From contig LS997563.1 in assembly GCA_000469685.2 (NCBI GenBank), forward strand, positions 391,869-455,868: DNA of 64,000 bases, given 5' to 3'. The DNA is from Haemonchus contortus (lineage: Eukaryota > Nematoda > Chromadorea > Rhabditida > Trichostrongylidae). The position numbers and the translations under genes were made by a program. The notes under the pieces are model-generated. The model was not told the origin of the DNA. It did not search any database and saw only the letters and a list, made by a program, of their open reading frames with translations. Shown here piece by piece: positions 1-64,000 of this stretch. The first letter of the stretch is position 1. Each line of letters opens with the position of its first letter.

Positions 1-718
1 CTGTACCTTGACGGTGAGCTGAGCTCTTTATCCAGCTCAGTGCGATTTCCGAATCAGATAGAAGCATAACTCTGGATATGCCAATAGCGGATTTCAGACT
101 TAAGTAAGTGTTCAGGGTCAGTCTTGCGCCTATTGCAAGTGCATTTATTTCCATTTTTGGTATTGTAGTTGGGCGTTTATAGTCTGCAACCTTTGACTTG
201 GCTATCAAGAAGTTGGAATCATCCTCAGTTGCCAAATATGTACATGCTGACATGGCTATCCTACTAGCGTCGCAGTACGTGACAAGTGAATAGAGGGTTG
301 GTTGGTCAATGACTCTTCGGCGTACGTTTTTATGGAATGTATTTATGTTTTTCGCTATTAGCCGCCATTCTTCTTGCAGGTGTTGACTTAGTGGCTCGTC
401 CCAGCCGTACTTTTCCTTCCATAGTTGTTGCTGAAAGTGCTTGGCCTTGACAAGGAGTGGTATGAGCCATCCGAAAGGGTCGTATATTGACGCAATTTGT
501 TGAGCTACCGTTCGCTTACTGATGAGCTGTTCCTGTTGGACCTTTACGCTGATGGAAAATTGATCCGTCGAAGGTTCCCAACGGAGTCCCAACACTTTGG
601 GCGATAGATTTGATGACAAATCTTCTGGTTTGATTGCTTTCGTGATTGCGGAGGTGTTTGACATGAATGCTCTCAAGTTCATTTAAAGCTCGTTAAAGAT
701 TGCTTTCAGGTCCTTGTA
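1..718 (-). pseudogene. BEL/Pao pol, C-terminal part (RT connection and RNase H), open at window edge
   Basis: Read on the minus strand, this stretch is one frame with no stop from about 682 to base 1. It continues the pol polyprotein of the neighbouring gene. It should encode the end of the Pao-type reverse transcriptase (A17/Pao family) and the start of RNase H, which together copy the element RNA into DNA in the cytoplasmic particle. Visible landmarks are a SIYDPFGWLIP block typical of Pao polymerases, a catalytic-type ME in KMEINALAIG near 160, and LLSDSEIALSW near 60, which resemble RNase H acidic motifs. It is separated from the upstream RT part by two in-frame TAA codons, near 719-721 and 683-685, so this copy is inactive unless both are read through. 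Integrase and the 3' LTR would lie left of the window. Confidence 0.8.
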
Positions 719-2470
719 TTTTTATATTCCTTCAGCGACAGATTCCGCTCTCACAAATAAGTTGTCTACGTAAAGATTTGATGCAATTTCTTCTGCCAAA
801 GTTTGGTTCTCCACGTAGTTGTTTAAGTGGTATAGGATGGTTGCACTCAACAGGAATGGTGAGGCATTGATGCCAAATGTGACTCTCGTGAATCTGAACA
901 CTCTCAGATTGTCTTCGGTGAGTGGTTTGCTTAAATCCTTAAGCCATAAGCACCTGGTAAAGTCCCTGTCATCTTCATGTAAATGCACTTGTAAGAAGGC
1001 TTTTTCGACGTCTGATAGAAGGACATGCTTCCCTATACGGAATCGAAGAAGTATACCGAACAGCTTTGGAAGCATTGTGGGTCCTTGATGCACAACGTTA
1101 TTAAGTGAAGGGCAGTTTCTGTAGTGCGCAGATGCGTCAAAGACTACTCTGAATTTCGTAGTGTCTTGATCAGGGGTGATGACAGGTTGATGTGGGAGGT
1201 AATGTCGTTGTTTGTAGGGTTCCTCTTGGCTTTCGTCCACTACTTCCAGGACGTTTTTGTTGAGCTGTTCTTGAAAAACTTGATTATATTGGCGTAGAAG
1301 ATCGGGTTTGTCCTTGTACTTTTGCACAATGCTTTTGAGTCTATGAATTGCGAGAGCTCTGTTGTCTGGTAGTCTCTTATGATCTTCTTTGAGTGGTAGA
1401 CGGACGACATACCCTTTGTCCTTCTTCTCAATCGAATTATTGAAATTGGCAAGGACTTGGGTATTGATGAGGGCCTTTTCTTCCCTTTCGGGACCGCTGA
1501 ACTCCCTGTCCATCTCATGAGGCTGTATAGTCCAATGGTGTTCCCATTGACCAAGTATTGGATGTGACTCTAGAGCATGAACTGATGAATTTGTGCACGT
1601 GTCCCCTCCTTCCTTGGCGCTCCGCTTCCCCGTGACCATGTAGCCTAGTCGTGTCGGTACTAGAAGAAGACCAGATGGGAGGACGAAGTTTCGTTCTTCA
1701 AAGTTCATGAAATTCCATAGTTGGTCACACCCGATGAGTATTTGTGGAGAGTGAGTTTCCCCTTCTTTTGGGGCACTTAGAGTAAGATGATTTTCACGGA
1801 TAAATTGAAGATCCTTCTTCTCAAGGCGTCCTCTGTGATAGGTTTTTGTGAGACCATCGTGTGTGAAAACATGTAGATTATGTTGTTTTCCTGTGGAGTC
1901 CCACACTTGCAGATAAGTATCAATGCACTGAATTTCCTTAGGTTGCCTCTCTCCAAAAGTGCACAATTTCATTGTGGTCACGTGTTCGGGCAGCTCTAAC
2001 TGCTTCGCGAGATTTGCATCTATGAAGGAATGATCTGCTCCGGTGTCCAAGAGTACATGCAATCTCAATGGACACCGTGTGCGTGGATGCACCATGTGTA
2101 AAGTTCCTGATAGCAGGAATATTTCTCTTTCTTCGCCCTTTGAGTTATTCTCTATTTTCATCACAGTTGAATTCGGAATTTCCTCCTCGGAGAGTGTACT
2201 ATCCTCGTAGAATGCGCAATTCTGTTGAGCTTGAGGCGTTTTCTTGCTCCCCTCCTTCGTGCTATTCGGTGGTTTTGACGAAGGTATGCGCTCTGTAATT
2301 TGCTTTTGGAAGCATGTTGATGTGTGGTGCTTCTTGCCACATTTCGTGCAGCCTTTACCTTTACATTCGGCAAAAACATGATTTTTGGCACCGCATCCTA
2401 TGCACCGATTGGCCTTTTTTAGGTACTCCAAACGTGCTTTTGGACTAACTATTTTTGTGCATTCAACTGA
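719..2470 (-). pseudogene. BEL/Pao pol, N-terminal part: zinc knuckles, aspartic protease, reverse transcriptase
   Basis: Middle of a BEL/Pao gag-pol polyprotein. Domain order on the minus strand: two CCHC-type knuckles (CIGCGAKNHVFAEC and CTKCGKKHHTSTC, residues about 10-42 counted from the methionine at 2431), then an aspartic protease of the DUF1758 type with active site LLDTGADHSFID (about residue 128), then the Pao reverse transcriptase with FRVVFDAS, a palm block LLSDVEKAFLQV and the catalytic box YVDN near residue 553. The frame is the same as gag, from which it is separated by one TAG at 2471-2473. The listed methionine is therefore probably not a real start. It ends at a TAA just after SVAEGI. 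The stops mark a decayed copy; assignment to the family is firm. Confidence 0.88.
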
Positions 2471-3457
2471 CTAATGTTCTTGGCTGTCGCAATAGAAACA
2501 GAACGGTGTGCGCCTTTTCCTTATTGCTGACGGTCTTTTCAATGTTTCTGCTGTATCATGATAAGTTTCTTTTCTTTTCGGCATGGACAGTTCGATTTCC
2601 TCTTCTTGTTTTATGACCTTATCCAAGGTTGCCATAAGCTTCTTCAATGTCCATGCTTCTTGTTGAGGCAAGGAGACTTTTTCTCTAAGAGTCCTCCGCT
2701 TGATAGATTCTGTGAACTTGCACAGTAGTTTTGATAGTAGCCATGGGCTTTCTAAATTTTCGCCTTTGCTCTCCAACTGTGCTGTAATTGCCGACAGTTG
2801 CTCGAAGAGCTTGCGCTGATCCTTCAGCTGTGAGCTTCTTGCGCTCCATTTCTCCAGCTGTTGATGAAGGTTGCTTACAATGTTCTGGGCGTTCCCATAC
2901 TTTTCCTTCAGATGGGCTATCGCCATGTTGTAATTTGCGGAAGTAATCTGGAACCGAGATATAGAGTCGCGTGCCTCTCCCTTGAGTGATTTCAGAAGGT
3001 AATTAAATTTTTGTAGATTGGAGATTGGGAGGGAATGCACCGTGACATTGAATAGTTCCCAGAAGCTGTCCCATTGCCAGATTTTACCGCTGAACTTTGG
3101 CAGCGGAAGTTGTGGGAGCTCTGCTCCTATGGCAGGGCTTATCGGATTTCGTGGAGGTGAACCAGAACTACCAAATTGGTCGGATTCTAGTTTTCTTGAT
3201 AATTGCTGCTTGTTGATTTCAAGCTTAATAAGCAAATCCTCCGTTTGAGTGATTAGTTCTTGTGCTCTCATGATGTGTTCCTCTTCTGTGAGAGGGTTTT
3301 TTGTCTTGTCCACCGCTGCCGAGAAGCTGTACAGTGCTTTCTCAAATGAAGTTTGGCGAGTTTTTATCTCTGCATCGACATTACAGATCTGCGCTATCCT
3401 ATCTTTTAAGTTTGCGTCGTCCTCATCTTCACTATATACATAGTGAATTGTGTTTTA
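2471..3457 (-). CDS. BEL/Pao gag (DUF1759-type) ending in an interrupted zinc knuckle
   Basis: Structural protein that forms the virus-like particle of the retroelement. The open frame runs from a stop at about 3457 to a TAG at 2471. No ATG is present near the start: the first 46 codons lack one and the first usable codon is a GTG at 3311-3313, so the start is uncertain. The centre carries the DUF1759 hallmark LPKFSGKIWQWDSFWELF, followed by helices rich in charged residues (KYGNAQNIV, LEKWSARSSQLKDQRKLFEQL). The C-terminus is CFYCDSQEH and then TAG, while the next in-frame codons give SVEC. The stop therefore falls inside a CX2CX4HX4C knuckle. This argues for a point mutation rather than a natural gag end. 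Gag sits directly upstream of pol in the same frame, as usual in BEL/Pao. Confidence 0.8.
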
Positions 3458-4830
3458 TCAGCAACTCTGAGAGGGTATTAATATGGCTGAGCAAAACCCC
3501 TTTCTTGATTCTCAGTACTGTTACCATTTCTTTTGTTTAATGGAATTCAATTTTCCTTTAGTATTTAATGAGACGCAAGATAAGATATGTACTGTGATTG
3601 ATGTTCTATTCCAAATTAGATGCACCAATATCAAAGGAATAATGCGTAAATCCAATAATGTTCGAATTGAAAGAAACTATGAAAAGTGTTCTAAATGCAC
3701 TTCAACTTGTATTGCTCACCTTTTTTGACTGCGGTGGTGTTCCAAAGGATCGTCGCTGCAGATACAATCAATGCTCTATTATAGTTGGATGCACCAATAA
3801 GCAGAATATAGTTGGGTAATGTACGCTATAATGGAGCAATAATAAAGTTGGGGTAGAGTAGAGAATGCTTGTTGTGCACTACAGCTGTTTATGGTGCCCA
3901 CCTCTGTTATTGAACTCAGCGCTGAAGAAATGCTTGATCCACTTGAATGCCTTATGCACCAGGAATACTGAGTAATGCACGGCTATAACGATGTTTAAAT
4001 GCAGATAGGATTTGTTAGGCACTGCAATGGTTTGTGATGCCCACCTTTTCGCTTGTTTTCGACACTTAAAAGCGAATCGGTTTTGCTCTCCACTCGAATG
4101 CAGCAATGAAAAAGAAGTCGGGGATATGCACGAGCTACAATGACGCTTAAGATGAAAAGGTGGCTATTCCTTATGCACTGCAGTGTTGGTAATGCCTACC
4201 TTTCTTCTTAAGTTTGGTACTGAATTCTCCAGGGCTCGTGGTTGTGCTCGAAAAATCGATGTTCTTATCCCGATTGGCTGCAGCAATGCACAGTCAATCA
4301 GCAATGCACAGTTAATTACTCAGTTATGCACAAGTTGTAATATTGTTCAGATTGAAGAACCTATTATCACTTATGCACTCGATGGTTTCTAGTGCCCACC
4401 TTTCCTGGTTCTTAAGGTTGCCTTCCCAAGTTTGCTATTGATCGCACTTGATAATCAATGCCTTGATCCCACTACGATGCGCCAACGCACTAAGGATGCT
4501 CAAGGATGCACAAGTTTTTTCGCTAAAGGAAACAATGGCTCAATCCAATTGGATGCACCAATGACGAAATAATAGCGAAAATGTACAAACAATAATATCA
4601 ATTAAATGAGGAAGAAGGTAGCTTGTAAGCACTGCAAACTCAAATGCTCACCCTTCTCCGTTTTCTTCTTAACTCCTCGTGACGGTGGTTCAGTTGCTTC
4701 TGGACGCTGAATGCTGATCGATCTTTGGCCGATGCACCAAATGTGAGATCGACAGATATACTTGGTCTGCTGACCACTTAGCGCGACAGTCTTCAAACTT
4801 GGGTAATTAAACCTTTATGTCATGTTACGT
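3458..4830. repeat. Degenerate tandem array of about six units beside the BEL/Pao gag
   Basis: No gene is seen here. A recognisable block recurs at about 3712, 3894, 4037, 4193, 4391 and 4651. Each copy has GCACTGCA or a close variant, a short T-rich gap, then TGCCCACCTTTC or a variant such as TGCTCACCTTTT. Spacing is 143-260 bp. A second recurring word is GGATGCACCAA (for example near 3790, 4550 and 4732). The array lies where the 5' LTR and leader of the minus-strand BEL/Pao element would be expected. It may be LTR-internal tandem repeats or an older repeat into which the element inserted. Confidence 0.55.
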
Positions 4831-5240
4831 CTTCGGCACGAGCGTACGATCGAGCTAATGACATCCGGCAACAAATAACATCGTGAGTAAAAAAAACCAA
4901 TAACATCGGTTAACGAATAACACAACGAACTTCTGAGAAATGGAATGTAAGGCCTGAAACATAATCAACAATAGTATCGATGACAAGTGAATGTGCGTGA
5001 CACCGTAGGAATGAGAGGTGAATGCTTATGAAACAATAACATGAATGCACCTAAAGCAATAAAGCGAATGCATATAAAAAACAACAAAAATTAATGCGCG
5101 GTCCTGCGTGGGGTGCGTGGGACATAACCCTAGAGCGACAACAACACGACTGATGAGTAGATTTCGCAATCTCGCATGCGCGGTTGTGCTCCCGCGCGAT
5201 TTCGATTGCAAGAGATCATTTAGATCACGTCGTGATATGC
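4831..5240. other. No recognised gene
   Basis: AT-rich sequence with no convincing coding frame. A minus-strand open frame at 5026-5388 contains ISRRDLNDLLQ, which is reminiscent of the linker after the first helix-turn-helix of Tc1 transposases. It could be a piece of the Tc1-like fragment seen at 14820-15192 on the other side of the nested block, but the similarity is too short to rely on. Confidence 0.4.
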
Positions 5241-5351
5241 GCCATAAAAATGGTGACAACTTTTCGCACGTACGCAATTTCCTTGTTTGGAGGGTTTCTC
5301 CAAACCTGCAGCTTCCCTTACACTTATTATGTACCTTAGCCCACATATCTA

Positions 5352-6625
5352 TTAGGTTGTAAGGAAAGTTCTGGCCGTTCCCACGCACGCGCTATATGAA
5401 TTCAAATTTTAGCGGTTGTCCATTTAGACTAATCGACATATTGTGTTCCTTAGATAAGTCATTCGTTGCTCTTTCTGTCATAGCGTTTTTCCGTAAGTCT
5501 GTAAGGTTTTGGGTTTTTTTGGCAGAATGGATGAGACTACTTTTTGAACGGTGTTTTACTTCACGAGTTCAAACTTGGTCGAACTGCGAAAGATGCAGAC
5601 ACAAACATCAACGTTGTATGGGGAGAAGGCACTGCATCAGAGCGAAGGTTCGTCGCTGGTTTCGGAAGTTTAGAAGTGGAGACGGGTCACTGGAAGACGA
5701 AGAACGACTGGTTGACGATCGTTAGTTGATCACGATGCTTTGCTAAAAGCAGTAGAGGAAAATCGACGTCAACCTTTGAGAGAGACTGAAAAGAAGATGG
5801 GTGCCTCCCACACAGTCGTCGCTGCCCACCTCAAGCTGCTTGAGATGGTGAGGAAGCTTGACAAGAGGGTGCCACACGATTTCACGGAGCAGCAACAACT
5901 GAATCGCTTAGAGGTTCCAAGTTCGCTGTTGAGAAGAAGTGATGTTGAGACTTTTCTCCATCGTACTGTAACGTGAAATGGAAGAGAAATGGATCCCGTA
6001 TGATAACAGGAAGCGTTCTGCTCAGTGGATGGGTGTGGATGAGCCACCAAAAAAGTTCCCAAACCAAGTTTACACGTCACGAAGACAATGATCACAGTTT
6101 AGTGGTCCAACCATGGATTAATCCACTACGCGTTTCTTCCTCCAGGTCTAACTATCACCGCACAGTCATATTGTGATCAAATTCACAAGAGTACACGAAA
6201 CTGGGGCAAATGCAGCCAGCACTAGTCAGTCGCCACGGTCTACTGCTCTTACACGACAATGCGCAACCGCATGTGTCACGAATTGTCTTCTAGAAGTTGA
6301 ACGAGCTGCGAATCGAAGCTCTTCCTCATCCACAGTACCCACCAGACCTGTCACCAACTGACTACCATTTACTCAAACATCTGGACAGCTTCTTAAAGGA
6401 ACGATTATTCAAAAAGCAAGGCGATGCGAAAGCTGCCTTTCTCGAGTTTTTGGAATCCAGATCTCCGGACTTTCATAAGAATGGAATAGACAGACTTGTA
6501 TCACGTTGGCAAACATGTGTAGAATCGGATGGGGCTTACTATAAATAAAAATGTTCACTTTGAGATGAGTTATAACTTTTTGAAAAATAGCTGACGAAAC
6601 GGCCAGAACTTTCCTTACAGCCTTA
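5352..6625 (+). mobile_element. Mariner element (DD34D) nested in the 1.2-kb element
   Basis: Length 1,274 bp, flanked by TA at 5350-5351 and 6626-6627. The terminal inverted repeats of about 25 bp both contain TGTAAGGAAAGTTCTGGCCG, with one mismatch in 25. The second copy of the host element has a single TA at 52249-52250 where this element sits, so both ends and the duplication are confirmed by an empty site. Confidence 0.95.
5529..6548 (+). pseudogene. Mariner transposase, broken
   Basis: Cut-and-paste DD34D transposase gene read in several frames. The N-terminal part (5529-5725) shows the mariner helix-turn-helix pattern, with FRSGDGSLEDEERLVDDR in one frame. The middle (5740-5976) has ENRRQPLRETEKKMGASHTV, matching the second helix-turn-helix. 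The catalytic C-terminal part (6230-6548) carries LLLHDNAQPHVSRI and then LPHPQYPPDLSPTDYHLL. These are the second and third aspartate regions of mariners. Several frameshifts and internal stops separate these blocks, so the gene cannot make one protein. The stop at 6546-6548 precedes the right inverted repeat, as expected for the family. Confidence 0.88.
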
Positions 6626-6971
6626 TACTTTGATGCTCTCAATTTGCCAGATTTCGAAAAACGGTGGATCCTCACAGACATCTACCAAGTGTTTCGTCTT
6701 TGCTCGCATTCGATGAGTCCTGATCCGGCTTGAATCGGGATGCGTAGACAAATCAACGACAAACCTCAAAACGGTCGTCTTGTCTCACATACGACCCTTT
6801 TCCGAGTACAATTACTCGGGAAGGACTGTGCTGCGAACCTGCAGGAACACGAAAAATTAGTGTTGGTTTGTTTGTGTGTTCTACTCCGATGAGAAGAGAC
6901 TACCACGAGTAAATACAGTTGTATCCAGATAGGATTCGGAAAATTACAAGCTTCTTGACAAGAAGTTGAAG

Positions 6972-7313
6972 TGTACCGAACGTCTGGTCCGGTAGTGAGT
7001 GAGGTATCGATACGAGAGACGGGGAGAGAAACACACCGGACTGTATTAATTCGTTTATTGCAAAAAAAACGAATTAATAACAAACAAGCGAAATTCGATA
7101 AAAACAAAAACAATCTGCAGCACTGAAAACAAACAAAATAAATGAATTACTGCGAAGAAGAGGGGGAACGGCAGAGGAGGGACGCGGGCGGGGGGACGGT
7201 CACTCGAAAAAACTCAGAACACAACTCCATCTCTTGCCCCCTTTTATGTTGTCTGTTTCCCGCCCAACGCCCTCCTCTTCCTAGTGCAGATCACTGACCT
7301 GCTTATTGATTCA
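6972..7313 (-). repeat. 3' LTR of the gypsy element
   Basis: 342 bp. On the plus strand it begins TGTACCGAACG and ends ..ATTGATTCA. It matches the right-hand LTR closely from 7035 to 7313. The first 63 bp (6972-7034) have no counterpart in the other LTR, which points to a deletion there. Confidence 0.85.
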
Positions 7314-7330
7314 GCTTTTTACTTATACAC

Positions 7331-7963
7331 TCATATAACGACTTCGCACAACCTAAGGCAAAATTGGAACCGTAATAATACATACAATGCTGTCTCTGGT
7401 GATCCTATCTCACAAAAATCCCGACCATTTTCCACTTTTGTACCTGCCGCACTATAGAACTGTCCCGCAGCGGCCTGTCTCTTTATGGTCTCATCCAACA
7501 TAGACCATGTTTCCACCATCGGCTTCCAATTTTCCACATTTTTCTCGATGACCGGAGGCCATGCAGTTACTATCTGTCCTCCCTCGGCCAAATGCTGCCC
7601 GCATGCCTTAATGATTTCACAGATTTCCTCCTCCTTGAAATTTTTATCTTCGGGCCACACAATGATCCAAATGGCATGCGTTGTCCATTCCGTCAGGAAC
7701 TCCCGAAGCTGCTTGAACGAAGTTGCAACTCTCGTCGTTATTCCCCTTTTCGGCCCGTCCTTCTCGAGTAACGCAGCACTTGCTGGAGCTGCGAAGGCCG
7801 TTGGGCCTTGTTTTATCTGTCGTTTCTTCTTTTCCTCCTCTTCGAGCTCCTTTTTCAGCTTTTTCGGGACGGAGTCATAGGTCTTTTCAAATCCAAACGA
7901 CTCAATCTTCTCGTGTTTCCTGATGCCGTCCGTTATACAAATGAATTCGGTCCAGTCAGACAC
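7331..7963 (-). CDS. Third open frame downstream of gypsy integrase, function unknown
   Basis: About 210 codons between integrase and the 3' LTR, stopping 17 bp before the LTR. It overlaps the end of pol by 31 nt and lies in the -1 frame relative to it. It opens at a GTG, not an ATG, so it may be read by frameshifting or be the natural pol C-terminus cut off by a one-base indel. Near residues 33-50 it has a very charged stretch, KKLKKELEEEEKKKRQIKQ, likely a helix or coiled coil, then a more globular part (WIIVWPEDKNFKEEEICEII, TAWPPVIEKNVENWKPMVE). I see no signal peptide or membrane segment, so it does not look like an envelope protein. I do not recognise the family. Confidence 0.55.
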   Translation of the reverse strand: MSDWTEFICITDGIRKHEKIESFGFEKTYDSVPKKLKKELEEEEKKKRQIKQGPTAFAAPASAALLEKDGPKRGITTRVATSFKQLREFLTEWTTHAIWIIVWPEDKNFKEEEICEIIKACGQHLAEGGQIVTAWPPVIEKNVENWKPMVETWSMLDETIKRQAAAGQFYSAAGTKVENGRDFCEIGSPETALYVLLRFQFCLRLCEVVI

Positions 7964-9260
7964 TTCGAATACGCAACACGCAGCACAATCTGGAGAGCTT
8001 CTTCATCGAGACATACTGCGCCATCCTTCCAAAATTTTATCTTCGACGCCATGTCCAGGTCCATGCGAACGAATATGCTAGCCGCTCTCCACGCATTCAC
8101 CAGCGAACCCATCGGCTTCTGCGAAAATGCTCCTGGAAACTGGATTCCTGCGAGCTCGCCGAGTTTAACGTCATTCAGGCAGCCCTCTCCACAAGAGTAT
8201 TCCAAATGACCTTTGTCGCTCTTTGCACGGATTTCGGCGCCTGTGAAACATGTACTACTTACTTTGTTTACGCTGACTTTTGCTTTTCTTCCAATTCTAC
8301 CTCTACTGGTTACTGTATCGATACGATCGTCGGGAATATAGGGCGATACAATCCTCAACATGTCAAATTGCACATGCATTGGCTCTACGTTCTCCCCTAT
8401 TCTACTGATGACCGCCGAGTTCTCACTCGCCTCTATCACTCGGAAGGGTCCAGCCCAATCACAGGTCAGCTTTGGATGAGCGCTCATGGTCTTCTTTTTT
8501 GGAGACAACATATAGACCCTATCTCCTACTTTAGAATGCTTACAACTGTCGACCGTATTTCGTCTGTCATACTCCATTTTCATTTTTCGTATCCGTTCGT
8601 TATATTCTTTAACTCTATCATGGACTTCAGCCATCGCCTGCAATAGCTGTGCCTTATAATCATCCCTACTTTCATCCATCGTATACCACGACACTCCACC
8701 GTTAGGAATTACTTCCGATGGATGACCTGGATCCACGCCGTGTAAGATAAAGTATGGGCTCTCACCGGTTGCCTGATGCGGTGTTATATTGTATGCGAAC
8801 ATGCAAAACGGCGATTTTACGTCCCACTCCACAGGAATTACCGGACTACGTCGCAACATTGCTACTATCGCTCCATTTAATCGTTCCGTAATGCCATTCT
8901 CTCTCGGGTTATAGCCCTTCGTTGTTATCTGTTCGATTTTCGTGATCTTTGTCAACTCCTCCATTACCCGGTTCTCGAACTCTGCCCCCTTGTCAGACAT
9001 GATCACCTTCGGCCACCGGCATCCTTCCGCGACCCATCGCACAAAGAGGGTTCTCGCTATCGTTTTTGCTGATTTGTTGGGCACCGGGTATGCCGCAGCG
9101 AATTTGGAAAATGGTCGATGACTGTAATCGCATAGCGGTTGCCACTTGTCGTGTTCTATCACGTCAATATCCACTATCTCATATGGCTCCGTGGTAGCGA
9201 TTGGCTTTAATGGAGGTACTATCTTTGGTCTTGCGTTATGCGCGAAGCAACGCTGGCACC
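7933..9260 (-). pseudogene. Gypsy integrase and C-terminal domain
   Basis: Inserts the cDNA into the genome. The HHCC zinc-binding part is split: the histidine half (HEAHAGTFAGHFSAH) is in the frame upstream, and the CQRC half appears near 9250 in this frame, so there is a frameshift at about 9245-9270. The catalytic core follows: VDIDVIEHDKW (first Asp), VIMSDKGAEFENRV (second Asp) and NPRENGITERLNG (Glu). This is the D,D-35-E set. A GPFRVIEASENSAV block resembles the SH3-like tail of gypsy integrases. About 130 more residues follow before the stop at 7933. The ATG at 9174 is internal and probably not a true start. Confidence 0.85.
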
Positions 9261-10180
9261 TTTGTCTACTTGTTGATATCCTGAACCATAGCAGGCCAGA
9301 AGACTTCTTTCTTGAGTCTGTTCAACAATTTATGAGCACTGAAATGCCCAGCAAATGTTCCTGCATGCGCTTCGTGAAAGATCTCATAGCGAGCATTTCT
9401 TGGGGCCACGTACACCAAAGTTCCATCTTCCTGAAACATTTTCAATTCACCTTCCTCTATCACGAAATCTGCAGAGCGCACCGGTTTTTTTGGTCCCGTC
9501 AACAGAAAGACCCTTTTCTCATCTCCCCGAGCTACTGCTTCTAGGATAGGGGTGATTTCGCTGTCCTCCTTCAATTCCTTCATCCACTTTGTCTTACTCT
9601 GAATCACCTGTACGGTGTTAACCACCGCGTCGTCTATTTCCCGAATGGGTTCCTCATCACTCCAAACTGCTGCTCCACTGCTGAGCGCGTCCGCTGCTAC
9701 ATTTGATTTTCCTTTTACATATTTTATCACCAAATTATATCTCTGTATCTCTAATGACCACCGCAGGACTCTTGCGGAAACATTGGTGCGATTGAATAAG
9801 GCTGTGAGCGGCTGATGATCAGCCAACACAATCGTGGATAGTCCATAGATAAACATGTGGAATCGCCTAATTGCGAACATCACCGCTAATGCCTCCAAGT
9901 CTGTTACGTGGTACCTACGATCAGCCTTACTGAGGCCTTTTGATGCAAAATATATAGGATGCAGTTGCTTATCTTCACCCTCTTGAGAAAGAACTGCTCC
10001 TAACCCGACCGTGGACGCATCCGTACAAATTACAAGCGGTTTGGACCCATCCCTTGCCTTCTCTATGTTGGGTTGGCTAAGCACTGGTGACGTAGATATC
10101 ATTCCCTTGACTTTTTCAAAAGCCACACTGTGTTCATCAGTCCATCTCCATGTTGCCTTAGGGGATGTCAAAGAAAACAA
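9246..10180 (-). pseudogene. Gypsy RNase H and integrase zinc-finger region
   Basis: Continues the polymerase polyprotein. RNase H is of the gypsy type: PLVICTDASTVGLGAVLSQ (first Asp), HVTDLEALAVMFAIRRF (Glu), STIVLADHQPLTALF (second Asp) and KGKSNVAADALS (last Asp). A linker follows, then the histidines of the integrase HHCC finger. The frame is open for 304 codons and ends in a TAG at 9266 caused by the frameshift described for integrase. Upstream it overlaps the RT fragment in another frame near 10168-10180. Confidence 0.88.
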
Positions 10181-11178
10181 ACTCTCTGGCGCTTTAGCAA
10201 ATTCGAGGCAAATTTACGATACAGCGACGCCATTCCCAAGAATGTCCCTAGTTCCTTCGCATTCTTTGGGACCGGATACTTAGTGATCGACTCTACCTTT
10301 GCCGGGTCCATGTGAATGCCATCCCTATCAATAACGTGACCAAGAAAATTTACTCTAGTTTGCATAAGGACGCACTTCCCGCGTCCTGCAGCTTTGTGCA
10401 GACTACCCTCAGTAGGTCGATATGCCTCTCTCTCGTGTCTGTGCAGATGATGATATCATCGATATAGCAAAATACCTCAGCCCCAAGAAGATCTCGCAGA
10501 ACTGTATCCATACCGTTGAAAAACAGCGGGACTCGTACTCAGACCGAATGGAGTGACCCGAAATTGGAAGAGTCCCTCCGGCGTAGTAAACGCAGACTTC
10601 TCCCGTGCTTCGGCTGTTAGAGGTATCTGCTAGTACCCACTGCAGAGGTCCAGTGTTGAGAAGTACGATTTTCCTGACATGCTCTGTAGTACTGCATCAA
10701 TGTTAGGTAGCGGGTACGAGTCGAGTTTGATTCTCTTGCTTAATTCCCGATAGTCTATGCATAATCTTAAACTGCCATCTTACTTTTCTACTAACACAAT
10801 TGGGAAGGCCCATTCCGAACAACTTTTCTCTATGATTTTTCTGTTCTCTAGGTCAGACAACAACTTTTTCAGCTTTTCTCTGATTCCAAACGGAACTGGC
10901 CTAGTTTTCATTTTGATGGGCTTGCTCTCTTCAGTATCGATGTCCGTCTCTACCTTATTAGTCCCTGTTAGCTCTCTATCACATAAAGAAAACGCGTTAG
11001 GGAATTCCTCCAAAACCAAAATCAAGTCTTCGCTTAAGCTTTCTACCTTTGAACTTTCCCGTATCTGTTCATATAGTAAAAGCTTTCTTTCGTGCTCTCT
11101 ATACTCTTGACTCTCGCTATCCATCATCAAGGGATTCAGTTCTTCCCAGTTTTCATGCCACTTTTCTGTTCCCCACAT
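10168..11178 (-). pseudogene. Gypsy reverse transcriptase, broken
   Basis: Copies element RNA into DNA. From upstream to downstream it has the entry region PIKMKTRPVPFGIREKLKKL, the WAFPIVLVEK strand before the first fingers motif (ending at 10780), LCIDYRELSKRIKLDSYPLP near 10730, and the catalytic box CYIDDIII near 10465. The DFLGHV-type motif appears as NFLGHVIDRDGI near 10330. The reading frame changes at about 10780, 10540 and 10380, and a stop interrupts the STLDLCSGY region. The active-site aspartates are intact but the protein is not continuous. Confidence 0.85.
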
Positions 11179-11960
11179 TTACCCACTTCTTCGCCTTCTC
11201 GAAATATCATGGGTTGATCACATTCATTGGTGACCGGCACTTGGAGGCTCTGTTTGTGAATTCGAAACACTCCAACTGTTATTCCACCCTTGCTTGGCCA
11301 GGCAATCCCTTCCTGTTGCTCCCCTTCGCACTCACAATGCGCATGGAGGATTGGCGACCCGTGCGGCGGTACATAGAGCCTCCTCAACACAGTCACACCT
11401 CTCGCATCCTCTGTATTATCATCTCCTATCTCGGATCTTATGACCAGCTGTACCCCTAATCGATCCAACGCATTCATTCCTAAGAGGATATCCTTATCAT
11501 TTGTGTCTGCAATATGGAAGGCTACGATAGCAGTGTTACCTCCTTCTAGGTACACTTGCATCTTAATAGCTCCCAGGAATTTCATACGATTGCATGATCC
11601 ATCGTACACCGGCACCAACGATTCCTCTGGCAACACTTCTAACTTTTCCATATCAAACGCTTCTTTTTGAGCGCGTGCCAGCAGTCTCACAGGTAGAATA
11701 CTTACCATAGACCCTGTGTCCAGTATTGCTGGAACCCGCATATCCATCAAATGAGCCCACGCTGGCACCATGTCTCCTACCAGTGGCATCTCTGACGGCT
11801 CAGCCGCTCTCACACCTAGGCTTCGCGCTCTGTCAACTATTTGAGCCACATCTGTACTTCTTCTTTGTCCGTTTTCCGGAGGTTTGCTAGCAATTTGTTT
11901 CACCACGGTTTCCCTCAGGGGACAGTCCTTGCCAATGTGCCCAAATCTGCAGCAGTTGTA
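11136..11960 (-). pseudogene. Gypsy nucleocapsid zinc knuckle and aspartic protease
   Basis: The segment 11911-11960 encodes a single CCHC knuckle (CYNCCRFGHIGKDC) that binds element RNA. Downstream, 11136-11906 encodes the polyprotein-cleaving aspartic protease. Its active site is PAILDTGSMVSILP near 11735, and the C-terminal hydrophobic motif is DILLGMNALDRLGVQL near 11470. The frame ends at 11136 in a stop that overlaps by about 43 nt the start of the RT fragment in another frame, so a frameshift separates protease from RT. Whether the frameshift is programmed or a mutation cannot be told from one copy. Confidence 0.82.
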
Positions 11961-12121
11961 ACACCTCTTTTGCTCCTTACTTCCTTTCTCTTCTCGTCTG
12001 CTTTCAGTGGTCCTACCGGTGTTTAGATTTGGGATTTCTCTTGGGGGACGTTGGCATCCCGCTTCACCGTATCTGCGGTCTTTGGCCGTCCCACCTCGTG
12101 TCTGGCCTCAGAATTGACTAG

Positions 12122-12170
12122 CTTATCACTATCTGTCTTTGAAGGCCCTTCAAAGACAGATAGTGATAAG
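12122..12170. repeat. Perfect palindrome with 24-bp arms
   Basis: The left arm starts CTTATCACTATCTGTC and the right arm is its exact reverse complement, ending GATAGTGATAAG, with one C in the centre. It sits in the gypsy element between gag and the nucleocapsid knuckle. It could be a fold-back replication error or an assembly artefact. Confidence 0.9.
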
Positions 12171-12179
12171 GTAGGTAGG

Positions 12180-13396
12180 TGGCGGCTCTTTGCTTCCAAC
12201 TCCCTTTATCATACTTTCGCCCTCCTTCAATCGGCCACATCAGTTTGGATTGTTAAATACTTAGAAACAACTCCTTCACTGCGTTATAGGCCTTCCTGGA
12301 CTCCACCCTATGAAGTGTACTCAGCAGGTGAATATGCTCCGGCCACTCCTTCAAGTTGTCTAGCAGGATCTGGGCATACTCCATAGACCTATCACTCTGC
12401 AGGAGGGGTTAGCCTGGCGCTCCAACTTCTCTAACACCACGCAGAACTCCGACACGCTTTGACCCGCTCTACGCCTCAGGTTCCTCAGCTCTGTCAACGC
12501 CCGAAGTCGTCCCGCTGTAGAGTCGTTGGCCAATAACTTCCTCAACTCCTCCACCACGGCATCGAACCCTTGCCGCTTCACTTCGCTTGGCAAACTCAAA
12601 AAGACACTTATTGTCCTACCATCCAAATGGTCATCACCTAGGATATCAATTAGAACTTGCTCATCAATAATGACCGTCCTATACTTCCTTTCGAATCTTC
12701 GTATGAACTCATCAAAATTTTCCGACCCTAGTCCCCTTGAGTAACCCAGGACCTATGCACGCATTCGCCTGCATCAAAACCATAAACGTTGAAGCTTCCT
12801 GACCTGGTGTGCTGACTGCTTGTCCTTCCAATTTCTCCGAACGCTGCCTCCAGGGTAGACCGTAAGGCGCTCCAGTCTGGCTTGCCGACATCATCGAGTT
12901 CCTTCTCATCTTAAATTCTGTCTCTATATCCCCCAATCTCTTGGTACGGGATTGTCTTTCCAATTCACCTGTGTTAGTGTCCGTGTTCATTTGATCATCT
13001 TCCTTTGACGGGCTTCGGTGTGATTGCTGACGCACGGTGCGTTGTACCTCTCCCAGCACATTTCGAACCTCCCGACCGTTAGTCTGAAACATGTCGCATA
13101 TATCAGCAATCAACTCGCCATCTCGTTCTGTGGTATCAAAATACTGTTGTGTCAATACCTTTAGTGCGTAGGGTTCTGAACAGTTCTCGCCCAAACTGCT
13201 TATATCCCACTACGCTAGCATTCACGTCTTCCAGCATTTTGCCTATGCCACTGGCTTCACCTTCCAGTACTTGGAACAACTTAGTTCTGTATTTCCCCGC
13301 TATACGCGCCTCTTCCAATTCTTCCCCTACTCTAATGGGTATCTGCCTAATCCTCACTAAAACTCTTTCTGGCTCTTCACCAACTTCAACTACTGA
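12180..13396 (-). pseudogene. Gypsy gag, fragmented
   Basis: Three minus-strand frames (13136-13357, 12712-13194 and 12360-12626) lie in sequence and overlap or abut in different frames, as expected for a gag broken by indels. The last contains FLSLPSEVKRQGFDAVVEEL and LRRRAGQSVSEFCVVLEKLE, which fit the capsid-like retrotransposon gag domain by pattern. The first frame is open directly into the shortened 5' LTR with no leader or primer-binding site, so the 5' end of gag is probably deleted. A 24-bp-arm palindrome at 12122-12170 lies between gag and the zinc knuckle. Confidence 0.65.
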
Positions 13397-13669
13397 ACCG
13401 GACTGTATTAATTCATTTATTGCAAAAAAACGAATTTATAACAAACAAGCGAAATTCGATAAAGACAAAAACAATCTGCAACACTGAAAACAAACAAAAT
13501 AAATGAATTACTGCGAAGAAGAGGGGGAACGGCAGAGGAGGGACATGGGCGGGGGCACGGTCACTCGAAAAAACTCAGAGCACAACTCCATCTCTTGCCC
13601 GCCTTTTATGTTGTCTGTTTCCCGCCCAACGCCCTCTTCCTAGTGCAGATCACTGACTGCTTACTGACA
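13397..13669 (-). repeat. 5' LTR of the gypsy element, shortened
   Basis: 273 bp that match 7035-7313 with a few substitutions and small indels. The part equivalent to 6972-7034, the primer-binding site and probably the start of gag are missing, giving a direct joint from LTR sequence to gag-like coding sequence near 13397. Confidence 0.8.
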
Positions 13670-13805
13670 GAAGAGAAAAAACGAATGCCGTTCACTGCTT
13701 TCGCTGGCACGCTCTACTACACACCTTTTTCTGAATAAAGGGTGTTCAGCGTGGAAGGAATGTTGAGATTCCAGAGAATACGTATATTTCGCACTACGGG
13801 TGCTG

Positions 13806-14189
13806 GGGTCCGGGAACATCTCTCCGAAGACGGCGTCGCGCGCCACACCCGCCGCCTATCGCAGGATTGCGATGGAAGATTGGAGCGCGCAATTTGCGAG
13901 GAAGGGAGTCCTTTAATTATTTGAATTGGCTGGCCGCTCCCTTCAACTCCAATGCGGTATTGATCGTCGCTAATATAGGAGGAGTCATTCTAATTAAACA
14001 AGTTTAATACATGAATACAAGAAAAAGAAAGATAAAAAACGATCAAAACCAATAAAAATGAAAGGCAACCAACGAAAAATATTGCGTCATATCGATTGGC
14101 GGGGGGCGGGGTGAGTACGGTAATTGCAGCAACATTTGCCGCATGCCGCAAGGGAGAATGCCGCAATCGGGGAGAAGTTCCGTTACCCC
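13806..14189. mobile_element. MITE with 8-bp target duplication (hAT-like)
   Basis: 384 bp inserted in the 1.2-kb element. The flanks are GGGTGCTG (13798-13805) and GGGCGCTG (14190-14197). The unsplit second copy reads GAGTGCTG once at this place. The imperfect inverted ends share GGAAC and TCTC.CCGA (about 18 of 23 matching). An 8-bp duplication is characteristic of hAT elements, though P and Merlin also give 8-9 bp. No transposase is present. Confidence 0.75.
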
Positions 14190-14819
14190 GGGCGCTGAAA
14201 CCGCTGAGAGGAGTCAGATCGTCTCTCGTAGCCATTTTCGCTGTTTCATGATGGTTTGAGTTAAAACCTCTACCATTAGGACGATATCGCAAATTTTGGT
14301 CGAGAAAAGTACAAAATTCAAACCTCTTTAACCCCTTCCGAACCTCCTTAAGAAGGGCTTCTCTGAAAGGATGCAGCTGAGGGTCGAAGATTTTTTTAGA
14401 TAACTATTTGGAAACCACGACGCACTGGCTAACGAATGGGACAAGATCAAGACTGGTGCCGAGAAAACGCTGGCGCTCTATCCCAGCTCCCAATCTTCCA
14501 ACGACTTTTGCGGACCACAATGTGATGAGTCAGTCCATACTGGGGAGGAAAGCCTGCGCTTCAAAACGCTTTGTTGCTGTTCCCGAGAATCACTGAAAAG
14601 AGCCCGGGCTGGAGTTTCTCAAGAAACTATGCGTGCCACAGTCGATGCGTAGCCGAAGCGTCTTCGAGCTATAAATAGTACAGGAGAATTATATAAGATG
14701 ACACGTCCATCGTTTATCGTATTCGTTTTGTAGGTGCCATGCATAGTAAATAACTCACATAAAGTCACCATGCATAAATATGGACTGCGCTTTCTCTAGC
14801 TCAATTCTTTTTTTACCAT

Positions 14820-15192
14820 ATTTATGGCCGGTCCTGTAATTTCCAATGCGCGAGTGAGAGCGTCCGAGCTGACGTGGGTAAGTCTAGTTGAGTGTCCAGC
14901 TCAATGAAGAACCCTGATTTGTGCTTGTTCTTCTTCAGAAAGAAGCTTTCCACGGACGGGCTCGAAGACAGAACGGTTATTTTTGAAACAACCGGAAACG
15001 CTTCGGGATTTTTGCGCCAAAGTCGGAACTAACACGGGTGTCCACATACATTTGTTACGAAGAAGACTTTCCCCTCGAATCAAAGCAAAGTAAGAGCTAC
15101 TCGACAGCGAAAGTTTTATTGCTAAAAATCGGTGGCAAGCCCAGTGAACCAAAACAATGAGGTGTTCACATACTTTTATTACGTGCTGTATA
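14820..15192 (-). pseudogene. Tc1-like element 5' end and helix-turn-helix fragment
   Basis: Reading leftward from 15192 there is a Tc1-like terminus (CAGCACGTAATAAAAGTATG, then TGAACACC). Next comes a coding remnant with LLSEEEQAQIRVLH and, after a stop and frame change, LGRSHSRIGNYR. This pattern is the DNA-binding helix-turn-helix of Tc1 transposases. The fragment ends at the right edge of the 1.2-kb element, so it may have been cut by that insertion. The remainder of the gene is not clearly found. Confidence 0.4.
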
Positions 15193-15579
15193 ATTATATA
15201 ATATCATCTATCATCATAACGCATCTGATATGATGGTTTATGAGTATTAAGTGATACTCCCAATTTGAACGATCTGCTGGAGCTTTGTGGATTCTGGTAT
15301 TGGCACTGACAGATGATCGTGAGATCGTTCAAATCCTACCCTCCCCTATTTCCCAGGGGCTAAATTGACCTGCATCCACTGAGGCGAGTTAAGGTTTCAT
15401 AAGTTGATTGGATATTGAAGAACTGATCGATACAAACGGCAAAACGAAACGGTTCCTACTTTATATTACTTTCCCGCCGAGCTAGCGTGACATTTCACTA
15501 CTGCAGTCTTTAATCGGATGATCAACCAGCAAATAGAAAAGAAATAATCCAAGTTCTGCAAGAATTCTCTGGTCGGGTA
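15193..15579. other. No recognised gene
   Basis: AT-rich sequence between the Tc1-like terminus and the next repeat. I see no coding frame or repeat family. Confidence 0.4.
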
Positions 15580-16460
15580 TCTCCTTTCTATACTACTTAC
15601 GTGCATATATACATATGTATGTGTGTTTGTTGGGTGTTTGTGTGTGTGTCTTTGTCGGGCTGGAAATTCATAAGTCTTGTCTCACAAGGCCCAGAGCATT
15701 CAAACTGGGTAGGAGCACAAGCGACAGATGGGAACACTATGGTAGGTGGCAGGGCCGGACTCCGCCCACAGGAGGCGGTTTGAACTTGCCATCTCCCATA
15801 AATTCCCATCCTGTCGCCTGTGTTCCTACCAATGAATGCGCGAGCGGATGTTCTCAACTACAGTTTCCATGGACCTGGAGTGATCGAATTCTGCAGAAGC
15901 GCAGGCGACATTGATCAGCGGTACTACTAGGCTCCGCCCAAAGTGAGGGCATGCGTGAAAACTGGCAATTTTGACTGAGGGCATTCAAATTCGTTAGGTT
16001 TACAGGCGCAGAATGGGAACACTGAAGATAGGTGGCAGGCTGGCTCCGCCCACAGGGCGTGGTTTACACGAAATAATTGTTTGAGCGGAATTTTACAACT
16101 CCTTTTCCCGTGGACCTAGAGCGTTCAGATTTTGCAGGAGCGCAAGCGGCGGGATGGGGACACTGGTGGTAAGTGCTAGGATTGGATTAAGCTCACAGTG
16201 GACGGAAAGTAAGCGAAAATTTTTATTTGGAATGAGAGTCTTAAAATTTGGTAGAGGATTGAGCGGAAAGATGGTAATGCTGACGTGTGGTGGCGCGACA
16301 TCGTATCGTCTTTAAAGGGCGGGGCGGGCGAGAAAATTATTACTTTGGACGTGGAGCGTTCAAATTTGGCATGAGTACAGGCGGCAGGCTGAAGCTCTCG
16401 TTAACATTTCTTTTAGAGCTTTTCATTATTCGCTTTATTAATATTTATATAAGTATGCAT
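15580..16460 (+). mobile_element. Helitron-like family A copy: 5' end plus degenerate 130-145-bp units
   Basis: Starts with TC after an A (TCTCCTTTCTATACTAC), followed by a TG-rich run and then units containing CATAAGTCTTGTCTC, GCCCAGAGCATTCAAA, a GGGAACACTATGG block and CTCCGCCCACAGG. Later units carry GTTCAGATTTTGCAGGAG and GTTCAAATTTGGCATGAG. The units are too diverged for exact borders. No 3' hairpin is seen; the copy may be cut off near the Tc1 element at 16470. Confidence 0.6.
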
Positions 16461-16469
16461 AGGTATATA

Positions 16470-18079
16470 CAGTACGCTTCATAATTATAAGGTCACCCTC
16501 GATTTTGGCGATTTTGGCGAGAGCAGCCGGAATGGACTTTTTTGGCAAACACTGGAAGATTCCTCATCACAATGTACCTCCGTATTCAAATTTTGGCCGC
16601 AATATCCTTCACCTCAAATTTTTTATGAATTTTTTAAAGATAGTATCGGCTTTTGCACCGTTTCATAATTATAAGGTCACCCTGAGAAAGTAAATGATTT
16701 GATTGTAAATGATTAAAGTTGATGGCATGTACAACAGTATGTACAACACTTAATAATCTACAGCTCCTCTTTGTTTAGGAGCAACATCAAAGAGCCTGTG
16801 TGGTATACTAGAAACTGGGTTTCGAGGATGTTCCTCATCGACTGCTCTCCATGCTTCGATAACTGCCCGCTTCAGCTCTTCTATGCCCTGAATCTGACGG
16901 TTATTTGCATAAACCTGTCTGACGATTATGCCCCAGATATGATCCATCGGATTGAGATCGGGACTGCAGGCCGGCCATGGCAGGACGCTTATTTATTGGC
17001 ATTGCAGCCACTCATCCGTTGCACGGCTCACATGAATGGAGGCGTCGTCTTTTTGGAAGACAGTTGAGGTGACGGCGATGTCAAAAAAATGTACTAGATG
17101 TTGGTCCAAGTCGTTCTGGTAATCCTTGAAATCCATACTGCAGCTCACGACAGGTAGATCCAACACGACACCATTACAGAATGCACCCCTTACCGTAGAC
17201 CTCCTCCACCGAAATTGCCACGGCTGAATTAGATTGGTTTCTTCCCCAAGTCGCGCCAGTATCGCTTGTTTCCGTTGGGACCGTCCAGATTGAACTTCTT
17301 TTCATCCGAAAAGACGACCTGAATGGAAATTATTCAGCTCTATGGTGAGGTTTTGATGCAGATCTACCTTTGCCCAATCTCTCCCTAGGTTCATCTTTGC
17401 AAATCCGAGTCGAGCCTCTCTGTGGCGATCGGTGATTCGTGGCACCTACTCCATTACTTGCCTTTTAATGTTCTCGCATCTTCGCAGTGCTCTACAGACT
17501 GTATTTTTCGAATAGAGAGGTTTAATTCCGGTCAGATCTGGTTCAAGGAAGACGTACTGTTGGAAACAGTTTTCAGAATCTTCCGCTCGTCACGGGCAGT
17601 AACCTTCCATGGGTGTCCACAGTCGGTATCATATCTAAGGACATCAGAGCTCTCCAGAAATCTTTGAATGGACCAAAGGAATCTCCCTATTTGCCTGGAG
17701 ATGACCCGAGTACTGAGCCTACCTTCATGATGAGCCTTCTCATCAGGGGAAAGCAGATGATCACGAGTCATGTTGACAGTCAGGTTTAGAAATGCATTTG
17801 CTACACGTGCTTACCTTTAAAAGTATCTTCAAACGCCTAATTTCCTCTCCTTCATGAAGAATTGTTTACTTTCTCAGGGTGACGGTGATAGTTATGAAAC
17901 GGTGCAGAAACCGATAACTGTTCTAAATAAGTTCAGAAAAGTGCAGCTGTGGCTAAAAAAGGGATATCTAGGTTATTCGTGCTAGGGAATCTGTTCATGA
18001 TGCTAGAAAAAATCTTTAATGATTGCTTTTTTTGAAAGTGCCAAATTTGAGGGTGACCTTATACTTATGAAACACACTG
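16470..18079 (-). mobile_element. Tc1-like element with IR/DR ends, copy 1
   Basis: 1,610 bp, CAGT..ACTG ends and TA on both sides (16468-16469, 18080-18081). Each end holds two copies of a CATAATTATAAGGTCACCCT motif: outer copies near 16480 and 18055, inner copies near 16665 and 17880. This inverted-repeat/direct-repeat arrangement is the one known from Sleeping Beauty-type Tc1 elements. A second copy in the opposite orientation lies at 38127-39714. Confidence 0.92.
16750..17771 (-). pseudogene. Tc1-like DD34E transposase, broken
   Basis: Starts at the ATG at 17769-17771 (MTRDHLLSPDEKAHHEG) and ends at GAVDY near 16750. The first 79 codons, open, cover the N-terminal helix-turn-helix and the start of the second DNA-binding part (TARDERKILKTVSNSTSSLNQI). 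The C-terminus is readable as DHIWGIIVRQVYANNRQ and SSIPHRLFDVAPKQ, which is the part after the catalytic glutamate in Tc1 proteins. The middle is spread over other frames. It shares most residues with the copy at 38431-39476, which helps confirm the gene limits. Inactive. Confidence 0.85.
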
Positions 18080-18936
18080 TATATGACCTTAACGGCACGT
18101 CTGTATGTCCACACGACTAACAGTGGGCCCCCAGTGTCAGAGCCTGGCAGGATACACGTGGATTGAAATGCCAAAAAAGTAATAAAAATGGGCCTCATTC
18201 AACGAACCTGAGGGGGCCTCCAATACGGCAGTGTTGGGTAGGACCGCTCGGAAAACGCTGCCAAGATTTCAAGGCCATCATAGGCTGCTTGAAAAGAGGA
18301 GAACTAACTGTAAGATGCCGATGTACTTTCAATGCACGGACGCTTGCATCGGAAGCATGCATCGAAGATCTAATGATGCTAGTCAGGGTAATCAAGTACG
18401 ACGTTATCGGGCTGACCGAAAAGACGAAAAGAAGAGTCACTGCCTGTTGCTCGCCATTTTCGAAACAGAATCCGAACTGTTTCTTGGAGCATGCGACAGC
18501 AGAAGCGTCGGCTGTGTAGGTGCTCTCGTTAACACGCACTTGGCCATAAACGTCGATTCGTACAAAAGCTTGCCAACCCGTTTTGAACGTTTGCGATTAA
18601 GAAGATGTGGCTAACCCAGCTTTAACAATCTTAATTGTCTATGCACCAACATCGAGCTACGAAAAAGAAAAGAGCAGGAAGCTTCCATAATCATCTGGAG
18701 AGACTTTACAGAGAGGACCATACCTTCTTGAGGACCATCATCCTTGATTTCAACGCCACACGATTGTCCCCAGAAGAACGGCTGAGGAGCTCCACATCGC
18801 AACTCACGGAATGGAGTGGAATGAGAAGGGCGAAAGACTGAACTTGTTTATCATGTCGACCCATACTATCCATGATAACTCGCAGTTTCAGGAGCCGTTT
18901 CATTTGCGATGGACATGGGAGTCACCTGGTGGGTAG

Positions 18937-19478
18937 TTAACACGTTGACGACGAGACCGTTTGAAGGCGCTGACTAATCGTCGGTTACCATTGGCGGACC
19001 TCGTCCCACGGGACAGTCACCTATTGAATTTGATGTATTCATGAGAGTTAAGATTCTATTTGTGTGAAACAAGTAAAGACCCCTGGAAACAAAAGAAAAA
19101 CTTGTATCCTGTCAAGATCTGGGTGAATTCTCCAAAATCATGGGCTTTGTAGACCATCTCGGTGTATGAGGCTTTAAATCGTGAACATTTATAGAAAGCA
19201 CTATTTGAACGTTTGGCGGGCACAAGATTAGGGGTAAGGCGCCAGTTGTTGGAAGGAGTTCAAATTTTAATTGTTGTCTGATATGATGTATGACTCCTGA
19301 CTCGATGCTTAATATTTCCAGAAAAACCTTAGATTTAGATGGATCATGGGTCGACGCTGAAATTAGTGAGTAAATAAGTGAATTTAAAATATGAAACAAA
19401 AAAACCTGAGAATTTCTTCATTTGGCTGACTACAGTACTGTCGGTCACCATTGACCGGCATTGTCGTCAACGTGTTAA
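18937..19478. mobile_element. MITE inserted in the RTE endonuclease region
   Basis: About 540 bp with ends TTAACACGTTGACGAC and its reverse complement. Removing it leaves one TTAA and rejoins the RTE coding pattern (a GG codon pair before, NEIYHI after), so the position is supported by the interrupted host sequence. Target TTAA, TTA or TAA cannot be told apart. Confidence 0.85.
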
Positions 19479-19785
19479 GTAATGAAATATATCACATCAA
19501 CTTCAATCGGAAGTTCTACCTGATTGACGTCGCTGTTGCTCTGAAGTTCTACACGGTATCGGTCGATTGTCTCCTCTGCGTTAGATTCTGTTTTTCAGTG
19601 CGTAGAGAGAGCACTGCGAAGTTTGGGGAACAAAGATCAATGATCCTCATCAAGTGGAACCTCTTCTGCAAGTTTCTGGGAATATCCCGTTATCGACGGA
19701 ATCGATGGAGAATACAGCCAGCTTGCCGAAGATCATATAGTGCTAGGAAAGCAGCGAGTCTACTGGTAGCCAAAGGACGTCTCTC

Positions 19786-20289
19786 TTAAAGGCGCAGTTC
19801 ACGATAGAAATGGTCTCGGAGATTCCCCCGCAAGATAAGTTCGAGGCTCCAATACCACATACCATATCTGACACTACTAGGTCGGAAAACGGCCTCGTTA
19901 GGGAATATAAATGCTCAAAGATTGGCCCGTGTGCATCCTCGGACGAGCTTCACCGGCATTATAAAGGCTGCATCGATCACAAGGAAACCCATGTAGAAAG
20001 TTCGAACAACTTTTCATGACCCATAGCGATAGTGAAAGTCAGCTCTGTACAGTCTTGGCCTGATGTATTCAGCTCTCTACGCAATAACAACGCCGAAAAT
20101 CTCGTCCGAATACACTTTCCATGTCATAGCAATCTCGTCCAACCTGTTTTCACTACTTTTGAGCAGCCATATTTTGCTCGAAATCGGGTATTCTCTCGCT
20201 TTCTTCACTACAGCTGAACTGTTCCCAATCTATATTCCACTTTTCGAATAAAAACAGGTACCTCAAAATTATCGTGAACAGCGCGTTTG
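19786..20289. mobile_element. MITE of the TTAAAGGC family in the RTE
   Basis: The left end TTAAAGGCGCAGTTCACG closely matches the ends of the MITE at 27058-27769 (one difference), as does the next GGTCTCGGAGATT block. The right end is diverged (CGTGAACAGCGCGTTTGAG). RTE coding sequence resumes just after it with ELIRQRE. Confidence 0.7.
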
Positions 20290-21869
20290 AGTTGATTCGG
20301 CAGCGTGAAATCGCGCGATTCACGAGCAATCATCAACAAAGACCGAACTTGCGAAACAATGCAGAGAAGCGTTGAAGGGAAGAAAAGATAAGAAAAAGAA
20401 AAAATAGCAGTAATTTGCTGAAGTCCCTGATATGGGGAAAAACATTTGCGAAGCCCTGTAGAACTTACAAGACCAAAATAACTTTTTTTCCTCGTACAAA
20501 TCGAACATTTACTGCACCTCGAAGGGGGCAATGAAGGAGGTCATATACGACTTCTACTCGGATCTCTTCGGCAGCCACGTCTACCTGTCTACTCGGATCC
20601 CTTCGGCAGCCACGTCTACCTGGTCTACCTACCGTCTTGGCAAGTCTGCTATGTCGCTCCTCCAGTTCTCCCTTACAAAATTCTACATGCCTTCGCGAAG
20701 AATTGTACGGCGCTCAGTCCCATAGGATCAAGCCAAAACATCTAACTCCACCCGTTGTTATCGGAACTCCGGCTATCTGTCGGAATGTAAAGTGCCCACT
20801 TCATAGAATACTAGCAGGACTGTGTTGCTCTATAAGGAGGAAGATGCAGATGGTATTGGCAATTATCGCCCAATCTGCCTGCTGACGTGATCTACAAGCT
20901 ATTCGCACGCGTCATCCTCAACAGATTTGACCGTGCAGCCGTGCGAGCAAACGGGATTTCGGAGAGGGTTCAGTGCGATCGATGATATTCACACCGTGAC
21001 AAGACTCACTGAAAAATCGCGGGAGTACAAAATGCCGTTGTCTTACGTTCATCGATTTGAAGAAAGCCTTCGATACCGTCGAGACAGAAGCGGTTATCGA
21101 AACCTTGGGCAACCAGAGTTCCTCCTTAATATATAAGAATGCTTCGTGACTACGTGAAGGGAACTTCACAAATAGGATTTCATCATTCTAAAACGAAATC
21201 ATTGCCGGTGAGAAGCAAGGGTTTTGCCAGGAATATACCATCTTTACCAACCTTTCAGAACTCAGGTGTCGAAAACATCACGCGTCTTCAGAAATCGGGT
21301 GACTTCTGGGTAAAGGTTGGCGGCCGCTTCTTCCATCATCTCCGCTTCGTATTGGACACTGTGCTTCATATCCAACATCAAGCGATCGGAGCGGATGCTG
21401 GTTGAGGTTGGCAGCGCGTGTTGGAAAGTTGCTTCAGAACTGAGAGGGAGGCGTGAGTACCATTTAAGAATACCGAGGATTTTCTGAAGAAAGCAAAGAA
21501 CATCCTGCTTCGCGCTCACCTTCTCAACACTGCAATCCCTATTGCTTTGACGCACGCATCGTAGACTTAGACTCCACGGAAGCAGGATGAGCATGCAGTA
21601 AGCTTCACTCAGCGCTGTGGAAAAGACGATGCCCGAAATTTCTTTCACCACGCAAGTACAAACGAGAATGCGGAATTCCGAGCCCTGTCAACAAACGAAG
21701 ATCAGGGACGCCGTCGCATGTGCTGAGGAATCGAAAGTCATTCGAACCTGACACGTTGCAATGATGATTGTTAGACTAGGACTGGTTAAACGAGCATCAG
21801 GACTGCCACCAGTGCGATGACGACAGACTACTTCCAAAAGCTCTGACCTATGAATCACTTATTGTTCAT

Positions 21870-24800
21870 ATGGCAAGTTGCTACAAATTCTGTTGGCGAA
21901 AAGGTATTTGTTGCACTCCCCATTATACAGCCTGGTTAGTGAAAAAATGCCTTTCACATGAACTTCCTCTTACATCATTTCAATTTTTACTTGGGTCATG
22001 ATTTGGTGTTCGGTGACTGTAAAGAACTGTCTGCCGAACTTACAGTAACATTTGTACTACTGTTGACTCACAGCATTCAATCAGGTGCTTCGTACTGCCG
22101 AAATGTTCCGAGCAAACTTTGAACACATTAATGAAGTTGTGCCGCATTTCAACGCTACGCGGAAAGTAAATTTGGGTGAGTGGTGTTTGTTTCAAAGTGG
22201 TTTGTCATAACATTAACTCCTTTACTGATCCCCTTGCTTTTGCAAATAATTCCTAAAGCCTGCAACAAATTTCTTATTGGTTCAAAAGAACAAACGCATG
22301 AGGAGTTCAACTTACGCGGGCAATGTATAATTTGATGGGCGCGCATCGTTCACTGAAATTCGGTTGACACGCTGAACTTCCAAAACCGATGCATTGCGTC
22401 TCATAGTTAGTTTCTTGGCTTGAGAGGTGTCGGTATGCTGCTCTTGACGGAATCGTTGAACGCAAAAGATGGCGTCTTAGTAATGTTCCTGTGTGTTATA
22501 ATAACGACTAGCAAAAATACCAGTAAAATACCAATAGCGAGATTAACACGCTGACCAAGGTGGCCAGGCGTTGCCAGTCCGACTTCTCAGACTTTGTTGC
22601 CTTGGCGCTGGGTGGTCAGCATCTTCCGTGGCGGTCTAAACTTGCTAGATACTCTGCGAGACAGATGCACCGTGAATATACACAGCAGCCAACTTCACTG
22701 AGAAGCAAATATACCGAAGAGCTTAAGCGGCACAGTAGCTAGAGTAGAGGACCCAGAAACAGTGACACAAGTTGCTGTCCTAGCGTGTTGCGTTTTGCGC
22801 TCCTGTTTCTGCATCTTTAGCTGCAATTTTTGTTCAACTACTCAAAATATTTGTCTTTCGATCTGTTGATCGTTAAAGGAAGAGGTTTATTAAGCAAACT
22901 CTTGTTGTATTTGGATGAAGAACTACGCGTTGCTTTCGAATGGACTGTTCTAATGTCCAAGAGTTTATATCAATGAAATTTGTGATTGTTTAGAATTTCA
23001 GTGGTGCTGCACACTCGTGCAAAGTCGAACGACTTTTCTACAGAAGTTCTGAATCGGCGAGCTGCCCTGATAAGAGCATTCTTCAGTGACTCAGGAAGGT
23101 AGGCTTTTTAAGGTGTTATGGCAAAATAGGAACGTTTCTCTAAAAATGATTGTTTGAGGGAAGTCATCTGCGAATATAAGGGTAATTCGGTTTGGCTTGC
23201 CTGATTCTCCCCGTTTTAAGAATGGCCTTGGGACTCGATTTATCTGCGCCTTCTACATGTTTTTTTGGGATACAAAACTGCTCAAAAAGGAACAAGTGCA
23301 GACGCGCTCAGGGGAACAGTTTAATTAATAGTTGGAGTATCTACTTCCAGACAAGTAGAAGTGATTGTGAGGAACAATGCAGAGATGGCGAACAAAGCAT
23401 GGAAATTAACGCATTCGGGGTAATATGAGGTCCTACAAAGTAGTAGTACTAGGTTGAGTAAAATGTTTTGATCGACTCTTCGTCCCTTTCTTCCCCCTTT
23501 TTTTTCGTAGGACCGCTCGGAAGGACTCCCTAATGGGTTATTGTAGACCGATCCATAACCTGTATTTTTAGGGGGATATATAGGCATCCCGTTGTAAGAG
23601 CTTCGCAAAAATGACTTCCACCTTCAACTGTCGTCCGAAGCTGTCTGAGAGCTATGGTCTATCACCAGTTGCTGTAAGAGCACAATCCACCGACGGCTGC
23701 CGCAAATATATGTGGTGCATCCAGAAGAGTCATCGTATTTCAGCCCACTGGTGTCTCATGACGAAACACCTCCGAGACTAGAGAAGTGGACTATGTCCGA
23801 GGATGGTTTTACTGAGTCGTCGGTGGACATCCTCTGGGGATGCTCTACTTCGCATAACTTACTAAGGGCTCCACCGTGACCGCCGAGATTTACGCTTCTC
23901 AGCTACAGAGTTTGGCCGACGTTGTTCAAAGGAAGTGTCCGCAGCGTGAAGATGTTTGCATTTTTCACGACAGCGCTCAACCGTATGTTGCGAAACTGTT
24001 TTGTAACTAAATTGCCGAACTAGGATGGGCAGTGCTGCCCCATTCTACTTATTTGACAGGTCTCGCTCCGTCTGATTACCATTTGTTTCTTGCTCTGAAA
24101 CATCACCTTCGCGATAGAAATTCTGATGACTCCCGACGCTCAAAAATGAGATCTCCAGCTTTTTCGAATCGCAACCGCCACCGTTTTAGGCTTCAGAAGT
24201 CAAGAAACTGCCGTATCGCTAGACGTATGTTTAGGACAGCGATGGAGACTATATTACTGATTGAGATCCTTTTCAATGGAAATAAGAGTTTCTAAAGTGA
24301 AGATTGAAAATCCGATCAAAACTTTTTACTCAACCTAATAGAATTAGGGCTGAACAAGAAATAACGATGGAAGCTGCATAGAAGTAGTACTTGCACGAGC
24401 TGTCCTACTGTTTGTGTCGTTGCGTATAGCTAGCTGGCTAAGGTAAGGTGCCTGCGTGCAACGTGTGGGTACGGTGCGGATGGGCAACCTCTACCTTCTA
24501 CAACACCATGAACACTCGTCTACGTTAGGGTATGTATGTCGACGAAGCCGGTTTAGCGCTCTTATTATGCCCTATCTAGACCGTTTCTCGATTAGATAGC
24601 TCCTAGTGGGCTATGAGGGTCACAGGCTCATTTTAAAGGGAACTATCACAATTATTTTTATTGTGAAGTGTGCCTTCACGAGCAGGGAATCGGCAATGTC
24701 CCAATTTTCAGACCAAGAACCCGGATTTTTTAGCCTTCCTGGCATCTGGGAAATATTAAAGCTAAAGCTGAAAGGTAAAATTATACGAATCCTCTATTCC

Positions 24801-24916
24801 GCTATCTGTTTGAGTGTACAGAGAAACGAGCCATGCTATGGATTCATTCAGAAGTTGTCGCGATTGTTGATCCCTTGAAGATTTCTTCTAAATGCTGTGC
24901 GCAACCTGTGTTTTGA
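21870..24916 (+). CDS. Candidate spliced host gene, function unknown
   Basis: Six candidate exons join with matching phases and consensus GT..AG ends: 21870-21903 (MASCYKFCWRK, doubtful because it may be RTE tail), 22074-22175 (VLRTAEMFRANFEHINEVV), 23002-23098 (LHTRAKSNDFSTEVLNRRAA), 23351-23419 (VEVIVRNNAEMANKAWKLT), 24626-24774 (SDQEPGFFSLPGIWEILKL) and 24822-24916 (AMLWIHSEVVAIVDPLKISS, stop TGA). The introns are 170, 826, 252, 1,206 and 47 bp. The fourth contains the mariner at 23449-24338 and would be about 314 bp without it. I do not recognise the protein. Support is phase agreement at five junctions and protein-like composition. The fifth exon has a low-complexity hydrophobic start, and transcripts are needed to confirm the model. 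Confidence 0.42.
23449..24338 (+). mobile_element. Shortened mariner element
   Basis: 890 bp with inverted ends sharing TAGGTTGAGTAAAA.GTTTTGATCG and TA on both sides. The transposase remnant (about 23880-24200) contains AEIYASQLQSLADVV, then IFHDSAQPYVAKL and LAPSDYHLFLALKHHL, which are the second and third catalytic regions of DD34D mariners. The N-terminal half is missing, so this is an internally deleted copy. It lies in a candidate intron. Confidence 0.85.
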
Positions 24917-25885
24917 CAACCACTTTCCAAGGCGGTTCAACACATTTCATATTGGTTTTTCTAAAGTAATGAAATATATTACATGGCTCTTAATTTGGTG
25001 TTATATTGAGTGACACTCTGTGAAAATAGATCATTCATGAAAGCTTCCGTGAATATGGTTATAGTCATAATGATTCCTGTGACTACCAGAATATCGGAGC
25101 CTGTTCCGATAGAATTTTAGCAGCAAAGCATGATGAAGTAAACTTGCGTTCTCTCAGCTTTATCACTGTGATGTTATCTTTTACGTTGATAGGGTGAAAT
25201 TGGATACCACACGAGTTGAGAGCATAAAAGCATTCGAATCTCTTGTAGCCTTATGGTTGTTGTCAAGATTTCATGAGTGTTGTTCAATTTTTGTTGCTTG
25301 TTTTACTAGGACTACTGCAGTAGGGATCATAGCTGGCTTCCCTCCTTTTGATGATAGGGTTGTGATAATCGGCAGACAGCACGCTCCTTTGGAACAAATG
25401 ATGCTTTTCGGAACACGAAATTAGATAGAGGAGCAATAAGGCATGCAAGTGATATTCAAAATGTGCCTATCCTTCGATTAAAAGTCGCTATCTGTCGCTG
25501 TTCATCTTAAAAACAATTACTCATTGACGGTTCAACTGGAAGGCATCCAAAGCCTTGAGTGATACTCACATATGTTGTCGAGCCATACTAATACTATTAT
25601 ACCATTACTAGCGGTCAGATAATCTTTGCCAAGTATGCTATCAAAGCAGGGAGATACTGTGATCCTTCAGTGAATCGCAAACTTTGCTGGGTAGCGGTCA
25701 TAAGCAAGAAGTGAACCAAATTTCATCTCCTTATAGTGGATCCCTATCACTGTGCTTACTTTTCTTGTCGAATGAAACATATCAAAGAGTCGAAGCTAGA
25801 TCGTAAATAACAAAGGCGCTAGGATGTAATTGGTGATTGGATCTTGTTCTCTGAGCTTATTCTATCGTTGATCCCATTCTGCCCC
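24917..25885. other. No recognised gene
   Basis: A plus-strand frame at 25194-25424 is open for 76 codons but shows no known motif and no matching splice partners. Otherwise ordinary AT-rich sequence. Confidence 0.4.
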
Positions 25886-25889
25886 CTCT

Positions 25890-26385
25890 CCTCCTATTGA
25901 TTTCGATTTCCAGGTCCGCGGTCAGTAGTTGTGGATTTTCGCTCAAACATTTATTTCGCGGAAATCCCGCCCACTGTGAGCGGAGTTTGGCCTCACTACC
26001 CACCATAAGTGTTCCCATACTGCCTCCTATACCTCTGCCGCGTTTGAACGCCTAAGGCCAAATTGATAATTTTGCGAAAATCCCGCCCCTGTGGACGCAG
26101 TCCGGTCCTGTCACCCACCATAAATGTCCCCATCCTGCCTCCAATTATCCTGCTGAATTGAGACGCTCTAGGTCCAGGGGAACAGGAGTAATGAATTTCC
26201 GTTCAAGAACTTGTTTCGCGCAAACCCCGCCTCCTGTGGGCGGAGTCCGATTCTGCCACCCGCCGTAGGTATTCCCATCCTGCTCTCTGTGCTGCTACCA
26301 AATTTGAACGTTCTAGGTCGAAGGGGACAGGAGTTATAAATTTCCGTGCAAGCAGACAGACAGACCGACAGACGCGATCGCTTTA
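25890..26385 (-). mobile_element. Helitron-like family A copy, head-to-head with family B
   Basis: Three to four units of about 145 bp, readable on the minus strand: each has an ATAACTCCTGTCCC-like start, GACCTAGAACGTTCAAATTT, GGATGGGAA, and CTCCGCCCACAGG with a GC-rich core. The (GTCT)n subterminal run is at 26350-26375. The very 5' tip is replaced by the start of the plus-strand element at 26386. Confidence 0.7.
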
Positions 26386-28733
26386 TCCTCACTATATATA
26401 AATCACAAATTTAGTGTGTCTGTTTGTTTGTCTGTCTGTTTGTTTGTCCGCCACAAAATTCGGTATCGTCTGAAGATGGGGACAAGTTCGGGATAGGTGG
26501 AGCTTGAGACAAAATTGACAGAGCCCATATGAGCTCTGCGGGGTCACGCCCACGGGGGCGGGGCAAATGCCGGAATGGGCGGTGCCATGAACCAAACATC
26601 TTATTTTTGCTTCGAAAAAGTCCAGACTTTGGGTAGAAATGTTCTAAGGTGAGGATTGGGTCAACAAACCAGACGGAGGAAACCCACATGCTGTGGGCGG
26701 AGCTTTCTCAGAATGGGTGGTACTTTTCAGATGTATCCATAACTCGATTCAGTTAAGGCGCAGACGCCAGGAAAAAAAGATAGAAAGAGTGAGTAGGGCA
26801 TCATGCGTGCTGGGCATGCTTAAGCTCCGCGAAGTCCCACCCACGATGAGCGGGGCGTGCGTTGAGATAAAAGCCTTTTTTCAAAAATGAATGTAACCTT
26901 GCTTGGAAACATTCTAGAATGCGGGAAAAAGTGGTTGGAGGTAATGGAACAAATGTGGCCAAACCCTCGAAGTGTGTGTGGTTGGCACTAGTGTGCGGGG
27001 CTTAGACAAAAATTTATAACTCTACTCAGAAACGTTTTGGGTTGCAGCAGAAAGGAGTTAAAGGCACAGTTCACGTTAATTTTGGGGTATCCGGTTTTTT
27101 GGCGAAATTTGACAAAAAATGTTAGATACGGCTTACAATAGTACAATGGTAAAAGAGAAAACGCGAAAAAAGATGAATATATAGAAATAGCGAGCCACAA
27201 AAAACAAAACAAGGGAAAAGGGGGGTCGACGGGCTAAATGGCGAAAAAACGGCGATAAGGGATTTTTCGGGCGAGTCAGACAAACGGTACGCAGTGTCTG
27301 CCATTGCACACACCACACCAACAGCTGATTTTGGCTTATTCATTAAAACTAATTCTCCTACCGCTAGTAATCTGATTTATTATGCAAAATCAGTTTCGAC
27401 CTTTTAGCGATGGCTGAGAAAAATTAATTAGAATAGAAAAGCGTAGAATATAGTCGAATACTAGAAAAACAGCCTAATAGTAGTCCCAATACGAGGCGGT
27501 CGACCAGCTGACCGTCTGTGGGCAATTTGCCAACCAGCCTATCGATTTTTCACTAATGTTGCTCCAATGCGAAAGTGGTGAAGGACAATTTGAGCTCGTA
27601 GTGAACCTAGCAAGGGGCGGAGGCCTCTCGTCCTCCACTGTTCCTGCCCTTATTGTGCCTATCGAGACTGTTTTCCGACCTCATTCCTGCACATATGGTA
27701 TCAGAGGGGGCTTCGAATTCAAACCATAAGCAAATCTCCGAGACCTTTTTTCGTGAACTGTGCCTTTAAGGTTTAAAAAGAACGAATGTGGTCAATGCCC
27801 AAAAGTAGGCGGGGCTTAGACAAAAATTATAAATCTGCTCAGAAACGTTCTGGGATGCGGCAAAAGAGGTGTCAAGGTGTAAAAGAACAAATGTGGTCAA
27901 ATCCCAGAAGTGGGCGTGTTTGCAGTGAAGTGGGCGGGGCTCAGATCAAAAATTGATAACTATTTAGGCACATTCTGGGATACGGGAAAAAGTGGTAAGA
28001 TGTAGTAGAACAAATGTGGTCAAATCCTAGAAGTGGGCGGAGTTGGTATTGGAGTGGGCGGGGCTTACATTAAAATTATTGAGTCTCTTCTGATGCCTTT
28101 TAGAGCGCGGGAAAAGGTGTCAGGAGGTTATAAAAGAATGTGGTTCAAAGTCTGAAGTGGGTGGGCTTTGGAAAGAGGGGGGGGGAAGGACTGAGGTCAA
28201 AAATTTATACATCTGTCCTTCACACTAACCCTGACCACATAGGTGTACAACTAGGTGACACTACGAAACTCTTCCAAAAATTAGGCTGTAAACTTTTAAA
28301 ATGGTTCCATGGTTTTACACACAGTAGTCCCTTCTACGCAAGAGCGAATGCTCTACATGATGTTCATACCTCATAAAATGAATTCTGCAATAACTCCGGC
28401 CACACAGGTGCATACCCGTAGAGAAGTGTAAATCCCAACAGCTACCCAAAAGAGCTGTCCTTTCAAAGTTGGTGTTCACCCACACACAGCCCCAAACTAC
28501 ACAGAGTTTCTTCGAATACATGGACTGCAGAGGTATTTGATTTGGATACATCGGAGTACTCTTCATAGCCACACTCAGCCCCCATTTCACATCCCAAAAA
28601 AATGATGGCCGCTACAGAAGTGTCAGGGAAGAGGTTTTGATGATAAAGGCTTATAATGAAAATCAGAACTTACGTGGCTCCATCCCTTATGGCTAGAGCC
28701 CCAGCGCACGCAATAGCGTGCGTAGCCTCCCGG
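26386..28733 (+). mobile_element. Helitron-like family B copy 1
   Basis: 2,348 bp (about 1.64 kb without the MITE inside). The 5' end follows an A: TCCTCACTATATATAAATCA, then a TCTG/TTTG run. Next come unique blocks shared with 53570-53895, then about five units of roughly 125 bp with AACAAATGTGGTCAAA and GGGCGGGGCT. Then a segment follows that is nearly identical to 52680-53180 inverted. The 3' end has hairpin GCACGC-AATA-GCGTGC (28706-28721), 8 nt, CCGG, then T. These are Helitron end rules: TC start, hairpin, CTRR-like end, insertion between A and T. No Rep/helicase gene is present. Confidence 0.75.
27058..27769. mobile_element. MITE of the TTAAAGGC family inside a Helitron-like unit
   Basis: 712 bp, ends TTAAAGGCACAGTTCACG and its reverse complement. 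It interrupts one of the 125-bp units. Comparison with neighbouring units (..GGTGTCAAGGTGTAAAAG..) shows that one TTAA is the original target and the second is the duplication. This suits piggyBac-type (TTAA) or PIF/Harbinger-type (TAA/TTA) mobilisation. Confidence 0.88.
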
Positions 28734-28740
28734 TATTATA

Positions 28741-29970
28741 TTGGATTGTCCGAAAAGTTTCCGCCGATTTTTGACACCCCGGATTTATCAGCCGTTGTAT
28801 AAAAGTTCAAGGACCTAACCTAATGAAGTTATATGTATTCTGAACGGGTAGGTCCTCCTCTATATATCTGTTGGGATTCTGTCAAAATTTATCGAAGTTT
28901 GTCTGTACAGGAATAGTATGAAAATGGAGAACCACAACCACCATTTTCGACGTCTGAAGTATTTCTTCTACCGCAAGGACCAGAGTGCGGCTCAAGCCGC
29001 ATGAAAGATATATGACGTTTGAGTAGACCATGCCCTAGTGGAACGTGCAGTGCATGACTAGTTTGCGGAATCCAAACAAAGTGAATTTGCCTTCGAAGAC
29101 CGGAAACCCTCAGGGGACTATCATCAGCTTAAACGACCAACTCAAAATGTTAACCGAAGCGAATCGGCACATCACTGCTCGTAGAGTAGGAAAAGGGCGT
29201 AGTGTTTCGAAATTAAACATCCATGGTCATCTACAGACGTTTTGTAAAGCGCCTCTATGTCGGGATACCTCACGAAATGGGCGACCACAGAATGATGGAC
29301 CGCGCTTCCGTGTGCGACTCCTAGCTTAACCAAAATAAAAATTAGCCGTTTCTGAGACGCATAAGCAGGAGAGACGAAAATTGGATTTTGCACAGCAATG
29401 AGGAGCGGGAACGATCGTGGGGCCCCCTAGTGAGCCGTCACAAACCGCTGCAAAAGTCAAAATACAGGTGCGGAAGAATATGCCGAGTTGCTGGTGGGAT
29501 TCCAGGGAAATCACTTACCATGAGCTGTTGTCGCGTAAACAAAAGATGACTTCGGAAAGGAACTATAGTTAGCTAGAAAATATGGAGGCGGCGATGGACC
29601 AAAAGCGATCCGAAGTGGCCAATTGTGAGGGCGTAATCTTCCCACAGGGTACCTTCAGACCACACGTATTTTTGGCCACTCGACAAAAGTTGCTTGAGCT
29701 TGGGTGAGATGTCTTTCTACACCTTCATATAGTCCAGACATAGCACCATCAGAATACCACTTGTATGGGTTTCTGGAAAATTCTTTGAAATGAAAATCGT
29801 TCAATTCGCTGGAGGACTGCAAAGAGCACTTGAGAGGATTTTCCAATTTAAGTGGCGAGTCCTCACTCAACAGCATGGAAGATATATTGTTCAATCAATG
29901 GATTTCTTCTTATAGGAATTTTCATTCAAAGATGAATCAAAAATCGGCGGGAACTTTTCGGACAACCCAA
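28741..29970 (+). mobile_element. Mariner element, decayed
   Basis: 1,230 bp with TA at 28739-28740 and 29971-29972. The inverted ends share TTGTCCGAAAAGTT and CCGCCGATTTTT. The coding remnant starts near 28924 with MENHNHHFRRLKYFFYRKDQ and later shows a TRQKLLELG block at 29680, both typical of DD34D mariner transposases. Stops are frequent and the catalytic aspartates cannot be read. It lies 7 bp after the end of the Helitron-like element. Confidence 0.9.
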
Positions 29971-29976
29971 TATATA

Positions 29977-31469
29977 CACTGGTGTGCAAAACTTAGGGAC
30001 GAAAGCAACTTTCGATTACTGTACCTCTGCAAGACAATAGAGCTCGATGAAACTCACACCATACCACTAGAGGACCACTACGGTGTTGCACAGGAGGCAA
30101 CTGACAGAAAATCGAAGTTAGACGAGCGGATAAGGCCTTTTTATCAAAAGTAGCGATTACACATAGTTCCTCCCGATTTATCCTAGTACTTCAACTTAGG
30201 CGACACCGTCCCTAATAGGGTGTGTGATCACCACGACAGTAATAAATGCTCCGCACTGCGATCCCGTACTTTCCAAGATGTTGGTGATGAGTTCCTAGGT
30301 AAGACATTCCACTCCTCAATCAGCACATTTGACAATTGTTGGATGGTCACTGGTGCATTTGGACATGCTGCAACGCGTCTACCCACTGCATCCCACACGT
30401 GCTCCATGGAATTTAGGTCGGGGGAACGGGCATCCCACTCCATTCGCCGAATATGCTCTTGTGCGAAGAGCTTCTCCAAATGTGTTGTCCGATGCGGTCG
30501 CGCACTGTCATTCGTAATAATGGGCCTGGTGCCCACTGCAGCCCTGAAAAGACGCACATAGGGAACTAGTACCTCGCCACAGTAACACTGACTGGTAAGG
30601 GTTCCACGGTCAAGGATCTGAAGGTCACTACTGCAGCATGAGACCTCCCCATACCAGCACACCTCGACCGCCAGAACGATCACGTTCCACAGCTTCTGGG
30701 AGGGCTTCGTGTTTCAACCTCTCGTCATATAAGGGTGAGTACAGAATCACTACTCAGATTAAGTCTGCTCTCATTCGTAAAGAGCACACGACTCCATTTC
30801 TTATCGGTCCATTCGCTATGCTCCTTGCACCACCCTCTCGCCGATGCACGAGAGTCAAAGGAATACAGCGTAGCGTTCATCGGGCGGATAGACCTCCAGT
30901 CGTCGTGCCACTGTAGTGCACAAGATGACTTGCCTTAAAGTCTTGGTAAATGACATTGCAATCACAGAAGCTGATTAACGTGGATCTCTTTCTGCCCGCT
31001 GCATAATATAGCGGTCACAACTTAGTGAAATTCTTGGTCGACCACCTCCCCTCCTCAGAAGTTCGGAATGCTCTCCATGCACGTTAAACAACGCTGCGAG
31101 CGATACCAGGCTCCTGAGCTACACTCTGCATGGTTCGACCTTTTTCGTGCTTCCCGATGATCCGTCCTCGTACCAAGTCATCCAGACGATGTCTGCGGGA
31201 CATGATGTATAGAAGGATACCACCACATACTTGGTAGCTTCTGGCTGATTGGAAAAATTTTTTTTTTTACTTATCAACTGCCTCAATTTGCTCGAGCAGC
31301 TATATTTCTCGCTTTATTCGAACTATTCCTTCACGAAAAGAGGTCCAGCTTCCCGTGTATCACCGACATAGGTCTGGCAATATATTCCCACACTTTCATT
31401 TATTTCCACCCAGTCCTCGATGTTTTATGTTACATTATCCATCTCGTCCCTAAGTTTTGCACACCAGTG
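29977..31469 (-). mobile_element. Tc1-like element with perfect short inverted repeats
   Basis: 1,493 bp, CACTGGTG..CACCAGTG ends and TA at 29975-29976 and 31470-31471. The terminal repeats are identical over about 26 bp (CACTGGTGTGCAAAACTTAG and beyond). Only 6 bp separate it from the mariner to its left. Confidence 0.93.
30228..31203 (-). pseudogene. Tc1-like DD34E transposase with a changed first catalytic residue
   Basis: Starts at the ATG at 31201-31203: MSRRHRLDDLVRGRIIGKHE, the paired-like DNA-binding start of Tc1 proteins. A stop occurs after ARSVV. The catalytic regions are VLFTNESRLN near 30770 (the usual FTDES has N for the first Asp), ITNDSARPHRT near 30500 and SPDLNSMEHVWDAVGRR near 30420, whose E is the third catalytic residue. 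The last 151 codons (30228-30683) are open. There are several frame changes between. Inactive, though the ends remain intact and could still be moved in trans. Confidence 0.88.
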
Positions 31470-31829
31470 TAGTAAGGAATCGATTTTCCGATGTATTTTC
31501 GATCTAATAGTATCCTGTTGCGGTGTCCGCTGGATAAGAAATATTGATGGGTAATCAGTAACATCTCGAGTTGTAAGACAGTTGCTTCATTCAACGTTTT
31601 CTGGGACTAGCACTTGTGAGTCACGGAGTGATTGTCGCATTTATATTGCTATGCAATTATACTACTTTTTCGTTTATTTCCAAGCTTCTGTCGCTAATCA
31701 GTTGTTACTAATCTCCGATTTCTTTCTGTGAGTAGGGAGTTGCACCGTTACGACATTCTTCCCCATTTTTTCCAGCCAGTCGGATCCCTCAGCTAACGCC
31801 GCGCTCTCCTCCTTTCCGTGTGAAGTTAG
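31470..31829. other. No recognised gene
   Basis: Sequence between the Tc1-like element and degenerate Helitron-like units. Nothing recognisable. Confidence 0.4.
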
Positions 31830-32911
31830 CCTGCCGCTCATGTCCCGCCCAAATTTGAACACTCTAGTTCAGGAGAGGAGTTATCTGCTTCCAACCAAGC
31901 ACATATCTCGTGACCGACTTGCATGAACGAAAACCTGCTCAACTCATGTGTATTTGAGTACCTTTGTCTATTACCCTCCACTTTATTCTTCAGTCGTGTC
32001 ACCTGCTATTCCCGTACTTCAGCCTGTACACCTATCGAATCTGCACGATCTAGGTCCAACTTACAATTGTCGCGCACCCCCCGCCCTTTTCAGGGAGAAC
32101 CTAGTCTTGCCACCTGCCATCGGTTTTCCGTCCTGCCGCTTGTACTGCTAGCGAACTCAAACAATCTACGTCCACGGGAACAGAAGTTATGAGTTTCCAG
32201 TCAGAGATCCACCTACACACCCACTGTTACACATAGAGGCCTATCATTTCTCCTTCCTTTTCTTCTAAAAAAAGGGTAGGTGCACCAGACTGGGTAGTAC
32301 TAATAGAAACTGGTCAAAATCGGTTGTCATTATCGATCGCCGCGTTTACAGCCATTCCGTCAACATCTGTTCAGCTTCTTGTGAATCGGAGCACTGCTCC
32401 AGCAATCACACAACAGATAAGTACAGCAAAACGGTATATCGACCAATTTCCCGCAGCATGAATCCTACCACACGTGAAGTGAAGGGAGTAAAGCTGTGAA
32501 TTGACGGTGCATAATCTGGAAAGCTTTTAAACAAGATTGCTGTCCTCTACACTGTCCCCGTCGTCCAGTCCTGCCGCTTGTATCCCTCCTGAATTTGAAC
32601 GCCCTAGCTCCAAAGATGCTATTTTCGCGTGAGTCGCGCACGCCGTGGGCGGAATCTTCCATATACTCTCAGGGTACTCTCACCACTTTGAATGCCTCAG
32701 GTACACGGGGACAGGATCTGTACGAGTTCTACGTAGTTCCGTTGGAACCACTCTTATCGCACGTCACACCTTCAGCGAGTGAAGCCTAGCTCAGATCATG
32801 TGCTTCTAATCGATAAGTAGCCTCACTCATTCCCCACTTGTTTCAACTGATAAACACATCAGGAGACAAACACCAACAGACACACGGACTTTTGCGCTTT
32901 ATTTGTAAATA
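31830..32911 (-). mobile_element. Helitron-like family A copy, degenerate
   Basis: On the minus strand it begins near 32911 with TCTATTTACAAATAAAGC and GTGTGTCTGTTGGTG, like other family A starts. Units follow with TTCAAATTCAGG near 32600, TATGAGTTTCC/CATAACTTC near 32190 and ATAACTCCTCTCC near 31880. It abuts the broken end of the family B copy to its right, so it probably inserted into it. Confidence 0.55.
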
Positions 32912-33481
32912 GACGTTGGTTACCGTCCATGGGCTTCTATAAATTTCTGAGCACTTTTTCCCGCGTTCTGAAAGTTTTAAGTAGATTTATGAGTTTTCGA
33001 TCATAGCCCTACCCACCTTAATGCAAACCCCACCCGCATTGCATTAGAGATTCGACCAAATCTCTTTTGTAGCCTCTGACTACATTAATACCGCTCTAAA
33101 TCTAGAACGCTTTTGAGAAGAATTTTACACTTTTTTCAAAAACTAGCTTCCATTTGAATATACGTCCCGACCATAGTAGCCGGAGCTTCGCTAGGTTTAG
33201 GCATGCCCAGCATGCCTTGCCCCCTCTTTCTATTTTTTTTTCTCGCACTCAGACTTTGTTGGGGCGAAGTTATGAGTTTATATGAGAATTACCCCACTTC
33301 GAGCTTGCTAAATACATGGCTGGTGGGGTTCTTCACATGATTTGTTGGCCACTGGCCTCTAGGCCCGCCCGGTCCAGCGCTTGTCCTGCCCATTGTTAGC
33401 AGAGCTCCGCAAGTCTGATATGTGCTCTATTGATCTAGTCCTAAGCTCCACCTATCTAGGTTCTGACTCGACAGGTGTTAA

Positions 33482-34685
33482 TACATATACATACATACAT
33501 ACATACATACATACATACATACATACATACATACATACATACATACATACATACATACATACATACATACATACATACATACATACATACATACATACAT
33601 ACATACATACATACATACATACATACATACATACATACATACATACATACATACATACATACATACATACATACATACATACATACATACATACATACAT
33701 ACATACATACATACATACATACATACATACATACATACATACATACATACATACATACATACATACATACATACATACATACATACATACATACATACAT
33801 ACATACATACATACATACATACATACATACATACATACATACATACATACATACATACATACATACATACATACATACATACATACATACATACATACAT
33901 ACATACATACATACATACATACATACATACATACATACATACATACATACATACATACATACATACATACATACATACATACATACATACATACATACAT
34001 ACATACATACATACATACATACATACATACATACATACATACATACATACATACATACATACATACATACATACATACATACATACATACATACATACAT
34101 ACATACATACATACATACATACATACATACATACATACATACATACATACATACATACATACATACATACATACATACATACATACATACATACATACAT
34201 ACATACATACATACATACATACATACATACATACATACATACATACATACATACATACATACATACATACATACATACATACATACATACATACATACAT
34301 ACATACATACATACATACATACATACATACATACATACATACATACATACATACATACATACATACATACATACATACATACATACATACATACATACAT
34401 ACATACATACATACATACATACATACATACATACATACATACATACATACATACATACATACATACATACATACATACATACATACATACATACATACAT
34501 ACATACATACATACATACATACATACATACATACATACATACATACATACATACATACATACATACATACATACATACATACATACATACATACATACAT
34601 ACATACATACATACATACATACATACATACATACATACATACATACATACATACATACATACATACATACATACATACATACATA
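33482..34685. repeat. (ACAT)n microsatellite, perfect block
   Basis: About 1.2 kb of uninterrupted tetranucleotide repeat (about 300 units) with no substitution. Long open frames here encode only YIHT repeats on the plus strand and MYVC repeats on the minus strand, and are not genes. Confidence 0.98.
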
Positions 34686-35270
34686 ATATAATACATACAT
34701 ACTACATACATACAATACATTACATACATACATACTACATACATACATACAATACATCCATACATACATACAGTATCATACATACATACATACATACATA
34801 AACATACATACATACATCCATACATAACATTACCATACCATACAATACCATTACAAAATACATACATACCATGGCCGGGACAATACATACATACATACAT
34901 ACATACAACATACATACATACATACATACATACATACAGTACAATACTACATACATACATACATACATACAACATACATACATAACATACATACATACAT
35001 TACATACAATACCCTACATTACATACATACATAACATAACATACATACATACATACATACATAAACATACATAACATACATACATACATACAACATACAT
35101 ACATACATACATACATACATACATACATACATACATACATACATACATACATACATACATACATACATACATACATACATACATACATACATACATACAT
35201 ACATACATACATACATACATACATACATACATACATACATACATCATACATACATACATACATACATACA

Positions 35271-35301
<31 letters not shown>

Positions 35302-35600
35302 CATACATACATACATACATACATACATACATACATACATACATACATACATCACATACATACATACATACATACATACATACATACATACATCATACAT
35401 ACATACATACTACATACATACATACATACATACATACATACATACATACATACATACATACATACATACATACATACATACATACATACATACATACATA
35501 CATACATACATACATACATACATACATACATCACATACATACATACATACATACATACATACAATACATACATACCATACATTACCATACATACATAACA

Positions 35601-35631
<31 letters not shown>

Positions 35632-36022
35632 CATACATACATACATACATACATACATACACTACATACATACATACATACCATAACATACATACATACA
35701 TACATACATACATACATAAACATACATACATACATACATACATACATACATACATACATACATACATACATACATACATACATACATACATACATACATA
35801 CATACATACATACATACATACATACATACATACATACATACATACATACATACATACATACATACATACATACATACATACATACATACATACATACATA
35901 CATACATACATACATACATACATACATACATACATACATACATACATACATACATACATACATACATACATACATACATACATACATACATACATGCATA
36001 CATGCATACATACATACATACA

Positions 36023-36050
<28 letters not shown>
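34686..36050. repeat. (ACAT)n microsatellite, interrupted block
   Basis: The same repeat with many one-base gains or losses between about 34686 and 35100 and scattered ones to 35720, then regular to about 36050 with two GCAT variants near 35996-36004. The mix of perfect and indel-dense stretches may be biological or a sequencing-consensus effect. Confidence 0.95.
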
Positions 36051-36057
<7 letters not shown>

Positions 36058-36205
36058 CTACATATCTACATATCTACATATCTACATATCTACATATCTA
36101 CATATCTACATATCTACATATCTACATATCTACATATCTACATATCTACATATCTACATACATACATACATATCTACATATCTACATATCTACATACATA
36201 TATAC
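36050..36205. repeat. (ATCTACAT)n octamer block at the array edge
   Basis: About 16 copies of an 8-bp unit formed from two tetramers, one changed. It lies between the ACAT array and the TTTG-rich 5' region of the Helitron-like element. Confidence 0.95.
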
Positions 36206-36272
36206 ATGAAAATAAACAAACAAACATACAAGCAAACAGACACACCAATTCGTGGATTATATATTGTAAGGA

Positions 36273-38126
36273 TATATGTTTTATGTGGGGAGTCATTGTT
36301 CAACTAAGAGATAGACATAAAATTCCATTTAATCGATGATATCTTTTTTCCTAATTTTCCCTTTTTCGTTTTCATTCTTTTTGATAGCGTTCTTGAAGTG
36401 TACCATACTCTGTTACTGCCAAGTTTTTTTGTTTCACAATTAATGACGACTGATGATTGGTTTTGTTCAGAATCCGAATAAGCACTGAAGATGAGTTTGT
36501 CGTATTTCCTTTGGCCGATATTAAACCTCGAAAGGACAGCCTGGCTGGATCGTTCCCTCGTACGTTAGATCTTTAGAATTGTTCTCTAACCATTCATGTT
36601 TAAAAAATATTAGAGAAGAAGTGCAAGTCTTTGTCAAACGCCCAAGATTTTTAAAGTTACGGGCGCCAAAATTCGAAAACGTCACGGCAGAAACTATTCA
36701 TTAATTATGCTTTGCTCGCTACTACTTAGTTGCACAGGTAGGTTTTCTCACAAATTGCATAGTGAGCAGAGTGCAACTCCTGTTACCTTTATAATGGTGA
36801 AGTTCCGCTCAGTGCGACTCGCGATAATTCACGGGCAGGGAGCGAGAGGGTGTCCTGTCATTTCTCGTGATAACATCAGGAACCTCAACCGTTCAAAAGG
36901 CTTCTTGCGTTACATAGAGGCAGGACTAAGCACGGGGGATCCAAAAGGGTAGAAAGATCAGCGTTTCAAAGAGTGGACTACAGAAATTGTTCCTTTGCAG
37001 GTCAATCTTCATTCTAAGAGATCTAATCGGAAGGATGACAACGGAGCTAGACTCACTAAAACTGGGCGGAACGTCAGGAATAATTTTCATCGCCATTGCT
37101 ATCGCATTGAGGAAGTTGATGACGCTTCCCTTTTCTGAAACATTTTTTGGCCCTCCAAGGGAGGTACTGCAGCTCGCATGACCGAGCCCGTCCAAGAATG
37201 GTTTCAAGGCGAGCTGCTTCACCTCTTCAGCACCTAGGACCGGCCATTCTGCCCTCTTACTTCGGAATCCATGAAAGAAGGGCACAAGAATTGAGGGCGA
37301 TAATAATGAAAAGGATAAAATCTTGGGGCGTTCTTCAATCCCTCAGAGGGATGCGCCTACGCTTTCGACTTCCACTCAGACTAGCAGTGGCGTGCTGAAT
37401 GCGTATATGGCCTACTCAATGACTTGCGGCGGCCAGCCGATTACAAAACAGTGCTTTTACCCTTCCAGATGAGTCTGGTACCAATTAACCGACCGGAGGC
37501 ATGAAAGGTTCGCTTGGCCTAGGCGTATAATATGTGAGGAGTTCAAGAACAATTCGTATCCACCTTAGAGCCTTATTCATGTCCATAGAGGATGTTTCGA
37601 AAGTTGGTTGTGGCTTGTTGCTGTATATAATCTGAGAGAACGCGATATGGATTTCATTGTTGATCTCGGTTCAAAATAATACATCGCATTAAATGAGCTT
37701 GCAGTTTAGGGACACCCCTACATTTCTTCCCAATGATGGAACCACGCCCACCAGAAAAAGCGCATAGTGCTCGCCATTGCTTAGGTTTTTGTAAAGAAAT
37801 AGGCCATATTGCCCAATGATTTTTGTCAGTGCTCCAATGCTCCTTTCAGCGCCCCACAGTTCTGCATGTGATTCCGCTCACAATGAGATGATCCTGATCT
37901 CCACTTTGATTTCATTCATCTTGAAAAAAATGAATGAGATCAGGATAGTTCAATACATTGAGCGAGGAAATCTGTTTGCTTACCGTATCAATGGGATCCT
38001 CTCGCTTATGCAGAATCTAATTCTTTTTGTGATGGAGGCGGTTTACACCAATACTTCCTTATATTAGCCTTCGTCAGTTGTTTCACTTCACATTACTCAT
38101 CTTCTACTTTCACTCTAACAGACATA
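36273..38126. other. No recognised gene
   Basis: Open frames on both strands near 36926-37400 (up to 119 codons, minus) lack motifs I recognise. An imperfect inverted repeat (ATCCTGATCTC near 37890 with GAGATCAGGAT near 37937) is present. I cannot assign a function. Confidence 0.4.
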
Positions 38127-39714
38127 CAGTGCGTTTCATAATTATAAGGTCACGGCAATTTTTGCACTTTCAAAAAAGTAATCATTAAGGATTTTTTCTA
38201 CCATCATGAAGAGATTCCCCAGCACGAGTAACCTAGGTATCCGTTGCTTAGCCGCTGCTGCATTCTTCTGAATTTTTTTAGAACAGTATCGGTTTTTGCA
38301 CCGTTTCATAATTATAAGGTCACCCTGAGAAAGTGAACAATTATTAACGAAAGAGAGGAAATTTCGTGTTTGAAGATACCTGTAAATGTAAGCATGTGTA
38401 GCAAAGGCATTTCTAAAACTGACTGTCAACATGGCTCGTGGTCATCTGCTTTCCTCTGATGAAAAGGCTCATCATGAAGGTGGGCTCCGTACTCGAGCCA
38501 TTTCCAGGCAAATAGAGAGATCCCCTCGGTCCAGTCGGAGATTTCTAGAGAGTCCTCATGTCGTTAGATATAACACCGACTGTGGACACCCATGAAAGAT
38601 TACTACCCGTGACGAGCGGAAAATTCTGAGAACTGTTTCCAACAGTGCGTCCTCCTTGAACCAGATCCGATCGAAATTAAACCTCTCTGTGTCGAAAACT
38701 ACAGTCTGGAGAGCAGTGAGAAGATGCGAGAACATTAAAAGGCAAGTAATGGAGTAGGTGCCACGAATCACCGATCGCCACAGAGAGGCTCGACTCGGAT
38801 TTGCAAAGATGAACCTAGGGAGAGATTGGGCAAAGGTAGATCTGCATCAAAACCTCACCATAGAGCTGAATAATTTCCATTCAGGTCGTCTTTTCGGATG
38901 AAAAGAAGTTCAATCTGGACGGTCCCAACGGAAACAAGCGATACTGGCGCGACTTGAGGAAGAAACCAACCTAATTCAGCAGTGGCAATTTCGGTGGAGG
39001 AGGTCTACGGTAAGGGGTGCATTCTGTAATGGTGTCGTGTTGGATCCACCTGTCGTGAGCTGCAGTATGGATTTCAAGGATTACCAGAACGACTTGGACC
39101 AACATCTGGTACACTTTTTTTGACATCGCCGTCACCTCAACTATGTCTTTCAACAAGATAACCCTACAATCATGTGACCCGTGCGACGGATGAGTGGCTG
39201 CAATGCCAATAAATAGGCGTCCTACCATGGCCAGCCTGCAGTTCCGACCTCAGTCGGATGGAACATATCTGGAACATAATGTTCAGACAGGTTTATGCGA
39301 ATAACCGTCAGTTCTAGGGCAAAGAAGAGCTGAAGCGAGCACTTATCGAATCATGGAGAGCAACCGATGAGGAACATCTTCGAAACCTAGTTTCTAGTAT
39401 GCCACACAGGCTCTTTGATGTTGCTCCTAAACAAGGAGGAGCTATAGATTATCAACTGTTGTACATATGCCATTGACATTGATAAATCATTTACTTCCTC
39501 AGGGTGACCTTATAATTATGAAGCGGTGCAAAAACCGACACTATCTTTAAAAAATTCGTAAAAAATTTGAGGTGAAAGATATTGCGACCAAAATTTGAGT
39601 GCGGAGGTACATTGTGACGAGGAATCTACCAGTGTTTGCCAAAAAATTCCATTCTGGCTGCTTTCTTTGGAATCGCAAAAATCTGGGGTGGCCTTATAAT
39701 TATGAAACGCACTG
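38127..39714 (+). mobile_element. Tc1-like element with IR/DR ends, copy 2
   Basis: 1,588 bp, CAGT..ACTG ends flanked by TA (38125-38126, 39715-39716). The outer TATAAGGTCAC motifs are at 38145 and 39685, the inner ones near 38315 and 39505. Same family as 16470-18079 and inverted relative to it. Confidence 0.93.
38431..39476 (+). pseudogene. Tc1-like DD34E transposase, broken
   Basis: The ATG at 38431 opens MARGHLLSSDEKAHHEG. The order follows Tc1 proteins: helix-turn-helix, TTRDERKILRTVSNSASSLN, TTVWRAVRRCENIKRQ, ARLGFAKMNLGRDW, then the catalytic half. The first catalytic block is altered (the GRLFG-stop-KEVQ sequence replaces the usual FSDEKKF, partly by frame), FQQDNPTI keeps the second Asp, and the WPACSSDLSRMEHIW block keeps the Glu region in another frame. 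The last part is LKRALIESWRATDEEH to the TGA at 39474-39476. At least four stops, including one after DCGHP where copy 1 has Trp. Confidence 0.87.
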
Positions 39715-39716
39715 TA

Positions 39717-40640
39717 TCAGGCTGAACGAGAATTGATGTAATGAACAATTCCTCCGCAAGTCTTAACATCTTGTTACTGTAGAGGGTTCATAGAGTATTC
39801 AGATATGTTTATGCGCAGATACACTATTCATTGCCGTCTATTTCGAGCTTCGAAACTAAGGATGGGAATGAAGTTTGTATACTTGTTTGCTAAAATTATG
39901 TGCCTTTCTTGAGTCTTGCATTCGAGGACTACAGTTTGGGATTGAAAACTCGACAGGGTCTCTTCTAAGTAGGTACCATATGGAGGAGGCAAGCGGTTCA
40001 AGGTCCGTAGAACAAGATTCTTCCATGCTTATCGATTCGGGTAGCTGCGTCAGCACCCCCCTTGACTGAGTTTACTCTGGAGTACCGCCCTTCTAGAAAC
40101 ACCACAGGCGGAGTCGCTCAATGCTTCAGCACGTCTATCAGCATGCTCTCTAAGGACAAGCCTTTGTCAATTCACACTATTCAATAGCTCTATTTGTTAA
40201 GGATTGCTTTTGTCGTAAAGCATTTTCTCGTGAGAGAAAAAGATGAAGCTGTGCGCGTGGGTGTCCCCCTCAATTGAGTTAGCAACCTTCTCCTTTTTTT
40301 CGGCCTCACACTGTCCGTTAAGATCGGGAATGGGTAAGATTTCTGCGCTCGATAGGTATGGCAGTGAAGCATCTGCTTGACAATCTGCCTTACCGACAAC
40401 TTCGTTAGGTCCTGCTCAGTCGCCTTTCTTTTCATGGGTCACCTAGGGTTAGAATCGACCTCAAAGGGACTATTTAAATAGTAATATTCTTCAAACACTA
40501 GCCTCTCTAATGTTTCCTAGATTGTCTTTGTTTGCTTCTGCTTGTATGTACTTATATTGCAAGAAAGCCTATGTACAACTGATTGATAGCGAATGAAGTA
40601 AAGTTAACAGTTTATTTCTGCTTTATAAGTTACAGAATTT
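39717..40640. other. No recognised gene
   Basis: Short open frames only (for example 39875-40069 plus and 40190-40435 minus). I cannot connect them to a family or to splice partners. Confidence 0.35.
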
Positions 40641-40649
40641 TGGCGCTTA

Positions 40650-41130
40650 AAGTTTCGGAACACCCTGTACATATCACCTGTCGGACCACCTGGTTCACGC
40701 CGGGCTTCCTTCCTTTTCGTGCTAAACTTGGCTTGCCGCCCGCATCCTTTTTGGATCCGGATGCTTCATGCAGGAGGACAGCAATTTATGAATATCCCGC
40801 TAAACACACACATACACACACGGCACGATTCCAAGGCGTTATGAACGATTCATTTTTCTATTAATTCGATTTGACCACATACATATTTTGCTCAGATTAC
40901 CTTTTTTTCGCGTACTCTTCGCACCCAGTCCTGCTAGCTGTCATCACCATCATGTCTTCATCCTGTCACCTGTTCTCTTTCCAAATTTAAAAGATCCAAA
41001 GTCTGAGGGAAAAATTTTTTCTTCCCGGAGTCCAGTCGCGCCACTTACTATCAGTGTTTTCATCCTTCCGCCTGCACCTCTTCTGATGTCGCTCTCCATC
41101 GTTTCGTTTGAAGGCATAGGACATGTGTGA
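40650..41130 (-). mobile_element. Helitron-like family A remnant
   Basis: On the minus strand, GCCCGGCGTGAACCAGG near 40690-40710 resembles the CCCGGC hairpin of the element ending at 46368. Unit-like words such as CTCCGGGAAG and GGTGCAGGCGGAAGG appear near 41030-41090. Strongly diverged, with a CACACA run at 40805. Confidence 0.4.
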
Positions 41131-41234
41131 CTCGCGCTTCATGGTGTCGACAATAGCTGTGAACTCCCCAGTCAGCTGTCAAACTTTTAAAACCCTGATT
41201 TCAACTAACTCCTTTGGTCACTACTCTACTGACA

Positions 41235-41262
41235 CCATTCCTTGCAGATTTACAAGGAATGG
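41235..41262. repeat. Perfect hairpin, 10-bp arms
   Basis: CCATTCCTTG, 8 nt, CAAGGAATGG. No neighbouring gene gives it an obvious role. Confidence 0.7.
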
Positions 41263-42744
41263 TCTTTGACTTTCGTGATCGTGATCTGTCCTGAGTCCAC
41301 CATCGATGCGCCTGCACTCTGACCAACGCAGTCAGCCCTGCTTCAATTGATAGCAACCGATAAGGGCTGGTGAATAGGGGCTGCTCAAACCGCCAATCTC
41401 CTTTTGCCTTTTGTAACGGCTGCTGAGCCTCGGTACTCCGGTATTTACCATCAGGTATGACGATATCGTGAGTAATTAATGACAGAAACTGATAATAAAC
41501 GATTATGGCCTGTAAGGAACTCTCAAGACAAGAGCCGTTTAATTTGATAGTCCTTTCATGTTACAGAAAATATTGGCTTTTCGGTGGAAGATGTAGGATG
41601 GGACGAAATAGCTGATGGCCGCTGACAGGAATAGATAACAGCTTATAAGGATTGACAGGGAGCATTGAAAAGTAAAAACCGCTAAAACGTCTTTCATATT
41701 AGCAGTGCACTCGATAGTTGAGCTAGGTACAGTGGGACGATGAGGGTGACGCCTATTGTTGACAGGAAATGATAGTGGATGGTAAAAGCAGATAAAGGGG
41801 CATAAAAACGAGAGCTAGTGGCTTTGTTACGACCCTCATCTTGACAGTGAAAATAGGGTTTGTGATGGGTGATGTGGGATGTGATGGGATACAAAGTATG
41901 CATTTGGTGTCTTGAGTCAGTTGTTATCATCTTAGCTTTATCAGTTGATCATTGGGGCCTTGTATGTGCTGTTGGAGTAAATGATTTTCCCATGTTTTGT
42001 AGCTAAAAGTGTCGTCAACAGTAATAAGTATTGGTAGAGGTCACTTCCATGAGAGGACCATGGGAATATGTCACTCGTTATGATTCCATTTATAATCTCA
42101 ATCCTCTCTTTATTAGGGACTTAAGGAGGCGAGGCTCCCTTTATTCCGGTGTCAGAAAGCTTCACGATTGAAAGGATACTTGCGAAGCAGAGCAGCTGAT
42201 AGGAGTAACTAGTATAGTACTTTATGTTGATGTTGGTCTACCATCGTCAACAGCGCTAGAATGTGTTGGATTAATGCGTAATGATCCGCCGTCTTCTGAG
42301 CAACATTTTCTAAAGAAAGACCCATACGAGTTTATCCCATTAGTTCAGATCTTCTACTCCAATGACACTTCCCCGTTTTCCTAACGGACGATCTCCGAGC
42401 GAGAATAAATTCCGGATGCGATTCGGGCCCTGACATTGATCATTGAGTCATCCAAACCTTAAGCTTCGTTTGCTAGCCAATTTTACTAGAAGTCGCCTCT
42501 AATGAAAAATGGAAGGACAGTCACCAGCTCCTATTAGCAATGATGCGGTGACAGTTAGGACGTGCATTGTCGTCATTCAGAACATTTCGGTTTTTTTTTT
42601 GCGATCGTTTCACCTGATGGCGCAGCATGGAGGCGCGTATGCTGATCCAGGCGCCTCGATTGATATTCACTGCCATCTCCCTTTTTTTGTCTGGAATACG
42701 CCACAATGGGCGCTTGACATTCCGTTAGACCTTCAGCAAGACAC
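41263..42744. other. No firm gene
   Basis: Mostly unassigned. A minus-strand frame near 42521-42706 contains VLNDDNARPNCHRI, resembling the DNARPH block of Tc1 transposases, but nothing else of the gene is readable. Confidence 0.35.
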
Positions 42745-43510
42745 TTACCGAGTAGGTATTCTTTTTTGATGCCTTGGCCAAGATGATAAAATTTTTATTT
42801 GGCTAACGTTTCGGCCAGTCACCATCTCCAGAACATATTTGGGATTCATCCCCTCCAGATACGAGGCAAGCTCGTTAGTTGCGACGAGACATTCATTCTT
42901 CCGATTCATTTTAAGGTTTTTCGTGCTGATCCAAAAGGCTTCGAAAGTTTCTCGCGTTGAGGTCGTGAGCTCTCGCATCAAGATCCTGATTGATAGCTAA
43001 ACCCTACTTCTCCGTGGCGATGTTTCCTATGGTCTGCCGAAGGCGTTTTGGGCCTCGCTTTTTTGAAGCCATTCAGATGTTTCTTACCCTTCCTATTCGG
43101 GGTCTCCCGTTTCAGCTATGCATTCCTCTCCGCAGAGCTTGCATGTGGTTAAGTAGATCACACCGGGCGCCATGCAGACACCTCTTCGCCCGCCGGGACA
43201 GATTGCCCATCTCAGCAACGCCACGAAGTTCCTTGGCCAACTGCGAGGGACTCGGTTCCGAAGGAACCACTTTAGAATCATTTGGCCTGACTTCCCTTTA
43301 CACAAATGCGTCAAACGGGGCCACCCACAAACTTCTGAATGAGCCTAGGTGGTCAATAAATATGCGTGGCCCTTCGGTCTCCCATGCGATGACGTTGGTC
43401 AAGGAATGTCTGGGCTGCTTTATGTTTAGGTGGTCCGGGCGATACTTCAGGCAGATCAGGACATCAGCCATGGGTCAGCGGCTGGTGCCAGTGCTAGCTA
43501 TTGCTAAATT
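42745..43510 (-). pseudogene. GIY-YIG endonuclease remnant of a Penelope-like element
   Basis: Minus-strand coding remnants fit the C-terminal endonuclease of Penelope-like retroelements. There is a cysteine-containing approach (RNRVPRSWP, ICPGGRRGVCMA), then GVIYLTTCKLCGEECIAETG. This corresponds to the GIY-YIG core with an intervening CXXC typical of these elements, except that the final YIG-like motif reads CIAETG. Downstream are TRETFEAFWISTKNLKMNRK and NECLVATNELASYL, the helical tail with the catalytic-type Glu. Stops occur after GDPE and in the next 30 codons. No reverse transcriptase part is recognised upstream. Confidence 0.62.
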
Positions 43511-43514
43511 GTAA

Positions 43515-43985
43515 AAAATCAAAAGGCCCGCGTTGGATTGTCGGCCTGTCTTCTACTGCCGCTACGCAGACTACAGTTTTGCCGCCTGCTAAACCGAGAG
43601 AGAGAAATGGACACGTGTTTCGAATTACTGAACAGCCAAGCTGACAATATACGATCTACACGTGAAAAGGCTTAAGGCAATTGGTTGTCTTCTCTCAACA
43701 TGCAGATCTAGCTTGAGCGGGGTTCCTGCGGTCATGGCCAATATAGTTAGGATGGCAAAAACGATCTTTTCGAGTGATCAAGAACAAGAAGAGTTCATGA
43801 GGTAGGAGAGTGGCTATCTACAATGGGTTTCACTGGGAAACCAGCGATTTGGCAGACCGTACCGGAGGAAACTACATGAGCTAGAAACTGAAAAGTCCGA
43901 GAAGGATGCCTTTTTCCTGTCCTTCGTGTCGGACTTCGTCTGTTCAATATCAAGCTACGAAGAAGCACTATGAGTGTTCAAGATA
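43515..43985. other. No recognised gene
   Basis: Sequence between the two retroelement remnants. No frame or repeat was assigned. Confidence 0.35.
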
Positions 43986-43989
43986 AATG

Positions 43990-44520
43990 CGTATTTAATT
44001 CATATCCTCGCCGCACGGCGGTAACGTCTACATTAATCCCTGCATCCAAACAATGAATCGTTTGATACAAGGCATATAATTCTTACTGTTGAAGACTTTC
44101 GTGAAGAAGTCTGAACACCGCGCAAGGCCGTCCTCGCGTTTGCTCGATGTCCGTGATATCGACTCAGTAACCACCTTAGTCCAACTGTTATAAATCGGAT
44201 GAGGGGTCTGGCCGATCTCATCCTCGATTCCTTGTAATGAGCAAGGGCGTACCTGATCTTCGTTCATTAACGGAGCTCAGAACGCCGGATTCTCCTCTGC
44301 ATTTGCGTCCATCAGGAAATTTTGAGAGTTGTACGTTCTAACTAACTTATTGAGTAACCCAAATTGTATGCTCCTCCTGCTTGCATAGAGTCCATAGGTC
44401 AAAGACGAAGAACCGCAACGTCGTAAAGATGGGTGTGGAGTCAGATATGCTCTGTCTTCTTCACTCTCAATCGATATTCTTAAAATGCTGCCCTCGCCTC
44501 CCTTCCCTCTGCTCAACTTC
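43990..44520 (-). pseudogene. RTE-type retrotransposon, 3' fragment
   Basis: C-terminal region of an RTE reverse transcriptase on the minus strand. Recognisable pieces are SSSLTYGLYASRRS (a diverged TYASETW block) at 44277-44516, then TKVVTESISRTSSKREDG and LARCSDFFTKVFNSKNYM at 44028-44267. This end region corresponds to the part seen at 21680-21840 in the other RTE remnant. RTE insertions are commonly 5'-truncated and this fits. Frames are broken and no catalytic box is present. Confidence 0.6.
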
Positions 44521-44678
44521 GAGCCATGTCGTTAATCATGTTAACTTCTAGACCAAGGTACTTTCAGCAGAAGCATTCAGAGATGTTCCAATACTTGCTA
44601 GTCGGAATGAATCTCGAATTTCAGAACAAACAAATTAGTACATTAGGCAAAATAATTTTGTGAGTGGATATTTTTTAG

Positions 44679-45012
44679 CTTCTGCGGCAACTGCTGAGAA
44701 GATATTAGATTCTCAAGAGGTGGTCGACTTTGACAACAGTATGCGAAGATTACGAGTGTTCCTCGCGCAGTTACCAAGGGACAAATTCTCAACAGGAGAA
44801 CACGAGATCACCGAAAGACAGTGGTCAGTTGCATGATGCTTCTCGCTTGGTTGGTTTCAGGCGAATCAGGATTCATCCGTGTGAGTATGTAATCTTGCCC
44901 AGAAGTATGTTTCCTTGGTTTAAACTCATGAGATTGGAGAGAAAAAACTATTCGTGATAAGTTTCTCGCTCTTCTCGATCAAATATTTGGCGAATTTCGT
45001 GGATCGCAGTGA
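44679..45012 (+). CDS. Candidate host exons, function unknown
   Basis: A strongly protein-like open stretch at 44679-44823 (AATAEKILDSQEVVDFDNS, RRLRVFLAQLPRDKFSTG) follows a TTTTTTAG acceptor. It can join to 44861-44880 through GTCAGT..TTTCAG, and then to 44933-45012 (TIRDKFLALLDQIFGEFRGS, stop TGA). All phases agree. The first intron would be only 37 bp and the last acceptor (ATGAG) is weak, so the borders are tentative. An adjacent open stretch at 44565-44654 (MFQYLLVGMNLEFQNKQIS) may be a further exon but does not join cleanly. I do not recognise the family. Confidence 0.3.
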
Positions 45013-45204
45013 GAGAGTAGCCGCTTATGGGATGTCTTTAGCAGTGTAGCAGTCAGTACCAGTCATAGTTGTTTTTATTGGCAATCAAAGTGTCAATATT
45101 CGGTTCTCTTTATTAGGAGCAGTGGAAATTGGTGCTAGTAGCCAAATGAAGACAGCATTACCGCAACACCTTCAAAAGTGCAGTTCATTATAAATTTTGG
45201 GTTG

Positions 45205-45324
45205 AGACGGTAGAGTGTATAAAGACCGCGCCTGAGCGCCGAGATGGTTCGATGCAGGGGAGATAGTCATCTCACACACCCCGGATCTCCTCCCCTTGCG
45301 CGGCCTTTATACACTCCGCCGTCT
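45205..45324. repeat. Small inverted-repeat element, 27-bp arms
   Basis: Arms at 45205-45231 and 45298-45324 match at 24 of 27 positions around GAGTGTATAAAG.CCGCGC. The left flank (TGCAGTTCATTATAAATTTTG) resembles the terminal sequence of the TTAAAGGC MITE family. Confidence 0.7.
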
Positions 45325-45485
45325 AGTGTCAGAGCATAAAAGCGCGCTGGCACTCCTCAGATTCATTTTTACCTTCAAGTACGTGAAATTCGTACCTGAT
45401 CCACTCGACAGCGGCAAGCAAGGAATAAATCCTTTTGGGGTAGAAAACTAGATAAGGACCACAGCAGCAAAAAAATGACAGGGAA

Positions 45486-46368
45486 TCCTATTATATATAA
45501 TTAGCTAAGTGCGTCCCTTGGTTTGTCGGTGTGTTTATGTGTGTGTGTCCGACCGAAAATTCATAACTCCTGTTTCCTGGAACTAGAAGATTCAAATTTG
45601 GTAGGAGTACGGAAGGATGGGAACACTCATGGAAAGTAGCAGGACAGGACACCGTCCACAGATTGCAGAGCATGCGCGATCGAAATTTTGAGCCACAAAT
45701 CCATAACTCCTGTTCTCGTGGACCTAATGTTGAGATTTCGTAGGAGTACAGTCGGCAGAATGAGAATTCTTATGGATTTTCTTATGGATGAGAATTCTTA
45801 TGGATTCTTATGAAAATCCTAAAGTTTTTGGTATACGATGTAGCTTTTACTGCTCAGTATGTTTCATTGGCTATGATGATATGGTAGTGAAGGTGACAAA
45901 AGTGAGTGGTAAGTGCAGTGATAGGGCCCCATTAGAGGCACTACGATAAGCAGAAGAGAATTCTGTTCATTCCTCGCTATTAGATTAGACGACCGCTACC
46001 CAACAAGGTCTGTGACTCAATGAGAGTCCTTCTTGGTCGATATCATTTGTGACAAAACTTAACCGACCACCAGTAATCCGAAATTCTCAACTAATGAGAT
46101 GTTCGTTAAAAAAAGGTCCATTGATAACGACACAATGCTGTCGCATCACTCGAAAAAATTTGTAAGGAGTACCGCCGAAGACTGGTTTTACGACAGTTGA
46201 GTTTTTGATGGGTATTTATTTTTGAAAAAGAGAGCAAAAAGTCGACACTTCCAAACGAAGGAGTATGCACCGACCTTCACTGAATACCATTTGCACTGCT
46301 CCGTTAGTCCTGAGTCAAAGTTCGTGTTCAGAAAAATAAGCCCGGCGTTAGCCGGGCGAACCGACTGG
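45486..46368 (+). mobile_element. Helitron-like family A, complete short copy
   Basis: 883 bp. The 5' end after an A: TCCTATTATATATAATTAGC, then TAAGTGCGTCCC and a GTGTGT run. Two 145-bp-type units follow (CATAACTCCTGTTTCCTGG; CATAACTCCTGTTCTCGTGG). The 3' end has perfect hairpin CCCGGC-GTTA-GCCGGG (46341-46356), 8 nt, CTGG, then T. The distance from hairpin to end is the same as in family B. The stretch 45955-46140 is also found at 50300-50490. No coding capacity. Confidence 0.75.
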
Positions 46369-46772
46369 TACTACAATAGGAGAAAAACATCGCCTATCAC
46401 TCAGCGATCAACTGATTGCGTTCTGAACGCGTGGGTCCTGGGGCGAATATTGCAATCGGTATCGCCTCGGCACTCCTCTGACACGCCATCGGTCGAGAGG
46501 CCAGGAATCCGGTCCGGTGACGGGGCTCTCACTATGCCCTAAGGGTTGAGTTTTTGGTCTTTGTCTCCAGGACGAGCCTCTGAGATGCCAAACAATGTAG
46601 TAGATTTGTCTACCTGTTCCATATGTTCGGAGTTACACTTACGAATGCGGCGTCCTATACTTTTCAGCCACCCTGTGCATATACATACTACACACATACA
46701 TACATACATACATACATGCTATATATATATATATGTAGATATACTATATATACTATACTATATATACATGTA
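46369..46772. repeat. Unassigned sequence ending in simple repeats
   Basis: 46369-46670 is unassigned and GC-richer than its surroundings. 46676-46771 is a mix of CATA, TA and ACTATATA simple repeats ending at the TA of the next element. Confidence 0.5.
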
Positions 46773-47274
46773 CAGTAGCGCTTAAAAGTATTCGGCCAAA
46801 CGCTATCACGCTTTTCCGTTCATAACTTTTTTCTTACTAGAGCGAATCGCGCGAAATTTTGATATGTTCAACTGAAGCATCTTTCACACCATCCAACTCT
46901 GTTTGACGGCAGAGCAGCAAAATCCACATAACTGAGAGCGGCTCGTTTTTTTTGCGGTAGCAGTCCTCGCTCAAGCAAAATGAGTCACGTCTGCAGTTAT
47001 TCGCGCTTTATGTGCGTTGTTCTATTCGGCATTAGCGCTCGTACCCTCAAGACATGGCAAAAAGGGAAGAAATCCAATGTCTGTATTTCCAGTACATTTC
47101 GAGTTCAAGCCCTTCGGGATATCTGGAACACGATCAGATTGCAGGTTAATAGTGGTAAATATTCACAACACACCCTTGCTACACATAATGAAATTTGGCA
47201 TCACTACATCAAGTAGGAAAGAGTTACGACTGAAGAGGAAAAAGCATTCCGCCGAATACTTTTTAGCGTTACTG
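46773..47274. mobile_element. Non-autonomous Tc1/mariner-type element, 502 bp
   Basis: Ends CAGTAGCGCTTAAAAGTATT and (reverse complement of the right end) CAGTAACGCTAAAAAGTATT, with TA at 46771-46772 and 47275-47276. The right-hand arm continues with CGGC as in the left. The interior contains a helix-turn-helix-like phrase (GISARTLKTWQKGKK) but no catalytic domain. Confidence 0.88.
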
Positions 47275-47306
47275 TATACATTTACATACATACATACATA
47301 CATGTA

Positions 47307-47400
47307 TCTATAAAAAACGCGTTAAGTAAGTCTGTTGGTTCATCTGTGTGTATGTGTCTGTTGGTTTGTCTCTATGCACAGTAGCGGCGAAATTCTCCAG
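47307..47400 (+). mobile_element. Helitron-like family A 5' end
   Basis: TCTATAAAAAACGCGTTAAG then TAAGTCTGTTGG and TG-rich sequence, matching the 5' ends at 45486 and 48964. It directly follows a short CATA run. The body is not recognised further. Confidence 0.5.
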
Positions 47401-47658
47401 TGAAACGCCTTTTCAATCAACTTTTTCTCAAATAAAGTGTTTCAAGAAGGTTTTGTATATATCGAGCCTTTCCTTTATTCGGACCTGTTTAAATTTCTTG
47501 GCTTTGAAACTGAGGGTCACGTGACTACTTGCGAAGCACGTAGTCACGCGAGCCGCCAGTTTTTGAAGTGAAGCGATTTTTCCAAATTAGAAGGTTGGCA
47601 ATAATTGTATTTTTTACATCTCATTTGCGCTTGACGCTATTGCTTGTACACTTAAGGC

Positions 47659-48650
47659 ATGCATAGAAGGATCAAAGTCAGTCATGAAGACCGGCAGGCA
47701 ACAGTAGACATGGAGGAATCCGGTATGAAAGTAACGGTCATCTCAAGAACTTTGAAGATTACGCAGCAGACGGTCTCTTCGTTTATCCAACGCTATCAGG
47801 TCGGGAAATCTGTTTGCAATGCTGAGAGGACGAGAAGGCCCTGGTGCATTTCATCAGCCCTGGATAGGCGGATCATACGTAGGTCGAAGGCTCACCCTTG
47901 CCTCAGTGCGACGGACATTGCCGTGGGATTCGGCGCTAGCGATGGCACTAATCTTAGTGGGAGGACGATAAGAAGACGCTCAATAATGCTGGTATTTACG
48001 AGAGACGTCCAGCCAAACAGCCGGTTATCATTAAGAAATAGGAGAACTAGAGTGAGGTTTGCGCTCTGTCACCACCTCAACCGTCAACCGACCTCAACTG
48101 ACTGGAGTAAGGTTCTTTTTACGGATGAGAGTATGTTCAATTTGTTCGGAAGCGATGGCATACGGTGTGCGACGTTAGGGCTGGGGAGGTTCAATCCAAA
48201 TTACGTCTTACCCACGATCAAGCATGGTGGAGGAAGTGTGATGGTATACGGCGCCTTCTCTTCGGAAGGAATGGGCCCTGTTTCAATATTGATTGTACCA
48301 TGACAGGGGTGTACTATAAGAACGTGATGATCTACATCGTCTTGCCGTGGGTCCTGAAGCACCTGTCAGCAGGATGGATTTTACAGCAGATAACGATACT
48401 AAACACACCTCAATGGCTGTGAAGGAGACCTTCAGCCAACAGCGAGTCAGACTTCAAGAGAGACCTAGCCAGCCACCCACATCTGAATTCTACAGAGCAC
48501 ATGTGGAAAGAACTTAAGAGGCGTCGTGCGAATAAACCTTGTAGAAACAGTGACGAAAAATTCGATCAATTAGCGAAGGAGTGGAACTTCATGCCATTGT
48601 CTACCATCCAAAAATTAGTTGACTCAGTGATCGATAATTTTGGTGTTTAA
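47659..48650 (+). pseudogene. Tc1-like DD34E transposase, nearly full length with frameshifts
   Basis: The ATG at 47659 opens MHRRIKVSHEDRQATVDMEE. Helix-turn-helix parts follow (ISRTLKITQQTVSSFIQRY), a GRP-like hook is degraded to RRPW, then SATDIAVGFG. The catalytic half has KVLFTDESMFNLFGSDG (first Asp) and TIKHGGGSVMVYGAFS. The frame changes at about 48290 (MTGVYYKNVMIYIVLPWVL) and again near 48392 and 48470. The NSTEHMWKELKRRR block holds the catalytic Glu, and the gene ends in VDSVIDNFGV-stop at about 48650. It is one of the least decayed genes here. I could not find clear terminal repeats around it. Confidence 0.85.
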
Positions 48651-48963
48651 CACATTGTTATTCTGAAATAAAATGTTCTTTCTCAGACCAGTGCTATCTT
48701 TATCTCTCGCTGAATTTGAGTTAAGTCTTACTAACGTACCGTGAACAATGGCAAATTTCAATCCAAAATTGGGAAATACCCACGATATCTTTTCGAACAG
48801 CACACTAAAGTTTTCTGTGATTTTATGAAGTAGGTGAGAAGATACGATTGAATGAGCGTTCCACCGAAGAGGTTTGCTGCTGTTGTATGTGTATGTGTGT
48901 ATCTATCTATAATACATGTGTATATGTGTATGTGGATATGTATGCGCGTGTGTGTACGTGTGA
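48651..48963. repeat. Unassigned sequence and TG-rich simple repeat
   Basis: 48651-48850 is unassigned; 48880-48960 is TGTA/TGTG simple repeat leading into the next Helitron-like start. Confidence 0.5.
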
Positions 48964-50600
48964 TCCTACTTTATGATTCGCTAAGTGTGTCTGTTGGTGT
49001 GTCGGTGTGTGTGTGTGTCGGTGTGTGTGTTTGACCGGAAATTCATAACTCCTGTCCCTGTGAACCTAGAAAGCTCAAATTTGGTAGGAGTACGGGGGGC
49101 AGAAAGGGAATACTTATGGCAGGTGGCAGAGCCGAACTCCGCCCACAGGGGGCAGGGCGTGCGCGATAGAAATTTTGAGCCGGAAACTCATAATTCCTGC
49201 TCCCCTGGACCCAGAGCGTTCAAACTTGGTAAGAGTAAAGGAAATAGGATGGGAACAATTATGGCAGGTAGCAGGACCGGACTCCAATTGCAAGGGGCGG
49301 GGCGTGCGCGATAGAAATTTTATATCGCAAATTCATAACTCTTATCCCAGTGGACCCAAAGCGTTCAAAATCGGTGGGAGCACACGAGGGGAGCATGGAA
49401 ACACTTATAGCAGGTAGTAGGAGCGGACTCCGCCTGCAAGGGGCGGGGCGCGCGCGATAGAAATTTTACATCGCAAATTCATAACTCCTGTCCTAGTGGA
49501 CCCAAAGCGTTCAAAATAGGTAAGAGTACAGGTGGCGGCATGGGAACACTCATGGCAGTTGACAAGGTCGAGCTCCGCCCACAGTGGGCGGGGCGTGCGC
49601 GTTAGAAATTTTAGGTTGCAAATTCATAACTCATAATAATAATGACAAGCGAGCAAGCGATGCAATCTCCTTCGCGTCAACACTGGAACCTTTTCAATGA
49701 CGGCAATGTAGGATGTGTCGTGGTCGTAGGTACTCTGTGACAGGAACTGATAACAACTGATAAGAACTGATAAGAGGCTTTAGAGAGCGAAAGGGGGGGG
49801 CGCGCGATTCACGCGCCAATATAATGAGGTCATCGCGCACGCAGCACCGTTTCAGTACCTTCCTGTTGAGATGGACCAAATAAATTTGCAGTAGTTCACG
49901 GCTTCACCATGAATAGAGCAAACCTCTTTACTATGGCAAAAAAAAGCCCCTTCGAGACTGAGAATTCACCTCATAGGTCAACAATTTACTAGTCAAACGT
50001 TCAAAATAAGAATAACTTTAATTTTTTCGATCCTAGTAAACGCAATCCATCTGTAAACGTGCATAGTTGGTCATTTCTTTACTTATTCTACTTATAAGTT
50101 CTTATAACTTCCGTTATGATGGTAAGAATGATGTTTTAGCGTGTTTTGTCCGATGACCTCATTATATCGGCGCGTGAATCGCACCACACCCAGCGAAAGG
50201 GTATTCATCATCAAATACTGAATCTTTAAAATGTTTCATTCAATAAGATGGGTGAATGCAACAATGGCGACCGATCAAAGACATTTCACCAGAACGAAAT
50301 GAGAATATTGTTCATTTCTTGCTATCAAAGTACGACCGTTACGTAGTAAGCTTTGTGGCACAATGAAGTACCACGATTCCTTTTTTTTTTGTGACATATC
50401 ATTTGTGACTAAACTCATGTGACCGCTAATGATTTGGGATTCCCAATTAATGAAAATCCGTGGGAAAAATGTTCTATTGATAACGACGTCTGTGATAGGG
50501 GTTACTATCCATTTCTGGGTACCATTCAAGACATTGGCTTTCAAACAGTTAAGCCATCAATGTGACACAATTTCGGGATTAAGAGCAATCAATCGAGACT
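48964..50600 (+). mobile_element. Helitron-like family A copy with four clear tandem units
   Basis: The 5' end after an A: TCCTACTTTATGATTCGC, TAAGTGTGTCTGTTGG and a GTGTGT run. Units start near 49045, 49188, 49333, 49481 and 49626 (period 143-148 bp), each with CATAACTCCTGTCC, GTTCAAA, GGTAGGAGTAC, a GGGAACACT block and GGGGCGGGGCGTGCGCGATA. A non-unit segment, 50300-50490, matches 45955-46140. The 3' end was not found; its border is approximate. Confidence 0.65.
49804..50182. mobile_element. MITE-like inverted-repeat element
   Basis: 32-bp arms at 49804-49835 and 50151-50182 (31 of 32 matching; GCGATTCACGCGCC at the outside, GAGGTCATCG at the inside) enclose 315 bp. It lies within the family A Helitron-like repeat. 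No target duplication could be fixed and no coding sequence is seen. Confidence 0.75.
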
Positions 50601-50689
50601 ACAATCAATTATAATACAGAAAAAATCGCTCCTAATTCGGAGCTAATGCTAGCAGTGTAGAGCTTTCAATTAAAAGCAAATTCCTTACA

Positions 50690-51065
50690 AGGAGGAGATG
50701 ATATGGCAACACTGATGATAGGTCCCAGGACTAGACTTTGCCTCATAGGATCGAGCGTGCGTTTTTGAAAATCTTTGATTTGGGTCTGGAGTCTCAGGGG
50801 CAGGCGGCAATGTGGGAAGCTTGACGGTGGGTAGCGCGACTGAAAGTTGTTAATTTCGACATGAGGTGTTCTAGTTTGTTAGGAGTACAGGCGGCAGGAT
50901 CAACACAATGATGGCCGGAGGAAGAAAGTGACTGAACCGGACCCTGTCAGCGGAGGCGGCAGGGGATCTAGAGACGCAACAAATTAAATTTGTACCTCTC
51001 CTTCCCTGTACCAGAGCGTCCAAATTTTCAACGGCTGCGGGTGACGGGTTAACTTTAGCCGGGCT
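50690..51065 (+). mobile_element. Diverged Helitron-like family A units
   Basis: Two to three weak units with GTTAGGAGTACAGGCGGCAGG near 50877 and ACCAGAGCGTCCAAATTT near 51010. No ends were found. It stops beside the 1.2-kb element. Confidence 0.5.
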
Positions 51066-51106
51066 TTCCGATTGGTGCATATATGTGTGTGTGTATATGT
51101 ATATAT

Positions 51107-52358
51107 CCTTGAATATGGTAACAAAATAGTTGTGGTGTAGAAACCGCAAAACATATTGATACATGGTGAGCTTATGTGAACTATTTACTATGCATCGCGT
51201 TGACAAAATGAACGCACCGCCATCTTATATAAACGTCTCCTGTACTAATTATAGCTCGAAGACGCTTCGGCTACTCACCGACGGTGGCACGCGGAGTTTC
51301 CTCCAGCCTGAGCTTTTTCCGTGATTTCTTAGGAGCAGCAACAGTGGTTCATTTTGAAGTGCAGGATTTCCCCTCCAGTATGGACTAGTCCAGCTATCCA
51401 TCGCATTGTGGCCGGGGAAACTCGTAGAATTGGAAGCAGGGATAAAGTAGCGAACTTTTCATCAGCACCAGTCTTGGTCTTTTCCGATTCGTGAGCAAGT
51501 GCCGTGGTTTTTAAATCGTATCCCTGTGGTTTTTGAATCGTATCTCTAGAAAAATCTTTGAGTATCAGCTGCATCCCCTCAGAGGAACCCTTATTAAAAA
51601 GGTTCGGGGGAGAGGTTGAAGAGTTTTGAATTTTGTATTTACTTTTCTCGACCAGAATTTGCAATATCGTTCTGATGGTAGAAATTCCAACTCAAACCAA
51701 CATGAGAGAGGGAAAATGACTGCGAGAGATGATCTGACTCCTCTCAGCGGCTTCAGCACTCGTAGCACGAAATATACGTATACTCTGGGATCTCGACATC
51801 TTTTCCACGCTAAACAGCCTTTAGTCAGGAAAGATGTTTCGTAGAGCGTACTGTGCGCAAGGCACGGTATTTGTTTTTCTGTCCAACTTCTCGTCAAGAA
51901 CCTTCGAGGTTCCGAAACCTATTTGGATACAGTTGTGATTACTCGGGGTAGTGTCCTTTCATCGCAGTAGAACATAAAAACGAATCAGCAGTCATTTTTT
52001 CGTGTTTCTACAGATTTCCGACGAGTAATTGTATCCGAAAAAGGGTCGTATGTGAGACAAGACCACCGTTTTGAGGTCTGTCGTTGACCTGTCTACGCAT
52101 CGCGATTCAAGAGACGGCTATGTGGAGACGTTGAAACGGTAGCGATTGCGGAACAGGACTCACCGAATGCTCGCAAAGACGGAACGCTTGTTGGACGTCT
52201 GCTGGGCTTCACCGTTTTTCGAAATCTGGCGAATTGAGAGCATCAAAGTAGATATGTAGGCTAAAGTATATAATAAGTATAAGGAGAGGTGCAGATTTGG
52301 AGAAACCCTCCAAACAAGGGAATTACGTATGTCCGAAAAGTTTTATCATATTTATGGC
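51107..52358. mobile_element. 1.2-kb DNA element copy 2, unsplit, inverted
   Basis: Inverted homologue of the split element at 5241-14828. It shows the intact target of the mariner (TA at 52249-52250), the gypsy element (around 51888-51895) and the hAT-like MITE (around 51746-51753). The ends carry GAATATGGTAAC on the left and TTATCATATTTATGGC on the right, weakly inverted. The minus-strand open frame 51329-51664 (111 codons) is not conserved as a frame in copy 1 and shows no domain. Confidence 0.85.
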
Positions 52359-52377
52359 GCACTCTGCATAGATATAT

Positions 52378-52660
52378 AAGGGTGGGATCGCCTGGCAACG
52401 CCGGGCTCTCCACGTTTTAATGTTATAATTGGCCCGCCGCCTGCACCTATTCTAATATTCGGAAGCTCTGTAGAGGATTATAGTAGTGATTGATTTCCGA
52501 CCAACACACACGAACACTCCTACAGCGCGCGTGCGCTTCGTGCGCGCCCAGCCCGCCATGAGCGAAGTCCTGCTCAAAATCTGCGAGTTTGAGTAGAACG
52601 CTTCATTCCCCACTTACTGCAACTTGACTTAGCATAGCTCCATAATACGCGAAGGTGCTG
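52378..52660 (-). mobile_element. Helitron-like family A 3' end
   Basis: On the minus strand, CCCGGCGTTGCCAGG (52390-52405) matches the family A 3' hairpin with changes. Unit-like sequence lies to its right with GGGCGCGCACGAAGCGCACG near 52540. The right border is unclear. Confidence 0.45.
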
Positions 52661-53911
52661 ATCCGCAATAATAATATTACCAGACGGCTACGCACGCTAT
52701 TGCGTGCGCTGGGGCTCTAGCCATAAGGGATGGAGCCACGTAAGTTCTGATTTTCATTATAAGCCTTTATCATCAAAACCTCTTCCCTGACACTTCTGTG
52801 GCGGCCATCATTTTTTTGGGATGTGAAATGGGGGCTGAGTGTGGCTATGAAGAGTACTCCGATGTGTACAAATCAAATACCTCTGCAGTCCATGTAGTCG
52901 AAGAAACCCTGTGCAGTTCGGGCTGTGTGGGGCCATAAACACTAACTTTGAGAGAACGTACCCTTGAGTATTTGTAAGTATCTACACATCTTTACAGGGT
53001 ACCCACCTGTGTGGCCGCGGTTATGGCAGAATTTATTTTATGAGGTCTAAAGTTATTGTAGAGTATTTGCTCTTGTGTAGAAGGGACTACCGTGTGTGGG
53101 ACCATGGACACTAACTTCTAGAGAATTTTTAGTCTGATTTTGAAAGCGTCCAGTGGTATCCCCTAGTTGTACACCTATGTGTACACCTACATCTTACCAC
53201 TTTCTTTCCCCAACCCAAAACGTTTCTGAACAGAGGTATAAATTTTTGATCTAAGCTCCGCCCACTATAATCCAACCCCGCCCACTTCGAGGGTTCAGCC
53301 ACATTTGTTCTTTCACACATTGGCACCTTTTTGCCGCAACTTAGAAAGCTTCTGAATAGGGATATAAGTTTTTGTCTAAGCCCGCCCACTTTAGTGCTAA
53401 CCCAGCCCACTTCTGCGATTTGACTACATTTGTTCTTTTACACATTACCACCTTTTTGCCGCATCCCAGAACGTTTCTGAATAGAGCTATAAATTTTTGA
53501 TCTAAGCCCCGCCCACTTCGAGAATTTGACCACATTTGTTCCATTACTTCTGACCACTTCTTTCCCGCAATCTAGAACGTTTCCGAACAAAGTGACACTC
53601 ATTTTTGAAAAGTAGCTTCCACCCTAACGCACGCCCCGCCCACCGTGGGCGGGGCTTCGCTAAGCTTACGCATGCCCAGCACGCAAAAGGCCCTGCTCAC
53701 TCTTTTTATTTTTTCCTGGCCTCTGCGCCTTAATTGAATCGAGTTACGAATGAGTCTGAAAAGTACCGCCCATTTTGAGAAAGCTCCGCCCACAGCATGT
53801 GGGTCTCCAACGTCGGGTTTCTTGACCCAATCCCCACCTTTGAACATTTTTCCCCGGTGTCTGGACTTTTTCGAAGCAAAAATAAGACGTACATTTCGTA
53901 CATAAAATACA

Positions 53912-55171
53912 TTCATACATTCATACATTCATACATACATACATACATACATACATACATACATACATACATACATACATACATACATACATACATACAT
54001 ACATACATACATACATACATACATACATACATACATACATACATACATACATACATACATACATACATACATACATACATACATACATACATACATACAT
54101 ACATACATACATACATACATACATACATACATACATACATACATACATACATACATACATACATACATACATACATACATACATACATACATACATACAT
54201 ACATACATACATACATAACATACATACATACATACATACATACATACATACATACATACATACATACATACATACATACATACATACATACATACATACA
54301 TACATACATACATACATACATACATACATACAACATACATACATACATACATACATACATACATACATACATACATACATACATACATACATACATACAT
54401 ACATACATACATTACATACATACATACATACATACAATACATACATACATACATACATACATACATACATACATACATACATACATACATACATACATAC
54501 ATACATACATACATACATACATACATACATACATACATACATACATACATACATACATACATACATACATACATACATACATACATACATACATACATAC
54601 ATACATACATACATACATACATACATACATACATACATACATACATACATACATACATACATACATACATACATACATACATACATACATACATACATAC
54701 ATACATACATACATACATACATACATACATACATACATACATACATACATACATACATACATACATACATACATACATACATACATACATACATACATAC
54801 ATACATACATACATACATACATACATACATACATACATACATACATACATACATACATACATACATACATACATACATACATACATACATACATACATAC
54901 ATACATACATACATACATACATACATACATACATACATACATACATACATACATACATACATACATACATACATACATACATACATACATACATACATAC
55001 ATACATACATACATACATACATACATACATACATACATACATACATACATACATACATACATACATACATACATACATACATACAACATACATACATACA
55101 TACATACATACATACATACATACATACATACATACATACATACATACATACATACATACATACATACATAC
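53912..55171. repeat. (ACAT)n microsatellite
   Basis: 1.26 kb of tetranucleotide repeat with a handful of one-base gains or losses, entered through three octamer copies at 53890-53929. Confidence 0.98.
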
Positions 55172-58100
55172 ATTCATACATTCATACATACATACATTCA
55201 TACATTCATAATTCATACATTCATACATTCATACATTCATACATTCATACATTCATACATTCATACATTCATACATTCATACATTCATACATTCATACAT
55301 TCATACATTCATACCATTCATACATTCATACATTCATACATTCATACATTCATACATTCATACATTCATACATTCATACATTCATACATTCATACATTCA
55401 TACATTCATACATTCATACATTCATACATTCATACATTCATACATTCATACATTCATACATTCATACATTCATACATTCATACATTCATACATTCATACA
55501 TTCATACATTCATACATTCATACATTCATACATTCATACATTCATAACATTCATACATTCATACATTCTACATTCATACATTCATACATTCATACATTCA
55601 TACATTCATACATTCAATACATTCATACATTCATACATTCATACATTCATACATTCATACATTCATACATTCATACATTCATACATTCATACATTCATAC
55701 ATTCATACATTCATACATTCATACATTCATACATTCATACATTCATACATTCATACATTCATACATTCATACATTCATACATTCATACATTCATACATTC
55801 ATACATTCATACATATACATTCATACATTCATACATTCTACATTCTACATTCATACATTCATACATTCATACATTCATACATTCATACATTCATACATTC
55901 ATACATTCATACATTCATACATTCATAACATTCATACATTCATACATTCATACATTCATACATTCATACATTCATACATTCATACATTCATACATTCATA
56001 CATTCATACATTCATACATTCATACATTCATACATTCATACATTCATACATTCATACATTCATACATTCATACATTCATACATTCATACATTCATACATT
56101 CATACATTCATACATTCATACATTCATACATTCATACATTCATACATTCATACATTCATACATTCATACATTCATACATTCATACATTCATACATTCATA
56201 CATTCATACATTCATACATTCATACATTCATACATTCATACATTCATACATTCATACATTCATACATTCATACATTCATACATTCATACATTCATACATT
56301 CATACATTCATACATTCATACATTCATACATTCATACATTCATACATTCATACATTCATACATTCATACATTCATACATTCATACATTCATACATTCATA
56401 CATTCATACATTCATACATTCATACATTCATACATTCATACATTCATACATTCATACATTCATACATTCATACATTCATACATTCATACATTCATACATT
56501 CATACATTCATACATTCATACATTCATACATTCATACATTCATACATTCATACATTCATACATTCATACATTCATACATTCATACATTCATACATTCATA
56601 CATTCATACATTCATACATTCATACATTCATACATTCATACATTCATACATTCATACATTCATACATTCATACATTCATACATTCATACATTCATACATT
56701 CATACATTCATACATTCATACATTCATACATTCATACATTCATACATTCATACATTCATACATTCATACATTCATACATTCATACATTCATACATTCATA
56801 CATTCATACATTCATACATTCATACATTCATACATCATACATTCATACATTCATACATTCATACATTCATACATTCATACATTCATACATTCATACATTC
56901 ATACATTCATACATTCATACATTCATACATTCATACATTCATACATTCATACATTCATACATTCATACATTCATACATCATACATTCATACATTCATACA
57001 TTCATACATTCATACATTCATACATTCATACATTCATACATTCATACATTCATACATTCATACATTCATACATTCATACATTCATACATTCATACATTCA
57101 TACATTCATACATTCATACATTCATACATTCCATACATTCATACATTCATACATTCATACATTCATACATTCATACATTCATACATTCATACATTCATAC
57201 ATTCATACATTCATACATTCATACATTCATACATTCATACATTCATACATTCATAATTCATACATTCATACATTCATACATTCATACATTCATACATTCC
57301 ATACATTCATACCATTCATACATTCATACATTCATACATTCATACATTCATACATTCATACATTCATACATTCATACATCATCATTCATACATTCATACA
57401 TTCATACATTCATACATTCATACATTCATACATTCATACATTCATACATTCATACATTCAATACATTCATACATTCATACATTCATACATTCATACATTC
57501 ACATTCATACATTCATACATTCATACATTCATACATTCATACATTCATACATTCATACATTCATACATTCATACATTCATACATTCATACATTCATACAT
57601 TCATACATTCATACATTCATACATTCATACATTCATACATTCATACATTCATACATTCATACATTCATACATTCATACATTCATACATTCATACATTCAT
57701 ACATTCATACATTCATACATTCATACATTCATACATTCATACATTCATACATTCATACATTCATACATTCATACATTCATACATTCATACATTCATACAT
57801 TCATACATTCATACATTCATACATTCATACATTCATACATTCATACATTCATACATTCATACATTCATACATTCATACATTCATACATTCATACATTCAT
57901 ACATTCATACATTCATACATTCATACATTCATACATTCATACATTCATACATTCATACATTCATACATTCATACATTCATACATTCATACATTCATACAT
58001 TCATACATTCATACATTCATACATTCATACATTCATACATTCATACATTCATACATTCATACATTCATACATTCATACATTCATACATTCATAACATTCA

Positions 58101-61100
58101 TACATTCATACATTCATACATTCATACATTCATACATTCATACATTCATACATTCATACATTCATACATTCATACATTCATACATTCATACATTCATACA
58201 TTCATACATTCATACATTCAATACATTCATACATTCATACATTCATACATTCATACATTCATGCATTCCATACATTCATACATTCATACATTCATACATT
58301 CATACATTCATACATTCAACATTCATACATTCATACATTCATACATTCATACATTCATACATTCATACATCAATACATTCATGACATTCATACATTCATA
58401 CATTCATACATTCATACATTCATACATTCATACATTCATACATTCATACATTCATACATTCATACATTCATACATTCATACATTCATACATTCATACATT
58501 CATACATTCATACATATCAATACATTCATACATTCATACATTCATACATTCATACATTCATACATTCATACATTCATACATTCATACATTCATACATTCA
58601 TACATTCATACATTCATACATTCATACATTCATACATTCATACATTCAATACATTATACATTCATACATTCATACATTCATACATTCATACATTCAACAT
58701 TCAATACATTCATACATTCATACATTCATACATTCATACATTCATACATTCATACATTCATACATTCATACATTCATACATTCATACATTTCATACATTC
58801 ATACATTCATACATTCATAATTCAAATTTTCATACATTCATACATTCATCTTCATACATTCATACATTCATACATTCATACATTCATACATTCATACATT
58901 CATACATTCATACATTCCATACATTCATACATTCATACATTCATACATTCATACATTCATACATTCATACATTCATACATCATACATTCATACATTCATA
59001 CATTCATACATTCATACATTCATACATTCATACATTCATACATTCATACATTCATACATTCAATACCATTCATACATTCATACATTCATACATTCATACA
59101 TTCATACATTCATACATTCATACATTCATACATTCATACATTCATACATTCATACATTCATACATTCATACATTCATACATTCATACATTCATACATTCA
59201 TACATTCATACATTCATACATTCATACATTCATACATTCATACATTCATACATTCATACATTCATACATTCATACATTCATACATTCATACATTCATACA
59301 TTCATACATTCATACATTCATACATTCATACATTCATACATTCATACATTCATACATTCATACATTCATACATTCATACATTCATACATTCATACATTCA
59401 TACATTCATACATTCATACATTCATACATTCATACATTCATACATTCATACATTCATACATTCATACATTCATACATTCATACATTCATACATTCATACA
59501 TTCATACATTCATACATTCATACATTCATACATTCATACATTCATACATTCATACATTCATACATTCATACATTCATACATTCATACATTCAACATTCAT
59601 ACATTCATCATTCATACATTCATACATTCATACCATTCATACATTCATACATTCATACATTCATACATTCATACATTCATACATTCATACATTCATACAT
59701 TCATACATTCATACATTCATACATTACATTCATACATTCATACATTCATACATTCATACATTCATACATTCATACATTCATATCATTCATACAATTCATA
59801 CATTCATACATTCATACATTCATACATTCATACATTCATACATTCATACATTCATACATTCATACATTCATACATTCATACATTCATACATTCATACATT
59901 CATACATTCATACATTCATACATTCATACATTCATACATTCAATACATTCATACATTCATACATTCATACATTCATACATTCATACATTCATACATTCAT
60001 ACATTCATACATTCATACATTCATACATTCATACATTCATACATTCATACATTCATACATTCATACATTCATACATTCATACATTCAACATTCATACATT
60101 CATCATTCATACATTCATACATTCATACATTTCATACATTCATACATTTCATACATTCATACATTCATACATTCATACATTCATACATTCATACATTCAT
60201 ACATTCATACATTCATACATTCATACATTCATACATTCATACATTCATACATTCATACATTCATACATTCATACATTCATACATTCATACATTCATACAT
60301 TCATACATTCATACATTCATACATTCATACATTCATACATTCATACATTCATACATTCATACATTCATACATTCATACATTCATACATTCATACATTCAT
60401 ACATTCATACATTCATACATTCATACATTCATACATTCATACATTCATACATTCATACATTCATACATTCATACATTCATACATTCATACATTCATACAT
60501 TCATACATTCATACATTCATACATTCATACATTCATACATTCATACATTCATACATTCATACATTCATACATTCATACATTCATACATTCATACATTCAT
60601 ACATTCATACATTCATACATTCATACATTCATACATTCATACATTCATACATTCATACATTCATACATTCATACATTCATACATTCATACATTCATACAT
60701 TCATACATTCATACATTCATACATTCATACATTCATACATTCATACATTCATACATTCATACATTCATACATTCATACATTCATACATTCATACATTCAT
60801 ACATTCATACATTCATACATTCATACATTCATACATTCATACATTCATACATTCATACATTCATACATTCATACATTCATACATTCATACATTCATACAT
60901 TCATACATTCATACATTCATACATTCATACATTCATACATTCATACATTCATACATTCATACATTCATACATTCATACATTCATACATTCATACATTCAT
61001 ACATTCATACATTCATACATTCATACATTCATACATTCATACATTCATACATTCATACATTCATACATTCATACATTCATACATTCATACATTCATACAT

Positions 61101-64000
61101 TCATACATTCATACATTCATACATTCATACATTCATACATTCATACATTCATACATTCATACATTCATACATTCATACATTCATACATTCATACATTCAT
61201 ACATTCATACATTCATACATTCATACATTCATACATTTCATACATTCATACATTCATACATTCATACATTCATACATTCATACATTCATACATTCATACA
61301 TTCATACATTCATACATTCATACATTCATACATTCATACATTCAATACATTCATACATTCATACATTCATACATTCATACATTCATACATTCATACATTC
61401 ATACATTCATACCATTCATACATTCATACATTCATACATTCATACATTCATACATTCATACATTCATACATTCATACATTCATACATTCATACATTCATA
61501 CATTCATACATTCATACATTCATACATTCATACATTCATACATCATACATTCATACATTCATACATTCATACATTCATACATTCATACATTCATACATTC
61601 ATACATTCATACATTCATACATTCATACATTCATACATTCATACATTCATACATTCATACATTCATACATTCATACATTCATACATTCATACATTCATAC
61701 ATTCATACATTCATACATTCATACATTCATACATTCATACATTCATACATTCATACATTCATACATTCATACATTCATACATTCATACATTCATACATTC
61801 ATACATTCATACATTCATACATTCATACATTCATACATTCATACATTCATACATTCATACATTCATACATTCATACATTCATACATTCATACATTCATAC
61901 ATTCATACATTCATACATTCATACATTCATACATTCATACATTCATACATTCATACATTCATACATTCATACATTCATACATTCATACATTCATACATTC
62001 ATACATTCATACATTCATACATTCATACATTCATACATTCATACATTCATACATTCATACATTCATACATTCATACATTCATACATTCATACATTCATAC
62101 ATTCATACATTCATACATTCATACATTCATACATTCATACATTCATACATTCATACATTCATACATTCATACATTCATACATTCATACATTCATACATTC
62201 ATACATTCCATACATTCATACATTCATACATTCATACCATTCAACATTCATCATTACATTCATACATTCATACATTCATACATTCATACATTCATACATT
62301 CCATACATTCATACATTTCATACATTCCATACATTCATACATTCATACATTCATACCATTCATACATTCATACATTCATACCATTTCATACATTCATACA
62401 TTCATACATTCATACATTCATACATTCCATACATTCATACATTCATACATTCATACATTCCAACATTCATACATTCATACCAAATTCATACATTCATATT
62501 CATATTCATACATTTCATACATTCATACCATTCCATACATTCATACATTCATACATTCATACATTCATACATTCCATTACATTTCATACACTTCATACAT
62601 TCATACATTCATACATTCATACATTCATACATTCATACCATTCATACATCATACATTCATACATTCAATACATTCATACATTCATACATTCATACATTCA
62701 TCATTCTACATTCCATACATTCATACATTCATCATTCATACATTCATACATTCATAACATTCATACATTCATACATTTCATACATTCATACATTCATACA
62801 TTCATACATTCATACATTCATACATTCATACATTCATACATTCATACATTCATACATTCATACATTCATACATTCATACATTCATACATTCATACATTCA
62901 TACATTCATACATTCATACATTCATACATTCATACATTCATACATTCATACATCATTCATACATTCATACATTCATACATTCATACATTCATACATTCAT
63001 ACATTCATACATTCATACATTCATACATTCATACATTCATACATTCATATCATACATTCATACATTCATACATTCATACATTCATACATTCATACATTCA
63101 TACATTCATACATTCATACATTCATACATTCATACATTCATACATTCATACATTCATACATTCATACATTCATACATTCATACATTCATACATTCATACA
63201 TTCATACATTCATACATTCATACATTCATACATTCATACATTCATACATTCATACATTCATACATTCATACATTCATACATTCATACATTCATACATTCA
63301 TACATTCATACATTCATACATTCATACATTCATACATTCATACATTCATACATTTCATACATTCATACCATTCATACATTCATACATTCATACATTCATA
63401 CATTCAATACATTCATACATTCATACATTCATACATTCATACATTCATACATTCATACATTCATACATTCATACATTCATACATTCATACATTCATACAT
63501 TCATACATTCATACATTCATACATTCATACATTCATACATTCATACATTCATACATTCATACATTCATACATTCATACATTCATACATTCAATACATTCA
63601 TACATTCATACATTCATACATTCATACATTCATACATTCATACATTCATACATTCATACATTCATACATTCATACATTCATACATTCATACATTCATACA
63701 TTCATACAATTCATACATTCATAACATTCATACATTCATACATTCATACATTCATACATTCATACATTCATACATTCATACATTCATACATTCATACATT
63801 CATACATTCATACATTCATACATTCATACATTCATACATTCATACATTCATACATTCATACATTCATACATTCATACATTCATACATTCATACATTCATA
63901 CATTCATACATTCATACATTCATACATTCATACATTCATACATTCATACATTCATACATTCATACATTCATACATTCATACATTCATACATTCATACATT
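55172..64000. repeat. (ATTCATAC)n octamer array, more than 8.8 kb
   Basis: More than 1,000 copies of an 8-bp unit running to the window end, with scattered single-base changes and a dense cluster of them at about 62210-62790. The plus-strand open frame of nearly 3,000 codons that spans 53797-62757 is an artefact of the unit length and not a protein. Confidence 0.98.

Follow-up and report, generated by a model that had tools for sequence, protein, structure and literature searches.

The 64,000-bp stretch of the Haemonchus contortus genome analyzed here (the window, C2:391869-455868, from an assembly of 283,439,308 bases in 7 contigs) contains two long tetranucleotide arrays, both lying within Helitron-like elements. 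This arrangement raises the question of how a mobile element and a giant microsatellite came to share one site: the array may be carried by the element to new places, may have attracted it, or may have grown inside it after insertion. An earlier note on this DNA favored the last of these, proposing that the element spreads repeat seeds that later expand.

Helitron Copies and Arrays in the Window

The family-B Helitrons have canonical ends. Their start reads A^TC in all 52 recognisable starts among 60 sampled 5′ ends (8 of the 60 lack a recognisable start), against a background of 18% for A before TC within the window, and the canonical 3′ structure, a hairpin and CTRR followed by T, is present in the examined copies. 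CTGG with T behind it forms the end of three short complete copies (L040, L047, and L055) and of two loci encoding Rep/helicase (RepHel) proteins. A tract of TCTG, TTTG, and TATG units is located about 45 bp inside the 5′ end. In the whole genome 378 occurrences of a 28-base motif of the 5′ end were counted when up to 3 mismatches were allowed, and 209 of an exact 22-mer, while the controls (reversed for the 28-base motif) gave 0 in each case. The contrast between 378 occurrences and none for the reversed control, together with the position of the tract at one fixed site in the copies read, places the association of tract and element above chance. An Rfam scan of the window returned no match.

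The array-free comparator, copy 1 (26386..28733, plus strand), starts with TC at 26386 and comprises a TCTG/TTTG run at about 26413-26448, a 3′ hairpin, and a degenerate CTRR in the form of CCGG. Two Helitron 5′ ends stand head to head at 26386, with copy 1 starting within a reversed family-A 5′ end (window 26200-26400). Another family-A 5′ end, carrying 145-bp repeats, is located on the plus strand at 48966..49635; it has a TC start and a GTGT/GTCK run and is related to the 5′ region of a Helitron elsewhere in the genome that encodes RepHel.

In the copy with its 5′ end at 36272, the array lies directly behind the subterminal run, as the earlier note had described. The family-B 5′ end (36211..36272, minus strand) opens with TC at 36272 in AT-rich sequence, carries its TNTG-type tract at about 36211-36246, and matches the 5′ end of copy 1 over 62 bp. 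Tandem Repeats Finder delimited an ATAC array at 33487-36207 and a second array from 53907 to the window end. The first of these, an ATAC/TATG array on the minus strand (33487..36207), carries a private octamer block, TATGTAGA, at its 5′ side. Behind it follows a Helitron-like body with a putative 3′ end at 32912 (32912..33486, minus strand), which lacks the portion that would come first after the tract and whose positions 33099-33238 partially match 53569-53714.

The second array belongs to the copy ending at 52680, whose body and 3′ end (52680..53890, minus strand) carry a hairpin, CTGG, and a flanking T. The window holds the part of the array at 53907..64000 (minus strand), and the remainder continues to about C2:466188, for a total length of 20,414 bp uninterrupted by N. 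The octamer ATACATTC makes up 18,245 bp of this, with 626 units in one perfect run, and the tetramer 1,824 bp. The prediction that a minus-strand family-B 5′ end would be found beyond position 64000 was borne out, the array being closed by such an end with TC at C2:466222. The 3′ structure and array of this copy were likewise found. The claim that the array begins exactly at the subterminal run of copy 1 was not: the aligned part of copy 1 comes no closer to this run than 26596, about 150 bp past it, which indicates that this copy, too, has lost about 150 bp beside its array.

A short CATA run (47277..47303, plus strand) had been taken as an array against a family-A 5′ end. It lies directly upstream of a Helitron-like 5′ end with TC at 47307, and thus outside the element, so that it was rejected as an internal array and provides no example of growth within an element. 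Between the runs at 46681 and 47280 sits a MITE-like insert (46773..47274) that has inverted ends and is bordered by TA; it lies inside a run extending over 46681-47303.

Short Tracts and Giant Arrays in the Genome

The census was based on the first 60 of the 209 exact 5′ motifs, all on contigs C1-C3, with 500 bp per copy, which allows runs of up to about 95 TATG units to be measured. Because an exact motif was demanded, the sample leans to younger copies. The 60 copies have 56 distinct upstream flanks, with four copies sharing one flank and two sharing another, so a few of them represent duplicated segments rather than separate insertions. The tract occupies one fixed place in all 60, and in the short copies without an insert the element sequence lies directly behind it (50 of 50). 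The median length of the longest pure TATG run is 4.5 units, and most seeds comprise about 1–17 pure units; at least 3 units were found in 48 of the 60 copies, at least 5 in 27, at least 10 in 10, at least 20 in 5, and at least 60 in 3. The expectation that copies of the 5′ end would be accompanied by a tetranucleotide array therefore holds for short tracts, while giant arrays are uncommon. Since runs of at least 20 units occur in only 5 of 60 copies, what the element carries is a seed and not a giant array, and the combination of 48 copies with at least 3 units and 5 with at least 20 is the pattern expected of seeds that sometimes expand. The chance of at least 5 in 60 copies lying next to a giant array is roughly 5e-6, on a guessed assumption that 0.4% of places do so.

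Longer arrays were sought through genome matches to a query that combined array and end, from which 18 loci were taken (plus two stretches after the window). Two of them (L011 and L024) matched the array part only, and the remaining 16 were examined in detail. Their arrays range from 0.3 to 4.0 kb, two of them cut by N, and different arrays hold private variant units. The usual element sequence follows the array in 8 of the 16 (L012, L015, L016, L017, L018, L019, L025, and L027), and the same sequence minus its first stretch in two (L013 and L022). The others have a TA-flanked insert (L021 and L028), N (L023 and L026), or other sequence (L014 and L020) in this position.

Inserts flanked by TA were also present within the TATG tract of 5 of the 60 sampled copies (L034, L035, L053, L067, and L075), where the tract measures only tens of bases; three of these five inserts begin with CAGTAGCGCTCAAAAG. 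With the further cases in a TATG context at L021, L028, and window 46773-47274, TATG seeds appear to serve as landing pads for elements that target TA. A separate observation concerns C1:40905226-40910935, where six identically oriented Helitron 5′ ends, each with a TATG seed, follow one another every 1,136-1,137 bp; this region is a tandem block of a Helitron-containing unit.

RepHel Elements and the GTCY Tract

A Rep/helicase source is present in the genome, which contains 74 matches to Helitron_like_N; the first 11 of these lie in stop-free open frames of at least 1349 aa. Two RepHel loci, on contigs C2 and C5, were examined. The protein piece of the C5 locus combines Helitron_like_N, PIF1, and Pif1 2B domains, while the 5′ part of this locus is rearranged and inverted. 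The C2 element begins with A^TCCTTACTTTATATAAAGCGCTCGC, followed by a (GTCY)n run and then by a stretch related to the window's 145-bp repeats (75.7% against window 49005-49189, over 185 bp). Both loci end with GCGACTGG^T. Family B and the C2 RepHel element have the start TCCTTACTWTATATAA, a tract, and the end CTGG^T in common, and their bodies are unlike. Judged by sequence, the tract is a standard 5′ part of Helitrons in this genome, in the form of (GTCY)n in the RepHel element and of mixed TCTG, TTTG, and TATG units in family B, which is non-autonomous. At L027, and near the end of the C5 RepHel locus (L134), a Helitron is inserted in or right beside the 5′ end and tract of another copy.

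Separate Origins of the Giant Arrays

A tree of the copies was built from as much as 275 bp of sequence surrounding TTTAGAGGTCGGG, which lies behind the tract. Of 77 rows tried, 61 were kept, the 16 others being dropped for want of the TTTAGAGGTCGGG anchor: 9 of the 60 sampled copies, including all 5 census giants, 6 of the 16 loci from the array-plus-end query, and copy 1. The ten giants in the tree accordingly all come from loci found with the array-plus-end query, and no two of their upstream flanks are alike. Rows L053, L013, L022, L025, L044, and L061 are short or long-branched.

The giants are scattered among short copies of several subfamilies, and 10 changes are needed for the 10 giants on the 61-row tree (bootstrap range 10-10); many branches are weak, and the starred branches by themselves force 4 changes. 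Shuffling gave a mean of 9.4 changes, with 500 of 500 shuffles as low as the observed 10, which means that giants do not cluster at all. Ten changes for ten giants point to growth in place rather than travel. Together with the seeds in 48 of the 60 sampled copies, this result supports the core idea of the earlier note, namely that a mobile element spreads repeat seeds which later expand.

The end branches of giants (median 0.060, 9 rows) are longer than those of the short copies (0.023, 48 rows; p 0.007, with 4 long-branch rows left out), and the contrast persists for the 6 giants judged to have the exact 22-mer (p 0.005), although this age result is provisional because the giants were picked by a query containing an array and not as a random sample. 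Among the short copies, a longer end branch goes with fewer pure units (Spearman -0.41, p 0.004). Element sequence adjacent to the array is missing in 2 of the 10 giants of the tree and in both array-bearing copies of the window, compared with none of 50 short copies without an insert (Fisher p 0.025 for 2/10 vs 0/50). The emerging picture is one in which transposition brings a fresh seed, most seeds decay, and some run away.

TATG Arrays Outside Helitrons

Pure TATG runs of at least 176 bp make up at least 0.7 Mb, or about 0.25% of the assembly (177,202 matches at 4-bp steps). The starts of TATG arrays were counted for two selected classes, TTTG and CTATG, and the counts describe these classes rather than all giant TATG arrays. 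TTTG followed by 25 pure units occurs at 42 places, 14 of which coincide with Helitron matches of the array-plus-end search. Inspection of the other 28 by eye assigned 7 to Helitron 5′ ends (one of them, L116, of another subfamily), 10 to starts without a Helitron end, 10 to breaks within arrays, and 1 to a MITE-like end. Thus, 21 of the 31 readable starts of this class are Helitron ends and 10 are without one. For the CTATG class, 11 of 13 places comprised 2 Helitron ends, 2 Helitron-like internal repeats, 2 starts with neither, and 5 breaks within arrays, so that 2 of 6 readable starts lack a Helitron end. The arrays at L123 and L126 begin in Helitron-like internal repeats and not at the 5′ tract, and no Helitron end marks the start of L128, the first array listed on C1. 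Helitrons are seed carriers and not the sole home of giant TATG arrays, whose occurrence without Helitron ends indicates that TATG is prone to growth across the genome at large.

The Helitron context does not appear to add to this tendency. Among 155 runs of at least 4 units behind TTTG, 49 are in the TGTGTCTG context of the Helitron 5′ end, 6 of these being located in one C1 block. Expanded runs account for 6 of the 49 in the Helitron context (at least 23 units) and for 37 of the 106 others (at least 25 units), and this count of TTTG-preceded runs revealed no extra expansion in the Helitron context. The comparison is crude: the 37 include 16 Helitron copies whose tract has another form and at least 10 breaks within arrays.

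Proposed Explanation and Its Alternatives

The explanation that we consider highly probable is that Helitrons carry a short tetranucleotide tract at the 5′ end, that transposition plants it as a seed, and that a minority of seeds expand in place, the Helitron acting as seed carrier. Substitution of TCTG/TTTG to TATG would make the seed unstable. Each transposition plants a fresh short seed at a new place, as the constant tract site and the distinct flanks of the sampled copies show, and a minority expand after insertion to 0.3–20 kb, as is shown by their separate origins on the tree. In the eight giants that were read with this part intact, the element's own sequence still lies directly behind the array. 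Slippage may lengthen the seed first, with break-induced or out-of-register copying of long blocks leading to the kilobase and octamer stages. Variant units inside an array can be re-amplified into private octamer blocks, of which the 18.2 kb of ATACATTC are an example visible in the sequence.

One alternative is that a giant array belongs to a master element and has reached its new sites through transposition. Giants do occur at many places, such as the 16 loci examined, and several of them have the same left tract of TGTC and about 7 TGTT units. Such an origin is very improbable, given that at least 20 pure units occur in only 5 of 60 sampled copies and that the giants are interspersed with short copies from several subfamilies. 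The 10 changes that the tree requires for 10 giants led us to reject transposition as the route by which giant arrays spread. A preference of Helitrons for existing tetranucleotide arrays as targets fits single cases, namely the run outside the 5′ end at 47307, L027 in the tract of another copy, and the C5 RepHel element beside an array-bearing 5′ end. The arrays in question, however, occupy the site of the short tract within the element, with its 5′ end on one side and its body on the other, a layout that insertion into a pre-existing array cannot produce. This preference was therefore rejected as a general cause, and we regard it as extremely unlikely.

Growth could also be tied to the biology of the Helitron itself, through rolling-circle slippage at the 5′ tract or repeated nicking of the 5′ end. 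In the rolling-circle model strand copying starts at the Helitron 5′ end, and the tract lies directly behind this presumed start. The lack of a higher share of expanded runs in the Helitron context by the crude count above, the existence of giants without Helitron ends, and the longer end branches of giants, from which growth looks late, make this connection improbable. The last alternative is that the giant arrays are artefacts of assembly. Their lengths rest on one assembly, N runs follow the arrays at L023, L026, L072, and the C5 RepHel locus, and large chromosome-specific repeats are described as collapsed in the assembly in the available text of PMC7652881. Nonetheless, element sequence was found on the far side of 10 of the 16 arrays (8 intact and 2 with a deletion), the arrays have an internal variant structure, the 20.4-kb array is free of N, and collapse would shorten arrays rather than create them; an artefact is thus very unlikely to account for them.

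Relation to Known Systems and Significance

Mobile elements carrying microsatellites are already known. Work of Wilder and Hollocher in 2001 reportedly concerned elements of the mini-me/DINE-1 type. Lepidopteran elements with hitchhiking (GTCY)n are said to have been treated by Coates in 2010 and 2011, in one case among MITEs and in the other with an insertion disrupting (GAAA)n microsatellites; by these titles, they too are mobile elements with a GTCY microsatellite. In the available text on Drosophila DINE-1/mini-me, these Helentron-associated elements are non-autonomous, with a 3′ hairpin, internal repeats, and a 5′ block containing a GTCY-rich microsatellite that varies in length, and DINE-1 has been proposed as a source of microsatellites (PMC2374699, PMC4067079). 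The H. contortus elements resemble them in that a microsatellite of GTCY type lies close to the 5′ end, taking the form of (GTCY)n at the RepHel loci and of TYTG/TATG in family B. DINE-1 differs in inserting between T and T and in having subterminal inverted repeats, whereas the ends found here are the canonical A^TC...CTGG^T; the T-T insertion of DINE-1/HINE was not found, A preceding the start in 52 of 52 recognisable starts. The DINE-1 microsatellites are, moreover, described as short in the parts of these papers available (PMC2374699, PMC4067079), in contrast to the kilobase arrays of H. contortus. The Cg_HINE elements of the Pacific oyster likewise have a 5′ microsatellite, mostly of 4-base units (GTCY, GTCC, GTCK), followed by tandem repeats, but it is short and eroding in all examined elements, and giant expansion is not described in the available text (PMC7492417).

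A mobile element leaving a seed that later expands in place is also seen with Alu. The GAA repeat of Friedreich ataxia is an expansion that began in an Alu element. The (GAA)n-Alu link appears in a table of the available text of PMC6947457. Alu belongs to another class of elements, and in the single genome of H. contortus numerous separate expansions have taken place at the same position of one family.

Microsatellites of H. contortus or its relatives were reportedly linked to a repeat by Hoekstra in 1997 and Johnson in 2006. The HcRep repeat of H. contortus comprises (GTCT)14 upstream of seven copies of 111-182 bp according to the text available (Laing 2011, PMC3156134), and is treated also in the accessible portion of a later report (Laing 2013, PMC4054779). 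The available main text of these two papers makes no mention of Helitrons. Direct repeats behind a GTCT run are also the arrangement of the RepHel-coding element and of the family-A end at 48966-49635, the likeness being one of unit length and run. By these two features, HcRep and its microsatellite are probably the 5′ part of such Helitrons. In the available portions of the open-licence literature on Helitrons and DINE-1, GTCY, H. contortus microsatellites, and HcRep, no account of giant arrays or of a tie between HcRep and Helitrons was found. What is new here is how far the arrays have grown, that such growth arose repeatedly at a single site in one family, and the link to a canonical nematode Helitron and probably to HcRep.

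A GTCY-type tract is common to flies, moths, and oysters, and now to a nematode. It could conceivably be a conserved working part of rolling-circle ends, perhaps for Rep binding or strand opening, a reading that we offer tentatively and regard as rather doubtful. An element unable to lose its tract would have to plant an expandable seed with each jump, and many giant arrays as well as the HcRep-linked microsatellites would then be by-products of Helitrons.

Family B provides a natural series of hundreds of near-identical seeds that come with known positions, relative ages, and matching flanks from the element; a small number of them are enlarged hundreds- to thousand-fold. The timing and cause of a microsatellite's switch to runaway growth thereby become testable within one genome. 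The findings also suggest a reason for the repeat-linked microsatellites of H. contortus and its relatives, as described in the available text of Laing 2011 (PMC3156134), and serve as a warning that such microsatellite markers sit in multicopy mobile DNA.
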